Source of the DNA: Lineolata rhizophorae
Taxonomy: Eukaryota > Ascomycota > Dothideomycetes > Lineolatales > Lineolataceae
Direction: 5' to 3'
DNA: 64,000 nt
NCBI GenBank assembly: GCA_010093515.1
Contig: MU001678.1
Span: 1,030,806-1,094,805 of the forward strand
In this document: in pieces, positions 1 to 64,000 of the stretch
Layout: every line of letters begins with the position of its first letter
How positions within the stretch are numbered: position 1 is the first letter of the stretch
The notes under the pieces: model-generated
Seen by the model: only the letters and a program-made list of their open reading frames with translations
Told to the model about the DNA's origin: nothing
Databases searched by the model: none
Translations under genes and position numbers: made by a program

Positions 1-997
1 AGGTCGGTAGCAATGCCGAGTGCCCGGAGTACAGGCTCCGGATGGAAGCACAGCAATGACGAAGTTGGACCACAGCTAACGAGATACCTGCCCCACACCG
101 ACGGGGATCCTCCAGTCAATCCGACCCTTGACCGTCTCGTCTTGTCTCGTGTCTTCAACGTCGTAGCGATTGCACTAGGTCCTGCATTTCTCCTCTTCTG
201 CCTGCGCCGAACCAACATTGGCAGGCGCAGGGAATCCTGTGCGCTGGACCTTCCATGTTCCTCGCAGGTTCCCGGGATGCTTATCTCGAAGCCGCATTCC
301 GCATCGAGGCAAGCGGGGAGGGGCACGCCGTCGTGCCCCGCGCAGCCAGGGGTTCGTTCGTCGGCTGGGGCTTTTTGGCGTTCGCGAACACGAACAAACG
401 GCTCGAAAGCGGCAGAAGTGGAAGCGCGGGCCCGCGGGTAAAGAAAAGCTTGTGCGCGCCCACCTTCCCGGTTCGGATCTAGCGCGGCGCAGAGCCCCGG
501 TCCAAGCTCCGCAGCCCCACGCGGACGGGTCCGATTTCACGGCCGGACCTGGAGAGCGCGCGCGCGCGCGTTCGTTTGCATCATGGGACGGCGCGGGACC
601 TTCCCACACGGGCGACGATAGGGACGCATGGATGGGGATCGCGGCAGGGCAGGGCAGCGCATTTTCCGAGGTTATATGGGCACCTTGGCAGGTCAGGTAC
701 CCGGCAAAAAGAGGCGCAATGGATTCGTACGACAGGGAGGCGCAATCGTTGCGCGCCTCCCTCCATGCTCACCACACCCGGGTCCCCGGCCGGTAGTCCG
801 GCGTTGACGACCACTTGCCTGCGTAGTACATATTATGGGCGTGCCGCCCCAGCTAACCGTGGTCGTCCTCTGGATGCGTACCGTGGGCGAGCACTGGTTT
901 ACTCGAGCCGCTAACCAGAGAGCTCTGTTCGCGCGCAACGCGCTCGGTGTTGGCAGAGCTTCGGTTGAGCTCCGTCGAGCTCCGTCGAGCTTCAGCC
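1..997. other. intergenic / upstream region of the S28 peptidase
   Basis: No supported gene; the open frames here are GC-driven and show no recognisable domain. The stretch holds an alternating CG run near 552-571. Immediately before the start codon of the following gene lie about two and a half tandem copies of a 10-bp unit, CGAGCTCCGT (about 965-992), which would lie in its 5' leader. Confidence 0.6.
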
Positions 998-3095
998 ATG
1001 ACATCCCAGCGACTCTGCGCCGTCATTGGTCTGCTCGCGCTGTGGCTGGCGCAGCTCGCGGTCGCGAGGACGGCCGTGACGCCCGTCAAGGAGTTGCGAC
1101 AACGGGTACGAGCTAGGGAAAAAAAGAACCCTTCCAAAACCTCCCCAACCTGAATCCGAACCCTAACCCTCGAATACTTCGCAGACCCTCCTCGAGAACG
1201 GCCTCCTCCAGCCCCGCGCCAGCCCCGCCGACGACGACGAGCCCGACCTCGAGTCCCTCTACCCAGCCCACAACCTCTCCGTCCCCATCGACCACTTCCA
1301 CAACTCGACGCTCTACGCTCCGCACTCCAACGGCACCTTCCCCTTGCGCTACTGGTACTCGGCCGCGCACTATGCGCCCGGCGGCCCCGTCATCGTGCTC
1401 TGCTCAGGCGAGACGTCGGGCGTCAACCGACTGCCCTTCCTGTACAAGGGCATCGTCTACCAGCTGGCCAAGGCGACGGGCGGACTCGGCGTCATCCTCG
1501 AGCACCGGTACTACGGGACCAGTTTCCCGGTCGACGACCTGACGACCGAGAGCTTGCGGTTCTTGACGACGGAGCAGGCGCTCGCCGACACGGACTATTT
1601 CGCGCGGAATGTGGTGTTCGAGGACGTGGACGCGGACCTAAGTCCGGAAAGCGCGCCGTGGATCATGTACGGGGGATCGTACGCGGGCGCCTTTGTGGTG
1701 AGTGCGAACTGCGCGAACTGCGCGGACATGTCCAAAATGAAAGAAGCCAATTGAAAAAAAAAGATGCTGACAATTTGAAACCGACGGGGCAAGGCCTTCC
1801 TCCGCGTCCTCTACCCCGGCACCTTCTGGGGGGCCATCTCCTCCTCCGGCGTCACCGAGGCCATATACGATTACTGGCAGTACTTCGAACCGATTCGGAT
1901 CCACGGCCCGCGCGCCTGCGTCGACACAACGCAGGCCTTCGTCCGCGTCATCGACGGCATCCTGCTGCGCTGCCCTTCGGACGCCGACCTCACCGCCCGG
2001 CTCAAGGAGACGTTCCTCCTCCCTAACGTCACGTACGACGACGACTTCGCCAACGTGCTGTCCGGCGGCATCACGGGCTGGCAGGGCCGCAACTGGGACC
2101 CCGAGGTGAACGATCCGTCCTTCGGGTACTACTGCGACAACATCACGACCGGCGAGTTGCTGTACCCGGACACCGAGGGCCTGCGCGACTCGGTCGCAGA
2201 GCTCATCGGCGCCAGCGGCGGCGCCGCCGGCGCCGCCCACGAGGACGACTCCTCCCTGACGGACCGCATGCTCAACTGGATCGGCTACGTCAACGCCACC
2301 GCCGTCGCGCCCTGCGCCGCCGACTCGGGCTCCACGCAGAACCAGTGCTTCACCAACCGCAACGCGACCTACTACGCCCAGACGGACCTGGCGCAGACGT
2401 GGCGCGCCTGGGCCTACCAGTACTGCACCCAGTGGGGCTACCTGCAGACGGGCTCCGGGGCGCCCGCCCACATCGACCCGCTCGTCTCCCGCACAATCGA
2501 CCTCGAGTACACGTCGCTCATCTGCCGCGACGCCTTCGACATCTGGACCTCGTCCGACGTCCAGGCTATCAACCGGTACGGCGGCTTCGACATCAGCTAT
2601 CCGCGCCTGGCCATCGTCGACGGCGAGGCGGACCCCTGGAAGGAGGCGACGCCGCATGCGACCGTCGCGAGGGACAGGGCGAGCACGGTGGAGGAGCCGT
2701 TTTTGTTGATCGAGGGGGCGGTGCATCATTGTGAGTTGTTCCCTTCCCTCTTTCTTCCCCCCCCTACTTTTTGCTCCTTGATGTGCTTCGGTCGGAAGGG
2801 GGACGGTAAAGTGACGATGGGGACGTCCAGGAGGAAGTGTCAGGTCAAACTTGGGCACTAACAAACCATCTGCTTGCCAACGCAGGGGACGAGAACGGCC
2901 TCCTCCCCAACGAGACGACGGCCGACTTGCCGCCGCAGCCCGTCGCCGACACGCAGGCGACCGAGCGCGACTTCGTGCGGGCGTGGGTCGCAGGTGAGCT
3001 CTCTCCCTCTCTCTAATCCAATACTTCCGAGGTGCCGGTATTCCGCTAACGCCTCAATTGCAGAGTGGTATATGCGCAAGGACCGGCGGGCATAA
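998..3095 (+). CDS. secreted serine peptidase, family S28 (prolyl carboxypeptidase-like)
   Basis: Exons 998-1105, 1185-1697, 1794-2730, 2886-2993 and 3064-3095 close in phase to 565 residues. Residues 1-23 are a hydrophobic signal peptide. The nucleophile motif GGSYAG puts the catalytic Ser at about residue 201. Asp in GEADPW (about 487) and His in GAVHHWDENG (about 518-519, the second codon group split by intron 3) complete the S28 triad. The family cleaves after proline in extracellular or vacuolar peptides, often at acid pH. Several NxS/T sites fit secretion. The start was chosen because the ATG opens the signal peptide and gives phase-0 splicing. All introns have GT-AG ends; the second acceptor is AAG, chosen because GAF-V joined to AFLR matches the family. 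It converges on the next gene with a gap of about 250 bp. Confidence 0.9.
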
Positions 3096-3349
3096 TCTGA
3101 GGCTGTTTAAAGTGATGTAGAAGACATGAGGCGACAAAAAAAAACAGGAAATGATGGATGCCCATTTTTACCTTTTACGTCGGATAGACCACGAAACTTA
3201 TATAATATAATACGTTAGTTGAGCACGGTGCTCACCGCATGTGCACATACATATAGATAGCTATGCAAGCAACATAGTCCGCAAACAGACTCCCACTGGA
3301 CGATGCTGCCAACCACCAACCCCACCCCTACCCACTCCACTCCCACTCC

Positions 3350-3855
3350 TCACAGCCTCGCCTTCCCTTCCCCTTCCCCTTCCCCCTCCCCCTCCCCCTT
3401 CCTCCCCTCCTCCCTCGCCCTCTCCACCGCCCTCCAACAAATCCCCGCCACGGGCCCCAGCTGCGCCGCGTACTCCCTCGCCCTCTCGCTGCTCGCCTGC
3501 CTGGCGGCGTACCGCGCCGCGATGCCCTGCACGATGACGCAGTCGCGGAGCAGCGAGAAGGCGGCGCCCCAGGCGAGGTCGGCGGGCGAGGGGGCCCAGC
3601 CGGCGGCGGCGGCGTACCAGCGCAGCATGGCGGGGCGCGGGGGCACGCCGGCGCGCGCCGTGGCCGGGTGGAAGGCCAGGTTGGCGGAGCGCGGCAGCGG
3701 CGGCCGCGCCGGGGAGCGCGCCGCGGCCGCCGTGGGCAGCGCCAGCGAGACCACGGTCCACGGCGCGAGCAGGTTGCAGAGGTCGGAGAGCGGGTGGCCT
3801 ATCGTGGACATCTCCCAGCTGGGACCCACCCGGGGCGCAAGTCAGCAACGTTTTC

Positions 3856-3889
<34 letters not shown>

Positions 3890-4984
3890 GAGAAGGGGCG
3901 AGAAGCGCAAAACAGGACAGGACAACGCACTCTAGGATGCCGATGATGCGCGGCTCCGTCTTGTGATAGACCAGGTTGTCGATCTTGAAGTCGCCGTGGA
4001 CGAGCGCGGCCCTGTCCCGGGGGCCGGGGGGCGCCGCCTCGCCGGCGAAGAAGCCGAGCATCTCGGCCTGGCGCGGTATCGGCCCGACGGGCCGCCCGGT
4101 GTCGACGTCGACGGCGGCCGCCTGGGCCCGGCTCAGCGACGCGAAGAGCGCGAGCTGCCGGGCGTAGAAGCCGGCCGGCTTGCCGTAGTCGGCGAGCCCG
4201 ACGGCGGCCTGGTCGAGCGCGTGGAGCTTGCCCAGCGTGCGGGCGGCGTCGTGGAACCTGGTTTCCTCCCCCCCCGGCCCCGGGCCCGCCAACCCGCCGC
4301 TCACCATCAGCTTTTGTCTTCGCCGCTTTTTCACACACATCTCCCGCTTTGAGGGCCTTTGGTCCCCATGCGGTCCGCTTGGAGGGGGCAACTAGAAGAG
4401 CAGACGGACGTACATCTCCTCTCGGTCCGCGGCGCTGACGCCCGGCATCGTCATGTCCTCGAAGATGCGGCCGTCGAGGAACTCCATGATGTAGAACGGG
4501 CTGCCGACGACGGCGTCGTCCATGCAGAGGCAGTACGCCCTGGGCACGGGCACGTCGGTGCCGGCCAGCGCGTGGATGACGCGGTACTCGCGCTCCACCT
4601 TGTGCGCCGTCTTGGACAGCAGCTTGCCGGGCGGCTTCTTGCGCATGACGAACTTGGCGCCCGCGCGGTCCGTGAGCTGGTAGGTTGGGTTCGACTGGCC
4701 GAAGCCGAACTAGAAGCAGCCATGTCAGAGATGGAAAGGAAGGGGAGGAAGGTGGTGGACGGAGGCGTGGATGTTAGGACAAAAGCACGCGGGGTCAAGG
4801 AGGTGAGGGAGGGCTTGAGTTGTTGATTCGGATCGAGCTCGACTGTGTCGAGTAAACCGGGTGGAACGGACGCCCGAGGTCGTACCTGCTTGACCGCAAT
4901 GGGCACCTTGACATCGGGCACGTTGGCCTCGACATAGCGCTCTAGCGCGGCGACGTCGATCGGCTGGCGTACCGGTCCCGCCAT
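3350..4984 (-). CDS. aminoglycoside-phosphotransferase / ACAD10-like kinase domain protein
   Basis: Exons (minus) 4886-4984, 4414-4709, 3931-4257 and 3350-3818 give 396 residues. The kinase-like APH fold shows a phosphate-binding segment near [12 protein letters not shown] (about 34-45), a Lys strand FVMRKKP, the catalytic loop HGDFKIDN (His219, Asp221, Asn226) and the metal-binding [10 protein letters not shown] (Asp241). This matches the phosphotransferase domain of the ACAD10/11 family, thought to act on 4-hydroxyacyl or related small molecules; the substrate here is unknown. The ATG at 4984 was preferred over a non-ATG codon 12 nt upstream. Exon 2 ends at a GTACGT donor, which restores [15 protein letters not shown]. 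The tail is a low-complexity Gly-Glu repeat encoded by a CCCTTC-type repeat, and intron 3 holds a long pyrimidine tract on the plus strand. Confidence 0.88.
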
Positions 4985-6412
4985 GGCCGCCGACAAAATC
5001 CCGCTTGATGGATCTCACGCGTAGGCCAAAGGAAGCGGAACTGAACAAGGCGGTTGATTGCTTCAGCTGCGAGGTCGATGCATAGCTGGAGGAGCGGAGT
5101 GGCTCGGCGTGGTCGGGTAAGCTGCTTGAGCACTGTGAGCGGAGAGCGGAGAGCTGGTCGGCGGCGACAATGCCTCGGCTGTCGCGTGCGCACGCATTCA
5201 TTGGCCGTCGCAGAGCACATAGCTGCTCACCTACTTATCGCATAACTGGAATATGACAGAATAAGAAAAAGCAAATACCATTCTGCGCATCGCATCTGGC
5301 GCATAATGTCCGAGGCTATGCAAAGTACGAAAGACGAAAGAGGAGAAGCCAAAAGGTTCGACGACGGCGAAAATGGCAAAACGTACAACACCGGGGATTC
5401 CCTCGTGGTCACCCACCGAAGTACTAGTCCAGCGATCTGTGGCTTAATTACAGGGGAGCGGACGGGACCCGATGTATTCCACAGTCTATGGTCGTACGTG
5501 AGAGATCACTGTCTGTTTACGGTATATAAAGCCCAAAAAAAGAATTCTTCTTCAACGTTCCCCCGCTCTTTGCCGGCGCTCCAACCACAAAGTGAACATC
5601 AGCAACAACAGACGGCACCAAGCTCAAAGACGCCCAAAACTAGACAATTCCATTCGATGATAATCTGCGCTCACTCACACCCCTCGCCCTTCTCTCTCAC
5701 GTGCCTGCATACGTAGCGTCCATCTCTTTTTAACATTACACGAGCTCGCAAGATTCCGAATCCGACCAGGCAGCCAAAAAAAAAAAAAAAAGGTTTCATG
5801 GTATATCATGATGATGAACAAAGAAAGCGGCCGTTCCGTCTCGTCTCGTCCCGAAGACTCCAGCTAGACTAAAGACATTAAATAAAAGGAGGAAAGAGGG
5901 AGGGAAAAAAAAAACACAAAACGATTCGTTTAAGAGCCCGCGAACCTTGAATAAGGCCAGGAAAAGGAGAGGACGAAGTAAAAGGCAAGCAAGGAAACGG
6001 ACGAAACTTTCCCAAGACCAAAGTGGTAACCCTCGCCAGATCGCGGGGACTAAATAGCAGCGTCATCAGACGATCTCTCTCTGGCTCTCTCTCTTCTTGA
6101 TCGACAAAACCCAGCGGTACCAAGTAGGGGATATAAAATTCAGCGCAACAACCACAACAGCAGCACCAGAACCAGCAGCAACAAATCAGATCCCACCCGC
6201 CTCAAACCAAACAAAAAAAAAAAAAAAAAAAAAAAGAAAAGAAAAGACTCCACCCACGCGATGCTCTCACACCCCCACCATGCTACCCATACACCCAAAC
6301 ACCAATGCCCCCGCCCTCCAATTCACCATCCAGCGTCTCCCCATCAAAAGACAAACTCCTCCCCAAAAAAAACCATCCACCCACCCACCCACCACAAACC
6401 TCCCTCCCTCCC
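4985..6412. other. intergenic: phosphotransferase promoter and 3' region of the F-box gene
   Basis: No gene is supported. It contains homopolymer A runs at 5776-5791 and 6213-6235 and C-rich low-complexity sequence from 6240 onward. A plus-strand TATATAAA lies at 5523-5530 (listed separately) but leads into no convincing reading frame. Confidence 0.6.
5523..5530 (+). promoter_or_regulatory. TATA-box-like element without an obvious gene
   Basis: TATATAAA is followed by a pyrimidine-rich then CAACA-rich stretch like a fungal 5' leader, but the first downstream ATGs open only short frames. It may drive a non-coding or very short transcript, or be chance. Confidence 0.25.
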
Positions 6413-9400
6413 TCACCACGCCCCACGCCCACCTCTCCCCCTCCCCCCCGCCACCGTCTCAAACCTAACTCCACGCCCACACCTCTCGACCCCACCACCC
6501 CCCAACCAACCCCCCAAGTTGCGACACTGGCTGACGTCGAGGCGCTCGAGGCGGGCGCAGCCGGCGAGCACGGCCTCGACGCCGTCGCCCGTGACCCGGA
6601 CGCAGCCGCGCACCGACAGCTCGCGCAGCTCGAGCAGGTGCAGCCCGACCGACCGCAGCGACTCGGCCCCGACGGCCGAGCCGCAGAAGGCCAGGTTGAG
6701 CCGCCGCAGCGACGGGCAGCCGAGCGCGAGCACCTCGGTCGCCGTGTCGGACAGCGCGCAGCAGAAGGACTGCAGGGGCGAGGGCTCACGTTAGCGGGCG
6801 CTGCGTTGGAACGGCGGGCAAACCAAAAAAAAAAAAAATAAAAATAAAAATAAAAATAAAAATAAAAATAAAAAAATAAAAAAATAAAAATAGAAGTAAA
6901 AATTAAAAAAACCATGGGTGGGAGGGAGGAGGGGAGGAAGGGGAGGGAGGGGGCCAGAACGAAAGCGCCGACTCACCAAGTCCAAGTCCCTCAGCCCCTT
7001 GGCGGCGTTGGTCAGGGCCACGATGGCCTTGTCCGTCAGATAGGTGCAGTCGGCCAGGCAGAGCCGGCGCAGGCGGGGGAAGGCGTGCACGCTCCAGTGC
7101 TGGAAGCCGCCGTCGCTGATGGTCGTGCAGCGCGTCAGGTCCATCTCCTCGATGCGCGCCGCCGCGTGCAGCGCGATGTGCGCCATCGACTTGTCCGTGA
7201 TGTGCTTGCAGTACGAGAGGGTGAGGCGGCGGAGCCGGGGGCAGCCGATGACGGTGCCGGCCGGGATCGCCTGCTGAGGTGGCTGCTGGTGCTGGTGCTG
7301 ATGCTGGTGCTGGTGCTGGTGCTGGTGCTGGCCGTTGCGCAGCCTGGACCCTCCGCCTTTCTGCTGCATTTGCTGCATGTGCTGCATTTGCTGCTGCTGC
7401 TGCTGCTGCATCTGCAGCACGTGGGGCGGGATCTCCGGCACGACCCAGCCGACGATGCGGGCGAGCAGGTTGTCGCCCACCTTGCGGCAGTTGCTGAGGT
7501 CCACCTCCTCGAGGTCCCGCGCGCGGCCCACCATGTCGAGCACGGCCTGGCCCGTGATGTCCCAGACGGACTTCATGCGCCAGGCCCGGCACTGGCGGGA
7601 GCAGGCGGCCGCGAGGGCCGCGAACCCTTCGTCCGTGAGGTGGAAGCAGTTGCTGATGTCGACGGAGCGGGGCCTCCCCGCCACGAACGGACAGACGTAC
7701 CGCGTCACCACCGCGTCCGTCACCTTGCGGTTGTACGGCGACAGGTCAAGGTGCTGGGCCAGCGCCGGCGACGTCGACAGGAGCTTCAGCCAGTGCGTCG
7801 ACACGCGCCGCAGCCGCATCAGCTCCACCACGTCCAGGTGCGACAGCAGCCGCACCAGGACCGCGTCCGGCAGCACGCCCTTGCCCTGCCGCGACGGCAG
7901 CCGCCGGCCCGCCACCTTGGGCCGCTTCACCGCCGTCGCCGCCTGCGCAGGCGGCGACGGCGGCGTCGACTCGTGCTTGGCGCGCAGCGACGACGGCACC
8001 AGGACCTGCCCGTTTTGCGGCGACTGCGACCGCTCGTTCTCGCGGCCGCCCGGCGCCGCGGCGGCCGCGCCCTGCGAGCCGTCCGCCGGCGACGAGCCTG
8101 GGGCCGGCGGCGCGAGCGACCCGCGCCGCGACCGCGAGCGCATGTTGTCCAGGTCGACGTTGAGGAAAGGGTCCGGGTCGTAAGGTTCGATGACGGGCAC
8201 GGGCGAAGCGTCCTCGATCTTCTTGACCGGCGCGCTCGCCACGGGGCCTTCCTCCGAAGAGCTCTCCATCGGGGTGAATATCACCTCGGGCATCGTCTGC
8301 CTGCGGCCGATCGGCGCTCCCGACGTGGCGAAAGGAGACCTGACGGCCCCGTCCGCAATCGCGAGCTCGTTAATCGGCGGAGTGCCGTCTTGGGCCGCCG
8401 CTGCCGTCGCCGCAGCCGCGGCAGAAGCTGCAGCAGCAGCTGCTGCTGCCGTCGCCGTCCCGCCCGGCGCGTCCCCCATCGTGACGTCCTTGGAGCCGTC
8501 GGCGGCCGACTCGACGAGGCGCCGGCGCGCCGTGCTCTCGACCTGCTGGCGCACGTCGGGCGAGCACTTCTCCCACAGCTCGTTGAGCACGTCGCTGTCG
8601 ATCATGAGGCACTCGACCGACGAAATGGAGCGGACCGTGGCGGTGCGCTTCGGCGCCAGCGACAGGCTCGTGACCTCGCCGAAGTACTGGCCGGGCTTCA
8701 GCCGGGCGATGATCTCGTGCCGCGGCTGGACCCCGTGGCCGGCGAAGAGCGTGTCCACCTTGAACAGGCTCAGGTTCTGCCGCTCCGTGATGACCTCAAC
8801 CTCGCCCCGGACGATGAAGAAGACGTCCCGGCCCGGCGAGCCTTGCTGGATGATCTCGGTGAAGGGCGGGTAGGTCCGCGGCTGGGCGTTCAGCCCCAGG
8901 AAGTGCAGTATCTCCGGGGGCAGGCTGGAAAACAGCGGGAGCTCCTTGAGCAGCTGGCGCACGGTGACGGAGCCCCCGGTGCCGATGGCGCTGACGGCGG
9001 CCACCTCGGCCAAACCGGGGCTCGGAGACTTCCTCTTCTTGTTGCTGACGACCTCGCCGTCCCTCAGCGCTCCCGCATCTCCCATGACCACGTCGCCGTC
9101 CATCCGATCCCTCGTCCTCTTCCCGGACCTGACAAGCTTGCTCGACGCGCCGCTCGCCGACGAGCCGGGCCCCATCTCCTTCTTCTTGCGCTCCAGGATG
9201 GTCAGCCGCTCCTTGGCCTCGTCGCGGATCACCTTCTCGACCTCGGGGAAGTGCGGCAGCTCCTTGGCCAGGTCCTCCTTGTTGAGGCGCACGACCAAGG
9301 AGCGCAGGTTGGCGATGATGGTGGCGGTGCGCGGGATCTCCATGAGGACGCCGATCTCGCCGAAGAAAGCGCCGGGCTTCAGTTCCGCGTAGGTGCTCTC

Positions 9401-9715
9401 GCCGTCGCGGCTCGTGACGCGGACGGAGCCCCGCACCAGCCAGTACATCGCTTTGGCGTCGTCGCCCTCGGTGAGGATGTAGTCGTGGGGCGCGTACAGC
9501 TGCAGGCGGAGGTGCGTCCCGATGGCGGCGAGGAAGCTGTCCGGTGCCGACTGGAAGAGCGGGAAGGAGCGGAGCCGGTCAAGTAGGTCGAGCGGGAGGC
9601 CCTGGATGGTCGACGCCGTCAAGGGCGACGGCCGCACCGGGCGCGTCGGGTTCGTTTCGGAGTCGTACGCCCGGATTAACGACATGGGATCCGGCACGGG
9701 CATCACCGCGCCGCT

Positions 9716-9762
<47 letters not shown>

Positions 9763-9925
9763 TGCTGCCACTAATACCGCCTCCGCCTGCGCTATTGCTG
9801 CTGCCACCGCCCGAGCTGCTGCCGTTCATCATCATCCTGCTGCTGCTGCTGCCGCTGCCGCCGCCGCCGCCGCCGCCGTGATGGTGGACGGCGGGGCCCC
9901 CGCCTGGCCTCGAGCGGCGACGCAT
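6413..9925 (-). CDS. F-box / leucine-rich-repeat protein with two cyclic-nucleotide-binding domains
   Basis: Exons (minus) 6977-9925 and 6413-6769 give 1101 residues. Order: poly-Gly/Ser N-terminus (1-75), cNMP-binding domain 1 (about 121-230, FFGEIGVLMEIPRTATI), domain 2 (about 310-430, YFGEV then KRTATV), a disordered Ala/Ser/Pro linker, an F-box (about 684-725), then AMN1/GRR1-type leucine-rich repeats to the end, interrupted by poly-Gln and an (HQ)n run near 866-880. The FGE...RTA phosphate-binding-cassette residues that hold cyclic nucleotide are kept in both domains. Known F-box/LRR proteins recruit substrates to SCF ubiquitin ligases; coupling to a cyclic nucleotide is inference. The ATG at 9925 is used; an upstream GTG frame extension is ignored. 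The 207-bp intron carries a TAAAAA-type repeat. Confidence 0.88.
6825..6910. repeat. (TAAAAA)n microsatellite inside the F-box gene intron
   Basis: About 85 bp of A-runs broken by single T's at roughly 6-bp spacing (poly-T/A on the coding strand), lying between the donor at 6976 and acceptor at 6770. It lengthens an otherwise short intron. Confidence 0.85.
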
Positions 9926-10787
9926 AATGACGGCGCACACGCCGCCCCAGGGGGGAGGAGGGTGCCAGATAGATGCCCCGCCGAACCGGGGGGGTTTCCG
10001 GGCTTTTCAGGCCTGAAGCGGGATCCTTCTTGTCACCCGACGCGTAAGGAGTTGAGAATTCTTCTTTTCCTCTTTTGCGACGGCGAAGAGGGCGGACGTC
10101 GGCCGGTGCGCCGGGATTACCAGGGTAAAGTTGGAATGCTGGGGGGGGAGGGTTCGGGTCGAGGCCGTTGGCCCGTGTGTGTGTGCGGGCTCTATCGTGG
10201 TACCTGCGGCGGCGAACAGAGCTCGCGGAGACGCTCGTCCCGTCTGCGCGTCCGTTCCAGCCCGCGCGCGCGCGCACACACACAGACACACTCACTCAAC
10301 CCGGCGCGCAACGCGACGCAACGCGACGCACGTACGCACGCACACGCACACACACACACACGAGGACGCTCGGCGCAACGTACGCGCACTCGCACACAGC
10401 TCGGCTGCTCGGCTCCGGGCTCAGCCGGCGTCGGAAGGGGCCCGGGCAAGAAGGAGGAAGGGGGGGGAAGTGAGAGCAAGAGCGAGAGCGAGAGCGAGAG
10501 AGCGCGACACGGAGGGAGGCCCAGCTGGAGGATCCGGAAACGAGGAAGAAGGGCGGGGGGAGAGCGGGAGGGCCGGCTACAGGCTCGCAACCATGCTCTT
10601 CCCCGGCACGGGTCGAGGCGGGATCGAGGCAGGCGGCGGGAGAGCCGTCGCGCGAAGGGAGAGACGGAGACGGGGACGGAGGGTGGTGGTGGTGGCGGCG
10701 GATGACGCCGGGGCGCGGACGAGGACGCGGACGCGGGGTACTAGCGACTCGATGATGCCGCGGGGCGCGCGCTTGCGAGAAGCGGTC

Positions 10788-10791
<4 letters not shown>

Positions 10792-10836
<45 letters not shown>
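10792..10836. repeat. (CTG)15 trinucleotide repeat
   Basis: Fifteen perfect CTG units, read as (CAG)15 in the direction of the F-box gene, about 0.87-0.91 kb upstream of its start codon. It is non-coding in my gene model. Confidence 0.9.
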
Positions 10837-10837
<1 letters not shown>

Positions 10838-11000
10838 GGCAGTGGTTGCGGCGGTGGATGCGGAGGAGGGCGAGGAGCAGACGACGGACGCGCAGGCCGA
10901 AGCGGAGGATCTGCAGACGCCGTCGCCGTCGGGCATGTCAAACAAGGGGGCGGTCTAGCAGCGTTGGACGAGGGGGGGGGGGGTGGCTGCCCCCGGGGGG

Positions 11001-11001
<1 letters not shown>

Positions 11002-11061
<60 letters not shown>
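11002..11061. repeat. uninterrupted 60-nt poly-G tract
   Basis: Sixty consecutive G's, preceded by a 12-G run (10972-10983) and a 6-G run (10995-11000). The short unit GGTGGCTG occurs on both sides (about 10982-10989 and 11060-11067), suggesting the tract grew within or between copies of a duplicated unit. In the sense of the F-box gene it is poly-C. Confidence 0.9.
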
Positions 11062-11062
<1 letters not shown>

Positions 11063-12547
11063 GGCTGATGGGCGCAGCGGCAACCCGCAGTTCCCGCAAC
11101 GCAGGCAGGCAGGCAAACTGCACGACAACAGCGCACGACTGCTATGTGGTAGGGCGCGAAAAGGTATGTATGGAGGTCGGCCAGGCGGCTGCGGACAGGG
11201 CGCCTGACGGTGGTGGTGGAGCTCGGCGGGCGCGGGAGGGGGGAGGGGGGGAAAGGCGGTCGAGGACGCGGCGCGCACGCGAGGGGCCCCCCAATCGGGA
11301 GAGGGCGTGTGTTTGCCGGACGTGGGCTGGGCGAGGGCGAAACGGCGCGCGCGGGTCGACTGCACGATGCGAGGGCGCGCTTTTGGGCTGGCCGGCCGGG
11401 AGAGCAATCAATTCGCGGCCGGCGGCCCCGGGGCGCGTGCGCGCGGGGCGGCGGGCGGCGGCGGCTCTGGCGGCGGGATCGCGCGCAAGGGACGAGGCCG
11501 GGCGAACGCAAGAAACTCGTTCCTCCCGTCTTTTCGTCCTTTACGGAGGAGGGATCGCGATGACGAGGATGGCGGTGGCGGCAATATACGCGCGGGCAAT
11601 AGCAATAGCGACATGAGGGCGAGAGCGGAGACGAGGACGAGCTGGGGAGGGCGGGCCTGGGCGCGCCCGGCCGGCCTTCTGGAAGCTGCGCCGAAGCCCG
11701 GCCCGCCTCCTCTTCTTCTTGGAGCTTGGCCCGCCCTGGATGGGAGCTCTTGTCCGCCCTCTCAGTCCTTTTTTTATCCATCTATCACGGCATCGGGCTA
11801 GGCACGGACGTGCCCATGTGCAGCGCAGCGCATATGTGGCAGCGCGAGAAACGGCCTCGGTCCCACGGCCGCCGTCTTCCACAGCATGTATGTACATACC
11901 TACTACGGCCGCCCGGAGCCGGCGCCGCGTGCTTCCTCGCTCACTTGCTCTCGTCACCACCGCATGCATGATCTCGCTTCCTGCCGGCGTTGTCTCAGGA
12001 CGACGCACGATTGCATCGGCGCCGATGCTATCCGCCCACGGCCCGCAACGGACCAGGAGCAAAACGGATAGCATGAACGAGGACAAAAAAGAACCAAAGG
12101 GGTGCATGTCCTTTGCTGGGCCCCTCAAAAGGTACGTGAGAAGGACGCTTTTCTAGAAACCCCGCCGACGCTCCGTCTACGCGCTGTCATGGCCAGGATT
12201 TCCTTTTGTTTCTTTGCCCAGCTTCGTAGCCCTCGCGCATAAAACCATTCTCGTACAATTACATGCGTGTGTTTTTCCAAGATGCCCCCATCCACAGATG
12301 TACTTGTCCCGACTTTCGCGGGTCGGCAAATGTAGAATACGCCCGTAGTGAAGTCGTTACCCAACAAGGAAGGAGAAGAAAAGCATAAGTACAAAAACAA
12401 ACAAACAAAAAAAAAAAAGAGGCCAAGTCAGAAAAACAACAGCTAAAAACCAACACCACTTAGGACAAGCTATCCGGACCATCCCATCCAATCATGACTC
12501 CAACCCACACACACACACACCCAAAAAAAAAAAAAAATCCCTCTCAC

Positions 12548-14099
12548 CTACCCGCTCCCCCCCCTCCTCCTCCTCGCCCCCCCACCCGCTTCCCCCCCAC
12601 CCCTCCTCTTCTCCCTCTCAATCTTCCTATCCCTACTCTTCTCGTACCGGCGCTCGAGCGCGCTGCCCGCGACCGCCCCGCCCACGGCGCCCGCCAGCGC
12701 CGCCACCGTGTCCCCCTTGCCCATCTCGTTGGCCAGGAAGCCGCCCGCCAGCGCGCCCACCACGCCCGCCCCGAACTGGCCCGCCGGGCTCTTGCTCCGC
12801 CGCCGCCCTTTCTTCTTGCTCGACGACGACCCGCCCTCCGCGTCCGCGTCGCGGCCCCGCGCCGCGCCAAGCGCCGCCGCCCCCGCCGCCCCCGCCGCCG
12901 TGGGGTACGCGCGGTACGCGCCGGCTTGCTGTTGCTGCTGCTGCGGCGGCGGCGCGTACGCCGAGGAAGCGGAGTAGGGCTGGTACTGGGGGTACTGCTG
13001 CTGCTGGGGTGGCGGTGGCGGCGGCGCCGGGTAGTACGGGTTCGATTGCTGCTGCTGCTGCTGCTGGTAGCCCTCGGGCACGGACTGGCGGCGGCGGCGG
13101 CTGCGCTCCAGCGCCAGCGAGTCCATGGGCGCGCCCGCGCCCGCGCCCGGCATGTCCCCGTCGCGGTCGCGGTCGCGGTCGTACTCGTACTCGTCGCGCG
13201 CGACCCCGTTCCGGCCCTCGTACGCGGCGCCGTACCCGTTGCCGCGCGGGTACGCCCCGCCGCCGCCGCCGTCGTACCCATCGTACCCGCCGTACCCGCC
13301 CCGCCGCTCCGGGCTCGCCCCCGGGCTCGACTCCGGGCCCCGCCCCGGCCCGCGCTCCGTCATGCCGTAGTAGTAGCGCCCGTCGTCGCCGTCGTCGTCG
13401 TAACCGTCGTCGTAGTCGTCGTCGTCGTCGTCGTCGTCGTCAGCGCCACCGCCTCCGACGGGCGCCGAGCGCGCGCGCGCGTGCTGCCGAGGGTGCTCGC
13501 GGTCGCGGTCGCGGCGGCTACGTGGCGGCGGTGGCGAGTCGTCGCGGTAGTACCGGTCGCGGTCGCGGGTCCGCGGCGGGGAGTCGAAGCGAGGGGTCGG
13601 TCGCGGCTGTTGTTGGGGAGGGGCGCCGCGGCCTTGTCGGGCGGCCGCCGCCTGCTGGGCCTGGGCTTGCGCTCGGGCTTGGGCTTGGGCTTGCTGGCGC
13701 CGCCGCCGCGGGATGCGGTCGTAGACTTTGTCGTAGTACTTGTCGGTCACGAAGTCGATGCCCGTGAGGCCGAGTTCCTGTGTCGGGGGCGGGGATGTAG
13801 GGCCCTCCGCGGAGGAGGGCGGCGGCGGCGTGGTTAGGGTTGGTTTTTTTTTGGCTGGATTGGATGCAAGGGGGGAAGGGGTTTTGTGGGGAAAAGGTTG
13901 AGGACGGAAATTCAATGAGGACGAGGCTCAAAGGGAAATAGAGAGGAGGAGGAGGAGGAGGAGGAGGAGGAGGAAGGTTGGCACAATGGGGAAGCGGGAA
14001 ATGGGGGGCCAAAGAAAGGGGGGGGTAGGGTGGTTAATGAACGAAGAGTCTAGGTAGAAGTAAGGGAGAAGATCGTCGTACCATCAAGTCGTCGGACAT
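12548..14099 (-). CDS. low-complexity protein with C-terminal glycine-zipper segment
   Basis: Exons (minus) 14082-14099 and 12548-13777 give 415 residues. The first exon is only six codons (MSDDLM); it joins in phase to ELGLTGIDFVTDKYYDKVYD. The middle is rich in Arg/Asp repeats, a poly-Asp run, Tyr/Gly repeats and poly-Gln/Pro. A compact hydrophobic glycine-rich stretch near the C-terminus (VVGALAGGFLANEMG, then AALAGAVGGAVAGS) resembles a glycine zipper, which in other proteins mediates membrane or helix packing. It is followed by basic and Gly-rich residues. No enzyme motif is seen; function unknown. The tiny first exon is the weakest part of the model; a start inside the second exon is the alternative. 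Confidence 0.65.
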
Positions 14100-15553
14100 G
14101 GCTGAGGCTGGTTATCTATGTTCTATTGCCTTCGAAAAAGGGGGTATGGCCAATCTTGCCCAACAAAGCACCCGAGCAGAGTAAGGATGCCGCACGCTCG
14201 AACGGTATCGTTGGGGTCGGGGCGTTCTCTTGCCAGGCACAGCCGGGTCTCCTGGCCCTCAAGCCGTCCGCTCGCCGGCCGCGCGTATCCTGTTCTGCCG
14301 CGGGGCTTCCAAGGCCGATCCCGTCCGTGGCGTGCGCCTCTTCGTCGGGCGCAGGCGAGCGAGCGAGGGCGATGGAGGGGGTGGGGGAAAGCGAGCGCTG
14401 CAACTAGCCGCTCGTCGAGCGTGAAATATAGGGTTTGACGTCGCTGTCCGCCCAGATGGGGCGTCCGGCGCAGGCGCGTGTGTCAGTGTAGGCGGGTGTG
14501 TGGTGTGTGTGTGCGTGTGTGCGCGGCTTGTTTTGCGACGACGAAGGAAAATCCCCCCCAGAGATTGAGATATGACAGTGAAGCAGAGGGGTGGATCGGC
14601 GGGTGCGGCGATCATGGCGCATCCACGCACACACACACATATCAGGTTGCGCGCCGCGCTGGTGAACTGTCCATCCGACTCGGTCCCGCGACGGTGGCTG
14701 CCGACCAGTGATCGACCGGCGGCGGAGCTGCATGACGTGACGGCTGCAGCGCAGGTCGAGTCTGTTCGCTGCGTCCCGGTTTTGCTCGTCACCCTGCAGC
14801 GCTTGGCGCCGCCGCCCTCTGAGTGTCCCCATCGGCCGATCTTCTGTCGGTCCTCTCGAAGAGGGCGTATACTGCTGTGCGCGTACTGCGTAGAGCCGAG
14901 AGCGCGCTCGGACGGGACTGAAGAATTCAAGACCACACACCTACCTACCTACATGCATGCATACGCACGCATGGACCCCTTGCTCCCGGAGATTTGCCTG
15001 CTGAGGGAAAAAGCATGGGGCCAAGGCTGGCGGGAGTGCCTGGCGATCGACTCGACGAGATGACGGTGGTGGTGCCCTGTTGGTCGACTTTTTGGTTTAT
15101 TCCACCCTGACCTATGAACCCATCCGACCACCCCTTCGCATGTCAGGTCAGGCTTGGATACGATCCGTTATCATTCCACCGCATTTTCATCCTCAGCTCG
15201 CCGTGCGCAGCTGACTTGCGGGTCGGCCGCAAGGCATACTCGTGATGGAGTTTCTGTCTGTTGTTCCGGTTGATAGTGAACCACGTGACTCCACGTGGTA
15301 GTCGAGTCCCACGCTCCCGAGTGCTCCGCAGAGTAAACTGTCCTCTGCTGTGATATATATATTCATTCCCAATGCTCGACATATTAATGGGGCAAAACCA
15401 AACCATGAGCGCCTTCTCAGAACGTAACGCGGGGCGTATTGTGCCGCAAACGCCTTCGCCGGCTGCCAGATGATGCCTAGGACAAGCAAGCTACAGTGGA
15501 AGCTGGCCACATATCCCGATGAAATTTATACAAGAAAAAGAGAGACGCAGCCT
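14100..15553. other. intergenic region
   Basis: Promoter side of the glycine-zipper gene and 3' side of PEX2. No supported gene or RNA. It has GT/CA dinucleotide stretches (about 14495-14525 and 14620-14640) and an AT run ending in TATATATATT near 15351-15362. Confidence 0.55.
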
Positions 15554-17283
15554 CTAATAATCCAGCCGTCCCTCCTCACCGCTCTCCATCTCACTATCGG
15601 CAAACCCACCCTGACTCCCTTCCTCCCTAATCGCATCTGCGAACCCCTTCCTCCCCTCCTCCCCGACCATAGCTTCCGCAAATCCATGCTCACTCCTCTC
15701 CTCTTCCCCCACCACCTCCGCGAACCCGCCCTCACTCTCCTCCACCCCCATCCCATCCGCAAACCCCACCGTCTTCCCGCCGCCGCCGCCGCCGCCGCCG
15801 CCACCGCTCCCATTCACGCTCACCTCCTCCAACACGTCCCCGCTCCACGGCCTGCACCGCGCGACCGTCTCCCCGCACCTGAGGCACGTCCAGCCCTCGC
15901 CGTCCTCGGCCTCGAGCCGCTGGGCCAGGCACGCGAAGCAGTAGACGCAGCCGCAGGGCACCGCCTCGTAAGGGTTCGTCACGTCGGTCTGGGCGGAGCC
16001 GACGACGCCGCCGCCGCCCGTCGCGCTCGCCTGCAACACGTCGGCCTCGGACGCGCCCGGCGCCGTCGCCGTCCTCGGATTGGCTTCCTGGTAGCAGATG
16101 GCGCAGGTGCGCTCCGGCAGGAAGGCGAGCTCGCCCTGCTTTGCCTCGTCGTCGGCGGCGTCGTCGTCGGCGGCGTCGCCGCCGCCCCGCGCACCGCCGG
16201 CCGCCAACCCCACCGCCCCAGCGTTCTTGACGAACCGCACGACGCGCCGCCAGGCTCTGCCCAGCCAGCGGCGCCAGCGCGCGACGCCGACGAGCGGCAG
16301 GATGAAGAGCAGGAACTCGGTGAAGGCGTGCCAGACGAGCTGGCGGTTCAGGTACTCGAACGAGACCTCGCGCTGGACCTGGGCGGCGTTGGGCGCTAGG
16401 CGGAGGCCGAGAGCGCGGTCGAGCAGCGTCCGGTAGCGGCCGTTGACGAGGAAGACGCAGAAGGAGGCGAGGGAGGCGATGGCGTGGGCGGTGCCGGCGA
16501 GGTGCGTGAGGCGGGAGGCGCGGCGGACGATGGGAGGGACCTAGATCGCGCAGAGACGGACAACGTTAGAAGCCTCGTATTATGTAGGAATATAAAAAGC
16601 TGGGCAGAGCTGGGCGTGAGGGAGCAACAACAGCACAACACCAAACCTACCTCACCATACCCGCTCTCCTGGTCCAGCAACCAGTCCTCCCACTTACTCC
16701 ACGCGTATCTTCCCCCGACGCTCACCAGACCATACACCCCCTTCTGCCACCCGCCCGGCCTCTTCCTCTCCTCGACCCCGCGCGGCGCTCTCGCGTCCAC
16801 GTACCGCAGCCCCTGCAACGCCGCCCCGTAACTCGCATCGTGATCCCACACCGTCAACTTGAACAGCGCCGCCCTCAGCGCCGCCGCCATCTCCTCCTCG
16901 CCCAGCGCCCCCCGCCACCACCACCACCAGCCCCCCGGGCGCCGCTCCCGCCACCCGTCCCCGAACCCCTTCAGCCCCTCGCTCGCCTGCGCCCGCAGCA
17001 GCTCCAGCAGCTCCTCGTCCAGCAGCTCCGCGTCCACCTGCCCGACCCGGAACGCCGGCCGCGTGCCCTCGCGGCCCCGCAGCGCGTCCCACGCCGCCAG
17101 CGCCGCGCCGCCCACGCCGCGCAGGCGCGACGGCAGCGCCGCCGTTGCGGCCGCGCGCGCGGCGCGCGCGGTCTCGCCGCGCGAGCGCCGGAGCTCGGCG
17201 CCGGCGCGTCGGCGCGCGAGCAGGCTGGCGCGGGCGGCGGCGAAGTCGGCCGGCGGGGTCGTGGCGGCCGGTTGGTTGGTCAT
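15554..17283 (-). CDS. PEX2: peroxisome biogenesis RING ubiquitin ligase PEX2
   Basis: Exons (minus) 16651-17283 and 15554-16540 give 539 residues, joined in phase at GYGE-VPPIV. The N-terminal half has the Pex N-terminal membrane region: a conserved WEDWLLDQES segment, then hydrophobic helices around HAIASLASFCVFLVNG and EFLLFILPLVGVARW. The C-terminal RING contains CAICYQE, PCGCVYCFACL and WTCLRCGE as zinc ligands. In yeast and moulds PEX2, PEX10 and PEX12 form the peroxisomal membrane complex that monoubiquitinates the receptor PEX5 for recycling. Peculiarities are a run of five Trp codons in the cytosolic N-terminal part (GGWWWWWRG), a Gly/Ala insertion before the RING and an acidic repeat tail rich in GFAD/GFAE units. 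The RING fits PEX2 rather than PEX10. Confidence 0.9.
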
Positions 17284-17759
17284 GATGAGGGTCGAGGAGC
17301 GGGAATGGAGGGAGCTTGCGGCATTGGGTGATTTGCGCGTAATGTTGGGGGAGCGAAGGGGCTGGAGTCGGCGCGTGGCCGTGGTTGCACTCTAGACGGC
17401 CTGGCTAGGAAGATTGCCGAGGTTGTCAGCCACAAGCGAGTCCCCCCTCAAGAGCCTCACCCGCGCTCACGACAAAAGGTATACAGTACATCGCGCAACT
17501 CGATCGAGACTCGATGCCTTAGTTCGAGCGTCATTAAATAATGCTATGCCCATCCCCAACGGGTATTTCAATGCCGCTCTAATATTCTCCGGAGACTCGC
17601 CGCATTTCCAGTTGCGGCCCCATCGAACCCTCCACTGCCCTTGCCCCAAGTTTACCGCACTTGGCACTTTTCCACGAACACCTAAATAAATGCTGAAAGC
17701 CCATCGCACCGTAAACTCCAAAAGAGACCCAAGTCCCATGCCACCAAACAGCAGACCCA
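17284..17759. other. intergenic spacer between PEX2 and RRP41
   Basis: About 480 bp holding the PEX2 promoter and the RRP41 3' end. No gene, RNA or clear regulatory site was recognised. Confidence 0.6.
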
Positions 17760-18690
17760 TCAGTTCGCCGCGCTCCTCAGCAACCTCCTCCCATGCGCCC
17801 TCACCACGCCGTCCAAAACCTCCCTCACCCTCCTACACCCATCCACCGCCACCGCCAGCATCTCCTCCACCCTGCCCACCTGGACCCTCGTCTCCAGCAC
17901 CAGCACGCTCACCTTCTGCACGCCTCCTCCCACCCCTTCCCTCCCCACGTCCAGCATCTCCTCGTCGTCCTCATCGTCCGTGCTCCGCAGCGTCCCCGCC
18001 GTCAGAAACGGCACGTCGACTTCCTCGAGCCCGTTGAGGTCGATGAGAGGGTCGGCGACGTCGTCGTCGCCCTGCGAGTTGACCGAAGCGGTGCTGCCCG
18101 CCGTGCAGGCGACGAGGTAGTCCGTCATGGGCACGCCGGCGTCGACCAGCGCCAGCGTCGCCGCGTTGATGCACGCCGCCAGCAGGGACCCGTCCTGGCT
18201 GAGGACGTGCAGGGCGACGGCGACGCTGCTGTGCGGGTACAGGTGCGTGAGCAGCACCGACGCGAAGGCGTGCGAGAGCGTGTGCTGCATCTCGGAGATG
18301 CGTCTGCGCAGAGAGCGCCCCTGCGGTTAGGCGCGTCCACTCCTGTCTGCAGATGAAGTCGAGGAAATGCTGGCCGACTCACTTGTCTCCTCGTCCCCTC
18401 CTCTTCCTCTCCACGCTGCTGAACCCGGCCATGTTCACGGTGACGTCTATCGCGGCGTTGCCCCTTTCCCCTCCACCACCACCACCACCGCTGCCTCCTC
18501 CTCCTCCCCGTCCGCTCTCGCTCGGCCCCGCCACCGTGCACATGACCTTCGTGTTGCCCATCTCGAGGTAGCTGCTCCCGTCGGCGGCCGCCTGCGTCGA
18601 GATTTGCGCGTGGATGCGCCGGAGCTCGTTCCAGCGCCGCCCGTCGAGCCGCAGCAACGCGAGCGCGTAGCTCGACGTGTCGAGCGGCAT
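17760..18690 (-). CDS. SKI6: exosome core subunit RRP41/SKI6 (RNase PH fold)
   Basis: Exons (minus) 18383-18690 and 17760-18303 give 283 residues. The hallmark RLDGRRWNELRR follows the start MPLDTSS, then the RNase PH core with ADGSSYLEMGNTKVMC, MQHTLSHAFASVLLTHLYP, HVLSQDGSLLAACINAATLA and the C-terminal RRVREVLDGVVRAHG. The protein is part of the six-membered ring of the nuclear and cytoplasmic RNA exosome; eukaryotic RRP41 is catalytically inactive and binds RNA and partner subunits. The first splice leaves two bases that join across the intron to make Lys before RISEMQHTL. A Gly-rich loop of about 20 residues and an acidic insertion make it longer than the yeast protein (246). An acceptor-like CAG just upstream of the ATG suggests an intron in the 5' leader. 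Confidence 0.92.
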
Positions 18691-19276
18691 CGCGACGTCC
18701 GTCGGCTGCGGGAACAAATGCTAGTGAGTCGAGATCGGAGGAGTTAGGCGAGGGCGGGTTGGTGTAGAGGATGATTTGCTGCACTTGAGGGTTCGCAGAG
18801 AGAGGGCTGCCGAAGTGTGCGGGCTATGCGACGAGAGCAAGGGCGGAAAATTGTTTATCGATAGTGAAATCAAGCAGTGCGGCACCGCACTTGCGCCGCT
18901 AACCGCATGAGGCAATTAGCTATCTTCTGTCAGGTGCTTCAGCTTTCTGTGAGGTCTTGAATAGCGACTACTAGTTCACTTGGCATAATTGATTTTAATA
19001 GTAGAAAATCCATCATCCCATTAAGTGCCACCAGTCGCTCTCCTCTGCCCAATAGAGTGATCTACCTTGGCAGTTTTGAGGGTGAACTAGTCCCATCTCT
19101 AGCACCGTTTCGAATCTCTTTGCTCTGACCTCATTTAGCCTATCTTCTCTCAAATTCATCCCTAGGCCCTTCTACCCTACGCCGATCTCATTCTTCCGGT
19201 AGTTCCATGCCCTCTCTACCCGTTCCCCCCTTGGCCCCCTTCTCCGTACTACCGCAGACCCGAAGGTCTTTTCCTC
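18691..19276. other. intergenic region
   Basis: RRP41 promoter and the 3' side of the dehydratase gene; markedly more AT-rich than the surrounding exons. No gene supported. Confidence 0.6.
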
Positions 19277-20347
19277 TCAAAAGAGGTCCGTCATCGCCCC
19301 GTGACTCGCATCCCCAACCAGCGCCGCATACTTCGCCAGCGTACCCCTCGTCGCCGGCGGCTTGGGCGGCTTCCACTCCTTCAGCCTTGCCCGAATCTCC
19401 TCGTCGCTCACGCCCTCCATGCTCAACGTGTTGGTCTCGGCGTCGATGGTGATAACGTCGCCATCGCGCACGACGGCAATGGGCCCGCCGGCCGCCGCCT
19501 CGGGCACGATGTGGCCGACGATGAAGCCGTGGCTAGCCCCGGAGTAGCGGCCGTCGGTGATGAGGGCGACGTTGGTCAGCTTGGCGCCCATGAGGGCGGC
19601 GCTCGCCTTGAGCTGCTCCGGCATCCCCGGTCCGCCCTTGGGGCCCTCGTAACGCACCACGAGCACGAGATTCTCGCCACGCGGGATGCCGCCGGCGTTG
19701 AGCGCGGCGTCGAGCGAGGCCTCCTTGTCGAAGACGCGCGCCTTGCCCGTGAAGCGCAGGCCCTCCTTGCCCGTGATCTTGGCCACGGACCCGCCCGGCG
19801 CCAGGTTGCCGCGCAGGATCTCAATGTGGCCCGTCTTCTTGATAGGGTTGTCGAGCGAGCGAATCACCTCCTGGCCCTGGGGAAGTGACGGGAACGCCGC
19901 GATGTTCTCACTCAGCGTCTTACCAGTCACCGTTGGGATGGAGCCATCTAGTAAACCCGCTGCTACGAGCAGCTTCATGACCGACGGCGTGCCGCCAACG
20001 TCATATAAGTCTGCCATGTAGAACCGGCCAGATGGCGCAAGGTCCGCGATGAATGGGATCTTGTTGCTCACCCGCTGGATGTCGTCGAGCGTAAGGGACA
20101 CACCCGCGCTGCCCGCCATGGCCAAGAAATGCAACACCCCATTGGTCGATCCGCCTAGTGCCATCATCATCACCATAGCATTCTCGAATGCTGCCTTGCT
20201 CAGCAAATCTCGCGGTTTGATGCCCTTCGCCATGCACGTCTTGATGGCCTCGGCGGCCTTGACACACTCGCGCATCTTTCCAGGGGACTCGGCCGGTGTG
20301 CTCGAGCTGCCAGGAAGCGTCAAACCCATAGCTTCGATTGCCGTGCT

Positions 20348-20380
<33 letters not shown>

Positions 20381-21636
20381 CCCCGCTCCGGGGCACGCGT
20401 GCTGCTCGATGTCCGAGATGATTTCTTCCTTGGTCACGGTCGCATCCTTGTCGCTTTTGAGCGTGTTGTACACGTAGGCACCGTGCGCTTCATAACACGT
20501 GCTAATGTTGATAGGTTTCTTGAGCGTCTCGGAATAACCCGGTTTGATGGTGCCACCGTAAATCATTAGGGACGGCCGGTTGTGGCGCGCCATGGCCATG
20601 ACGCAACCCGGCATGTTCTTGTCGCAGCCAGGGATCGCAACGCAGGCGTCGTGGTGCTGGGCGCAGGTCACCGTCTCGATGCTATCCGCGATGATTTCGC
20701 GCGTTTGCAGCGAAAAGCGCATGCCTGAATTACGTAGTCAGAAATGGTTCGTTACAGCAACGAGCCGAGCTGCGAGGCCCCTTGATGGGAGAGGCATAGT
20801 ATAGTCCCCAGCCGGCCGGATGAAAGCTACGTACCTTCTCCACCCATGGTAATAGCATCAGACACGCCGACAGTATTATACTGCCAGGCAAGCATGCCCT
20901 GCTTCTTGATGGCATCTTTGACCGTCTTACCCAAGTCCAGCACTGTTTCCAATCAGGTCATTCTGCCAAAATTCTCGCACGGTTTGCTCATCTTGCTACT
21001 GCATCTCAAACACGATTCCTTAACGACTTGCACAACGCGAAACAAAGGGAACTGAAAGGAGGGACGGTAAGAGCTCTAAGCTACAGTAAAAGAACGCAGA
21101 CGGTCAAAGTCAAAGAGAGCAATCTACACAAATTAAGGCCTCACTTACAATGCATGCTATATGGCTCAGCAGTGTTGCAGTTAATGACCATACTTCTATG
21201 GAGTGGAAATGATAAGGGATGAATAACTTACTTGCACGGATTTCCCTCCCACCAAACCGAAGCCACGCCCACGTGTGGAGCCGTCTTCATCATCTCCTTA
21301 TTCGGCACGCCGGCAGCGTAAAGCATAGCCTTTAATTACCCGCAGCCTTGATTAGTACTTATGTCACATGAAATATTAAAATACCCGAGGAAAGACGTAT
21401 GGATCAGCTCATGGGCCAAAAGGCCAGCAGATGAAAGGATAGATCATAATTTGCCTATCGTTCAGTCATACCTGCGCACCAGGGAAGTCATGGCCGGTGG
21501 TTATTGTCGACGAGTACTTATTCAGCGCCGGCTTCCCATCACGGGTAGCGTCATCTGGCAAATGGGGGAATTTCAAGAAGCCATCCGGACTAGAATCGGC
21601 TTCCTTCAACTTGAGGGAAGAGTTTGCCTGTTCCAT
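19277..21636 (-). CDS. dihydroxyacid dehydratase (IlvD/ILV3 family), probable non-mitochondrial paralogue
   Basis: Exons (minus) 21472-21636, 21232-21329, 21149-21156, 20835-20942 and 19277-20724 give 608 residues. The family converts 2,3-dihydroxyacids to 2-keto acids in valine and isoleucine synthesis using an iron-sulfur cluster. The three expected cluster cysteines are present: NPCNMH (Cys87), GCDKNMPG (Cys160) and [10 protein letters not shown] (Cys243); the late motif [15 protein letters not shown] is intact. Exon 3 is only 8 nt (CATGCATT) between TATAG and GTAAGT and is needed to write Asn-Met-His-Leu of the first cysteine motif. The N-terminus ([12 protein letters not shown]...) is acidic and hydrophilic, unlike a mitochondrial presequence, so this may be a secondary, cytosolic copy rather than the main ILV3. 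That is inference. Confidence 0.88.
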
Positions 21637-23923
21637 ATTGACACGTAGTTTCGACTCCGTTATGGCTTTGAGGTTGAGTTGTACTGAAGGCCACGTGAAC
21701 CGGAGCCGGTCTATTAAAGGTTAGAGAGGTTTAGATAGAAAAGTGTTGCCAAGCGCCAAGCCCGAAAAACCTTCTGCTGGAGGGTGTGGTGTAGCCGTTG
21801 ACGGTGGTTAGGAAAGGAAAAAGCAAGATTAAGTAGGCAGGGCGTGATGATGCCGACGGCGTGGCCGGGCGGCGCGCGCTAGGTAGATAACTGAAAAGCT
21901 TGACGTCGAAAACTGCCGGATTAGGTAGCGGATGTGCTCGGTATCTGCGCGGTTAAGACTGACGGGCCTGGACCTCGGGCGTGCAGCCTGAGAGCAAAAA
22001 TGCGAGAGTTGCCCGATGTCTCCAGTCTGAATATAAAAAGAAGGGTCTGCGTGAAACATTCGAGTTGAGGTGGTCTCCGCCCAGATTTTTACTTCAGTTA
22101 TTGCCAACAAGCCACCACAGGAAAGCAAGCCCGGCGAAGGTTTTTATATCGCCTTTGGATGGAGCTCACTTCGCGAGCAGGCCTAATAGATAAGCAACAA
22201 ACGAAAAGCGCCGCCTGCGCTCGGGCAACCTCTGGTCCTCGTCAGCAAATCAGAAATTGCAAGGGCAATTGCGCCTGCAGAGCGCCGACAACGGAGCAGT
22301 CTAAGCTGGTAGGCAAACCTATTAAATAAATCACTTAGTGGCATAAGCCCTCGCGGTTGTCCATCCTCTTGCGCCTCTCCTGGTCCAGTCAAAAGCTACT
22401 TCCTGCAGATACCAACACCTCGTCCATAGACTTGATCCTATCCCAGCCGCTCGGCAAAAGTACCTCCCAAGGTCGCCCTCAGTCGGTGATACCGCTAAAA
22501 GGCCCTCGCAGCCTTGAGCGCAGAAAACAACGAGCCGGACCCAGGCAGGAAACGCGACGCTTTACCCCACCGAGCAACCGGAGATAGGCCGGAGTGATAA
22601 GGCCGGATCAGTGTCGGCGCAGAGCAACCACGTAGAGGTGCCTGTGCGGCCCAAACACCATTCGACGCCTGCAGCAGAGTGTTGGGAACGGGCCACCGTC
22701 TAATGGCAGACCTCGCATTGGGCGCAACTGGAGGCAACAAGGTACTCGCCGGCCCCATCTTGGACTGCTGGGCTCCGGGCTCCTGGGCGACTCCTCCCTG
22801 GCCGTTGGAGTCGGCCCTCGGCTGAACCGTGGAGGAAAGTTCGGCAGCCCTTCGGTCGTTAGATGCGCGCAACGCCGCCCGCCCCACGGCTCTTGGGCCG
22901 CAGCTTCGCCCGGCTTCCAACGGTTTTGCCGTGGCCCCGCTGCTGCTGCCGCCCCACCGAGGGGCACAGCGCTCCACCATGCACCCCCCGCCACCAACCG
23001 CAGCCCCTCCCTCACCCGTCAGCGCCTATCAGCCAGCCTCCTGAAGGTCACTGTCCCGCCAAGGCGGCACCGCGACGAGGAGAAAAGGGCCTGACCAACT
23101 AGTAAGTTAAGCTCTGTCGGTGAGAGGAACAGCTTCGGCTCTTACACATTTCGACGCGCTACCGACTTAGCAAGCGCTCGAAGCCAAGACCCCGAGGCCC
23201 AGAAAGCTCATCTAGCTCTGCAGCGGCGCCATGGGTCGCACTGCATCTGCACGTTGGCATGTGCCTGGGCCGTTTAGTCGGGTTTCTCTCCGCTCCCCGA
23301 CGAGCGAGATCTACACGCCGGAGTGGAGCTTGCTCTCCCTGCGAAGGAGTGCCGTTCGTCAAGGTATCAATCGGGGGGTCGTTGATTACCCCGCTGGAGG
23401 TAGGCTGTCAATTGCCTCGATGCAGACATAGGTTTCCGGAGGCAACCATCCCTGAGGCTGCCATTGAGACATGCATCCACCAGATCATTCGCACGTGGCT
23501 AAAGACTGTAAAGTGGGTCTTTCCTAGGTGCCTCGATGCGTCGTAGCTTCGGATGGCGTCGAGTGGACTAAGATCACACACGCATATTTTCGCTCGGGCG
23601 CCCCCAACTTGAATTCCCCGAGGGGAGAAGCACCGATCCATTTTAGCCGAGATGCCCGTCCACACTTTCCTTCGGGGCAGCAATTGTAGCGACAGAAACT
23701 TGCGCTAGGCAGAGGTGATGATGGTGCTAAGAATGGGAGAAGAACATGAACCTTCTTTAACTGTCACAACAGTGCCAGTTGGGTGTAGAGGAAAGAGAAG
23801 AAAGAGAAAACAGTATCATTACTCCGTAGAGAACTCTCAGTGCACCGATAATTGCAGACTTGGCTCCACTTTTGCCCAAAACCCAAGCATACCACACACA
23901 ATGACTATCCATTAAACTAGTCA
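21637..23923. other. long intergenic region
   Basis: About 2.3 kb between two minus-strand genes. Open frames (for example 22495-23102 on either strand) are short, overlap antisense and show no domain. I saw no tRNA, repeat array or transposon ends. Confidence 0.5.
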
Positions 23924-26900
23924 TTAATCTCGCAAAATCGCCTCCATGAGCGTCTCACGGGAGACAGTGGCAAACCGCTCGACCTAAATGCCAAAATCAG
24001 GGCTGAGTACTTCGTAAAGACATAAGAAACATTAGAATCATGAACTTACATATTTGGCGATTTCCGCATCCGCTGTGGCTCTATCGGTCCAAAATTTCAG
24101 TGTGGCCATCTCGTCCACGGCATCATCTGTCTAATCACTAGTCAGTACAATGCAAATCCTGTTTTGGCTGACTGATTCGTTACCTCGGGGCTCATAAGGA
24201 GACCATAAACATGCTGCAAGACATCGTAGATGTGAACTGAATCGCTCCAGTTCTTTGCGGCAAAGACTGCATGGCAAATTTTGCCGTGCTAGATCAAATC
24301 ACGGATCAGCTTTGTATTCATCTTTTCCGAGAAGGCACAAATTAGAAATAACTATTGTGGGTTCTCACCTTTGTGATATTTGGGTGCAGAATCGGCGTGA
24401 TAAAGCGCACGACTGGTGGCGTTCGCGGATACGATCGGGTTATCTGGACGGAGAGCACAAACGTACCGTTCGCATACGGCGTTGTCTCCGGGCCAACCAT
24501 GACGACTTTCCAGAAGGACATATCTGCCTCATTGACATATATATCGATATCCGCATGCGGATGGTCCGCCATCAGCTGGATTTCTTCTAGAAATACTCGA
24601 CTGGAAGATACTCCACCAAGTTCTCGATGGCGAGCTCGTACAGCGTCGGGGTCAGGCTTTATGAAAGTCGCCGACTTAGAATTTGAAAGCCGTTCTTGCT
24701 TGATCGGTGATATAAGCTCTTTCTCAGTGGATCGAGATGACGAAAGCGATGGAGTCTCTTGCTTGATGGGTTGGGATTTCAGACGTTTGCGGAAGAAAGT
24801 GACGGCGTCTCGGAGACAGACAAATCTTCCACTCTCAAGATTGTTTATGCGAGTAGGCGGAAAGTCGTACATTGACTTCATGTCTGGTTGCTTGGGTTGC
24901 GATTCCTCCCAGTCCTCGATTGGGATGTTAATGACATCCGGGCGCATAGGGAGATCTAAAAATGGTTCCAACAAGAAGGTCTGGAACAGCAGCAGTCGAG
25001 AGGTCGGGCAGAAGGCGTAACCCCCTGTATGCTTGGATATTTTAAATAGCTCCCTTGATAAACCTCGACTCCGATCATTGGGGCTTTGTAGCGCGATCGA
25101 ATCTACCACAACTCCATTATCCATTAATGTCCGACACACTGACTCCGGTCCGACTACGGATACGTTGTCCCAGCCATCAGTCAAGGCAATTATGCGGAGC
25201 TTGGAATTAGGATAACTTGTCTTGAAGTCGGATAACATGTCGGCTCCTAGCATAAGTCCGTCCCAGAGCGCCGTTCCTGCTTCAAGCTCGACGTCCTTGA
25301 GTCGTTGCTGAAAGTTTTTGAAATGCTCACCCACTCCCTTTAATTCTGCCGTAATCTTTGTTTTCCTGCCAAACGTGACTAGCCCTATGTGCTTTGTTGT
25401 TGTGAGGTTGAACCCAACAGTGCGGGCAACAAAATTTTCAAACACGTGTTTGGCTTCGTCGATTTTGCGCAGTGTATTGTGCTCGCCGATCCACTTGTCT
25501 CCCACGGAGTGGCTCATGCTTGAACTAACGTCGAAGCAGATAACAATGGCTTCTTGCGGGTCGTGCGTGACTTTGTCGGGCTCGAACGAGCTCTCCCAAT
25601 CGTCGACTGCCCAAATTCCTTGGGTTCGCCGCTCTTCAATGATCGGTTGAAGAGCTTGCAAGAGTCTATCTCCCGATCCTTCATCGAATGTTTCCTTGCC
25701 GCTCAGCGGGTTCCAGATAGAGAAAGTGCAGTCTTCCATGTTAACCTTCTGATTCGTGTCGTAAAGGGAAACGAGTCCTTCTCTCGAAAGTGTGAGGGAT
25801 CCAGAACGCGCATTTCCCAGTTCATTCGGGCCAACTATACGGAATCGACTATTGAAATTTGCCTCGGCGATGAGTCGTCCAAAGTCGGCCATTGGAGGAT
25901 GAGGTGTGCGAGGGTGTTGGAGCAGTGAAAAGGAGGTGTCTCTAGTGTCAACATAATAGTTGCACAGAACCTCATAATGCCCCCAAGCTGACATTGCAAG
26001 GATTCGGAGGTTTTCCTTGCACTCTCCTGCCACTGAAACTTCAATTTTGCGCTGTGAAGCTGGGCCGGCTCTAGATGCCGAAACTGAAGGATTGCCTGCC
26101 GCGACGAAGCAAACGACCTCTCGTCGCATGCCATCCGCATTGTCATTTCGCTGCTCGTCGGAATCATGGTCAACCTCTGCAAATTGTACATCTCGCACCA
26201 AAGGAGGTTCGTTGTCGTCATAGGCCGGCATTGCTCTAAGGCTCGAGTCGAGCCAGGCGAAGATCTGTCTTGATGCCTCAAGCGCACACGTCTTGGAACG
26301 GCCAATGTATCGCATAGGAGTCATGCGCAGGGCTAATTCCCGAAAGCATGCCGCAAGAATGGCAACAGGCCAAGCCTCGAGCTTCTTACTTTCTACTATT
26401 TTATGCAAGGCTTCCAAGGCAGGAGGGAAGTGCGTAACGTCCAGAAGAAGGCGCAGGAATTGAGCTTCGAGGTAGCGGCTCTCAGAAAGGCAGTAGAGAG
26501 CCTTCTTGAGGCAGGAGATGAAAGTGCATGCGCCCTTGTTGGAGCACTTGAACCCCCATAGTCCGTTTCCGCGATGTTCATTGTCAGTAATATTCATCGG
26601 CACGACAAATACATTCAGCGGATTATTCAGGCTCCCGGTGCAACCCATGTCCGCGAGTGTGCTTGATTTGTTCGTTGTTCTCAGGGCACAGGCAGGTAGG
26701 AAAAGCTCGACACGGTAGCTATCCACATCCGGGGTTTCGTTTCGGTTATCTCTATGGTAGACGCGGAATTTCGCTATTTCTTGAAAATCGGCGATGGACG
26801 TAGAGTGCCTAATCGGACTGTCGTCTGCGGGAATCTTGACCAGAGACAGCTTGTCGAGCGCAAGGGCCGGAGTGATCCAACGAACGTGGATGAAGTTGCT

Positions 26901-27107
26901 GTGACGTGCATCCGAAGGGAGGGCATTCTGACCGACAGCAACCACATCATCATCCTCGAGGCTAGTGGCATGTTTTATTCGCTGTGAGACAAACACAACA
27001 TCATCATCATCATCATCAGCGGTGGCCAGCCGGGTGCTACGGCGTGTACGCCGAGCGCTCCTTTCGGATGTCGAGCCATCATTGCCCAGCAGCCTCTTCC
27101 GTGGCAT
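23924..27107 (-). CDS. VWA domain fused to an E2 ubiquitin-conjugating domain
   Basis: Exons (minus) 24369-27107, 24184-24288, 24050-24130 and 23924-23983 give 994 residues. Residues 1-70 are basic then acidic and disordered; about 71-290 is an unrecognised globular region with several Cys. A von Willebrand A domain spans about 518-720 with a complete MIDAS: DVSSS (Asp526, Ser528, Ser530), Thr612 in GTALWDG and Asp644 in LTDGWD. A linker (about 765-825) holds three psi-K-x-E/D motifs (IKQE at Lys782, IKQE at Lys803, IKPD at Lys817). The C-terminal E2 fold (about 832-985) has HPN at 908-910 and the expected catalytic Cys in HGKIC (Cys918), then NWSDSVHIYDVLQHVYGLL. The Cys lies just after intron 1. 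It looks catalytically competent. Substrate and modifier are unknown. Confidence 0.87.
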
Positions 27108-27845
27108 GTTTGTAGGCTAGGGAAGTCGCGTGGCAAGCCTGTCAACTTGGAAGGGAACAATTCGTAGTGGCCGAGATGAAGCACTCGAGGTGGGAATGTA
27201 GTGGTGAAGTGTAAGGAGCAGACGAAAGATAGAAGAAGTGATGGGGAGACGGACAGGAAATAACACTGTGGACGGATGCCTGACGTGCGTACCCGACGTG
27301 CGAGCCGACCAGTCGTTACTTCTCGGCCTAGGGAAAGCAGGTGCCGGAGCACAAGAGGGCTGCGTGTTACTGAGGCGGGAAAGAAGGTGGAAGTCTGTAG
27401 AAATGGTGGTAAGTAAATGCCTACACGGCACTGCTATTTGACGGGCTGAAGAGAGCGTAGTAATCTGTGTGTCTAGCCGAGATGTAAACAAAAGACTACA
27501 CAGTGAATTTCAGTGTTTCGCTACCTGACCCGTTAAAATCACTTGCATCAGCATTCACCCAAAAGCGGCCGAAAAGTCGACGCACATATCTGAGCTACAC
27601 TTGAAACAACTTCCTGTCTTGCCCAAGCGAGGTCTAACAAGGTCCAATCATAGCACGTACCTACATATTTAGACAAAGGGATATAAAAACCGGCATAATA
27701 CATTCAACCAAACGCCAGTATCCCCTACTGTATCCCAAAAAGTATCTCTAAGAAATCCCGATTCTGACAAAGCCAGATGAAACCCTATAAGCAAACACGT
27801 AAAACTATATCTACGTGACATCCTGAAAATACCTGATGCTAAGTG
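27108..27845. other. intergenic region (VWA-E2 promoter, GH76 3' end)
   Basis: No gene supported. The left 500 bp is probably promoter and leader of the VWA-E2 gene; the right is AT-rich 3' flank of the GH76 gene. Confidence 0.55.
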
Positions 27846-29732
27846 TTACTTCTCACCACCATACATCTTCACGAGTTCCCACATAGCCCTCAGCACCGAA
27901 ACGCCACCACCTTGCGTCTCTACGGTACGCCCTCTCCCGCGATCGTTTGCATCCCTGTTGCCGGACTCGGCTTCAGCATGCGCCTGCGATGAGGCAGCCC
28001 AGGTCCTTCGCCGCCACTCCGGCGTGGATGGCACCCTCCCATGGCGGAAGCCGCTCCACTTCCAATCCAGCAGCGCTGATGCATTATTCCTATAGTCAAC
28101 GGCGCCATCCGGGAGCGGCGGCGCCTCAAAACCCCGCCTGTCCCCGTCGAGATGCCCCTTACCCGCCGGCCACCCCCACCACATGCCGAACTCGCCGCGT
28201 TCGTTGCGCGTCTTCATGGCCGCGCGCGCGTTGAACGCGACCCAGGGCGCATACTCCTTGCAGCTCTGGGCGTGCAGGCTGGCCTCGACGGGCGTGGCCG
28301 CGTACGTCCGGCCCGGCACAAGCGGGCGGCGGGGCAGCGGCGCGCAGAAGAGCGTCAGGTGGTGGAAGAAGATGCCCTTGAATGTCTGCCCGTTCTGCGT
28401 GCACGTCCCCGCCGCGTCACACATCTCCTCGAGGATGCCGCCGCGGCCGAGCCCCGCCCAACGGCCCGTCCCGTTGTTGCTTCCCGCGGACCCGGACGAG
28501 TCCGGCTTTGGCTTCCAGCCTGTCGCGTTGATGACGTTGCGTACGAGCGTGTGGCCGTCTTCGAGGTAGCTCCGGTCGTCGGTGGACTCCCAGAGGCCAC
28601 GCAGGCCGGATAGGAGCACACCTTGGTTGTACGTGTAGACCATCTCGTTGCGCTCGTCACACTTGCCCGTGCCGATGCTCCCGTTATGGCTCCATCCATG
28701 AATGTGGAATCCGTCAACATATAGGCCCCGCTCGTTCGTCATGTTGCTGTCTTTCAGCCATGCGTATCCATCGATAGCGGCGCGCAGGTATTTCGGGTCG
28801 TGGGGCTTCGCGACTGGGATCCCGGCCGCGCCTGCGTCGGCGGAACTCCCTGCGTCTGAGCCGGCAACAAAAGGGGATGGGTTGCGGTCGCCTGGAAAGT
28901 AAAGATACATCTCAATGGAGGCGGATATAAACAGTTCGTTCGTAATAGCATTCTTGTACGGCCTGAGGTGTGGGTTCCAAGTCATCCCTCCGCCGCAGAG
29001 TTTCGTGTCCCAACCCTTCGCAGCTAGGTCGTAGAAGACGTGCGCGCGGTGCGCAAATGCGCTCATGAACTGCACGCCGTACCACTCTCCGGACGCGCCC
29101 CTGCGACTTGCCGGATAGTGCTTCGCCGTGTGCAAGTCGATGAACCGGACACTCTGCAGCCACCCAAGCACCACCCAGAGCATGTCATCGTGCGCCTGCG
29201 TGCGAATCGCGAAATCGTTCTCCCCAAAGTAGTACGATATGACCTGCGAGAAGTACTTGTTGATCTCGTTTTCCACGCGCTGGCCTTCGACCGGCAGTTC
29301 GGCCCCTTCCAACGTCGGCAGGATGTATTCGAGCGAGTTCGTCAGCGTATACAGCGCCGCGTCGACATAGGTACCCAGTACCGCGCCTGTCCAGTCGATC
29401 GAATTCGGCCACGTCCCCAGCCAGAGTTCGAAGAAGTGCGTCTGCATTGTCTCGAGCGCGTAGTGGAGTTCTTCAAGAGGATTGATAGGCGGTGAGCCAG
29501 CAGGGGGATGTCTCTGCGCATCGAAACGGATGACGTCGTGTAGGGAATCGTCGACGTCGCCTCCCATGCTAGACAAAGGATCAATTGTTGAAGGGTGCTC
29601 ATTTGAAAGTCCTGCTGCATCCAGTGCATTCTCCCACATCAGCCGAGGCGCATCGTCGTCATCTAACTTCCACCCCTCCGCTCTCCAATGCAAGCAAAGC
29701 AGCAAAACGAAGATCGCAATCCAGTGCGACAT
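27846..29732 (-). CDS. secreted glycoside hydrolase family 76 (alpha-1,6-mannanase-like)
   Basis: Single exon of 628 residues. A signal peptide is visible at the chosen start (MSHWIAIFVLLLCLHWRAEG); in-frame ATGs at 29756 and 29831 would only extend ahead of it. The GH76 catalytic pair of Asp lies in TQAHDDMLWVVLGWL (Asp182, Asp183). Other family blocks are FAHRAHVFYDLAAKGWDTKLCGGGM cut into its parts FAHRAHVFYDLA and GWDTKLCGGGMTWNP, KNAITNELFISASI, YTYNQGVLLSGLRGL and GIFFHHLTLFCAPLP. Fungal members of this type (related to Dfg5/Dcw1) act on alpha-1,6-mannan, in cell-wall assembly or degradation. The C-terminus has no clear GPI signal, so a soluble secreted form is more likely than a wall-anchored one. 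No introns, unlike most neighbours. Confidence 0.88.
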   Translation of the reverse strand: MSHWIAIFVLLLCLHWRAEGWKLDDDDAPRLMWENALDAAGLSNEHPSTIDPLSSMGGDVDDSLHDVIRFDAQRHPPAGSPPINPLEELHYALETMQTHFFELWLGTWPNSIDWTGAVLGTYVDAALYTLTNSLEYILPTLEGAELPVEGQRVENEINKYFSQVISYYFGENDFAIRTQAHDDMLWVVLGWLQSVRFIDLHTAKHYPASRRGASGEWYGVQFMSAFAHRAHVFYDLAAKGWDTKLCGGGMTWNPHLRPYKNAITNELFISASIEMYLYFPGDRNPSPFVAGSDAGSSADAGAAGIPVAKPHDPKYLRAAIDGYAWLKDSNMTNERGLYVDGFHIHGWSHNGSIGTGKCDERNEMVYTYNQGVLLSGLRGLWESTDDRSYLEDGHTLVRNVINATGWKPKPDSSGSAGSNNGTGRWAGLGRGGILEEMCDAAGTCTQNGQTFKGIFFHHLTLFCAPLPRRPLVPGRTYAATPVEASLHAQSCKEYAPWVAFNARAAMKTRNERGEFGMWWGWPAGKGHLDGDRRGFEAPPLPDGAVDYRNNASALLDWKWSGFRHGRVPSTPEWRRRTWAASSQAHAEAESGNRDANDRGRGRTVETQGGGVSVLRAMWELVKMYGGEK

Positions 29733-30281
29733 GGTAGGATATCGAGCCGGAGTCATCGCAGTCGTCCGGTGTCGTCTGGCGCGAACCCAGAGGGTGGTGA
29801 GCGAATGATTCAGGCTGGGCTTCGAGATCATGGGGAAGAGAAGTACGCGCAATCTATGCGGCAGGAACGAAAGACATTGCAGATATCGCGCCGGCGGCAG
29901 CGCCCAGCAGCAGTGGGAGAGGCAGCCCGCCGGCTCAGCCTAGTAGGTTATGGTTCGTAAAGCGGCCAAACGGGTGATGCACGCAAGAGGTTGTAATGGC
30001 TGGAAGGTCGGACTGGATGTGGACCTCGTGCCCCTGCAGGATGCGACTAGAGTAGTCTTGGCGCTCCTTTGCCGTCCTGTTGGCAAACTTCAGGCCACTT
30101 CTTGATGCGGGGTCTGCGTGCTCGACTAGGGTGTGTCCGGTGTTTGCCACGTGCTCACCCTATTGATGGAAGTTTAAAGCGAAAGTTGGAGCCAAAGAAA
30201 ACAAGAAAAAAAAAAATCTGGAGGCAAGCGTTGACAGGAGCCTCAGATGACTTCGGTGAGCTAAAAAATCAAAAAGTATGT
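29733..30281. other. intergenic region
   Basis: Promoter of the GH76 gene and downstream flank of the tRNA gene. No further gene seen. Confidence 0.55.
30263..30275 (-). terminator. RNA polymerase III terminator of tRNA-Leu
   Basis: On the minus strand, runs of five (30271-30275) and six T's (30263-30268) follow the tRNA 3' end within about 20 nt, as expected for Pol III termination. Confidence 0.75.
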
Positions 30282-30388
30282 TGACAAGGGTGGGATTCGA
30301 ACCCACGCGGTTTTACCCACAGGTAGGATTTACCTAAGCAGAAGTCTCAGAGCCTGAAACCTGCGCCATAACCACTCGGCCACCTTGC
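30282..30388 (-). tRNA. tRNA-Leu(CAG) with intron
   Basis: Seven-pair acceptor stem GGCAAGG/CCTTGTC (one G-U pair), D arm GCCGAGTGG...GGC, anticodon stem CAGGT/ACCTG, loop with anticodon CAG (30356-30354), variable arm GGT-AAA-ACC, T arm GTGGG-TTCGAAT-CCCAC, discriminator A at 30282. The anticodon stem only closes if a 27-nt intron (30326-30352) is removed after position 37, the usual place for nuclear tRNA introns. The long variable arm and A discriminator fit leucine. Confidence 0.9.
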
Positions 30389-31690
30389 CTAGACATAAAG
30401 AAATTGCCTGGACTTGCACTATATAATTAACATTTGAAGTCTAGCTTTTTCACTACGCTGCTTTCCTATTTTATAATGCATCACGAGACTACGGAGTACG
30501 TAAAGGATGTCTTAGCACTTCACCTTAATATGACCCCCTGTATAAATTTAGTGCTTGTCCTGGCAAGTTGAGCTTCACCAACTGATCTCTAGGTAGCCCT
30601 GAACTATTGCATTATTCAGTTACTTGTCTGAATCTTTTCCTCAACCTGTGAATCTGAGGTTCTTGCGTTGCACCGACGACTGAATTTAATACGTTACCAA
30701 GCTTTTCGAGCCGTCAAAACTGGATAGGGTACAGCTCAGGCAAATGGTAGGAGGATTTCAGGGCTCGATGTAGCATGCGGATGAATATACAACTTGTGCT
30801 GGTGGTACCATCGAATGATCGAGGTGCTGCATCAGAAATTCAGATGTCTTTCAAGACTGCGTTGTATCGCCACACGTCAAAACTCCAAAACCCACTTTCC
30901 ACAACCATGGGATGATGCAAAACGGGAAAGCTCAAGACTCAAGTTGCATTCAGCTCGGGTACTCAGATTGCAGCTATGATACATAGCCGAGCAACATGGC
31001 CACTTATTGAATTTGAGGCCCGAAAAGCCCGGAGATATAAACTCGTGATACATGGGGTGATCCTCACAACCATGCTAAGCACTAGAAGAACATTGCGGAT
31101 CGACGGGTAGGAAGACCGCTAAGGGTCCGCATTCTCGGTTGACCAGGATAAATCCCAGGATCGAGTCTTGGGGATGAACTATATATAGAATCTGCTAGAT
31201 TGGTGACCACATGGTCCATTCATCGCTTGGAAAAGCTCTTTATGGAGCTCCACTTCAGGCTGCGTATAAGGCTCACGTGCAGGGCAAGCGAGCAGTCCGA
31301 CTCGGTGACCGGGAAACGGCGGCAAGTGATTGCTGCTGTATTGATGAACAATGCATGCTCGTTTTGCTATCTTAAGCACTACCCCTACATCGTTACCAAG
31401 AGATGCAAAGATCGCGATTTTCAGTGGAAAGGAACCCTGCTCAACCCGATAAGATGCAGTGTAACACAGGCACCGTTCCCAACTGCCGTAACGCCCCGAC
31501 CGGCAGCCCGGGCGAGACGGCCGCAGGAGACGACAACCCGGCTACATCCGAGTCCGCGAGCCTGGCCCCAGGCCGACACCCAGAAATGCAGACGAAAGTA
31601 AACAGGCCTTTCTCTTTCTTCCTTCCTGTACAAAGGCCACCGCTCCCGTCATAACGGCGCCTATCCTTTTCCGTATCTTTTTGTCACCGC
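30389..31690. other. intergenic region
   Basis: About 1.3 kb, AT-richer on the left. Short open frames such as 31200-31654 (+) have no recognisable domain and are not called. Confidence 0.5.
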
Positions 31691-32379
31691 CTACTCGGAG
31701 CACTCACGCCACTGGACGTAGATCTCCTGGGTGAACTTGGCATCAAGGGAGTCCGTGGTGAGCAGGCCGGACTTGGAACGATCGCTGGTCGTCAGGCGGA
31801 CCTGGGAGTTGATGTTGAGCATGCCGCTCTCGCCGCAAGGCGACCAAACAATGGAGGCGTTGTCGGCCTCATCGTGCTTCAGGTAATCGCCGTCCATCGG
31901 GCCTTCGAAAACGGCCTCGGTCGAGCACTGAAGTGAAACGTTAGCGGAAGAAATCTCGTGGAGATTGCGTGATCGCTTACCTGAGCTGTCTGGCCGGAGA
32001 AATAGTAGGTGGAGCGGATTGTGCCAGTGACACCCTGGTCGACGGCTGCATAGCCGCGGTAGTCGGCGCTGAACACCGAGTACTGGAAGCCACCAGGGTA
32101 CTGGAGCTCGACATTGATCTGGCAGTTCTTGCGGTTCTCCGTCACAGGAGTCTGCGGGCTGAGCGACGCCACGTACTCATCAAAGATGAGAGTCATGGTC
32201 GTGCGGTCCTCTGAGATGGCGGTACCGACAGTACCCTGAGGGCAGCCAGAGCCACCGTAGGCGACATCCATGATCTGAACGGTGCTCGGGTCCGGGGGTG
32301 TGAAGGTCTGGGTGTCGAGAGCGGCCGGAGACGCCGCAATGAGGGCAGGGAAAATGGCGAGGGCTGCAGAGAGCTTCAT
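31691..32379 (-). CDS. secreted DUF4360 protein
   Basis: Exons (minus) 31981-32379 and 31691-31927 give 211 residues, joined in phase at QTAQ-CSTEAVF. A signal peptide covers about residues 1-20 (MKLSAALAIFPALIAASPAA). The mature part follows the DUF4360 pattern: IMDVAYGGSGCPQGTV, MTLIFDEYVASLSP, RKNCQINVELQYPGGFQYSV, DYRGYAAVDQGV, then WSPCGESGMLNINSQVRL. The Cys spacing suggests two disulfides. The family is small, secreted, common in moulds, and has no known biochemical role. The TATA-like element about 145 bp upstream of the start and a CT-rich leader look like a well-expressed promoter. Confidence 0.9.
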
Positions 32380-32520
32380 TTTGGATTATGTTCCTTTTCT
32401 TTCTCGGAAAAGATGAGAGACAGGAGAGCGACGAGTTTTTAGACAGGAGAGGGAAGGAGATTTGTTTGAGAGTTCTCAATTGAGCTGTCGTGATGAACAA
32501 AGGTTCGGGGTACGGGGCCA

Positions 32521-32528
32521 TATTTATA
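32521..32528 (-). promoter_or_regulatory. TATA box of the DUF4360 gene
   Basis: TATAAATA on the minus strand, about 145 bp before the start codon, followed by a CT-rich leader. Confidence 0.55.
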
Positions 32529-34690
32529 CGCCTTTCGAGGTCATTATGTTTTGGCGATGTGGCGCATCTTGTGACTCCTACGTCGTTTCGACGAACTGCA
32601 GGACAAGAAAAGCGCTATGCAACAAGGCCTCGTCTGTTCTCGTGAGGTTTCTGCGAGACTCAATATCTGATACGGGCTCATTACTGGTCCGCCGGGCCGG
32701 AACGCTCGAAAGGCATAGGCACATAAGGCAAAGTTGAAGAAACAGCCGCGGACACCGAGAAACTCGTGCAAACTAGCAAATCCTGGTCGTTGATCGCACT
32801 CTGGGGCAACACCAATTGCGGGTAGCCGCTTAGTTTCTGGGGTGCAGCGTCGGGAAGTGGTATCCGAAGTTGCCTTGGCCATATGTCGAGGTGATTTGGG
32901 GCGCCGATTAAGGCAAGCTGGGCTGGCAAGCTGGACCGATGCTCTCAAGGTCACTTTGGGTAGTAACGCCCCTGATTTGCTGACCGCCCTTTTCTCCATA
33001 TGATGGTCCGGCACGAAATGGGAGAATTTGCCAGAAATTTTACCAAGCGGGCGGCGTCTGTAGACTCTACCAAGATGTCAGGCACGCACCGGCAAGGGAG
33101 CTGATCGCCCATACAATGCGAAAGGTCCTAAAATAGCATTCGCCTAGGAGCACTAGGTCAGGAGAGTTAAGCTAAGGAGACGGCGGGGAACGGTCAGGGC
33201 GTGGGAAACAAGAACGAGCTCAAACTAACTGCTGCAAAACAATTAATAGTATCCTCGGTGCACGGTTATTAGCGCGGGCGAAGTCGAGGGGATCAATATA
33301 GAATAAAAAGAGTCGTGGGCGGATGTGAGCAGAATGGAGATCTAGAGCAGAGGGGCAGATTGACGTTGAGATTAACCTTAAATTAAAGCCCTAACAACTG
33401 CCTCCCTCAGTCGTCGAGAACGGCGACACCCCGCGGCCGGGACCGCTGGTATGCTCGTGTGTCCTATATTAAGGATACGGGCAGGCTAACGCGATCGCTG
33501 AGCAGCGCATCGCGCACATGCCGGCAGGGTTTTTACGACGCTGGCCAAATGCGTGGATCGCCGTTTCCGATTCGCGCGACTGCCGAACGGCCTTCGTCAC
33601 TTCGCGCGATGCCGCGGTCATGGCGACCGAGGCGACGGCTGGAATACGATGGAAAGCGAGACGCGCCACTCGATTGATTGCTGACGGATGTGTTTTGAAA
33701 ATTGTTCGGCCGTCGAGGGCGCGAATGGCTCCCGCGTATGGCAGTTCGCGATGGTTGCGCACCGCGTTGTCGCCCAACAACAAATCATTCAGCCAATCCC
33801 ATTCGACCGCCTGAAGCATCATTCGTGTCCCGGAAGCTAGAGCCTCTAGACGGGACGATCGAGATTTTGAGGCACCCTGTATCCAGGGAGCGGTCTTAAC
33901 AAGATTGTTAGACACCTAACGGATGCGGCGGTTTCATGGCGATGCCCCTGATGACTGGCCCTGAACGCGGCTCTCCAAGCGAGGCCTAGACGGGCGGTGA
34001 GAACAGACAATATGTCGCCCCTAGGTTCCTCTCGGCCGCGGCGAGAGTTGCCAATGTAACAATAATAGAACGGGCCATCCGGATATCTCGCAACTTGCCG
34101 CTTTCGGGCATAGAAAGCGTCATATGATTGATGTTTATCGAATGAAATGTGGTCAATACCGCAGCGAGCACTACCGCACGGAGGCTAGAAAAAGCTACTC
34201 TGAACATGCCGTAAACCGCAGCAGCAGGGCTATTTTGAGGACTGCCGTCATCGTGAGCACCTGACCTGGTTGCGCCTACCGAGAAGGTGAGCGCGCGAAA
34301 GCGCCGGGCTTGGCCATCCGGTGGCGATTATCTCAACCGCAAGTACGGAGTAGGCACTGGATGCTCAGCATGAAGTCAGGACTTGGTTGGAGATGCGAAA
34401 CTCAAATGTGGAAGGGATCACAAGCACTAGGCGACAAGACTAGGCGGCGCAAGGGACGCCTAGCGTGCAGCGGCGCGCAGGATTTGTCAACTTGCCAAAC
34501 ATGATCTGGAATCAATGACGTGCCGATCCCTTGAGGGGCGCCCCGCCACAAGCTCCAATAGACTTGCGATTCTCGATAAAAGCAGCTTCTACAGCTTCAC
34601 TCTCTTCCCTTGGTCGTCACTGTGGCGATTTTTCTCGTTCGCTTTCCGCTATCTACGCAAACATATAACAGCGTGAGTAATTCCATCCCG
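32529..34690. other. long divergent intergenic region
   Basis: About 2.2 kb between the DUF4360 gene (-) and the MsrA gene (+). Open frames (33469-33915 on the minus strand, 33459-33814 on the plus) are antisense pairs without domains. No repeats or RNA recognised. Confidence 0.5.
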
Positions 34691-35461
34691 ATGGCCTTCT
34701 CTATGCCGAACTTGTTATCCCGGCTGTTTCGACCGTTCACCACCGGTGCTTTGCGCTTCGGGCCTGAGGGCACGGCAATGGCGCAACCTGTTGGATCTCA
34801 GGTCGCCACCGTAGCGGCTGGCTGCTTCTGGGGTGTGGAACACATGTATAGGAGGGAGTTTGGCAGTGAACGGGGCCTGCTGGACGCCCGCGTAGGTTAC
34901 ATTGGCGGAGACACCAAGAATCCCAGCTACCGAAGCGTCTGCAGTGGAGGTACAGGACGTAAGTTGCTTAATCCCCGGAATTGGGTCCACGCGGAACGCT
35001 ATGGATATGAAGAGCTGCCACACCTACGAATAGCGCGCTAACAGTGCCCGGCCGGCCAGATGCGGAGGCCCTGCAGGTCGTCTTCGACCCGGAAAAGGTC
35101 ACCTATCGCCAACTGCTCGAGTTCTTCTACAAGATGCACGATCCAACCACGCCGAACATGCAGGGGCCCGACATTGGGTCGCAATATCGTAGTGCTATTT
35201 TTTACCACGACGACGAGCAGGCGCAGATTGCGAAGGATGTTACCGACAAAGTAAACAAGGAGTGGTGGAAAGGCAAGATCACTACCGAGATCATTCCCGC
35301 TGGCGAGTGGTACGACGCCGAGACATATCACCAGCTCTACTTGGACAAGAACCCCGGTGGCTATGAGTGCCCCTCTCAGTGAGCTCCCTTCTTGGTCAAT
35401 CAGACTGCCCTGGCTAACTTGTTCTAGCTTCTTGCGCAAGTTCCCTCCGCTTTCCTCTTAA
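34691..35461 (+). CDS. MXR1: peptide methionine-(S)-sulfoxide reductase MsrA
   Basis: Exons 34691-34958, 35060-35378 and 35428-35461 give 206 residues. The catalytic GCFWGVEHMYR (Cys45) starts the core; the spliced joint restores GGTGHAEALQVVFDP; YHDDEQ, KITTEI and the tail DAETYHQLYLDKNPGGYECP follow. The enzyme reduces the S-epimer of oxidised methionine with thioredoxin. The first 30 residues contain Arg, Leu and Ser without acids until FGPEG, as in a mitochondrial targeting peptide; an internal ATG at 34778 (MAQPVGSQ) would give a cytosolic form, so two products from one gene are possible. The first acceptor was chosen 3' of an earlier CAG because only it restores HAEAL. Confidence 0.93.
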
Positions 35462-37090
35462 TCAACGACAACCCTAGTGCTTAGACTCGCCTGTGCTTTA
35501 TTGCACAGTCCCAAACACGAATCGCGATTTATGAGAGGCGCAACTCGGTCACAAGGCACCCTTGAATGGTGCTGAGAATAGGTTGATTTAAACGCGGTAG
35601 CGATTTCTTCGAAGATTGACTTATAGGATACTATTTCGGAAACCTGCATCACAGGACCGAGCGATGTTTTTCAGGTGGCTGATGTATCCAATTCTGTTAG
35701 AATAGTATTTGTTCTACGACGTCACTCATAGACAATGAATTTCAATGGCATAACCCATCTACTCATAGAGAAAGTTCACTTACAAAGTTCCTATGGCCTA
35801 CTTTAGCTCACTCGTTCTTCATTAGTGTTACACTGTTCAACCCTCCCGTGATAAGTGCTCCGTCCCCAATATCCAAGAAGAAGTTGCAAGCTCCCATCAC
35901 ATATGGAGAAGACCGTTTCAAGGCTGTACTCCGTGCCATAGTCTTTAGAAAGCGTTTCGTAGACTACCAGGCGCACCGAAGCCCGGAAGGAAGAGTGAAA
36001 GGGCTTCAGAATCACTTGTTCGAGCCTACTATCGGACTTTGGTCTGTCTTTATCATAAGAAATGACCTACCTTCCTCGTCACCTATGCTTTTGCTGTTGT
36101 TTACGAGCTTACCTACTAGATGTAGGGATCCACGTGCGGAATGACTAAGGCTCAGTGTTGCGGACGGTCCGGCGGAAACCCTGAGATGTTCTGGCCATCA
36201 ACCCCGCCAAACGCGGGGCACTCCGCGGGACGCGCGAGAAGGATTTGGAATTCCTTCGCCGACGAACCTAAAACCTCCAGTACTAATCCGCTTCCGAATT
36301 CGCTGGCGTAAACTTCCGTCCTAATTGGCCGCGTACGTGAATTATGACTCAACCGGAACACAGATAATGAATTCTATAAGAAACGTAGCTTTTGTCAAAT
36401 GCCCATCGCATCATAGCAGAAAATGATGGGCAGAGGCTGCAGAAAAGAGGGGAAGGATGCAACGCATAGCCAATGGAAGTCGGTGTCTGGAAAATCAAAT
36501 CACACACTCGTCGCCCGTGCCGCATCCGGCCGCATCCTGTGAGGCTGCGACAGACAAGGTGCATGGTGGGGCGAAAAGGGTGCCCTTGACACGCTCGTCT
36601 CACTCCTCCGAACATCTGCCTATCTAAGTATTTGGAAGCATTTCGCGTAGGAAAACGCAACAGAGGAACTCCTACAGCTCTTTCTTCCGGAGATGCTTAC
36701 AACGCCATGGCCAAATGGCAACCGTAGAGCAGCCCTGAGACCTGGACGGGCTCAATTCAAATTCAGCGCCGCATGATCCAGGTCCACTAATCCCGCATAT
36801 CTGCGGGTGGCCGGGCAGCCAGTTTGTCCATCCTGACCGGACAGACAACTCGCATCGCATGCTAAGGCGACACCCCGCCGCTGCGCGTCGCGCGGGGCAA
36901 TGCGTCATAAGCGGAACTCTAACTGTCGAGCATCAGCTCAGTGGGCGCATCCGTGGATCGCAGGCGGATATATAAAGGCTCCAACAGACTCTCGGAACCT
37001 GCTTCTTTTCAACCCCACATCCAGTGCAATCAATTGAGTCCTCCGTCTTCTGAAAGCCTTGCACGTTCAACCTCCGCCACAACAACCACG
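35462..37090. other. intergenic region
   Basis: About 1.6 kb. The MsrA 3' end, then AT-rich sequence, then the promoter of the GFA gene. The stretch 36160-36260 and 36770-36910 contains GC-rich inverted-repeat-like patches but no gene. Confidence 0.5.
36967..36976 (+). promoter_or_regulatory. TATA box of the GFA-domain gene
   Basis: ATATATAAAG lies about 120 bp upstream of the start codon and is followed by a CA/CT-rich leader. Confidence 0.55.
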
Positions 37091-37582
37091 ATGACTACAT
37101 ACCACGGCAAGTGCCACTGCGGCGAGCTCGAGTGGGATGTCCTAGTCCAGCCTGACCAGGCCAATCACATCCTCTGGTGCGTTTGCTCCCAAACAGACTC
37201 CTATCGCAAGTAGGATATTTCACTAAACACAAGTGCTCTGGATTCCAGCCACTGCAACACGTGCCAAACGCTGAGCGGCGGCACCTACACTCTCAACCAG
37301 ATCGTGCCCCTCGACGCCTTCAAGGTCACCAAGGGCGAGGACAAGGTCAAGAAGTACACTTACTACGGCGACAGCGGCAAGGCCGTCAACTGCTACTACT
37401 GCTCCAATTGCACCACTTCGCCCTATCACCAGCAGGAGATCCTCGAAGGCAAGATCATTCTCCGTACGGGGCTCCTCGACGGCCCCCGCGAGACCTTCCA
37501 GCCCTCGGCCGAGATCTACGGCAAGGACCGCCACTCCTGGGAGAAGGAGGTCGCCACGACCTTCGACGCCATGCCCTCATAA
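37091..37582 (+). CDS. GFA / CENP-V domain zinc protein
   Basis: Exons 37091-37176 and 37249-37582 give 139 residues, the usual size of a single GFA domain. Zinc ligands: GKCHCGELEW (Cys8, Cys10), the spliced CHCNTCQTLSGG (Cys29, Cys31, Cys34) and the late CYYCSNC. The family includes glutathione-dependent formaldehyde-activating enzyme (S-hydroxymethylglutathione formation) and many relatives of unknown substrate. A carbon-sulfur lyase-type role is therefore only possible. The splice falls inside the second Cys cluster. Convergent with the amidase gene 260 bp away. Confidence 0.9.
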
Positions 37583-37840
37583 ATGCGGCCAGAGGACAGC
37601 AAATCAGAGTTAGGGCGGAGTTCGGATGACGGTTAAGTGTTTCAGCCACGAAGATGAAAGGCGTACGGAAGATGTGTCGGCGAGGTGTCACGGCGGTTAG
37701 TTGTTTCAACTGGACAATGTAGACTGAAGCTTCGCTCCTTATAAAATAATAAATACGTGATTAATTAGGTGCGCCGTTCTACAAATGGTTCTAGTGCTCC
37801 AGTGCAATCACAAACGGCTAGTTAAAACCTATCTTCGTCT

Positions 37841-39732
37841 TCAATCTACTTCCAGCAGCTTATACTTACCACCTTCCTTTTCTAATGCATCCTCAATGCG
37901 CTCCATAATAGCCAGCACCTTCTCCTCGGTGAGTCGCTGTCCGACAACCTGCACGGCGACCGGCAGACCCTCCATCTTAATCGGATCATAGTGGACATAA
38001 GCGCCTTGCGCGACACCGTTCAACTTCTTTATATCGAATCCAGCCGGCAGTTGATCCAACACCCGATCTACATGAGTGACCGGAAGGATTCCACACGTAT
38101 AGTCAAGCTTAATAATAGTTAGGCCAGTTCGCGCCAGCCATTTATACGACAGGAATAAACTCACCAAATTAAATAGAAACGTATAGCCGCAGCTGCTAAC
38201 CGCCTGCTTCATCCCACCATGCGGGACCGCCGGCGTCGCATTCGGCGGCGTGAGCAGCACATCGGCCTTGACCTCGCCCTCCCACCACGCATGCCACTTC
38301 GCCTTAAACGCCTCGCGCTTCGCCACCAACTGCCAGTTCTCGAAGGCGCTCTTCTCGTGCCAGCCCGCTAGCAGACCCGCCCAGAGAGGGTCGCGCCGCA
38401 CGTACTTGACCCACAGGTAGTACAGGTACTTGACGGGCCTCGGCAGCCGCATGTAGAAGCCCATCTGGGCGGCGCCCGGGTCGTCGCGCTCGCCGGCGCG
38501 GAAGAAGGACCGGAACGTGCGGCACCCGTCGGCGTTGAGCAGCTGCGCGGCCAGCACCAGGGCATCGTAGGGCGGCGCGTCGGCCGGCGGCGCCACGTCG
38601 AAGACGTCGTGGCCCTGCGCCGCCAGCGCGGCGACGGCGCTCTGCAGCGCGCGCGCGCACGCGGGCGCCGGGTCCACGACCCCGTCGGAGCGCAGCACCG
38701 CGACGCGCAGCTTCCTGGCCGGGTCGCGGAACTCGGCCTCGACGGAGGCGCGCCACTCGAGCGGGTGCACACTGTGGTCGTACCGCCAGGGTTGCATCCC
38801 GATGAAGCTGCGCGTGAAGTAGGCCAGGTCGTCTAGGGTGCGCGCCATCGGGCTGAAGACGGACGGGATCCCCTCTTGGCCCGGCATGCTCGTCGTCATG
38901 CCCATCTTAGGCCACCGGCCCGTCGAGCAGCGCAGCGAGTAGCAGCCAGAAAAGTGCGCCGGCGCTCGGACGGAGCCGGCGACGTCGGACCCGATGCCGA
39001 TGCGGCTGCCGCCGAAGGCGAGGAGGGCGCCTTCGCCGCCAGTAGAGCCTCCGGGGGAGTACTTGTGGTTGTGCGGGTTGTTGCAGCGACCCCAGACGTC
39101 GTTGGTTGATTCGAAGGATAGGAGCGTAATGGGAAGCGCTGTCTTGACGAACGGGACCGCCCCTACAAATGCGAGTTAGCTAGTTGTCTGCAACGTTCAA
39201 TGCAGGTATTACCTACCGGCATCTTTCAGAATCTTGACTAAAGTGCCGTCTTCCTTCCACGGCTTTCCCGTATGACACGAGTAACCAACGCTCGCATCGA
39301 AGCCAGCCACGCCAATGGAGTCCTTCAACGACACCGGAATGCCAGCCAACGGTCCCTTCAAGTTTATGCCTCCGTCGTTGATCCAGTCCTCCGCTTCCGG
39401 GAACATGATCTCCGTCAAGCAATTGGTTTCCTTCTGGGCCTTGATAGCCACCTTGCCGTATGTGCGCAGCACATCCAAAGGGCTGGTAACCTGCTTGTGC
39501 ACATCCTGGACAAGCTCGGCAATGGGCTTGCCGAGAATGGTTCGTTCGGCAGGTGAAAGAGGGAGGAGGTAGGGACGTGGTAAAGTCGCGATTTTGGACG
39601 CGCGCTCGCTCTGCTTGCGCTTGCTGTGGGACGCTGTAGTGAGCAAAGGTGTACACTGATAAACGTTCTAGTACTAGCCACCACCACTTACCAGTCCGCG
39701 CGGTGCTGGAAATAGTCGAATGGGTACAACAT
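37841..39732 (-). CDS. amidase (amidase-signature family)
   Basis: Exons (minus) 39692-39732, 39217-39623, 38165-39162 and 37841-38107 give 570 residues. The Ser-cisSer-Lys triad is visible: Lys114 in VSLKDSIG, Ser189 in SPGGSTGG and Ser213 in GSDVAGSVRAPA. The family hydrolyses amides (acetamidase-type enzymes in moulds); substrate not predictable. The first exon is 41 nt (MLYPFDYFQHRADC), recovering the PFDY..HR..C..K pattern common in fungal members. The last intron is 57 nt, a multiple of three without stop, so it reads through in frame; removing it turns FLFNL-LDYTCG into the family pattern. That intron's acceptor is AAG after a CTAACT branch site. Confidence 0.9.
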
Positions 39733-41194
39733 GGCTATTGAGTGCGCGTAAAGCACTGCCTAGCGGCAATTGAGCGTAGAATAGGAGATAAAAGAACTGA
39801 AAGAGAAACTCTGGCGTCTACCCGGGCATAAGTGGGATGGAAAAGCCGGTGGAGCTCCCCTCGTCCACGCCGACGCTGGCCGAGGTCGATCGATAAGCGA
39901 GTTTGTCCGCGTGGACCTCTTAGTTGCAGGCATGATGGGTGTACGAACAAGATCCTTTCAAGTTCGGAGAGAAGAGCACAAGGGTGAGTGTAGAGCTGGA
40001 GCTGGGCCAAGCTGGTCGTGGAATCCAGTGCGACAAAGGGAAACGAGAGGAATAGATGAGCGGAAAGTCCACCCGAGTCACGTGGTAATACTGAGCGCCG
40101 ACAGGACAGCTTGACGCGAGCCCTCCAGGCAGAGATCGAGCATTGATCGCACGGTGCATCTAGAAAACCACGATCCTGGAATCAAATTTACCCGGAGTTC
40201 GTTGGGGACCGAATCTTAGGATCGCAGGTTCGCCTTCTTCAGACGGAGAAGTGAATCGTGCTTCTGAGTGGTCCTAACAGAGCCGCCGGGCCACGCCATC
40301 ATCAGGAGGTCGGCCCGCCTTCAAACATAGCAGATCCAGAACTTCCGGCCTCACCATTAACTGGGCAACCGCAAGATCAGCATGACGACCGACCCACCTT
40401 CGAATGACCGTCGTGCCGCCGCTGTGGGGGTACGTACCAATACAGCGCGCCCGTCGAGCTCTGCTTCCATCTATGGATAGCTTCCGCGCGGCTCCAACGG
40501 GACGGTAGGGCGATCGGAAACATTGCGAAACGCGCCACATCTGGGACCAGCACCAAGCAGACCCCAAACAGCGCCTTTGTGGTGCAGTCGTGGCTGTTTG
40601 GTTGAGAGCCGCACTGGTGTTGTTGCGCGATCTCATTCGCTCGAGCCGTAGCCGCTGGCCTTGATTGGTCCTTGCGGCAGCTCCACCCTAGCCGCCCAGC
40701 TCAGCCTGGTCGATGCGGTCCAAACAAGTCTGACCCGTTTGAATCGGCGAGCGAAGATGCCAGCTTTGCGTCTATTGGCGTTCGTCGCACCTGGGCCTGT
40801 TGGCATGAAACCGCCTCACTAGTAAGCGTAGTAGCAATTATAGCAAGCGTGGTAGTGAAGTTAAAGCTCAGATCAACCTAGAGCAACTGAACATTCAGTA
40901 CTTAAGGACGTGTCTCCATCCAACACAGTCCGCTTTCATTAGCATCAATTCCAACCGCAGCAAGCAAACAATAGCCTCTCTTGACGAGTTTCTTTGAGTC
41001 TTTTCCTTTCCTTTTTCTTTGTTCTTTAATTTATTATTTGGGATCTTTCTCTCTTTCCAGACAGTGTCTGAGTCTAGCCCATCCTTCTCTTCTGCCGGCA
41101 GACAAACCAAGTGTTCGTTCTTTGGTTGAGCCAACGACTCTCATTCCTCGATTCGAATCGCCTTCATTTTTTGAACAGTTCAGACTCAGTCACA
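39733..41194. other. divergent intergenic region
   Basis: About 1.5 kb holding promoters of the amidase (-) and the MARVEL-like gene (+). The last 200 bp are T/C-rich like a fungal leader. No gene supported. Confidence 0.55.
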
Positions 41195-41899
41195 ATGCCG
41201 ATCCCAAGCTACGGAGCTGCTCCCCTCAGCGCTACCTTCCTCCTCGTCCGCGTTATGCAGGTGGTCTCGATGATCGCCATTGTCGGCATGACGGCCAACT
41301 TTGTCAATCAGATCGTAACCAGCGCCATCGAACCGCCCAAGGAGTTCGTGGGCACCCTCAGCGTGGTAAGCATTGACCCTTCTTCACCTATCGGGGGCGT
41401 GCCCGGTACTAATCATCACCAGACCTGCATCGCGACGCTCTACTCGCTGGTCAGCATTGCCTTCTACTGGGCGGAGGCAAACCTGGGCCTCTTGGTCATG
41501 GCTGGCGTCGACGGCCTTCTGCTCATTGCCTTCATCGTCATTGCCGTCACGGTTGGCAAGCCGCTTTCGTTCCTCAACTGCTATGCCATCGGCGACTCCT
41601 CAGCGTCCACGACCACGACGTCGACTTACGCCTTCGTGGAATCGGTCCAGGAGAACTGGAACACGATGGGCTCGAATCTCAACCTCAGCAACTGGGCCGG
41701 TGCTACCAAGGCGAACTGCTTCGAGACAAAGGCCATGTGGGGCCTCAGCATCGCTCTCTGGTAAGTCGACTGTCCGATTCGCAAATCACCCCTCAGCTAA
41801 CAATCGATCAGCATCCTCTTCACCACCTCGGTCGTGCTCCTGCCGACCCTTTGGATGAAGAACAAGAAGGCCAATGCCGCCCCGAAGGAAGTCGAGTAA
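41195..41899 (+). CDS. four-helix MARVEL-like membrane protein
   Basis: Exons 41195-41365, 41423-41760 and 41812-41899 give 198 residues. Four hydrophobic helices lie at about 12-37, 55-75, 80-102 and 160-183, with a Ser/Thr-rich, Asn-rich loop between helices 3 and 4 holding two Cys (NCYAIG, NCFETK) that could pair. The tail is short and basic (KNKKANAAPKEVE). This layout matches the small fungal MARVEL proteins of the plasma membrane and eisosome/secretory system. The function is inferred from topology only. All three junctions close in phase. Confidence 0.8.
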
Positions 41900-43099
41900 A
41901 CCGCCAAGTGGTCTCGTGAGCCGGTGATAAGGGATCCTAGAGCAGTAATCGAGCAGTAATGGGAGATACATCGAGATTGCAAAACGGTACTGGCGCGGAC
42001 GGAGCAAGGATCCATCAGAAGAAAATCAGCACAAAAAAAAGTTTTGTTAGTAGCATTGCGGAGGAGGTGTTTTGGCGCGCGTCGGTCTTTTTGCACTTTC
42101 ATTTTCAGTTCCACGGTTGGCGTCGCTCCGGGGCCGTCCGCTTCCGTCTCTCTCTCCCCCTTTGTCAGCTAATGTCCTGCCCACATAATAACATGAAAAT
42201 TTTTTCTTTTGGGCCTCCGTCCATCCACTCGTGCCCCGCTCCTAAGTCGGCATTGAAAGCTCTAACAGTCCGGCTCCTGTCCTTTCTGCTGAGCTAGAGA
42301 CTCGGCGCGTCAGTCAGAGGTTCGATCAAATTTTGCTTGCGGGGGGGCAGGGATTGCTCAGATCCAAAGCTGCATGCGCGCACTGGCCGCCGGCAGCCGA
42401 AGACGCTGACGCCTCGCAATTCGCCATTCGCCGACGCCCCAAATGCGCGCCGTGATTGGCTGCGAGGTCGACAGCCCTCCGTCAAGCAGCCGGCCACTGG
42501 CGGCTGGGAGCTCGGCAGCCCGTTATCGCGATCAGGAACCTGCTTGTCGCCGCCGGCACGAGAGCTGGGCCAGATAGGTATCGTCCGAAAAAAAAAAAAG
42601 AAAGCTACAGCTCCCTGCATGCGAACGAACTTTATCAACGGCCGAGTGCGCCAGTAGGAGAGCACGTCGTTACCCTGCCTTCGCGCAGCAGTTCGTCTCC
42701 GCCGTCTTTCCCCCCTCCCCGTCGACGTCGTTTTCCAACGCATCTGCCGCTCATCGATCGTCTTTTTGCCTGCGCCGAGCAGCCAGTCGGGCCCGTCTGT
42801 CGCTGCATCGTCGCCTTGTTGTCGGGTCCGTCGGAGCCATCCATCGCTAGAGAAACCTCCTAGAGAAACCCCCCGGGCGTCGGTGTCGGCCGCCGGCCTA
42901 GATACGTCGCACTGCGTCACCGGCCGACCAAAGAGGGGTCCGCTTCGCACCCCGGCCCACCAAGGATTTGCCCCCTTCGGCTCTGAGCACGCAAACAGCC
43001 ACCCCGGTCTGCCCGATCCCGCCGCCGCGGCCAACCTTGCGCTCTGTTTATCTGAACCTTTAAGGCCGGCTTTCGCAGTCTCCGCCTCCCTCCTTTGCC
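41900..43099. other. intergenic region / leader of the transporter gene
   Basis: About 1.2 kb. A minus-strand open frame of 277 codons (42294-43127) overlaps the transporter start and has no domain; it is taken as chance in GC-rich sequence. An A run lies at about 42588-42599. Confidence 0.6.
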
Positions 43100-45097
43100 A
43101 TGTCCTTAGCTGAGCGCGTCTCGTCAATGGAGGAGTACGACCGCTGGCGCGACCTGTCGCCCACCGGCGGCCAGCGCCGCAAGCTTAGCTTCAACCCCGT
43201 GGGCACGTGGGTGCCACCGGCCGCCCACGAAGAGCCCGTCGGCGCATTCGAGGTTTCACCCGCCAAGCGGATATGTAAGTCCGACCCGTCCTCTCCCATT
43301 GGCGCAATTGCGCGGAGCCAATTGCTAACGGAGCGCGTTGACGTGTGTGTAGTACAGGTAGGCGTAGCCGTCGTATACTGCCTATTAGCGGCCGGGATCG
43401 TCTTCGGATATGCGGCGCTCAAGCCCGTGTTGATTCGCGAGGAGGTGTATCGTTGGACTTGCACGGAGAAGGAGCTGGAGAGAGGCGTGCGGGTTTGCTA
43501 TGAGCAGGAGATTCGGTAATCCCCTCTCCCCTCGATTTCCAGCGCGAGAATTGGTCGTATTAACATTACTGGCAGCTTAAATTTCATGTTCACCGTTGCC
43601 GCCGTCTCGACCAATGTTTGTGCGCTCCCTGTCGGCACTATTCTGGATAGGTATGGCCCGCGAGTGAGCGGCATCATCGGAACTGTCTTCTTGGCCGCGG
43701 GCTGCCTTTTCTTCGCGTTCGCGTTCAACGCGCCGTTTGATGGGTACATCCCGGGGTACCTGTTCCTCGCTCTTGGCGGTCCCTTCGTCTTCATCTCCTC
43801 CTTCCAACTTTCCAATACTTTCCCCAGGTACTCTGGATTGATCCTTGCGCTCTTGACGGGTGCCTTCGACACATCTTCCGCCGTCTTTTTGGTCTATCGC
43901 CTCATTTACCAGGCTTCAGGCGGCAGCTTTTGGCCCAAGAAGTTCTTTCTTGTCTACCTGGTCGTTCCTATCTTCATTTTCCTCGTCCAGGTCTTTCTTA
44001 TGCCCTCACACTCGTACAAGACGGTTGGCGAGCTCGTAACAGAGGCTGAAGACGACACGCTCGATGATCATGCTTCGGATGATCAGTTGGGCGACCCGGC
44101 GCGCATCCAAGAGGTACGCGATCAGCGCCGTATCCGACGCGAGTCCGTCATCTCGGAGATCACGTCGCTGCTAGGAAGCAAGGATGCACAGGCCCAGACC
44201 AAAAAGGAGGAGGAAAAGAAGCACACGTCAGGCGTGTGGGGCGCTCTTCATGGCAGAACGGCGCTGCAACAGATCGCAAGCCCCTGGTTCGTGCTCATCA
44301 CGCTCTTCACCGTAATCCAAATGACGCGCATCAACTACTTCGTCGCGACGATTCGGCCTCAGTACGAATACATGCTAGGCGACTATGACAAGGCCGTCAA
44401 CGTCAACAACTTCTTTGACGTGGCATTGCCGCTTGGAGGCGTCATCGCGGTACCTTTCATCGGCCTCGTTCTCGACAACTTCAGTACACCCTTTGTGTTG
44501 GGTTTGTTGGTCACGCTGGCCACGGTCATTGGCATCTTGGGTGTCATTCCCCACATGTGGGCCGCGTACGCGAACATTTGCATCTTTGTCGTTTACCGCC
44601 CCTTCTACTACACCACGGTCTCGTAAGTTTTAACTGTCATTTCACTTCAAACACGTTAGACCGACAGCACTAACACGTACAACCTCGCAAACAGCGACTA
44701 CGCCGCCAAAGTCTTCGGCTTCGCCACCTTTGGCAAGGTCTACGGCCTAATCATCTGCCTGGCCGGGCTTTTCAACTTCTCACAGGCCGGGCTCGACGCC
44801 CTCACCCATAAAGTGTTCGACAACGACCCCATGCCCGTCAACCTGATCCTGCTCTTCGTCGCCGCCGCCGTCGGCTGCGCCCTCGTCGGCTACGTCTGGC
44901 GCAAGAGCTGCTCCATGCACCGCGAGCAGCTCGAGGAGGAGGCCGAGGGCGCGCGCGAGACGCTGATGCCCGGCGCGAACGGGGAGAGCGCCATCGTGGA
45001 GGATGAGGGTGAGGGAGAGCAGGAGGGGCCGCGAGGGGAGGCGCGGCAGAATGGTCTGGCGGGGAACGGGCACGTGGGTAACTACGGGGCGGCGTGA
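43100..45097 (+). CDS. MFS transporter of the Fmp42 / SLC43 type
   Basis: Exons 43100-43274, 43353-43515, 43576-44622 and 44695-45097 give 595 residues. After a cytosolic N-terminus with GGQRRKLSF, helix 1 (VGVAVVYCLLAAGIVFGYAA) begins; the joint at EIR-LNFMFTVAAVS leads to the loop ILDRYGPRVSG, the MFS helix 2-3 signature. A long central cytosolic loop (about 230-310) is acidic then Lys-rich. Six more helices follow, ending in an acidic tail. SLC43 proteins move large neutral amino acids; yeast Fmp42 is of this kind and was found with mitochondria, though the vacuole or plasma membrane is also possible. Substrate unknown. All introns are 53-78 bp and resolve in phase. Confidence 0.9.
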
Positions 45098-45924
45098 CGT
45101 GGTAGGCGGCGAGAAGGTGGTTTATACATTTAGCTGAAAGGGGGGGGGGGGGGGGGTCGAAGATCAAATTTATGGGTGGCCTGTCTGTTTTCATTTAGTC
45201 AAGATTGGGAGCGGGCGCTCTGCCTCCTCTCGTAGTCGAAACTTCCTGCATGGGTGGCGTCTTGGTGTCTTGGTTTTGCCTGGTATTTCTGACCCTTGGA
45301 GGAATGATTTTCCAGCTTCGTAATGCGGCTTGCTAAGAGTAAAGGTGCGATTGGGAAATTGTTGGCTAGCCTTGAGACAGCCTTGTTGATAAAGAATAGA
45401 CTAAGTTCTTTCCCAAGTACTTTTCGGAAACTACAGGCATCAGTGTTGTCCTGCTAGAGTACACAGTGTGAGAGGAAAAGTGCGAGACTCTAGATGCTCC
45501 AGACCAAGAGGTTGCGAGGTTCCAACTGTCATCTGACCCAAGACGGTATGAAACGCCTCTCTTCTTTCCGCTGAATGAACTTAACTGTCGGAATCACTCT
45601 TGTTAAAAGGCGCCCTCAGTATGACGTATTGGCTTCGAAGGAAGCCATTAATGAAAATCACACTAGAGAGAGGACTCGGTGCTTCTTGCGCTTCTTTAAC
45701 ATCAATCTAATCAATGTTCACCGTTGAGCGTCTTGCTCGTGTGCCAATTATAGCCGCAGTATGGCAGTTCATCGTTTCACGATGCGCAGGCTTATAGAAT
45801 CTTGTCTTGAGTCTCCTAGGCAGACAACTAATGTTATCACTTGAGACTAAAGCAGAAAATACACTGTATGAGACAGCTTCCAAATTATTGACACATACTG
45901 ATTGAGTTCTATCAGAAGACTCTA
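45098..45924. other. intergenic region
   Basis: About 0.8 kb, with a run of 18 G's just after the transporter stop (about 45139-45156), then AT-balanced sequence. No gene seen. Confidence 0.55.
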
Positions 45925-46843
45925 GTGCCTCCCCGTTACATCACGTACCGGCCTATCCGCGGGTCCTGGCAACGAAGGGAACATTCTCCATGGCCTGATT
46001 CCGTTTTCCAGATTCTAGAAAATTTACCGTATGGCACGATCTACTGTACCACGAAAGGGAAGCAAGTCAGCCGCGGGGCAACAGCGCACGTTGAGCAGCT
46101 GCCGTCGGGACACATCGTCAAGTATCCAAAGTCGAACCCATACTTCCCTAAGGAAGAGGAGGATCATTGCAGGGACATGAGGATAGAAGCTAAGATCTGC
46201 CGACGAATTGGGGACTGCCCATATGTTCCTAGACGTATCGACTGGGACCCTGATTCCTGCTCCTTGCCTCTAGAGCACCCCGAGGAAGGGGACCTAGCGA
46301 TGTACGCGAAGGAGACAGCACAGATCCCCACTGAAATCCGACGACGTTGGACCCTGCAGGCAGCTGCAGTGCTGAGGGTGCTTCACGCTGCAGACGTCAT
46401 TCACCGCGCCGTGACGCCGCGTAACTTCATACTCAACGCGGCCCTCGATCTTCACATCGCGGACTTCTCTGGCAGTTCAGCTGCCTGCTCAATCCCTACT
46501 ATTGCAGCCGGGCCGAAATTCCAGCCGCCTTGGCTGGAACTGGCACCAAATGACGAAAAAGACTGACAATGTCTTTGCGCTCGGCTCGGTCATGTATTTT
46601 ATCATGGTCCGCAAGGAGCCCTATGCTGACCTACCAGAGCAGGATTTGGAGAAGCTGTTGAAGGGAGCAGGATTTCCCAAAGCGTCCCATCTGGTCTGCG
46701 GAGCAGCGATTCGGGACTGCTGGGATGGGACTCTCGATACAGCAGAACAAGTTGTCAATTATTTAAATGGGATAACGGGTGTAGATCTGGTTTGCACTTT
46801 AGCACACACATCTACAATTGATGCCCACTTATCTATCCTCTAG
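45925..46843 (+). pseudogene. protein-kinase-like gene, frame-shifted, pseudokinase motifs
   Basis: Two overlapping frames read as one kinase-like protein. The first (from about 45925 to a stop at 46564-46566) has the Lys strand HIVKYPKSN, the helix RIEAKICRRI, then HRAVTPRNFILN and IADFSGSS; the second resumes with TDNVFALGSVMYFIMVRKEPYADL and the alpha-G/H part and stops at 46843. The switch falls at five A's (46556-46560). The catalytic Asp of HRD is Ala and DFG is DFS, so even whole it would lack normal catalysis. This type is common in moulds, often near other accessory genes. No in-frame ATG lies between the upstream stop and the homologous region, so either a first exon is missed or the gene is decayed. 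A sequencing error at the A run could explain the shift but not the missing start. Confidence 0.6.
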
Positions 46844-48414
46844 TGTCGCCATAGTGGATCATTGCATAACTCCACCTATAAACCCTCCCCCTTGGCTACA
46901 GGATTATAACGATCCGACGCCGGACCACTAGCATGTGTTGCAGTCACTTTAGCCGTTGTCCTTATGATTGCTACATTGACCCCGGTTTTTTGACTGGCCA
47001 AAACGCACCACCTAGGAGCTATCGCAAGGGTTCCCAGTCTTTATCGAACTTCGAGCAGTCTGTCCTGATGAGCGCGTCGTCAATCCGAGTACAACACTCC
47101 GGACAATTGGTGAAGCGTGTGGTTGTTCTGGAGATGCGACACATGTTTTGGACAGGGGCGCTACGTGTTTATATTTTGAAAACTCGAGGACATCGGTGAT
47201 GGCATCGCGAGAGTTTCTTCAGTGCACCGGGATGGAAATAATGTAAGGGAAACGAGCCTGCTAGAACCCAGAGTCGACTCAAATATGTTGCGCAAGGGGT
47301 GCAAGGCAATTGAAAGAGGTAGGTACTTGAAATGGGTTGAGAGTAAAATGTGAGTACACAAACGCTTTATCGGCATGCTGAAGAGCTGAAGAAAGGCCAT
47401 CTTTGAAGGGAGAGATGGACTAGTATATGTAATGCTCCGGAGGCCGCATTGCACCCATTCGACGTGATGTACCAGCCAGCAAGCCCATCCGCGCGGCGCA
47501 ATTGTTGAGCTGTCCAACAACATAACTCGGCCAGCTAGGGCCAGTACGAACAACAGCACGATCAGAGCGTACAAATAGAAAGAACCCTGAATTATCTTCT
47601 GCTTCGCAACAAAAGACTTGCAAGTCGTGGGTATGGAGCTGTCAGGCCCTAGGGACGTAATCCCACAATCCCACAATAAGCGGCCACTGGGATGCAGAGG
47701 TAAGTCACCATGCCAAGCCTCGTCCCTCATCCTCAGCTGAGTACCAAGCATCCCAAGTGGGGTCGCCCATCGAAGGTATCGTCTAATCAATGCATCATAG
47801 TCCACTTCAGAAACAGCTCAATCTTGTAATCCCGCAATCCCATAATCCATCAGTCTTCCTCCTTAGTTGATCAATTCCAAAGGCACTCATAACATTGTCC
47901 CACAACTGGATTAGCGCCTGCCATATCACCATGAACAGTACAGCGTTCTTCATAAACACCATAGAGCTCGTTCGTTCAAGGCTATTAATGTACCGTTAAC
48001 TACGGACTCGGCGCAACGCCTCGCAAGGTGGACCATTTCAGTGCAGGTGCAATTAGGAAACATTAATAATAAAGATACTATATACGTGGCCTCCGTCCCT
48101 CCTAGCAGGGTCCGAACCCGAAGAATATGTACATACCACAAGCCACGACGCACCGGCCTTCCCACGTCGCGCTGACTACACGCGGCCATCAGTAACAGCT
48201 CTATCCCTTAACTGTCCATCTATCGCGGACGAGCAACACCCCACCCACACAGCACGCAATTCCGCTCTCGGCAGAATCGCCAGTGAAGAACCGACAAGGT
48301 CAAAGGGAGTTGCAAAACTCCGCCCCCTCCCAAACTCCAATCTATGCAAGGTGAACGCAAGGGATATATCAAAGCCCACGCCACGCACGGAACGACACTA
48401 CCTACCTGCCTACA
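46844..48414. other. intergenic region
   Basis: About 1.6 kb. A minus-strand open frame (47161-47805) starts with GTG, has one hydrophobic segment (LYALIVLLFVLALAGRVMLL) and no family match I recognise, so it is not called. A short motif, ATCCCRCAATCCCAYAAT, occurs at about 47660-47680 and 47829-47848. Confidence 0.5.
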
Positions 48415-51400
48415 TCACCTCCTCCCACCAAACTGCGCCCTCGCCGCCGCAGCCGTCTGCCTCTCACGCATATCCGTCATAGCCAACGACGTCGGCGTCG
48501 GCAGTGGCAGCGGCACGGGCTGCGGTGCCGGCGTCGCCGCGCGGCTCGGCACCGCGCTCCTATTGTGGCTCATGTGTGCCTTGACGAGGTGTCCTGCGGC
48601 GTGGGCCGCGCAGAGGGAGAGCTCACCGGCGAGGACGGCAGCGGCGACGATGCGGGCGAGCTGGCGGGCGTTGTCGCCGGGATCGGTTGGGTGGGCGCCG
48701 CGCACTCCGAGCATGTCGAGCATGGCGCCCTGGGGCTCGAGGATGGTGCCGCCACCGATGGTGCCGACCTCGATCGAGGGCATGCTGACCGAGATTTGGA
48801 GGTTGCCGTTGAGGCTGTGGGGGAAGGCGACTGTTAGGTACCGGAGGGGATTTTTCTTGGTAGGGGCACAAAAGGAACAGAAACTCACTTCTTCATCACC
48901 GTGATGCAATTGCTACTCTCTACGTTCTGCGCCGGATCCTGCCCCGTCGCCAGGAAAATCGCCGTCACCATGTTCGCCGCGTGCGCGTTGAAACCACCTA
49001 TGCTGCCCGCCATGGCGCTGCCAATGAGGTTCTTGCTCGTGTTCAGCTCGACCAGCGCGTCCACGTTGCTCTTGAGCACGTTGCGCACCACATCGGCGGG
49101 GATCGTCGCCTCGGCCACCACGCTCTTGCCGCGCCCGTCGATCCAGTTGATAGCAGCGGGTTTCTTGTCCGTGCAAAAGTTGCCCGATACCGAAATGATC
49201 GCCATGTCCTCGAAGCCCGCCTCGGTGGCCATGACGTTGAGCGCGTGCTCGACGCCCTTCGAAATCATGTTCATGCCCATTGCGTCGCCCGTCGTGGTCT
49301 TGAATCGGACGTACAAGTACGTGCCCGCCATGGACGTCTTCATGCTCTGCAGCCGCGCGAACCGCGACGTCGAGTTGAATGCGTCGCGCATGGTACGCTG
49401 CCCTTCGTCCGAGTCTAGCCACAGCTTTGCCGCGCCCGCGCGAGCCAGCGTCTCGAAACCCACGCACGGCCCGCGCGTCATGCCGTCGCCCGTCACCACC
49501 GTCACGGCCCCGCCACCCGCGTTGATGGCCTTGCAGCCGCGGCTCGTGCTCGCGACGAGGACGCCTTCTGTCGTGGCCATAGGAAGAAAGTAATTCTGGC
49601 CGTCGATCATGAGAGGTCCGGCGACGCCGAGCGGGAGCGGCATGTAGCCGACCACATTCTCGCAGCAGGCGCCGTAGACGCGATCGTAGTCGAAGTGCTC
49701 GTATGGCAGCATTGACTTTTCAAGCAGGCTGGACGTCTCGCGGGTAGCATGAGTGCGCGCCACCACAGCCCGTCGGATCTTAACCGCGCGCGTCTTGTCC
49801 TCTAGAGTCTTTTCAAGAGCATATCCGGGAATCTTCCCTCGCAAACACATCTCAATCAATTCCTCGTCATTAAGTAGAGGCGCCCTTTTAGCCTTGATAA
49901 TAGCCTCGCATTCCGCCGGAGAACGCTTCGACTTCTTGTCCACAGGGCTCGTCGGGCTTTTCATGACTAGTCCCTCGTCCGAATCATCGCTCTCGTGTCG
50001 TACGATGGATGGGATTTTCGGGGCAATAGTGCCATTCTTAGGCGGCTCGGCCTCTCTGGGAATATCATTTTTTGATGGAGGTTCTCCTTCTAGCACCTCG
50101 CTCTCGGTCGGGGGCTGCATATGAGGATGGTGCTCCTTAATCGACCAGCGAGCCGCATTGAACAAGTATCCGTTGAGCGCCACACTCATCGCGAGGGCAA
50201 CAACTATCCACTTGCTCAGCACCGGATCTTCCAAGCTCTTTAGAATGCTGTCCACGACACGGCCGCCCATGCCATCCAGCAGAGGATCGCCGTACTCGGT
50301 TTCAAACGCGGACTTGGAAGAGCCCCGCGGTTCGGCATAGTGAACGGACGGATACTCGAGCTCGTACTTGATCGGAGTCAAGACCGTCACCAAGGTTGAC
50401 TGCTGTTGATTTTGTGCGCTCTTAAGGACCTCGTCGAGGCCGTTGCCGGCGACTTTGAATGGGTCCATAGGCGGCTGCGTGACGACGCTCGAGAGGCCGG
50501 ACATGGCAGGAGCGGTGCTGCTCCTCGATCCCCTAAATGGCAGCGTGCAAAGGTTAAGCACGTTGATAACGATAAAACCGGTGACCATCAGGACCTTGAA
50601 CTTTGGCACGCTGGAATCCCTGATCTTCTGGCCGAAGACTCCGTATTCTACAGACTGTCCTTCGTTGCCGCTGTCGGAGCCTCCCGAAGGGTCAAGCTTC
50701 GGCCAGTCGTTGCTAGCAGCTACGTTCTCGGCTACAACCCTGCTAACGCCATCATCCTCGAGAGCTTTCCGCAGAGCAACGTGCCGCTTAATTCGATTAA
50801 TCTCTAGCTTGATGGTTAGGATTGCGGTGTAGAAAGTGAAGAGCAAAACGCAATCAAAAAACAAAATCCACGCGGCCAAGAAGCAGAACTGCTTGAGGCC
50901 ACCTTGGACACCCGAGGACGCGCCCGCGATGAGAATGAGAATCTCAATGGCGTAGTCCCGGACGATCTCGTAACCTCGCTCCTTCATTGCAACTTGGATT
51001 GCGTGCTGGATAGGCAAGGGAGTATGGGACTTCTTGCTCCCTTTTTCGCTGCTCTCGCCGTTCTGCTGATTCGTCGTCCGCCTCATGTCCAGGTTGGCGG
51101 AGAGCACGGCCTTGGTAAGGACAATTGGCTTCTCGAAGCCAATGGTGACGACCAAAAATGGCAGACCCTCGGAGAGGAGAACCATGTTAAGCGGAACTCC
51201 AAGCTTCGTCGTGACTGTCAGGCCGAAGAGGAACGCAAACACGGACTCGAATAGAACCGTGGCCGCCAGCCAGAAGTTCGAGCCCAACCGGCGCATCGAA
51301 AGGAACAGAGAAAGGAACGTTAGGTGCATGGATAGGTATCCAAGTGTCATTATGATTATGTCCAAGGTTTCTGCGTTCTATCGACGTGATGTCAGCCCCA

Positions 51401-52296
51401 ATGTTGACCCACAAGTTTCCAAGTTCTCGCCGACGTACCTTCAACAAATCCACAAAAGCTGTCCAAGCATTAACCGCCCACTTCTTCAACCCACCCGACC
51501 CCGGCCCTTTCACCGCCTTCATAATCCACTTTTTCTCCTCATATGGCGCCCTCCCCTCATCATCGTCCTCGTCCGTGACCCTTGCTTCGGCCGCCTCAGG
51601 CGGCAGCGGAATCTCGTGTAGCGCGGCCAGCAGCTCCGGCGCCTCCGCAAACGGTATCGAAAACGCTAGCGTGGTATCGTGCGCCATCTGGGAGATTGGG
51701 TTCGTCGAGCAGGGTAGCAGCTCGGCCGACGAGTTTCGCGGCAGCGGCACGCCGTGCGGGAGCGGCGCCGTCCGCGCCGAACCCGCCGACGCCGTGTCCG
51801 GGAAGACGAGCGTCAGCAGCGCGAGGTGGCTCTGGGAGGCGTCGTCATCGTCGTCGTCGCCGCCGCCGCTGCCGCCGCCGCCGGCGGCCGCGGGGCCCGA
51901 CGCCGCTGTCGCCATCGTCGCCGGGGCACTCGCGTCCTCCTCGATCTGCCACTTCCAGCCCGTCTCGGGGCCCGCCCTTAGGGACTTGCTGCCGGCGAGC
52001 AAGGCGGCGAAGTCGGCGGCGCCCAGCGGGACGGAGGCGGCGGAGGCGTCGTCGGCACCCGACTCGAACAGGTTGCTCTCGAGCAGGCCGAGGTACGTGG
52101 TGCTGGCGAGCAGGGCGACGAAGAGAATCGTCTGGACCGGGTGCGTGCAGGCCTGGCGCGACACCGACTGCAGCAGCGGCGTAATGTGGCGGTTGCACCA
52201 GCTGCGGGGGGCCGCGCTGCCGTTGCCGCTGCCGTTGCCGTCGCCGTCCTCGGCCGCCGGCCGGAACCGCGACGGGAGGAACTGTGCGCCGATCAT
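48415..52296 (-). CDS. HMG1: 3-hydroxy-3-methylglutaryl-CoA reductase
   Basis: Exons (minus) 51439-52296, 48889-51377 and 48415-48814 give 1248 residues. The enzyme makes mevalonate from HMG-CoA with NADPH in the ER membrane, the committed step to sterols and isoprenoids. Order: cytosolic N-terminus, a first transmembrane span, a long lumenal loop with poly-Gly/poly-Asp, the sterol-sensing-domain span cluster ([20 protein letters not shown] onward), a linker, and the catalytic domain. Catalytic features: [49 protein letters not shown], and the C-terminal His1196 in GHLVKAH followed by HNRS (Ser1202), the AMPK-type regulatory site. The two introns leave N and [10 protein letters not shown] in phase. 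An approximately 45-residue Pro/Ala tail follows HNRS. Confidence 0.96.
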
Positions 52297-53778
52297 TGTG
52301 GGCGGTGGTCGTTTTTGTGGAATGCTGTGTGCTTCGTGCTTGGAAATGTACTCGGTGCCTACTGTTGACGCGCGCAGGCTCGCGCACAGCGAAAGTAGCC
52401 GGAAGATAAAAAAAAAATAAATTATTTCTTAGGATCGGATGCAGATAGTAGCACTAGGTCTAGGTTGGTGGGAATTCAATTGCGATCGGGTGATCTTTTT
52501 CGCAACTGGTCGTCGAGCTCGTGGCGGGTTCCGAAACTTGGAGTTGGGGAGATGGTTTGCGCCTCGGGTGAAACTCGAGCAGGCAACTGTTGCTCGCGCA
52601 ACCTGCCCCCGTGCGCGGGCAGTAGGACGTATCGGGGTGTGCGTGACGGCCGGCCAGGGCGAAAAGGAGGTGGGGGGTCTTGATTATTATTTTTGGGGGG
52701 GGCGCGGGTGTCGCTGACGATGTGAGCTGCGCGCACCTGGGAGGCGCAGCTCTCAAGCGTGACCACGGAGACCGGGGGAGCAGCAGCAGCGCGGTGCCTG
52801 GGGCAACATTTGCCCGCCGGGTCACTGGAGGCCGGCGCAACGGAGGAGGCGAAGGGGCAACGGCGACGAGGAGGGAAAAGGAGCGCGGAGAAGAAGAAGA
52901 AGGAGAGGAAGAAAAAGACGGAGCCCGTAGATCAAGGAAACGAGCCCGTGTCGCCGCTCCTTGTTGGCCCGAAAGCAGCCAAGGCCTTACCCTGGACGGA
53001 CTGACGCGCCCGCTTACCGTGCGCCACAGCCCGGCCTGATTGGGCGCGGCCTCACCGCCCTCAGGAACCCGCGCAAAGGGATCTGGGGTTCGCCCCACGC
53101 TCGACCCGCGCCGTTGCCCAACGCCTTCGAGTCGCGCATGAGAACAATTGCGGCCACCTCAATTGTCGTCGCCGCATTGTCCTTCCCGCGAGCGCCCCAC
53201 GTGCTCGCGCGCCCGACGTGCGTGCGACGGCCGTGTTCAGCTTCGCCCGTCTGCTCAATCACTTCGTCGCTGCAGGGTGATGGACGCCGCCCGGGCCCGC
53301 TGACGACACCGCTCAACCAATCAGCCACACCACGCCTGTGTCGCCACATCCCATGACATCTGCCCATCGGGACATCTTGTAGCCCAACACGCTTGCGTTG
53401 GACGGCCCTTTTATCGTTCATCGAAGACGTTTCACCGCGTGATTGGATGTTGCGTGTGCTGATGTGCCACGTTTTCGAGGATACGGAGGGTGTCAGTACC
53501 TGCGGTATCTTACCAGGAGTCTGATATAGATTCAAAGTGAAAATATTCGCCCGGTTGGGATGGGCCGGAGTTGTTTTGCACGAGCATGAATAAGCCCCTG
53601 GGAGAAAGAGTGAAGACAGTCAATGGAAAGGACGAATGAGTGAAGCCGGATTTAGTCTATGGATTTGAACCGTTTCTTCTACTTTGGTCTACATGGACTA
53701 GTGCAGGACTAGTACAGGATTTAGTGCACATAAAAGATTCGTAAACACTGTTGCCGCACCCGATTTTAAGCACCGCTT
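52297..53778. other. intergenic region, HMG-CoA reductase promoter
   Basis: About 1.5 kb. GC-rich leader-like sequence with a purine tract (about 52860-52925) and CCAAT-type patches; no gene recognised. No sterol-regulatory element could be named with confidence by eye. Confidence 0.55.
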
Positions 53779-54711
53779 CTAGGAAGTGCACGACGAAAGA
53801 AGCTCCTCGACGAAAGCTGGATCGGCGTCGTACACCATGACGTGGAAGTGTTCGACGGCGTCGACTGACTTGAGCGTACCTGTGTTCCGGAACCACGTGA
53901 CCTGCACGGAAGTCAGCAAAGCGGACGGCACATATGACGAGGTGTCTGCCAGCAGAAAAGCGAGCACAAACATTTTCAGGCGGAATCCGGGGGTAAAATG
54001 TGCTCGCCATGAACTCCAACACTTGTTTCCGAGCCGTCGAGGTCAGCTGACCCGTGGAGTCCTCGTCGAGACGGAACTTGTGCCACACGACGAAGTGCAC
54101 CACCTTGGCGTCAATGTAGTACGGCCAGTTGTTGAGCAGGATTTGAATGTCATCTACGTCAGGTTTAGCCAAACAGAAGCACAACTGCTGCGAGACGTCG
54201 CGGACGAAGCGAAGGAACCAACTCGTACTAGGATGCTGGAAAGGACCGGCTTTGGGCGTCAAGTCGGACCACGCCAGAACTTCCTTGACGATGTAGGCCG
54301 AGATGGAGCCAAACCGGTTTGTTTGTTCCCAGATGTGGTGGCGGTATCTGCGCAAGTCGGACGGCAGACGCGCGAACCTGCCAAGTTGGCCGGCCCCTGT
54401 CGGAGATGTATGTATTAGCCTTGGCTCCGCTCCAACGACGAGATCGCCAAGAAACTGCAAGATGCTGAAACAAAAATCCGGGGAAGAAGCCTGCACTCCG
54501 CCGCGAGGGATCATCGCTGGGAGCACGAAAACGTACCGATAATTTCCTTGACTTCGGCCCAACTCAGACGCCGAAAGTCGGCATCCCGGGTGCTCAGAGT
54601 CTTCTTGTCCTTGTCCGACAGCCCGCGCAGATGGGGCGGACACTCGGCGGGCCAATCCCGCTTGGGGACGTTAGCGAGCCAATAGGGGACGTGCTCCCGC
54701 TCCGGCTTCAT
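53779..54711 (-). CDS. DUF3605 protein
   Basis: Exons (minus) 54537-54711, 53972-54396 and 53779-53901 give 240 residues. The family blocks are all present: LSWAEVKEIIG then LGRFARLPSDLRRY, WEQTNRFGSISAYIV, DIQILLNNWPYYIDAKVVHF, VVWHKFRL, and the end VTWFRNTGTLKSVDAVEHFH. Joining exon 2 at PPEN to VTWFRN removes a 70-nt intron (donor GTTTGT, acceptor GTGCAG) that otherwise gives a diverging frame. DUF3605 proteins are single-domain and widespread in moulds, of unknown role; the VVWHKF and EHFHVMV strands are the conserved core. Confidence 0.87.
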
Positions 54712-56400
54712 CGCGAAACTCGGCGTGATGGCGGCGCAGACAGGCTCATGACGGGTTGTAAATAGGTGGGTATGTAGCAGCCTAGGCAAAGCGGGCTGCT
54801 GAGCTGGCGCTGTATAGGTAGGTACGTTTTGCAGATGATGTGTTGCTGACACAAAGGGCGGAGCAACCCTCCGGCCCCGGATGCGGTGTGGCGGCACGCC
54901 AGGAAATCGCGTCCGGCCATTGTGGTGACGGGGACGTCCGTACGTATGTACCTAGTATGCGCTGTCAGCAAGATCGTCGTCGAGTTCTCCCGTCCAGAGA
55001 CGAAGCGGCGCGATCGACCGGGCTAGCGACAATCGCTTTCAGCTCGGCCTTGCGTAGTCTGCGCTTCGAAGGAGTAACAAGATGTCCGCAATCAGAGCAT
55101 GCCAAGGAACCAGCTCTCGTCGGCGCGCAACCTCATAAAACCGAGAAACCCACAGGACATGGGTACAAAGTACACGGCCGGTGGCTGGTGACACGGCGGG
55201 GCAGCGCGCCTATCACCGGCCGGCACCGCGCGCGTCCCGCCTCAGTCCTCCCAATTTCGCGCCTCGAGAGGCCAGGCGCAAGGGGGGAAACGCGCCCCGG
55301 GGGGCGCGCGCGCTCGGGGGGGCGCGCGCGCTGGCGGCCGCCGCCCGGGATGCGGCCCTGTTAGTTCCCGCCGGACGCGGCGCCTGATTGGCCGCTACCC
55401 CTGATTATCAGGAACGGCCAGCAGCCGGCCTTGGCCGCAATGCCGCCGTCGGAGCTCCTAAAAGCCTATCGTCGTAGGGCAGCGAGGGAGAGCCGGCTGC
55501 ATGCAGCGGTGCTAGGTCTCGCCGCTCGACATTTTCGAAATAGATGAAATCTGAGATTGGACCAAGAGCCCTATCGAGTAGGCGGTCCGCGGGCCTGGAC
55601 TTCTTGGGCTCTGCCGTCCTGGGTACAAGCAGGTAATTAGCTGCCCACCGGTGGGTTTCCCGGGAAAGGGAGAGAGGAGAACAGGAGACCACCCGGGAAT
55701 TTCATGGGTATAGGCCGCATCGTCGTCTTCATATTAGTACCCCGACCGGTCTGCTCTCTCATCTTCCTTTCCTTTTCTTTTCTTTGCTCCTCCGCTGGCA
55801 CTCTCGACGCCACACTGTCAGAGTCCTGCATGCCTCAACGTCAAGCATAAAGGTTGCGGACGCCACCGTGTCGGCAACACCTTATCGGATCAGCCACTTC
55901 ACTCTTTCGTGCCGCCGGGCGGGTCGATATTTTTCGGCCTTGACTGAGCCGTGCCCGTCTGCCTCTTCTTTTCCATCCCTCACCACTCACACTCTCTTCG
56001 GCGCCCATCGCGTCTTGCACGCTCCACTCGTTCGTGTGCAAGGACGCCCCGTCACTCATTCACAAACTCGCCCTCACCATTGCTCACCTCCACATTCGCG
56101 GTATCGTCGCCGCGTTACCTATTCATTTCTGAGCGTCGGCAGCTGGTGTCAGGACTGCAGGGCAAGCTATCCCCCGCATACTGCCTGCTTACATCCCACG
56201 ACGTCAGCGCCTCATCATCACCACCATCGTAAAGCATCGCCTGGCCGATCGATAACTTCTCCGTTCCTTTCTTCCTGTAACCGGGTAGCGGGTGCTCGCT
56301 AGCCCCGTGTTGTCGCGATAATTTTGGTCAACACAAACTCTGTTTACGTTCGCGCGACCCGGTCCCATCCGATCTGAACCTCCACGTGCTACCGTCCGTC
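54712..56400. other. divergent intergenic region
   Basis: About 1.7 kb between DUF3605 (-) and the small membrane protein (+). It includes two copies of a G-run plus alternating CG block (about 55298-55335). The last 600 bp are CT-rich and may be a long leader. No gene supported. Confidence 0.55.
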
Positions 56401-56853
56401 ATGGCTGGCATCCGCGATCCAGCCTTCTGGCGCCGCTTCTCCATGGCCGTGCATCTCGACGACGAGGAGAAACAGCAGCAACAATCCGCTACCCGGCCTT
56501 CGTTGAAGCATTCGTATGTTCCCCCTCGCGACTCCATCTCATCCACCCGTTCCAATCCGCCTCGGCGAGAACTAACGTACTACTTTTTTTTGTCTTCGCT
56601 CGCCAGCGATTCCTGGCTCGCCCGCCAACAGGCCAAGCGCTCGCGTCGCACCTGCATCTGCTGGATCTTCTGGCTGTCCTTCTTCGCCGTCGTCGCCGGC
56701 ATCGTCGTCGTCGTGCTCTGGCTCAAGGCCGAGGGCCTGCTCGACGACATCCGGATTGGCGGCGGCGACGACGCGGACGATGCCGCTAGTAGCGGCAGCC
56801 CGACAGCGTCCCCGACTGCGTCTCCGACGGCCTCGCCGACTTCGACGCAATGA
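56401..56853 (+). CDS. small single-span membrane protein, unknown function
   Basis: Exons 56401-56513 and 56607-56853 give 119 residues. The N-terminus MAGIRDPAFWRRFSMAVHLD is followed by Gln-rich sequence, the spliced SLKHSDSWLARQQ, a basic KRSRRT and a strong transmembrane helix (about 54-77, CICWIFWLSFFAVVAGIVVV). The C-terminal part is acidic then four SPTA-type repeats. The positive-inside rule puts the N-terminus in the cytosol, so it would be a type II-like anchor. The conserved-looking N-terminus and helix suggest a fungal orphan family; I do not recognise a named one. The long CT-rich leader and a short 93-nt intron are typical of an expressed gene. Confidence 0.78.
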   Translation: MAGIRDPAFWRRFSMAVHLDDEEKQQQQSATRPSLKHSYVPPRDSISSTRSNPPRRELTYYFFLSSLASDSWLARQQAKRSRRTCICWIFWLSFFAVVAGIVVVVLWLKAEGLLDDIRIGGGDDADDAASSGSPTASPTASPTASPTSTQ

Positions 56854-57641
56854 GAGGCGCAACGGGCGGACTTCTTTTGCTCAGCCCTGACGGGATCGGC
56901 TGTTGTTGGGGCGCGCGGGCTTGGAGTAACCTTGGGAGTTGAACATGGCGCGCTGCCTGGGAATGGCTTCTTTTCTTTTTCATCACAATTTCCTTTTCAG
57001 CGGAGATGCAGCATTGTATGCTGCCAGTGGGTAGGATAGCTCTGGCCGAGTAAAGTGGAAGATTTGCTCTACCCGGGAGCCGGTCTGCGCTTTGGGGTGC
57101 TCTTTGCTTGAGCGCTCTGTGTTAACCCATGTGGAATGATACCAATGATGAAAGCAAAACAACAGGGGAAATGAAGATAGGAATAAAAAGCCCTTGTTTT
57201 CTTAAGTATCGTAGGATCGTGAAGTGTTGTTCATAATGGCCTCGTATTCGTACTTGTTGTGGCTGCGCTAAGCGTTGTTAGGGCCCAGGCAAGGGAGGCG
57301 ACGCTATTCAACCACGTCGTGGGAGACTTCTAGTTCCTCTTGTCGGAAACACTCTAAAAAATGTATCACAGAATGCTGCTTGTTTGCAACAGGAGAAAAA
57401 CACTTGTTGATGCTACAATGAAGTGAAAACCCAGGTTCCCCAGGATATCAGCCGGCCCATTTTCTCCAGCCTTCAACGCCATGCAAGCCATGACAGTAAC
57501 ATCATTACAAATTTACGACTCTCAGTGCCTGAAAGAAACCGTCGACCTTTCCACGCGTCTATGCCATTCCCATCTATTGCTAAACACAGTCTCACACCAC
57601 CTCCAGTTTCACCAGACCCTCTTCGGTCGCCCCATCATCTA
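56854..57641. other. convergent intergenic region
   Basis: About 0.8 kb between the 3' ends of two genes. No feature recognised. Confidence 0.6.
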
Positions 57642-58343
57642 TCAGTACCGGCGTCGAACCGGCTCCGGGCTCGGGCTCCTGGAGACGCTGCGCTCGTCCC
57701 TGCCGCGCATCTTGAGCCACTTCTTTGTCGCGAGCTCGAGCTCGCGCTCGAGCTCGGGCGAGGGCTCCTTGCGGTGGATGAAGTTGCAGAAGCCGCCGCG
57801 CACGCAGCCCTCGCCCGAGTTAAGCCGGCAGCACGCCTCGCGGAAGTCTGTCACGGGGCTCAGCTCGCAGTATATAGGCCGCGCGGCGTACCAGCGCGAG
57901 TTGAGGTCGTCGCAGGCCTTCTGTGCACTGTCCTCGTATTTGAAGCGCGCGTAGACGTTGCCGATCAGGTCTTGCGTAGTTAGCGTTCGTGCCACCATGT
58001 GGGAGAGAGAAACGGGAAAAATGCAAAAGGTGCAGCACATACGATCATTGTTGTTGTCGCACACGACAACTTCCTCCACCTCGCCATACTTGCACATCTC
58101 GCACCAGAAGTCCTCGTAGAAGGCGTCAAAGTGGTTCTGCCGCTGCGATGGGTTCATGCGATTCTTAGGGTCGTGCTCCGGGTTCTGGTACAGGTTCGGC
58201 AGCAGGATCGTCTGCGAGTACGAGGGCTTGACGTGCTTGCGCGAGCACCGGTCACCGTGCCGGCACGCGCCGATCTTGTAGTAGAAGCTGCAGTTGACCT
58301 TGTCCTGCTCGGTGCCGAAGATGGACGCGAGGTAGTTGGCCAT
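57642..58343 (-). CDS. U2AF35: U2 snRNP auxiliary factor small subunit (U2AF35)
   Basis: Exons (minus) 58043-58343 and 57642-57970 give 209 residues, the size of the fission-yeast and mould proteins. The first CCCH zinc finger is CSFYYKIGACRHGDRCSRKH; the U2AF-homology RRM follows (VEEVVVCDNNNDH-LIGNVYARF, then DLNSRWYAARPIYCELSP); the second CCCH finger is CCRLNSGEGCVRGGFCNFIH; a short RS-like tail ends in SVSRSPSPEPVRRRY. The protein reads the AG of the 3' splice site next to U2AF65. The only intron is 72 nt, a multiple of three without a stop, so the unspliced frame also reads through; spliced, it restores NNNDHLIGNV. Confidence 0.95.
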   Translation of the reverse strand: MANYLASIFGTEQDKVNCSFYYKIGACRHGDRCSRKHVKPSYSQTILLPNLYQNPEHDPKNRMNPSQRQNHFDAFYEDFWCEMCKYGEVEEVVVCDNNNDRMCCTFCIFPVSLSHMVARTLTTQDLIGNVYARFKYEDSAQKACDDLNSRWYAARPIYCELSPVTDFREACCRLNSGEGCVRGGFCNFIHRKEPSPELERELELATKKWLKMRGRDERSVSRSPSPEPVRRRY

Positions 58344-60206
58344 GATGTTAGTGACCGCCGGAGGAGATTGCGCAGCGGAACGTGAACTGGACTGTAGAAA
58401 ATCGCAATGAACGCCTTGGGTGTAGAATCTGGATCTGAGCTGAAAGCTGCGCGACCGTGGCGGGCGGCTTTGTAGGAGTGAAGAATGGTGCCGAAGTAGA
58501 GATGCGGCAAAAGATTCTTGAATGTTCGCGCTATGATATGGAGGCATACGACAACACATGACCGATGACAAACCACTTGGCACCAGCTAAGCGAACGCCA
58601 CCAGACCCTAGCCTCACACCGCCACATCCCCCCGGAATTGCAGTTTAGAAGTGCTCAGGTTCATATTCTTTTTATTTCTTATATGGTGTTAATACTGCAT
58701 TTATTTTGGTAAAACTTTGGCTTATTTATTGTTTAAACCATTTTTGTTCTATGACTTCATGTTCTGTCTTTCTCGCGGTATACGCATGAACAACGAATAG
58801 CGCTTCTTTAAAGATGTAGCACTCATTATAGCTCTGAGAATATGATTGCCCCGTACCATAGTACGTTTTTCTAGTGAACACAGACTTATATCAGTTTCTT
58901 GACTTCAGATTAAGCTCAGTCGTACAAATAAAGTCTATAATAAGCAAACGACGCTTTGTCAAAGGAGTAGAACCTTCTCCTAAGCCGAAACACTATTATT
59001 AGATTGCGAATCCTTACTTTCGGGCATTAATTAGCAGCTAGTTTCAATTCTAGTTTCTGTTGCGTCGATATTCAGGCGTCCGCGATTAGACATCAATCTC
59101 TACCATTTATCACATTTGAACAAAATCTAGGAATAACCTCGAAATTACCCAAAGGAAGAGAGCAACATAGTATGACTACACGTTAAAGCTGCAGTTAGAC
59201 CTATCGGGTAATACTTTTCGTTCGGCTCTCCTTATTTTCTCAACCTTTGGAATTATTACATTAGGGGTATACTTGTGCTAGGCTTGGCAAATGTCTTGAA
59301 CTCTTGAACATGTATCACCGTGTGGAGTTGCTGATCTCACTTAGTTGGAGCTATTATAATATATATTATACTTTCTAGTGTTTAACTTCTAGAATGATAA
59401 GTCAGCTGAAGTTTCAGTCCTGCAACCTTTGTGCTATGATGCGTTTCTTCGTTTCTAACGCCACACAAGAATATTGGCATATGTTTTTAACAAGATAGTC
59501 ATGGATTCTGAAGGCATCACTCAAGCCACTAGACGCAGTAGTAAATTTTTCATTCTTTGATGCTTTCATTGCTATTGTATGCTGCGGCATTGTCAACGCT
59601 CTCACCAGCGCCAACAAAAGTGCCGAGCAAAAGGCCGCCCAACCACAATCATCCTTCCGAACTCATTCACCATAAGACATCGTCATTCCTAGACCGTGCA
59701 GTAAGCCCTGATTCTAAAATATTCCCAAAGTGAATGGGATCGCCAGGATCCATCCGGCTCCTCGGACCCAGTCCAAGTGTGTGAATCAGAAAACCGGCCT
59801 AAGAAACTCCGACCCGAATGCAAAGTTTCACGTGTATAAAAGTTTGTAGCAAAAAAAAAAAGGAAAAAGCCACCATAAACTGGCAAATGAAAGGCCGAAG
59901 CTAGGCCATGTGGAAGAACCAAGAACCAGGAGAAAAAACCAGAAGTAAAACTAGAAAACCCAGAAAACAAAAGACACCAACGCTATATGCAAACCCAGAC
60001 CTTTCTATTAGAATGACTAAAATTGAGAGATGTAAGTGCAAGTGCAAGAGCAATCATAAAGCCCCGAAGGACGAAAGTGTGGTGGACCTGCCCGGAAGAA
60101 AAGAAGAAGAAAGGCCAGCAGGAAGAATCAACCATCAGACCGCCTCCCAATGCGCGCTTAAAGCAGCAGAAGAAGACGGCGGTGAGTTGTTGACCTAAAG
60201 AGGCGT
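58344..60206. other. intergenic region with an AT-rich block
   Basis: U2AF35 promoter on the left, then AT-rich sequence (about 58640-59700) clearly different in base composition from the GC-rich exons nearby, then the 3' flank of the DUF7492 gene. No open frame with a domain. It could be an old decayed repeat or simply an AT-rich spacer. Confidence 0.5.
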
Positions 60207-61571
60207 TTAGAAACGGAACTTAGCCGAATCCCGAATGCGCCTCTTGTGGAAGCCGTGATGATCCCGGCCGCCGAACGGAGCCGCGAAGTCGTCGTTCGAG
60301 CCCGGCAGCGCGCCGCTCGGGGGGGCGCCCGACGCGGTGCTTGCGGGGGCCTGGCTGTTAACGGTCGTGGTCACGATGGAAGTCACGACCTGCGTGGCCG
60401 TCACGGCCACGGTGCCGCAGTCGCCGATGTCGGCGTTCGGAGGCGACGAGGCCTGCGGAGACTGTGTGGCGGAGGCCGTGGGCGCCGCGGAGGACGAAGT
60501 CGCGTCGGCGGCGGACGTCGTGGCCGGGACGCTGGTCGTCCCGACGTCGCTGGCGGATGCGGTGCCGGTGGACAGGACGTTGCTGAGTGGGGCGGTGCCG
60601 GTCGGCAGTTGGACGTCGGAGTCAGTCGGCGCGAGGAACAGGCTACCGAGCGGGTTGGCGTAGTTTGCGGTACGCGACTGATAGTTGGACACGGCGGACT
60701 GCTGGGGGTCCTGCTGCGTGAGGCCGTGCTCCATCTGGCCCGAAGCGGCCTCGCCGTCGGCCGTCGCCTCGTGCTGGCTCACAATGTCGAAGTCGTTGCA
60801 TGTCGTGTAGTACTCGTCCTTGCCATCGGGGAGACCGTCGACCTCGCCCGGGATGGTCGGCCACTGCCAGACCCAGTACACGGCGAGGGTGTCGCCTGCG
60901 CGAAGGCTGTCGGGGACTTGCGCGTTGGTGTCGCACATGAGCTCCATGACAGCGCCGTTGGCGTCCAGGTTCGGGTGATCGCTGGAGCGCGCCTGCGAGA
61001 TGGCCTGGTCGCTCAACTGGTAGCAGCGACCGTCATCGAAGTTGTTGGCAGCCAGAAGGCGGCCGCGGCCATCTCCGCCGGTGCCGTCAGAAGTCCACTG
61101 AAGGACGTTCATGAGGGTCTCGTCCTCGCGAGGTTCCGTGGTACCGAAGACGAACGCAGTTCCGTTGCCGGGGGGCTTGCCAAGGGTGCCGGAAGGCTTC
61201 GTGACGTGACCGTTCTCCATGTAGCGCATGGCCACGAACTCACCCGGGTGGGTCTGAAGGCGCGGATAGCCGTCGGACTGTTGCTGGGTCCTCTGATTCG
61301 GGTGACACAAGGGGTCTGTCGGCGTAATGCGGGTGCCCTCGTCGGCCAGCGGCAAGAGCCACTGCATGCTGAAACTGCCAGGCGGCTGATCGAAGTTCGG
61401 ATCGGTACGCTCGACATATCCACGCGGGTAGCCAGCATCGCCGACGTAGTTGCCATTATCGTCGACGTTGCGGATCTGTTCAATCCAGGTATGGCCGGAG
61501 ACAGCCGGGAGCCCAACGCACAGCAGAGCCACCGCGGCCACGCGGCAAAAACCGGAGGTCGGTTGTTTCAT
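60207..61571 (-). CDS. secreted DUF7492 protein, LPMO-like N-terminus
   Basis: Single exon of 454 residues. Signal peptide residues 1-26 end in PAVSG; the mature chain then begins with His27 (HTWIEQIRNVDDNG). The family then has PRGYVERTDPNF, PLCHPNQRTQQ, GEFVAMRYMENGHVTKP, DDGRCYQLSD and DTLAVYWVWQWPTIP. A His as first mature residue, an internal His in ENGHVT and a Trp/Tyr-rich strand are reminiscent of copper-binding lytic polysaccharide monooxygenases, but DUF7492 has no shown activity that I know of. The C-terminal 150 residues are Ser/Thr/Ala-rich, fitting an O-glycosylated linker, and end in a basic His-rich tail with no GPI signal. Confidence 0.85.
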   Translation of the reverse strand: MKQPTSGFCRVAAVALLCVGLPAVSGHTWIEQIRNVDDNGNYVGDAGYPRGYVERTDPNFDQPPGSFSMQWLLPLADEGTRITPTDPLCHPNQRTQQQSDGYPRLQTHPGEFVAMRYMENGHVTKPSGTLGKPPGNGTAFVFGTTEPREDETLMNVLQWTSDGTGGDGRGRLLAANNFDDGRCYQLSDQAISQARSSDHPNLDANGAVMELMCDTNAQVPDSLRAGDTLAVYWVWQWPTIPGEVDGLPDGKDEYYTTCNDFDIVSQHEATADGEAASGQMEHGLTQQDPQQSAVSNYQSRTANYANPLGSLFLAPTDSDVQLPTGTAPLSNVLSTGTASASDVGTTSVPATTSAADATSSSAAPTASATQSPQASSPPNADIGDCGTVAVTATQVVTSIVTTTVNSQAPASTASGAPPSGALPGSNDDFAAPFGGRDHHGFHKRRIRDSAKFRF

Positions 61572-64000
61572 GGTTGATCGTGCGCGTCGTGTGGGTGGGG
61601 AGAAAAAGTTGGTGGGAAAGAAAATGGTAAGATGTTTGAAAAGCGCGACTCTCTTTTGAAGGAGTGTTGAAGACAGAGCAAGTGTTCGCCGAGGAGAACG
61701 AAGGAACGTAAAGAGAAGGGTTCTGAATCGAAGGTACGGGAAGGGCGAAGGAAATATATACTACGATATTGTCACCGGGACACAGGTCATGAATAGGACA
61801 ATGCACCGAATAGAAAAGAACAATGCTATTCACAGAGTGGGTCGCGCCTGCCTTACAAGGTGGCCAGCCACGCGGCTGCAACAAATGACCCTCGGGCGGG
61901 AGAAAAAAAAAAAAAAGAGACAATGCTCGGAGAATGTGAAATGAATGTCACATTCTAGCAGCGTGGCCCGACGGGCGCCCCTCTACATTTTTATGCTCAG
62001 GACAAAGAAGGCGAGTGAACATTGAACTCGAAACAAACGGGTGAGGTCCCACGAGTGAGTGCGGATGCGGGCGCATGGCGGGGAGCAGCCCAGGGCCAAT
62101 CACGCCCCTTGCCCACTCCCGGTCGAAACGCCCTCACGGCAAAAGGGCTCTGAAACGCAGAGCCTCTGCTCTAGCCACAGCGAGTGACTCCAGCGCCTCA
62201 CCTTGCCAGCCTTGCCGCCGGCCCGCTGCAAAAAATATCGTCCTTCTCCCGCGCTGTGTTACCGTTGCAGGCGGACGAGGATCACGCCGCGGGTGCACCA
62301 CGCGCGCGCGCCACTGCCCCGAAGGCCATCAGTTAGTAACGCGGCTGAGTCGCAGTCCTGCGACTTCTCTCGGTCACCGCTTCCCCGCGCGCGCAAATGA
62401 GTCAATGATTCCGGAGTGCTCTGTCCGTCAGTACCTATCCGCGCGCGGGGTGCGGAGAATGTACTAAGCAGGGTGGATCTGCAATCTTGCAGCAATATGC
62501 AGCAACTTGCGACAGATGGAAAACAGGCAAACACGGTCCTGCCACAGACCACTGCTCCGCGTAAAGGGTCTCGGTCTCCGCACCCGGGCAGCTAGAGAAC
62601 AAATTTCCGGAACGAGGGCGATAGGAGAATTATTTCCCCCTTGGCTACGCGGAGCGTGGTTTTGCAACCCCGCCCGCTAGAGTCACGACTGGCCGTCGCA
62701 CAATGAAGTCGACCGTCTTTCAGCGCGTCCAGCACTGCCCCGAGGTGTCGCGCCATCGTCGCCGCACCTGCGCGCGGGAGAGCATGACTCCCAAAGAAAG
62801 CGCAGCAGCAAGTCTCGAACGAGCGCACCACAATGCGCAGCGCGCAAGCGCAACCCTCAAAACGGGCGCGCATGAAGTCGCGCATGAAACGGGCGGTGGC
62901 CGATGGCTTCCAGTGGTCGTCGAGAGGTCGGCTCCACGGCGCGCGTTTCATGGCGATCCCGCCCGGCTGGTCGGAAATGCGCCGATTCGCTTCCCCCGCC
63001 CGTCCTATCCACCGCCACACCCGCTGCCCGCAGCCACTCGATCGCCCCGGGCATCCTCTGGCCACGAATCCGCGGCGCATCGGTCGGCTGCCGCCGACAA
63101 TTTTATTGTCGGCGCTCGGCTCGACGCCAGTAGATGGCGGTGGGCACTGTCCTTATGCGAAAAAGAGGCGCCTGCGATTCCAACGCAGGACTTATATAGG
63201 ACGTAGCTGCAGCGAATCGATAGTCCGGCGGGGCTTCAATGTTTCGACCAGTTGTTTCTCTTGGACGGATATCGCGGCGGCCAGCCATCGCTCAAAACGG
63301 CCGTTTGGTCCGCGTTGCCGGCTCATATTCTCGGCGTCTAGTCGTATCCGTGGTCGAAAAAGTGCCGTAGCTTCCGGCTAAGCTTCGATCTAAAGCCGAC
63401 GATCGATCGTTCTAGCGCAAGAACAATAAAAACGCTTCGTCGGGTTCGTGAAGGTTCCTCTCGGCGACATTCCGTTTCCGTGCTACCACCATATCTAATT
63501 GTTAGCAAACATCGAGGTTTCTGAGAATCCCATTCTTGATCCTTTCGCTCCAACTATGTCGAGAGCCCGAATGCCCACTATGAGACCAGTCTCAAAATCT
63601 ACCGCGCGACATGTCACTGTGCTGCGTTGCGTCGGTGTGAGACGTTTCCGAATCTTCGTTTGACTCTTTCCATTGTTTTTTTTTATGTCGAAACGAGTTA
63701 TTCGGACGACAAGATGAAGGCGGAGGAAGGAAAACAACTATCTTGAGGCAGATGACTCTAGGATACTTTCAAGCTCCAGACTCATTCCCTCTGTGCTATG
63801 TACTTGTTTGTACCACGGACCACGCGAGGCATTGCTATAATTAGACAAAGAAAGGACGTCCAAAGTCATCCCCGTATAACAACGGGACCATTGGGCGTCG
63901 TTTTCTGTACGAGGCCACGAAAAGTCTAGCGTTGTTCCCACACTGCGGCGACTTGGCCCCCAGGACACGGACCGCCGGGACGACTTCGTCAACCCGGAGT
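61572..64000. other. intergenic region to the window end
   Basis: About 2.4 kb. The first 400 bp are the DUF7492 promoter. The rest is GC-rich then AT-balanced; open frames at 62592-63381 on both strands overlap and show no domain. No gene is supported, but an exon-poor gene running past the window end cannot be excluded. Confidence 0.5.
61753..61760 (-). promoter_or_regulatory. TATA box of the DUF7492 gene
   Basis: TATATATT on the minus strand, about 180 bp upstream of the start codon, followed by a CT-rich leader. Confidence 0.5.

Follow-up and report, generated by a model that had tools for sequence, protein, structure and literature searches.

A substrate-binding part of its own is rare among ubiquitin-conjugating enzymes (E2s), and multidomain examples include UBE2O, BIRC6 and a fungal PARP-E2. 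UBE2O and BIRC6 are placed in class IV, the large multidomain E2s (PMC5095918). UBE2O is described as an E3-independent E2, in which the other domains tune the UBC domain (PMC12835413). The fungal example, PARP-UBCc of PARP Clade 6A, has a domain ahead of a C-terminal E2, and the clade is presented as exclusively fungal (PMC2964712). von Willebrand A (VWA) domains have also been brought together with components of the ubiquitin pathway. An initial annotation of the DNA analysed here stated that fungi have VWA domains joined to U-box or Hint-type domains, and this is correct according to PMC2362128, which reports VWA-Vint proteins from several fungi as well as from other eukaryotes; in four of these proteins a U-box lies upstream. 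In bacteria, vWA-MoxR systems with Ubl, E1 and E2 genes combine VWA and E2 components (PMC7159879). A fusion of VWA with E2 was not found described in the open-licence literature, where most subscription papers are missing, nor in the accessible sections of PMC4327156, PMC12881547, PMC8146833 and PMC5891612. Domain-architecture databases may well contain the same combination from other fungi.

Here we describe such a fusion, encoded in a stretch of 64,000 nucleotides (the window) from the ascomycete Lineolata rhizophorae. The window lies within contig C9 of the genome, which was searched as 30,968,845 bases in 48 contigs. A class II hydrophobin (Hydrophobin_2, two rows at one place on C17) and a PARP-UBCc protein mark this genome as fungal, and the hydrophobin points to a probable filamentous ascomycete. 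Judged from its sequence, the gene encoding a VWA domain and a ubiquitin E2 in one long protein is real. Together with a diverged second copy in the same genome, it suggests an enzyme with its own substrate- or partner-binding part.

Gene Structure

The gene was modelled with four predicted exons.

24369..27107, minus strand: exon 1, 913 codons, ATG at 27107 with A at -3; encodes the N-terminal tail, the conserved regions after it, the VWA, the linker and the first half of the E2 up to HPN-ITK
24184..24288, minus strand: exon 2, 35 codons, holding the catalytic Cys918
24050..24130, minus strand: exon 3, 27 codons, holding Asp951, which is aligned with D117 of UBE2D
23924..23983, minus strand: exon 4, 19 codons and the TAA stop

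The exon borders come from reading of the sequence, and the product is a VWA-E2 protein of 994 aa that ends at TAA. All three introns have GT..AG borders and are of phase 0. The initial annotation had joined a VWA to a C-terminal E2 in one protein at this place; this holds, with Pfam VWA_2 and UQ_con both on the 994 aa product and the coordinates in agreement. Exon 1 sits inside a stop-to-stop frame of 924 codons, and the longest such frame after shuffling of 23901-27200 was 251 codons, with a mean of 128 (200 single-base shuffles). Since a single stop-free exon of 913 codons runs through the VWA and into the E2, where it reaches HPN-ITK, no intron has to be assumed for their linkage. Thus, it is scarcely credible that two neighbouring genes were read as one or that the frame is open by chance: neither a stop nor a necessary intron separates the VWA from the first half of the E2, the frame is far longer than those of the shuffles, and a second copy has the same arrangement.

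A Second Copy in the Same Genome

A genome search with the exon-1 protein gave eight rows, namely the gene itself, two rows on contig C1 and five E2 domains (at most 37.8 bits). The rows on C1 cover residues 70-776 (348 bits, 34% identity) and residues 829-913 (78 bits, 47% identity), and they belong to one gene.

C1:962226-958352: second copy, five modelled exons, 1,214 aa, start codon uncertain
C1:962226-961582, 961510-959000, 958950-958849, 958793-958713 and 958657-958352: the five exons of the second copy

The domain order is the same as in the window copy, VWA and then E2. The last three introns of the second copy occupy the codon positions at which the E2 is split in the window gene, namely after HPN(I/V)TK, after M(S/T)(P/F)E and after (K/Q)Y, and all of them are of phase 0. 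Identity between the copies is 36% overall and 40% in the VWA. All 11 tracked residues (D526, S528, S530, T612, D644, R837, H908, P909, N910, C918 and D951) are identical, and D950 differs. In nine of nine segments pN is lower than pS, with pS near saturation (0.35 versus 0.81 in the E2, 0.42 versus 0.82 in the VWA). The E2 is the best-kept segment, with 48% identity and the lowest pN. The matching order, introns and site residues show that the fusion is older than an old gene duplication, and that both halves have been kept since. A recurrent architecture with a conserved Cys918 had been named in the initial annotation as a sign of a real system; it recurs in one other copy, the C1 gene of the same genome, and this gene is the one relative with which the window copy was compared.

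Relatives were also looked for with two peptide patterns in contigs of other origins. In viral contigs, none was confirmed by whole-protein alignment (100 pattern hits) or by alignment of the N-terminal part (76 pattern hits), and in bacterial and archaeal contigs none was confirmed by whole-protein alignment (64 pattern hits). These scans carry no information on recurrence in fungi.

The VWA Domain

The VWA domain is read with a complete metal-ion-binding site (MIDAS).

24948..25547, minus strand: VWA domain, residues 521-720, 40% identity to the second copy
25518..25532, minus strand: MIDAS motif DVSSS, residues 526-530
25272..25274, minus strand: MIDAS Thr612
25176..25178, minus strand: MIDAS Asp644

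In the window protein, Pfam VWA_2 covers residues 521-645 with a modest score (E=1.6e-7, 32.3 bits, cut-off 27). The VWA of the second copy is matched by both VWA_2 (E=5.7e-14) and VWA (E=1.7e-12). The full MIDAS of the initial annotation is in place (DVSSS at 526, T612 and D644), so that the pattern DxSxS...T...D is complete with D526, S528, S530, T612 and D644, identical in both copies. A complete MIDAS leaves the nature of the putative ligand undefined. A profile of the two VWA domains gave only remote matches among PDB sequences, five rows with E no higher than 0.1: a thread matrix protein, presumably from mussel (1.8e-7), a chloride-channel protein (0.0019), two Ku80 sequences (0.0085) and a hypothetical membrane-spanning protein (0.037). 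In NCBIfam, the VWA-E2 protein matches VWA-containing bacterial families only, far under their cut-offs.

VWA_2 or VWA was found at nine distinct places in the genome (six and five rows in two profile searches, two of them common), and UQ_con is in the same open frame at two of these nine. By Pfam, C8:980117 is a VIT-VWA and the place on C22 is Ssl1, and neither is a VWA-E2. Judged by sequence, the VWA of the VWA-E2 gene is neither of the Ssl1 nor of the VIT type, both of which occur elsewhere in the genome. No E2 match was found near C3:1307053, C14:268707, C1:334918 or C14:794388, a search that an E2 in a separate exon could escape. A third candidate for a VWA-E2, on C5 (VWA at 1066399, E2 at 1069386 and 1070283), was rejected because it looks like two adjacent genes. 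After translation, this pair was named by eye as an Rpn10-like gene and a UBE2Z-like gene.

N-Terminal Regions and Linker

The N-terminal regions lie ahead of the VWA, and a conserved strip and a linker follow the VWA before the E2.

26898..27107, minus strand: residues 1-70, basic tail PRKR..RRTRRSTR and acidic tracts
26208..26897, minus strand: residues 71-300, common with the second copy, 28% identity in 71-172 and 36% in 183-300
25548..26207, minus strand: residues 301-520, common with the second copy, 32% identity
24798..24947, minus strand: post-VWA strip PDMxSxxDFPPxR, residues 721-770, 46% identity to the second copy
24609..24797, minus strand: variable linker, residues 771-833, 16% identity over 37 aligned residues

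The basic tail in residues 1-70 looks by eye like a nuclear signal, and the N-terminus of the second copy is different and longer. The initial annotation had set residues 71-290 apart as an unrecognised region. It is unrecognised indeed, and larger than proposed, as conservation between the copies extends from about 71 through 520, with no Pfam match above the cut-off in these residues. When six N-terminal fragments were compared with Pfam at E up to 10, four gave no match at all, and two gave one weak match each, far under the cut-off (DUF6125, E=0.067; DUF7017, E=0.1). A profile of residues 70-531 against PDB sequences returned nine rows, the best of them at E=0.078. A ubiquitin-like reading of residues 71-172 and of a stretch in the first exon of the second copy, made by eye, was unsupported by the Pfam and PDB scans and was dropped. 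Single-sequence structure models had a mean pLDDT of 39.3 (residues 505-913) and 33.6 (residues 66-510), too poor for domain packing. Regions 71-300 and 301-520 are two unnamed conserved regions to solve.

The E2 Domain

The E2 begins in exon 1 and is interrupted by two introns.

24050..24608, minus strand: E2 (UQ_con) domain, residues about 834-975, interrupted by the introns 24368-24289 and 24183-24131
24378..24386, minus strand: HPN motif, residues 908-910
24274..24276, minus strand: catalytic Cys918, eight residues past HPN
24122..24124, minus strand: Asp951, in the alpha3-alpha4 loop; its counterpart in other E2s is the acidic residue that orients the acceptor lysine

Pfam UQ_con covers residues 841-972 (E=5.9e-31, 107.4 bits, cut-off 27), and the only other Pfam row of the window protein besides the two domains, at E up to 1, is Pox_RNA_pol_35 under the cut-off (E=0.26). 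The top match of the E2 part among PDB sequences is the ubiquitin E2 3e95 (E=1.2e-21), and UBE2A, UBE2N and UBE2D are among the best 60 of 309 matches. With a profile of the two E2 sequences, the best 60 of 239 matches are all named as ubiquitin E2s or UBC-domain proteins; one of these 60 is the ubiquitin/ISG15 E2 L6, and none has the name of a SUMO or NEDD8 E2. The E2 of the initial annotation was confirmed in its details, with HPN at 908 and C918 in place. An acidic residue at the position equivalent to Asp951 is described as orienting the acceptor lysine in E2s (PMC5095918). In helix 1, R837 is the sole usual basic E1-contact residue kept. Basic residues of this type are taken here to contact E1.

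Inactive E2-like domains exist, and the genome has a PARP-UBCc protein (L032) in which no HPN was recognisable by eye. By analogy, the E2 of the VWA-E2 protein might have lost conjugation and be retained to bind ubiquitin, E1 or a partner E2, while the VWA does the work. This is quite unlikely, as neither copy has lost HPN, Cys or Asp and no segment is better kept between them than the E2.

E3-Facing Loops and Mode of Transfer

We take the residue at Trp+2 to belong to the 3-10-to-alpha2 loop. This residue is Asp929 (WSDS) in the window copy and Ser (WTSS) in the second copy. In the other E2 loci of the genome it is Pro in 13 and Ala in two, that is, in all 15 readable loci of 22 examined. The 22 are distinct loci, L036 and L002 being one place, and the UBE2O-like locus L031 is among those counted; seven remained uncounted as their loop is split by an intron or missed by the pattern (L008, L029, L034, L039, L040, L044 and L045). 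In the PxxPP loop, Phe is replaced by R895 in the window copy and by Gln in the second copy. Phe is also absent here from several other E2s of the genome, and its loss is a weak sequence argument against ordinary E3 use. In UBE2L3, hot spots for HECT binding are located both in the 3-10-to-alpha2 loop and, with Phe63, in the beta2-beta3 loop (PMC5095918); Phe at this second site is the one absent from both copies. As both copies are without Pro or Ala at Trp+2, they may dock differently on ordinary E3s. Such loop residues also vary from one E3-using E2 to another, so that an altered loop is no proof of E3 independence, and the altered Trp+2 loop of both copies is circumstantial evidence on this point.

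A tentative alternative is that, its long extension aside, the protein is a common E2 that depends on an E3. In this case, the VWA and the N-terminus would only place the enzyme, e.g., in a nuclear complex, and a RING E3 would pick the substrate. Indeed, most E2s need an E3 according to PMC12835413, extensions of E2s are reported often to set localisation or E3 choice (PMC5095918, PMC11354881), and in its catalytic residues the protein does not differ from a normal E2. However, neither copy has the Pro or Ala found at Trp+2 in 15 of 15 readable other loci, and both have lost the Phe of the PxxPP loop, the latter a weak point since other E2s of the genome lack it too.

The reading preferred here, to which a probability of roughly one half is given, is that VWA-E2 would be a multidomain UBE2O-like ubiquitin-conjugating enzyme with its own binding scaffold, transferring ubiquitin directly or via an unusual E3. 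Judging from its residues, Cys918 would be charged with ubiquitin by E1, and Asn910 of HPN and Asp951 would support transfer to lysine. The architecture suggests that the metal site of the VWA and regions 71-520 bind the substrate or a partner complex, and that the variable linker lets the tethered E2~ubiquitin reach the bound substrate. Transfer would probably be direct, as in UBE2O and BIRC6, or via an unusual E3, rather than via an ordinary RING or HECT E3, because the usual E3-docking loop is altered in both copies. We infer from the sequences a low dependence on the usual E3s. The initial annotation had proposed that the VWA could hold the target and that the E2 might act with no separate E3.

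SIM-Like and SUMO-Acceptor-Like Short Motifs

The N-terminal tail of the window copy holds two motifs that resemble SUMO-interacting motifs (SIMs).

26988..27008, minus strand: SIM-like motif 1, DDDVVFV, residues 34-40
26934..26954, minus strand: SIM-like motif 2, DDDVVAV, residues 52-58

A SIM is described as a core of Val, Ile or Leu with acidic flanks (PMC8161396). Two SIM-like matches were found in none of 20,000 shuffles of residues 1-70. In addition, the window protein has three SUMO-acceptor-like Psi-K-x-E/D motifs, all in the 63-residue linker (IKQE 781, IKQE 802 and IKPD 816); three or more occur in 0.05% of linker shuffles, and the count for the whole protein is ordinary, being reached in 27% of shuffles. 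Against their significance, the motifs were chosen after inspection of the sequence. A DNA pattern for D-D-D-V-V-x-V has at least five sites genome-wide, two of the five listed being the motifs of the window, and the reversed control has at least one. It also speaks against the motifs that in the DNA the Asp runs consist of GAT triplet repeats, with 79% agreement between the two sites over 24 bases, and that a motif scan of the second copy found neither a SIM-like motif nor a Psi-K-x-E/D motif. Genes of the SUMO pathway seem to be present in the genome, with a UBC9-like E2 at L003 (by eye) and nine rows of Rad60-SLD, a family that catches ubiquitin too.

On these motifs, the window copy might be a SUMO-guided, single-chain, nuclear ubiquitin-conjugating enzyme: the SIMs would catch sumoylated proteins, the VWA would grip the target or a partner, the E2 would transfer directly, sumoylation of the linker could lock or release the E2 through binding to the protein's own SIMs, and the second copy, whose N-terminus differs and has no SIM-like motif, would serve other targets. 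This is a speculative extension and is considered unlikely. If it were true, one polypeptide would do the work of a SUMO-targeted ubiquitin ligase (STUbL) plus its E2.

Comparison with Known Systems

STUbLs such as RNF4 and Slx5/Slx8 resemble the window copy in their tandem, acid-flanked, Val-rich motifs of the SIM type, as described in PMC8161396. However, STUbLs are RING E3s, whereas VWA-E2 is an E2 with predicted SIM-like motifs in the window copy only, and no RING or U-box E3 domain was matched in it by Pfam at E up to 1. Should the link to SUMO prove true, VWA-E2 would represent an equivalent of these RING-type ligases built on an E2. The components of bacterial vWA-MoxR systems are separate genes of an operon, in contrast to the one eukaryotic protein described here.

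VWA-Vint proteins share with VWA-E2 a probably intracellular VWA, to which a domain of the ubiquitin pathway is joined in four members. The arrangement differs: in VWA-Vint the U-box is upstream and Vwaint/Vint are downstream, whereas in VWA-E2 the E2 is downstream, and Vint, Vwaint and U-box gave no Pfam match in it at E up to 1. Fungal PARP-UBCc proteins likewise have a functional domain before a C-terminal E2, with a PARP catalytic domain instead of the VWA, and the genome has one of its own at L032 (PARP E=3.2e-10, UQ_con E=3.5e-8).

UBE2O and BIRC6 are like VWA-E2 in being large multidomain proteins whose UBC domain stands close to the C-terminal end, preceded by further domains. In VWA-E2 the partner is a VWA, and neither the SH3-B of UBE2O nor BIR was matched by Pfam at E up to 1. 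A separate UBE2O-like gene is present in the genome at L031, with Pfam tSH3-B_UBE2O and SH3-B_UBE2O. By analogy, UBE2O shows that a multidomain arrangement of this sort can work. VWA-E2 may serve as a system for studying how an E2 manages without an E3. Alongside UBE2O, BIRC6 and the fungal PARP-E2, a VWA-E2 present in two copies, each with intact site residues in both domains, would offer one more way to build a multidomain E2.

Motifs of the fusion protein and its second copy

The fusion protein carries two groups of short sequence motifs.

Window 26934-27008 (-): two acidic motifs resembling SUMO-interacting motifs (SIMs), N-terminus
Window 24651-24767 (-): three SUMO-acceptor-like Psi-K-x-E/D motifs, linker between VWA and E2

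The SIM-like motifs are spaced 18 residues apart and are encoded in part by GAT triplet repeats. When their DNA pattern was searched genome-wide, only five matches were found, two of which are the fusion-gene motifs themselves. All three Psi-K-x-E/D motifs of the protein are grouped within the linker, and a motif count gave none in the diverged second VWA-E2 copy. This copy has an additional first exon.

G000:C1:962226-961582 (own genome): additional first exon, second copy

A stretch of this exon appears beta-grasp-like by eye, and no match to it was found in Pfam.

Other E2 proteins of the genome

Two further loci were read by eye, for E2 motifs and for gene names, respectively.

G000:C8:837276-840944: PARP-UBCc protein
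G000:C5:1066033-1070696: Rpn10-like and UBE2Z-like genes

In the E2 domain of the PARP-UBCc protein, HPN is not recognisable and the Cys within GALCM is retained. The Rpn10-like gene, which encodes a VWA domain, sits about 3 kb ahead of the UBE2Z-like gene, which has a second E2-like domain; the two genes are probably adjacent by chance.

Other genes in the window

Window 27846-29939 (-): gene for a family 76 glycosyl hydrolase
Window 48888-51377 and 51190-52428 (-): overlapping open frames, HMG-CoA reductase/HPIH
Window 6794-10006 (-): open frame that combines cyclic-nucleotide-binding domains with an F-box

The glycosyl hydrolase gene adjoins the fusion gene immediately upstream on the same strand. 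HMG-CoA reductase and sterol-sensing domains lie together in one frame, overlapped by the frame with the HPIH domain; these frames probably belong to a single gene with an intron within the overlap. The F-box frame represents a further unusual ubiquitin-pathway domain pairing in the same window as the VWA-E2 fusion.
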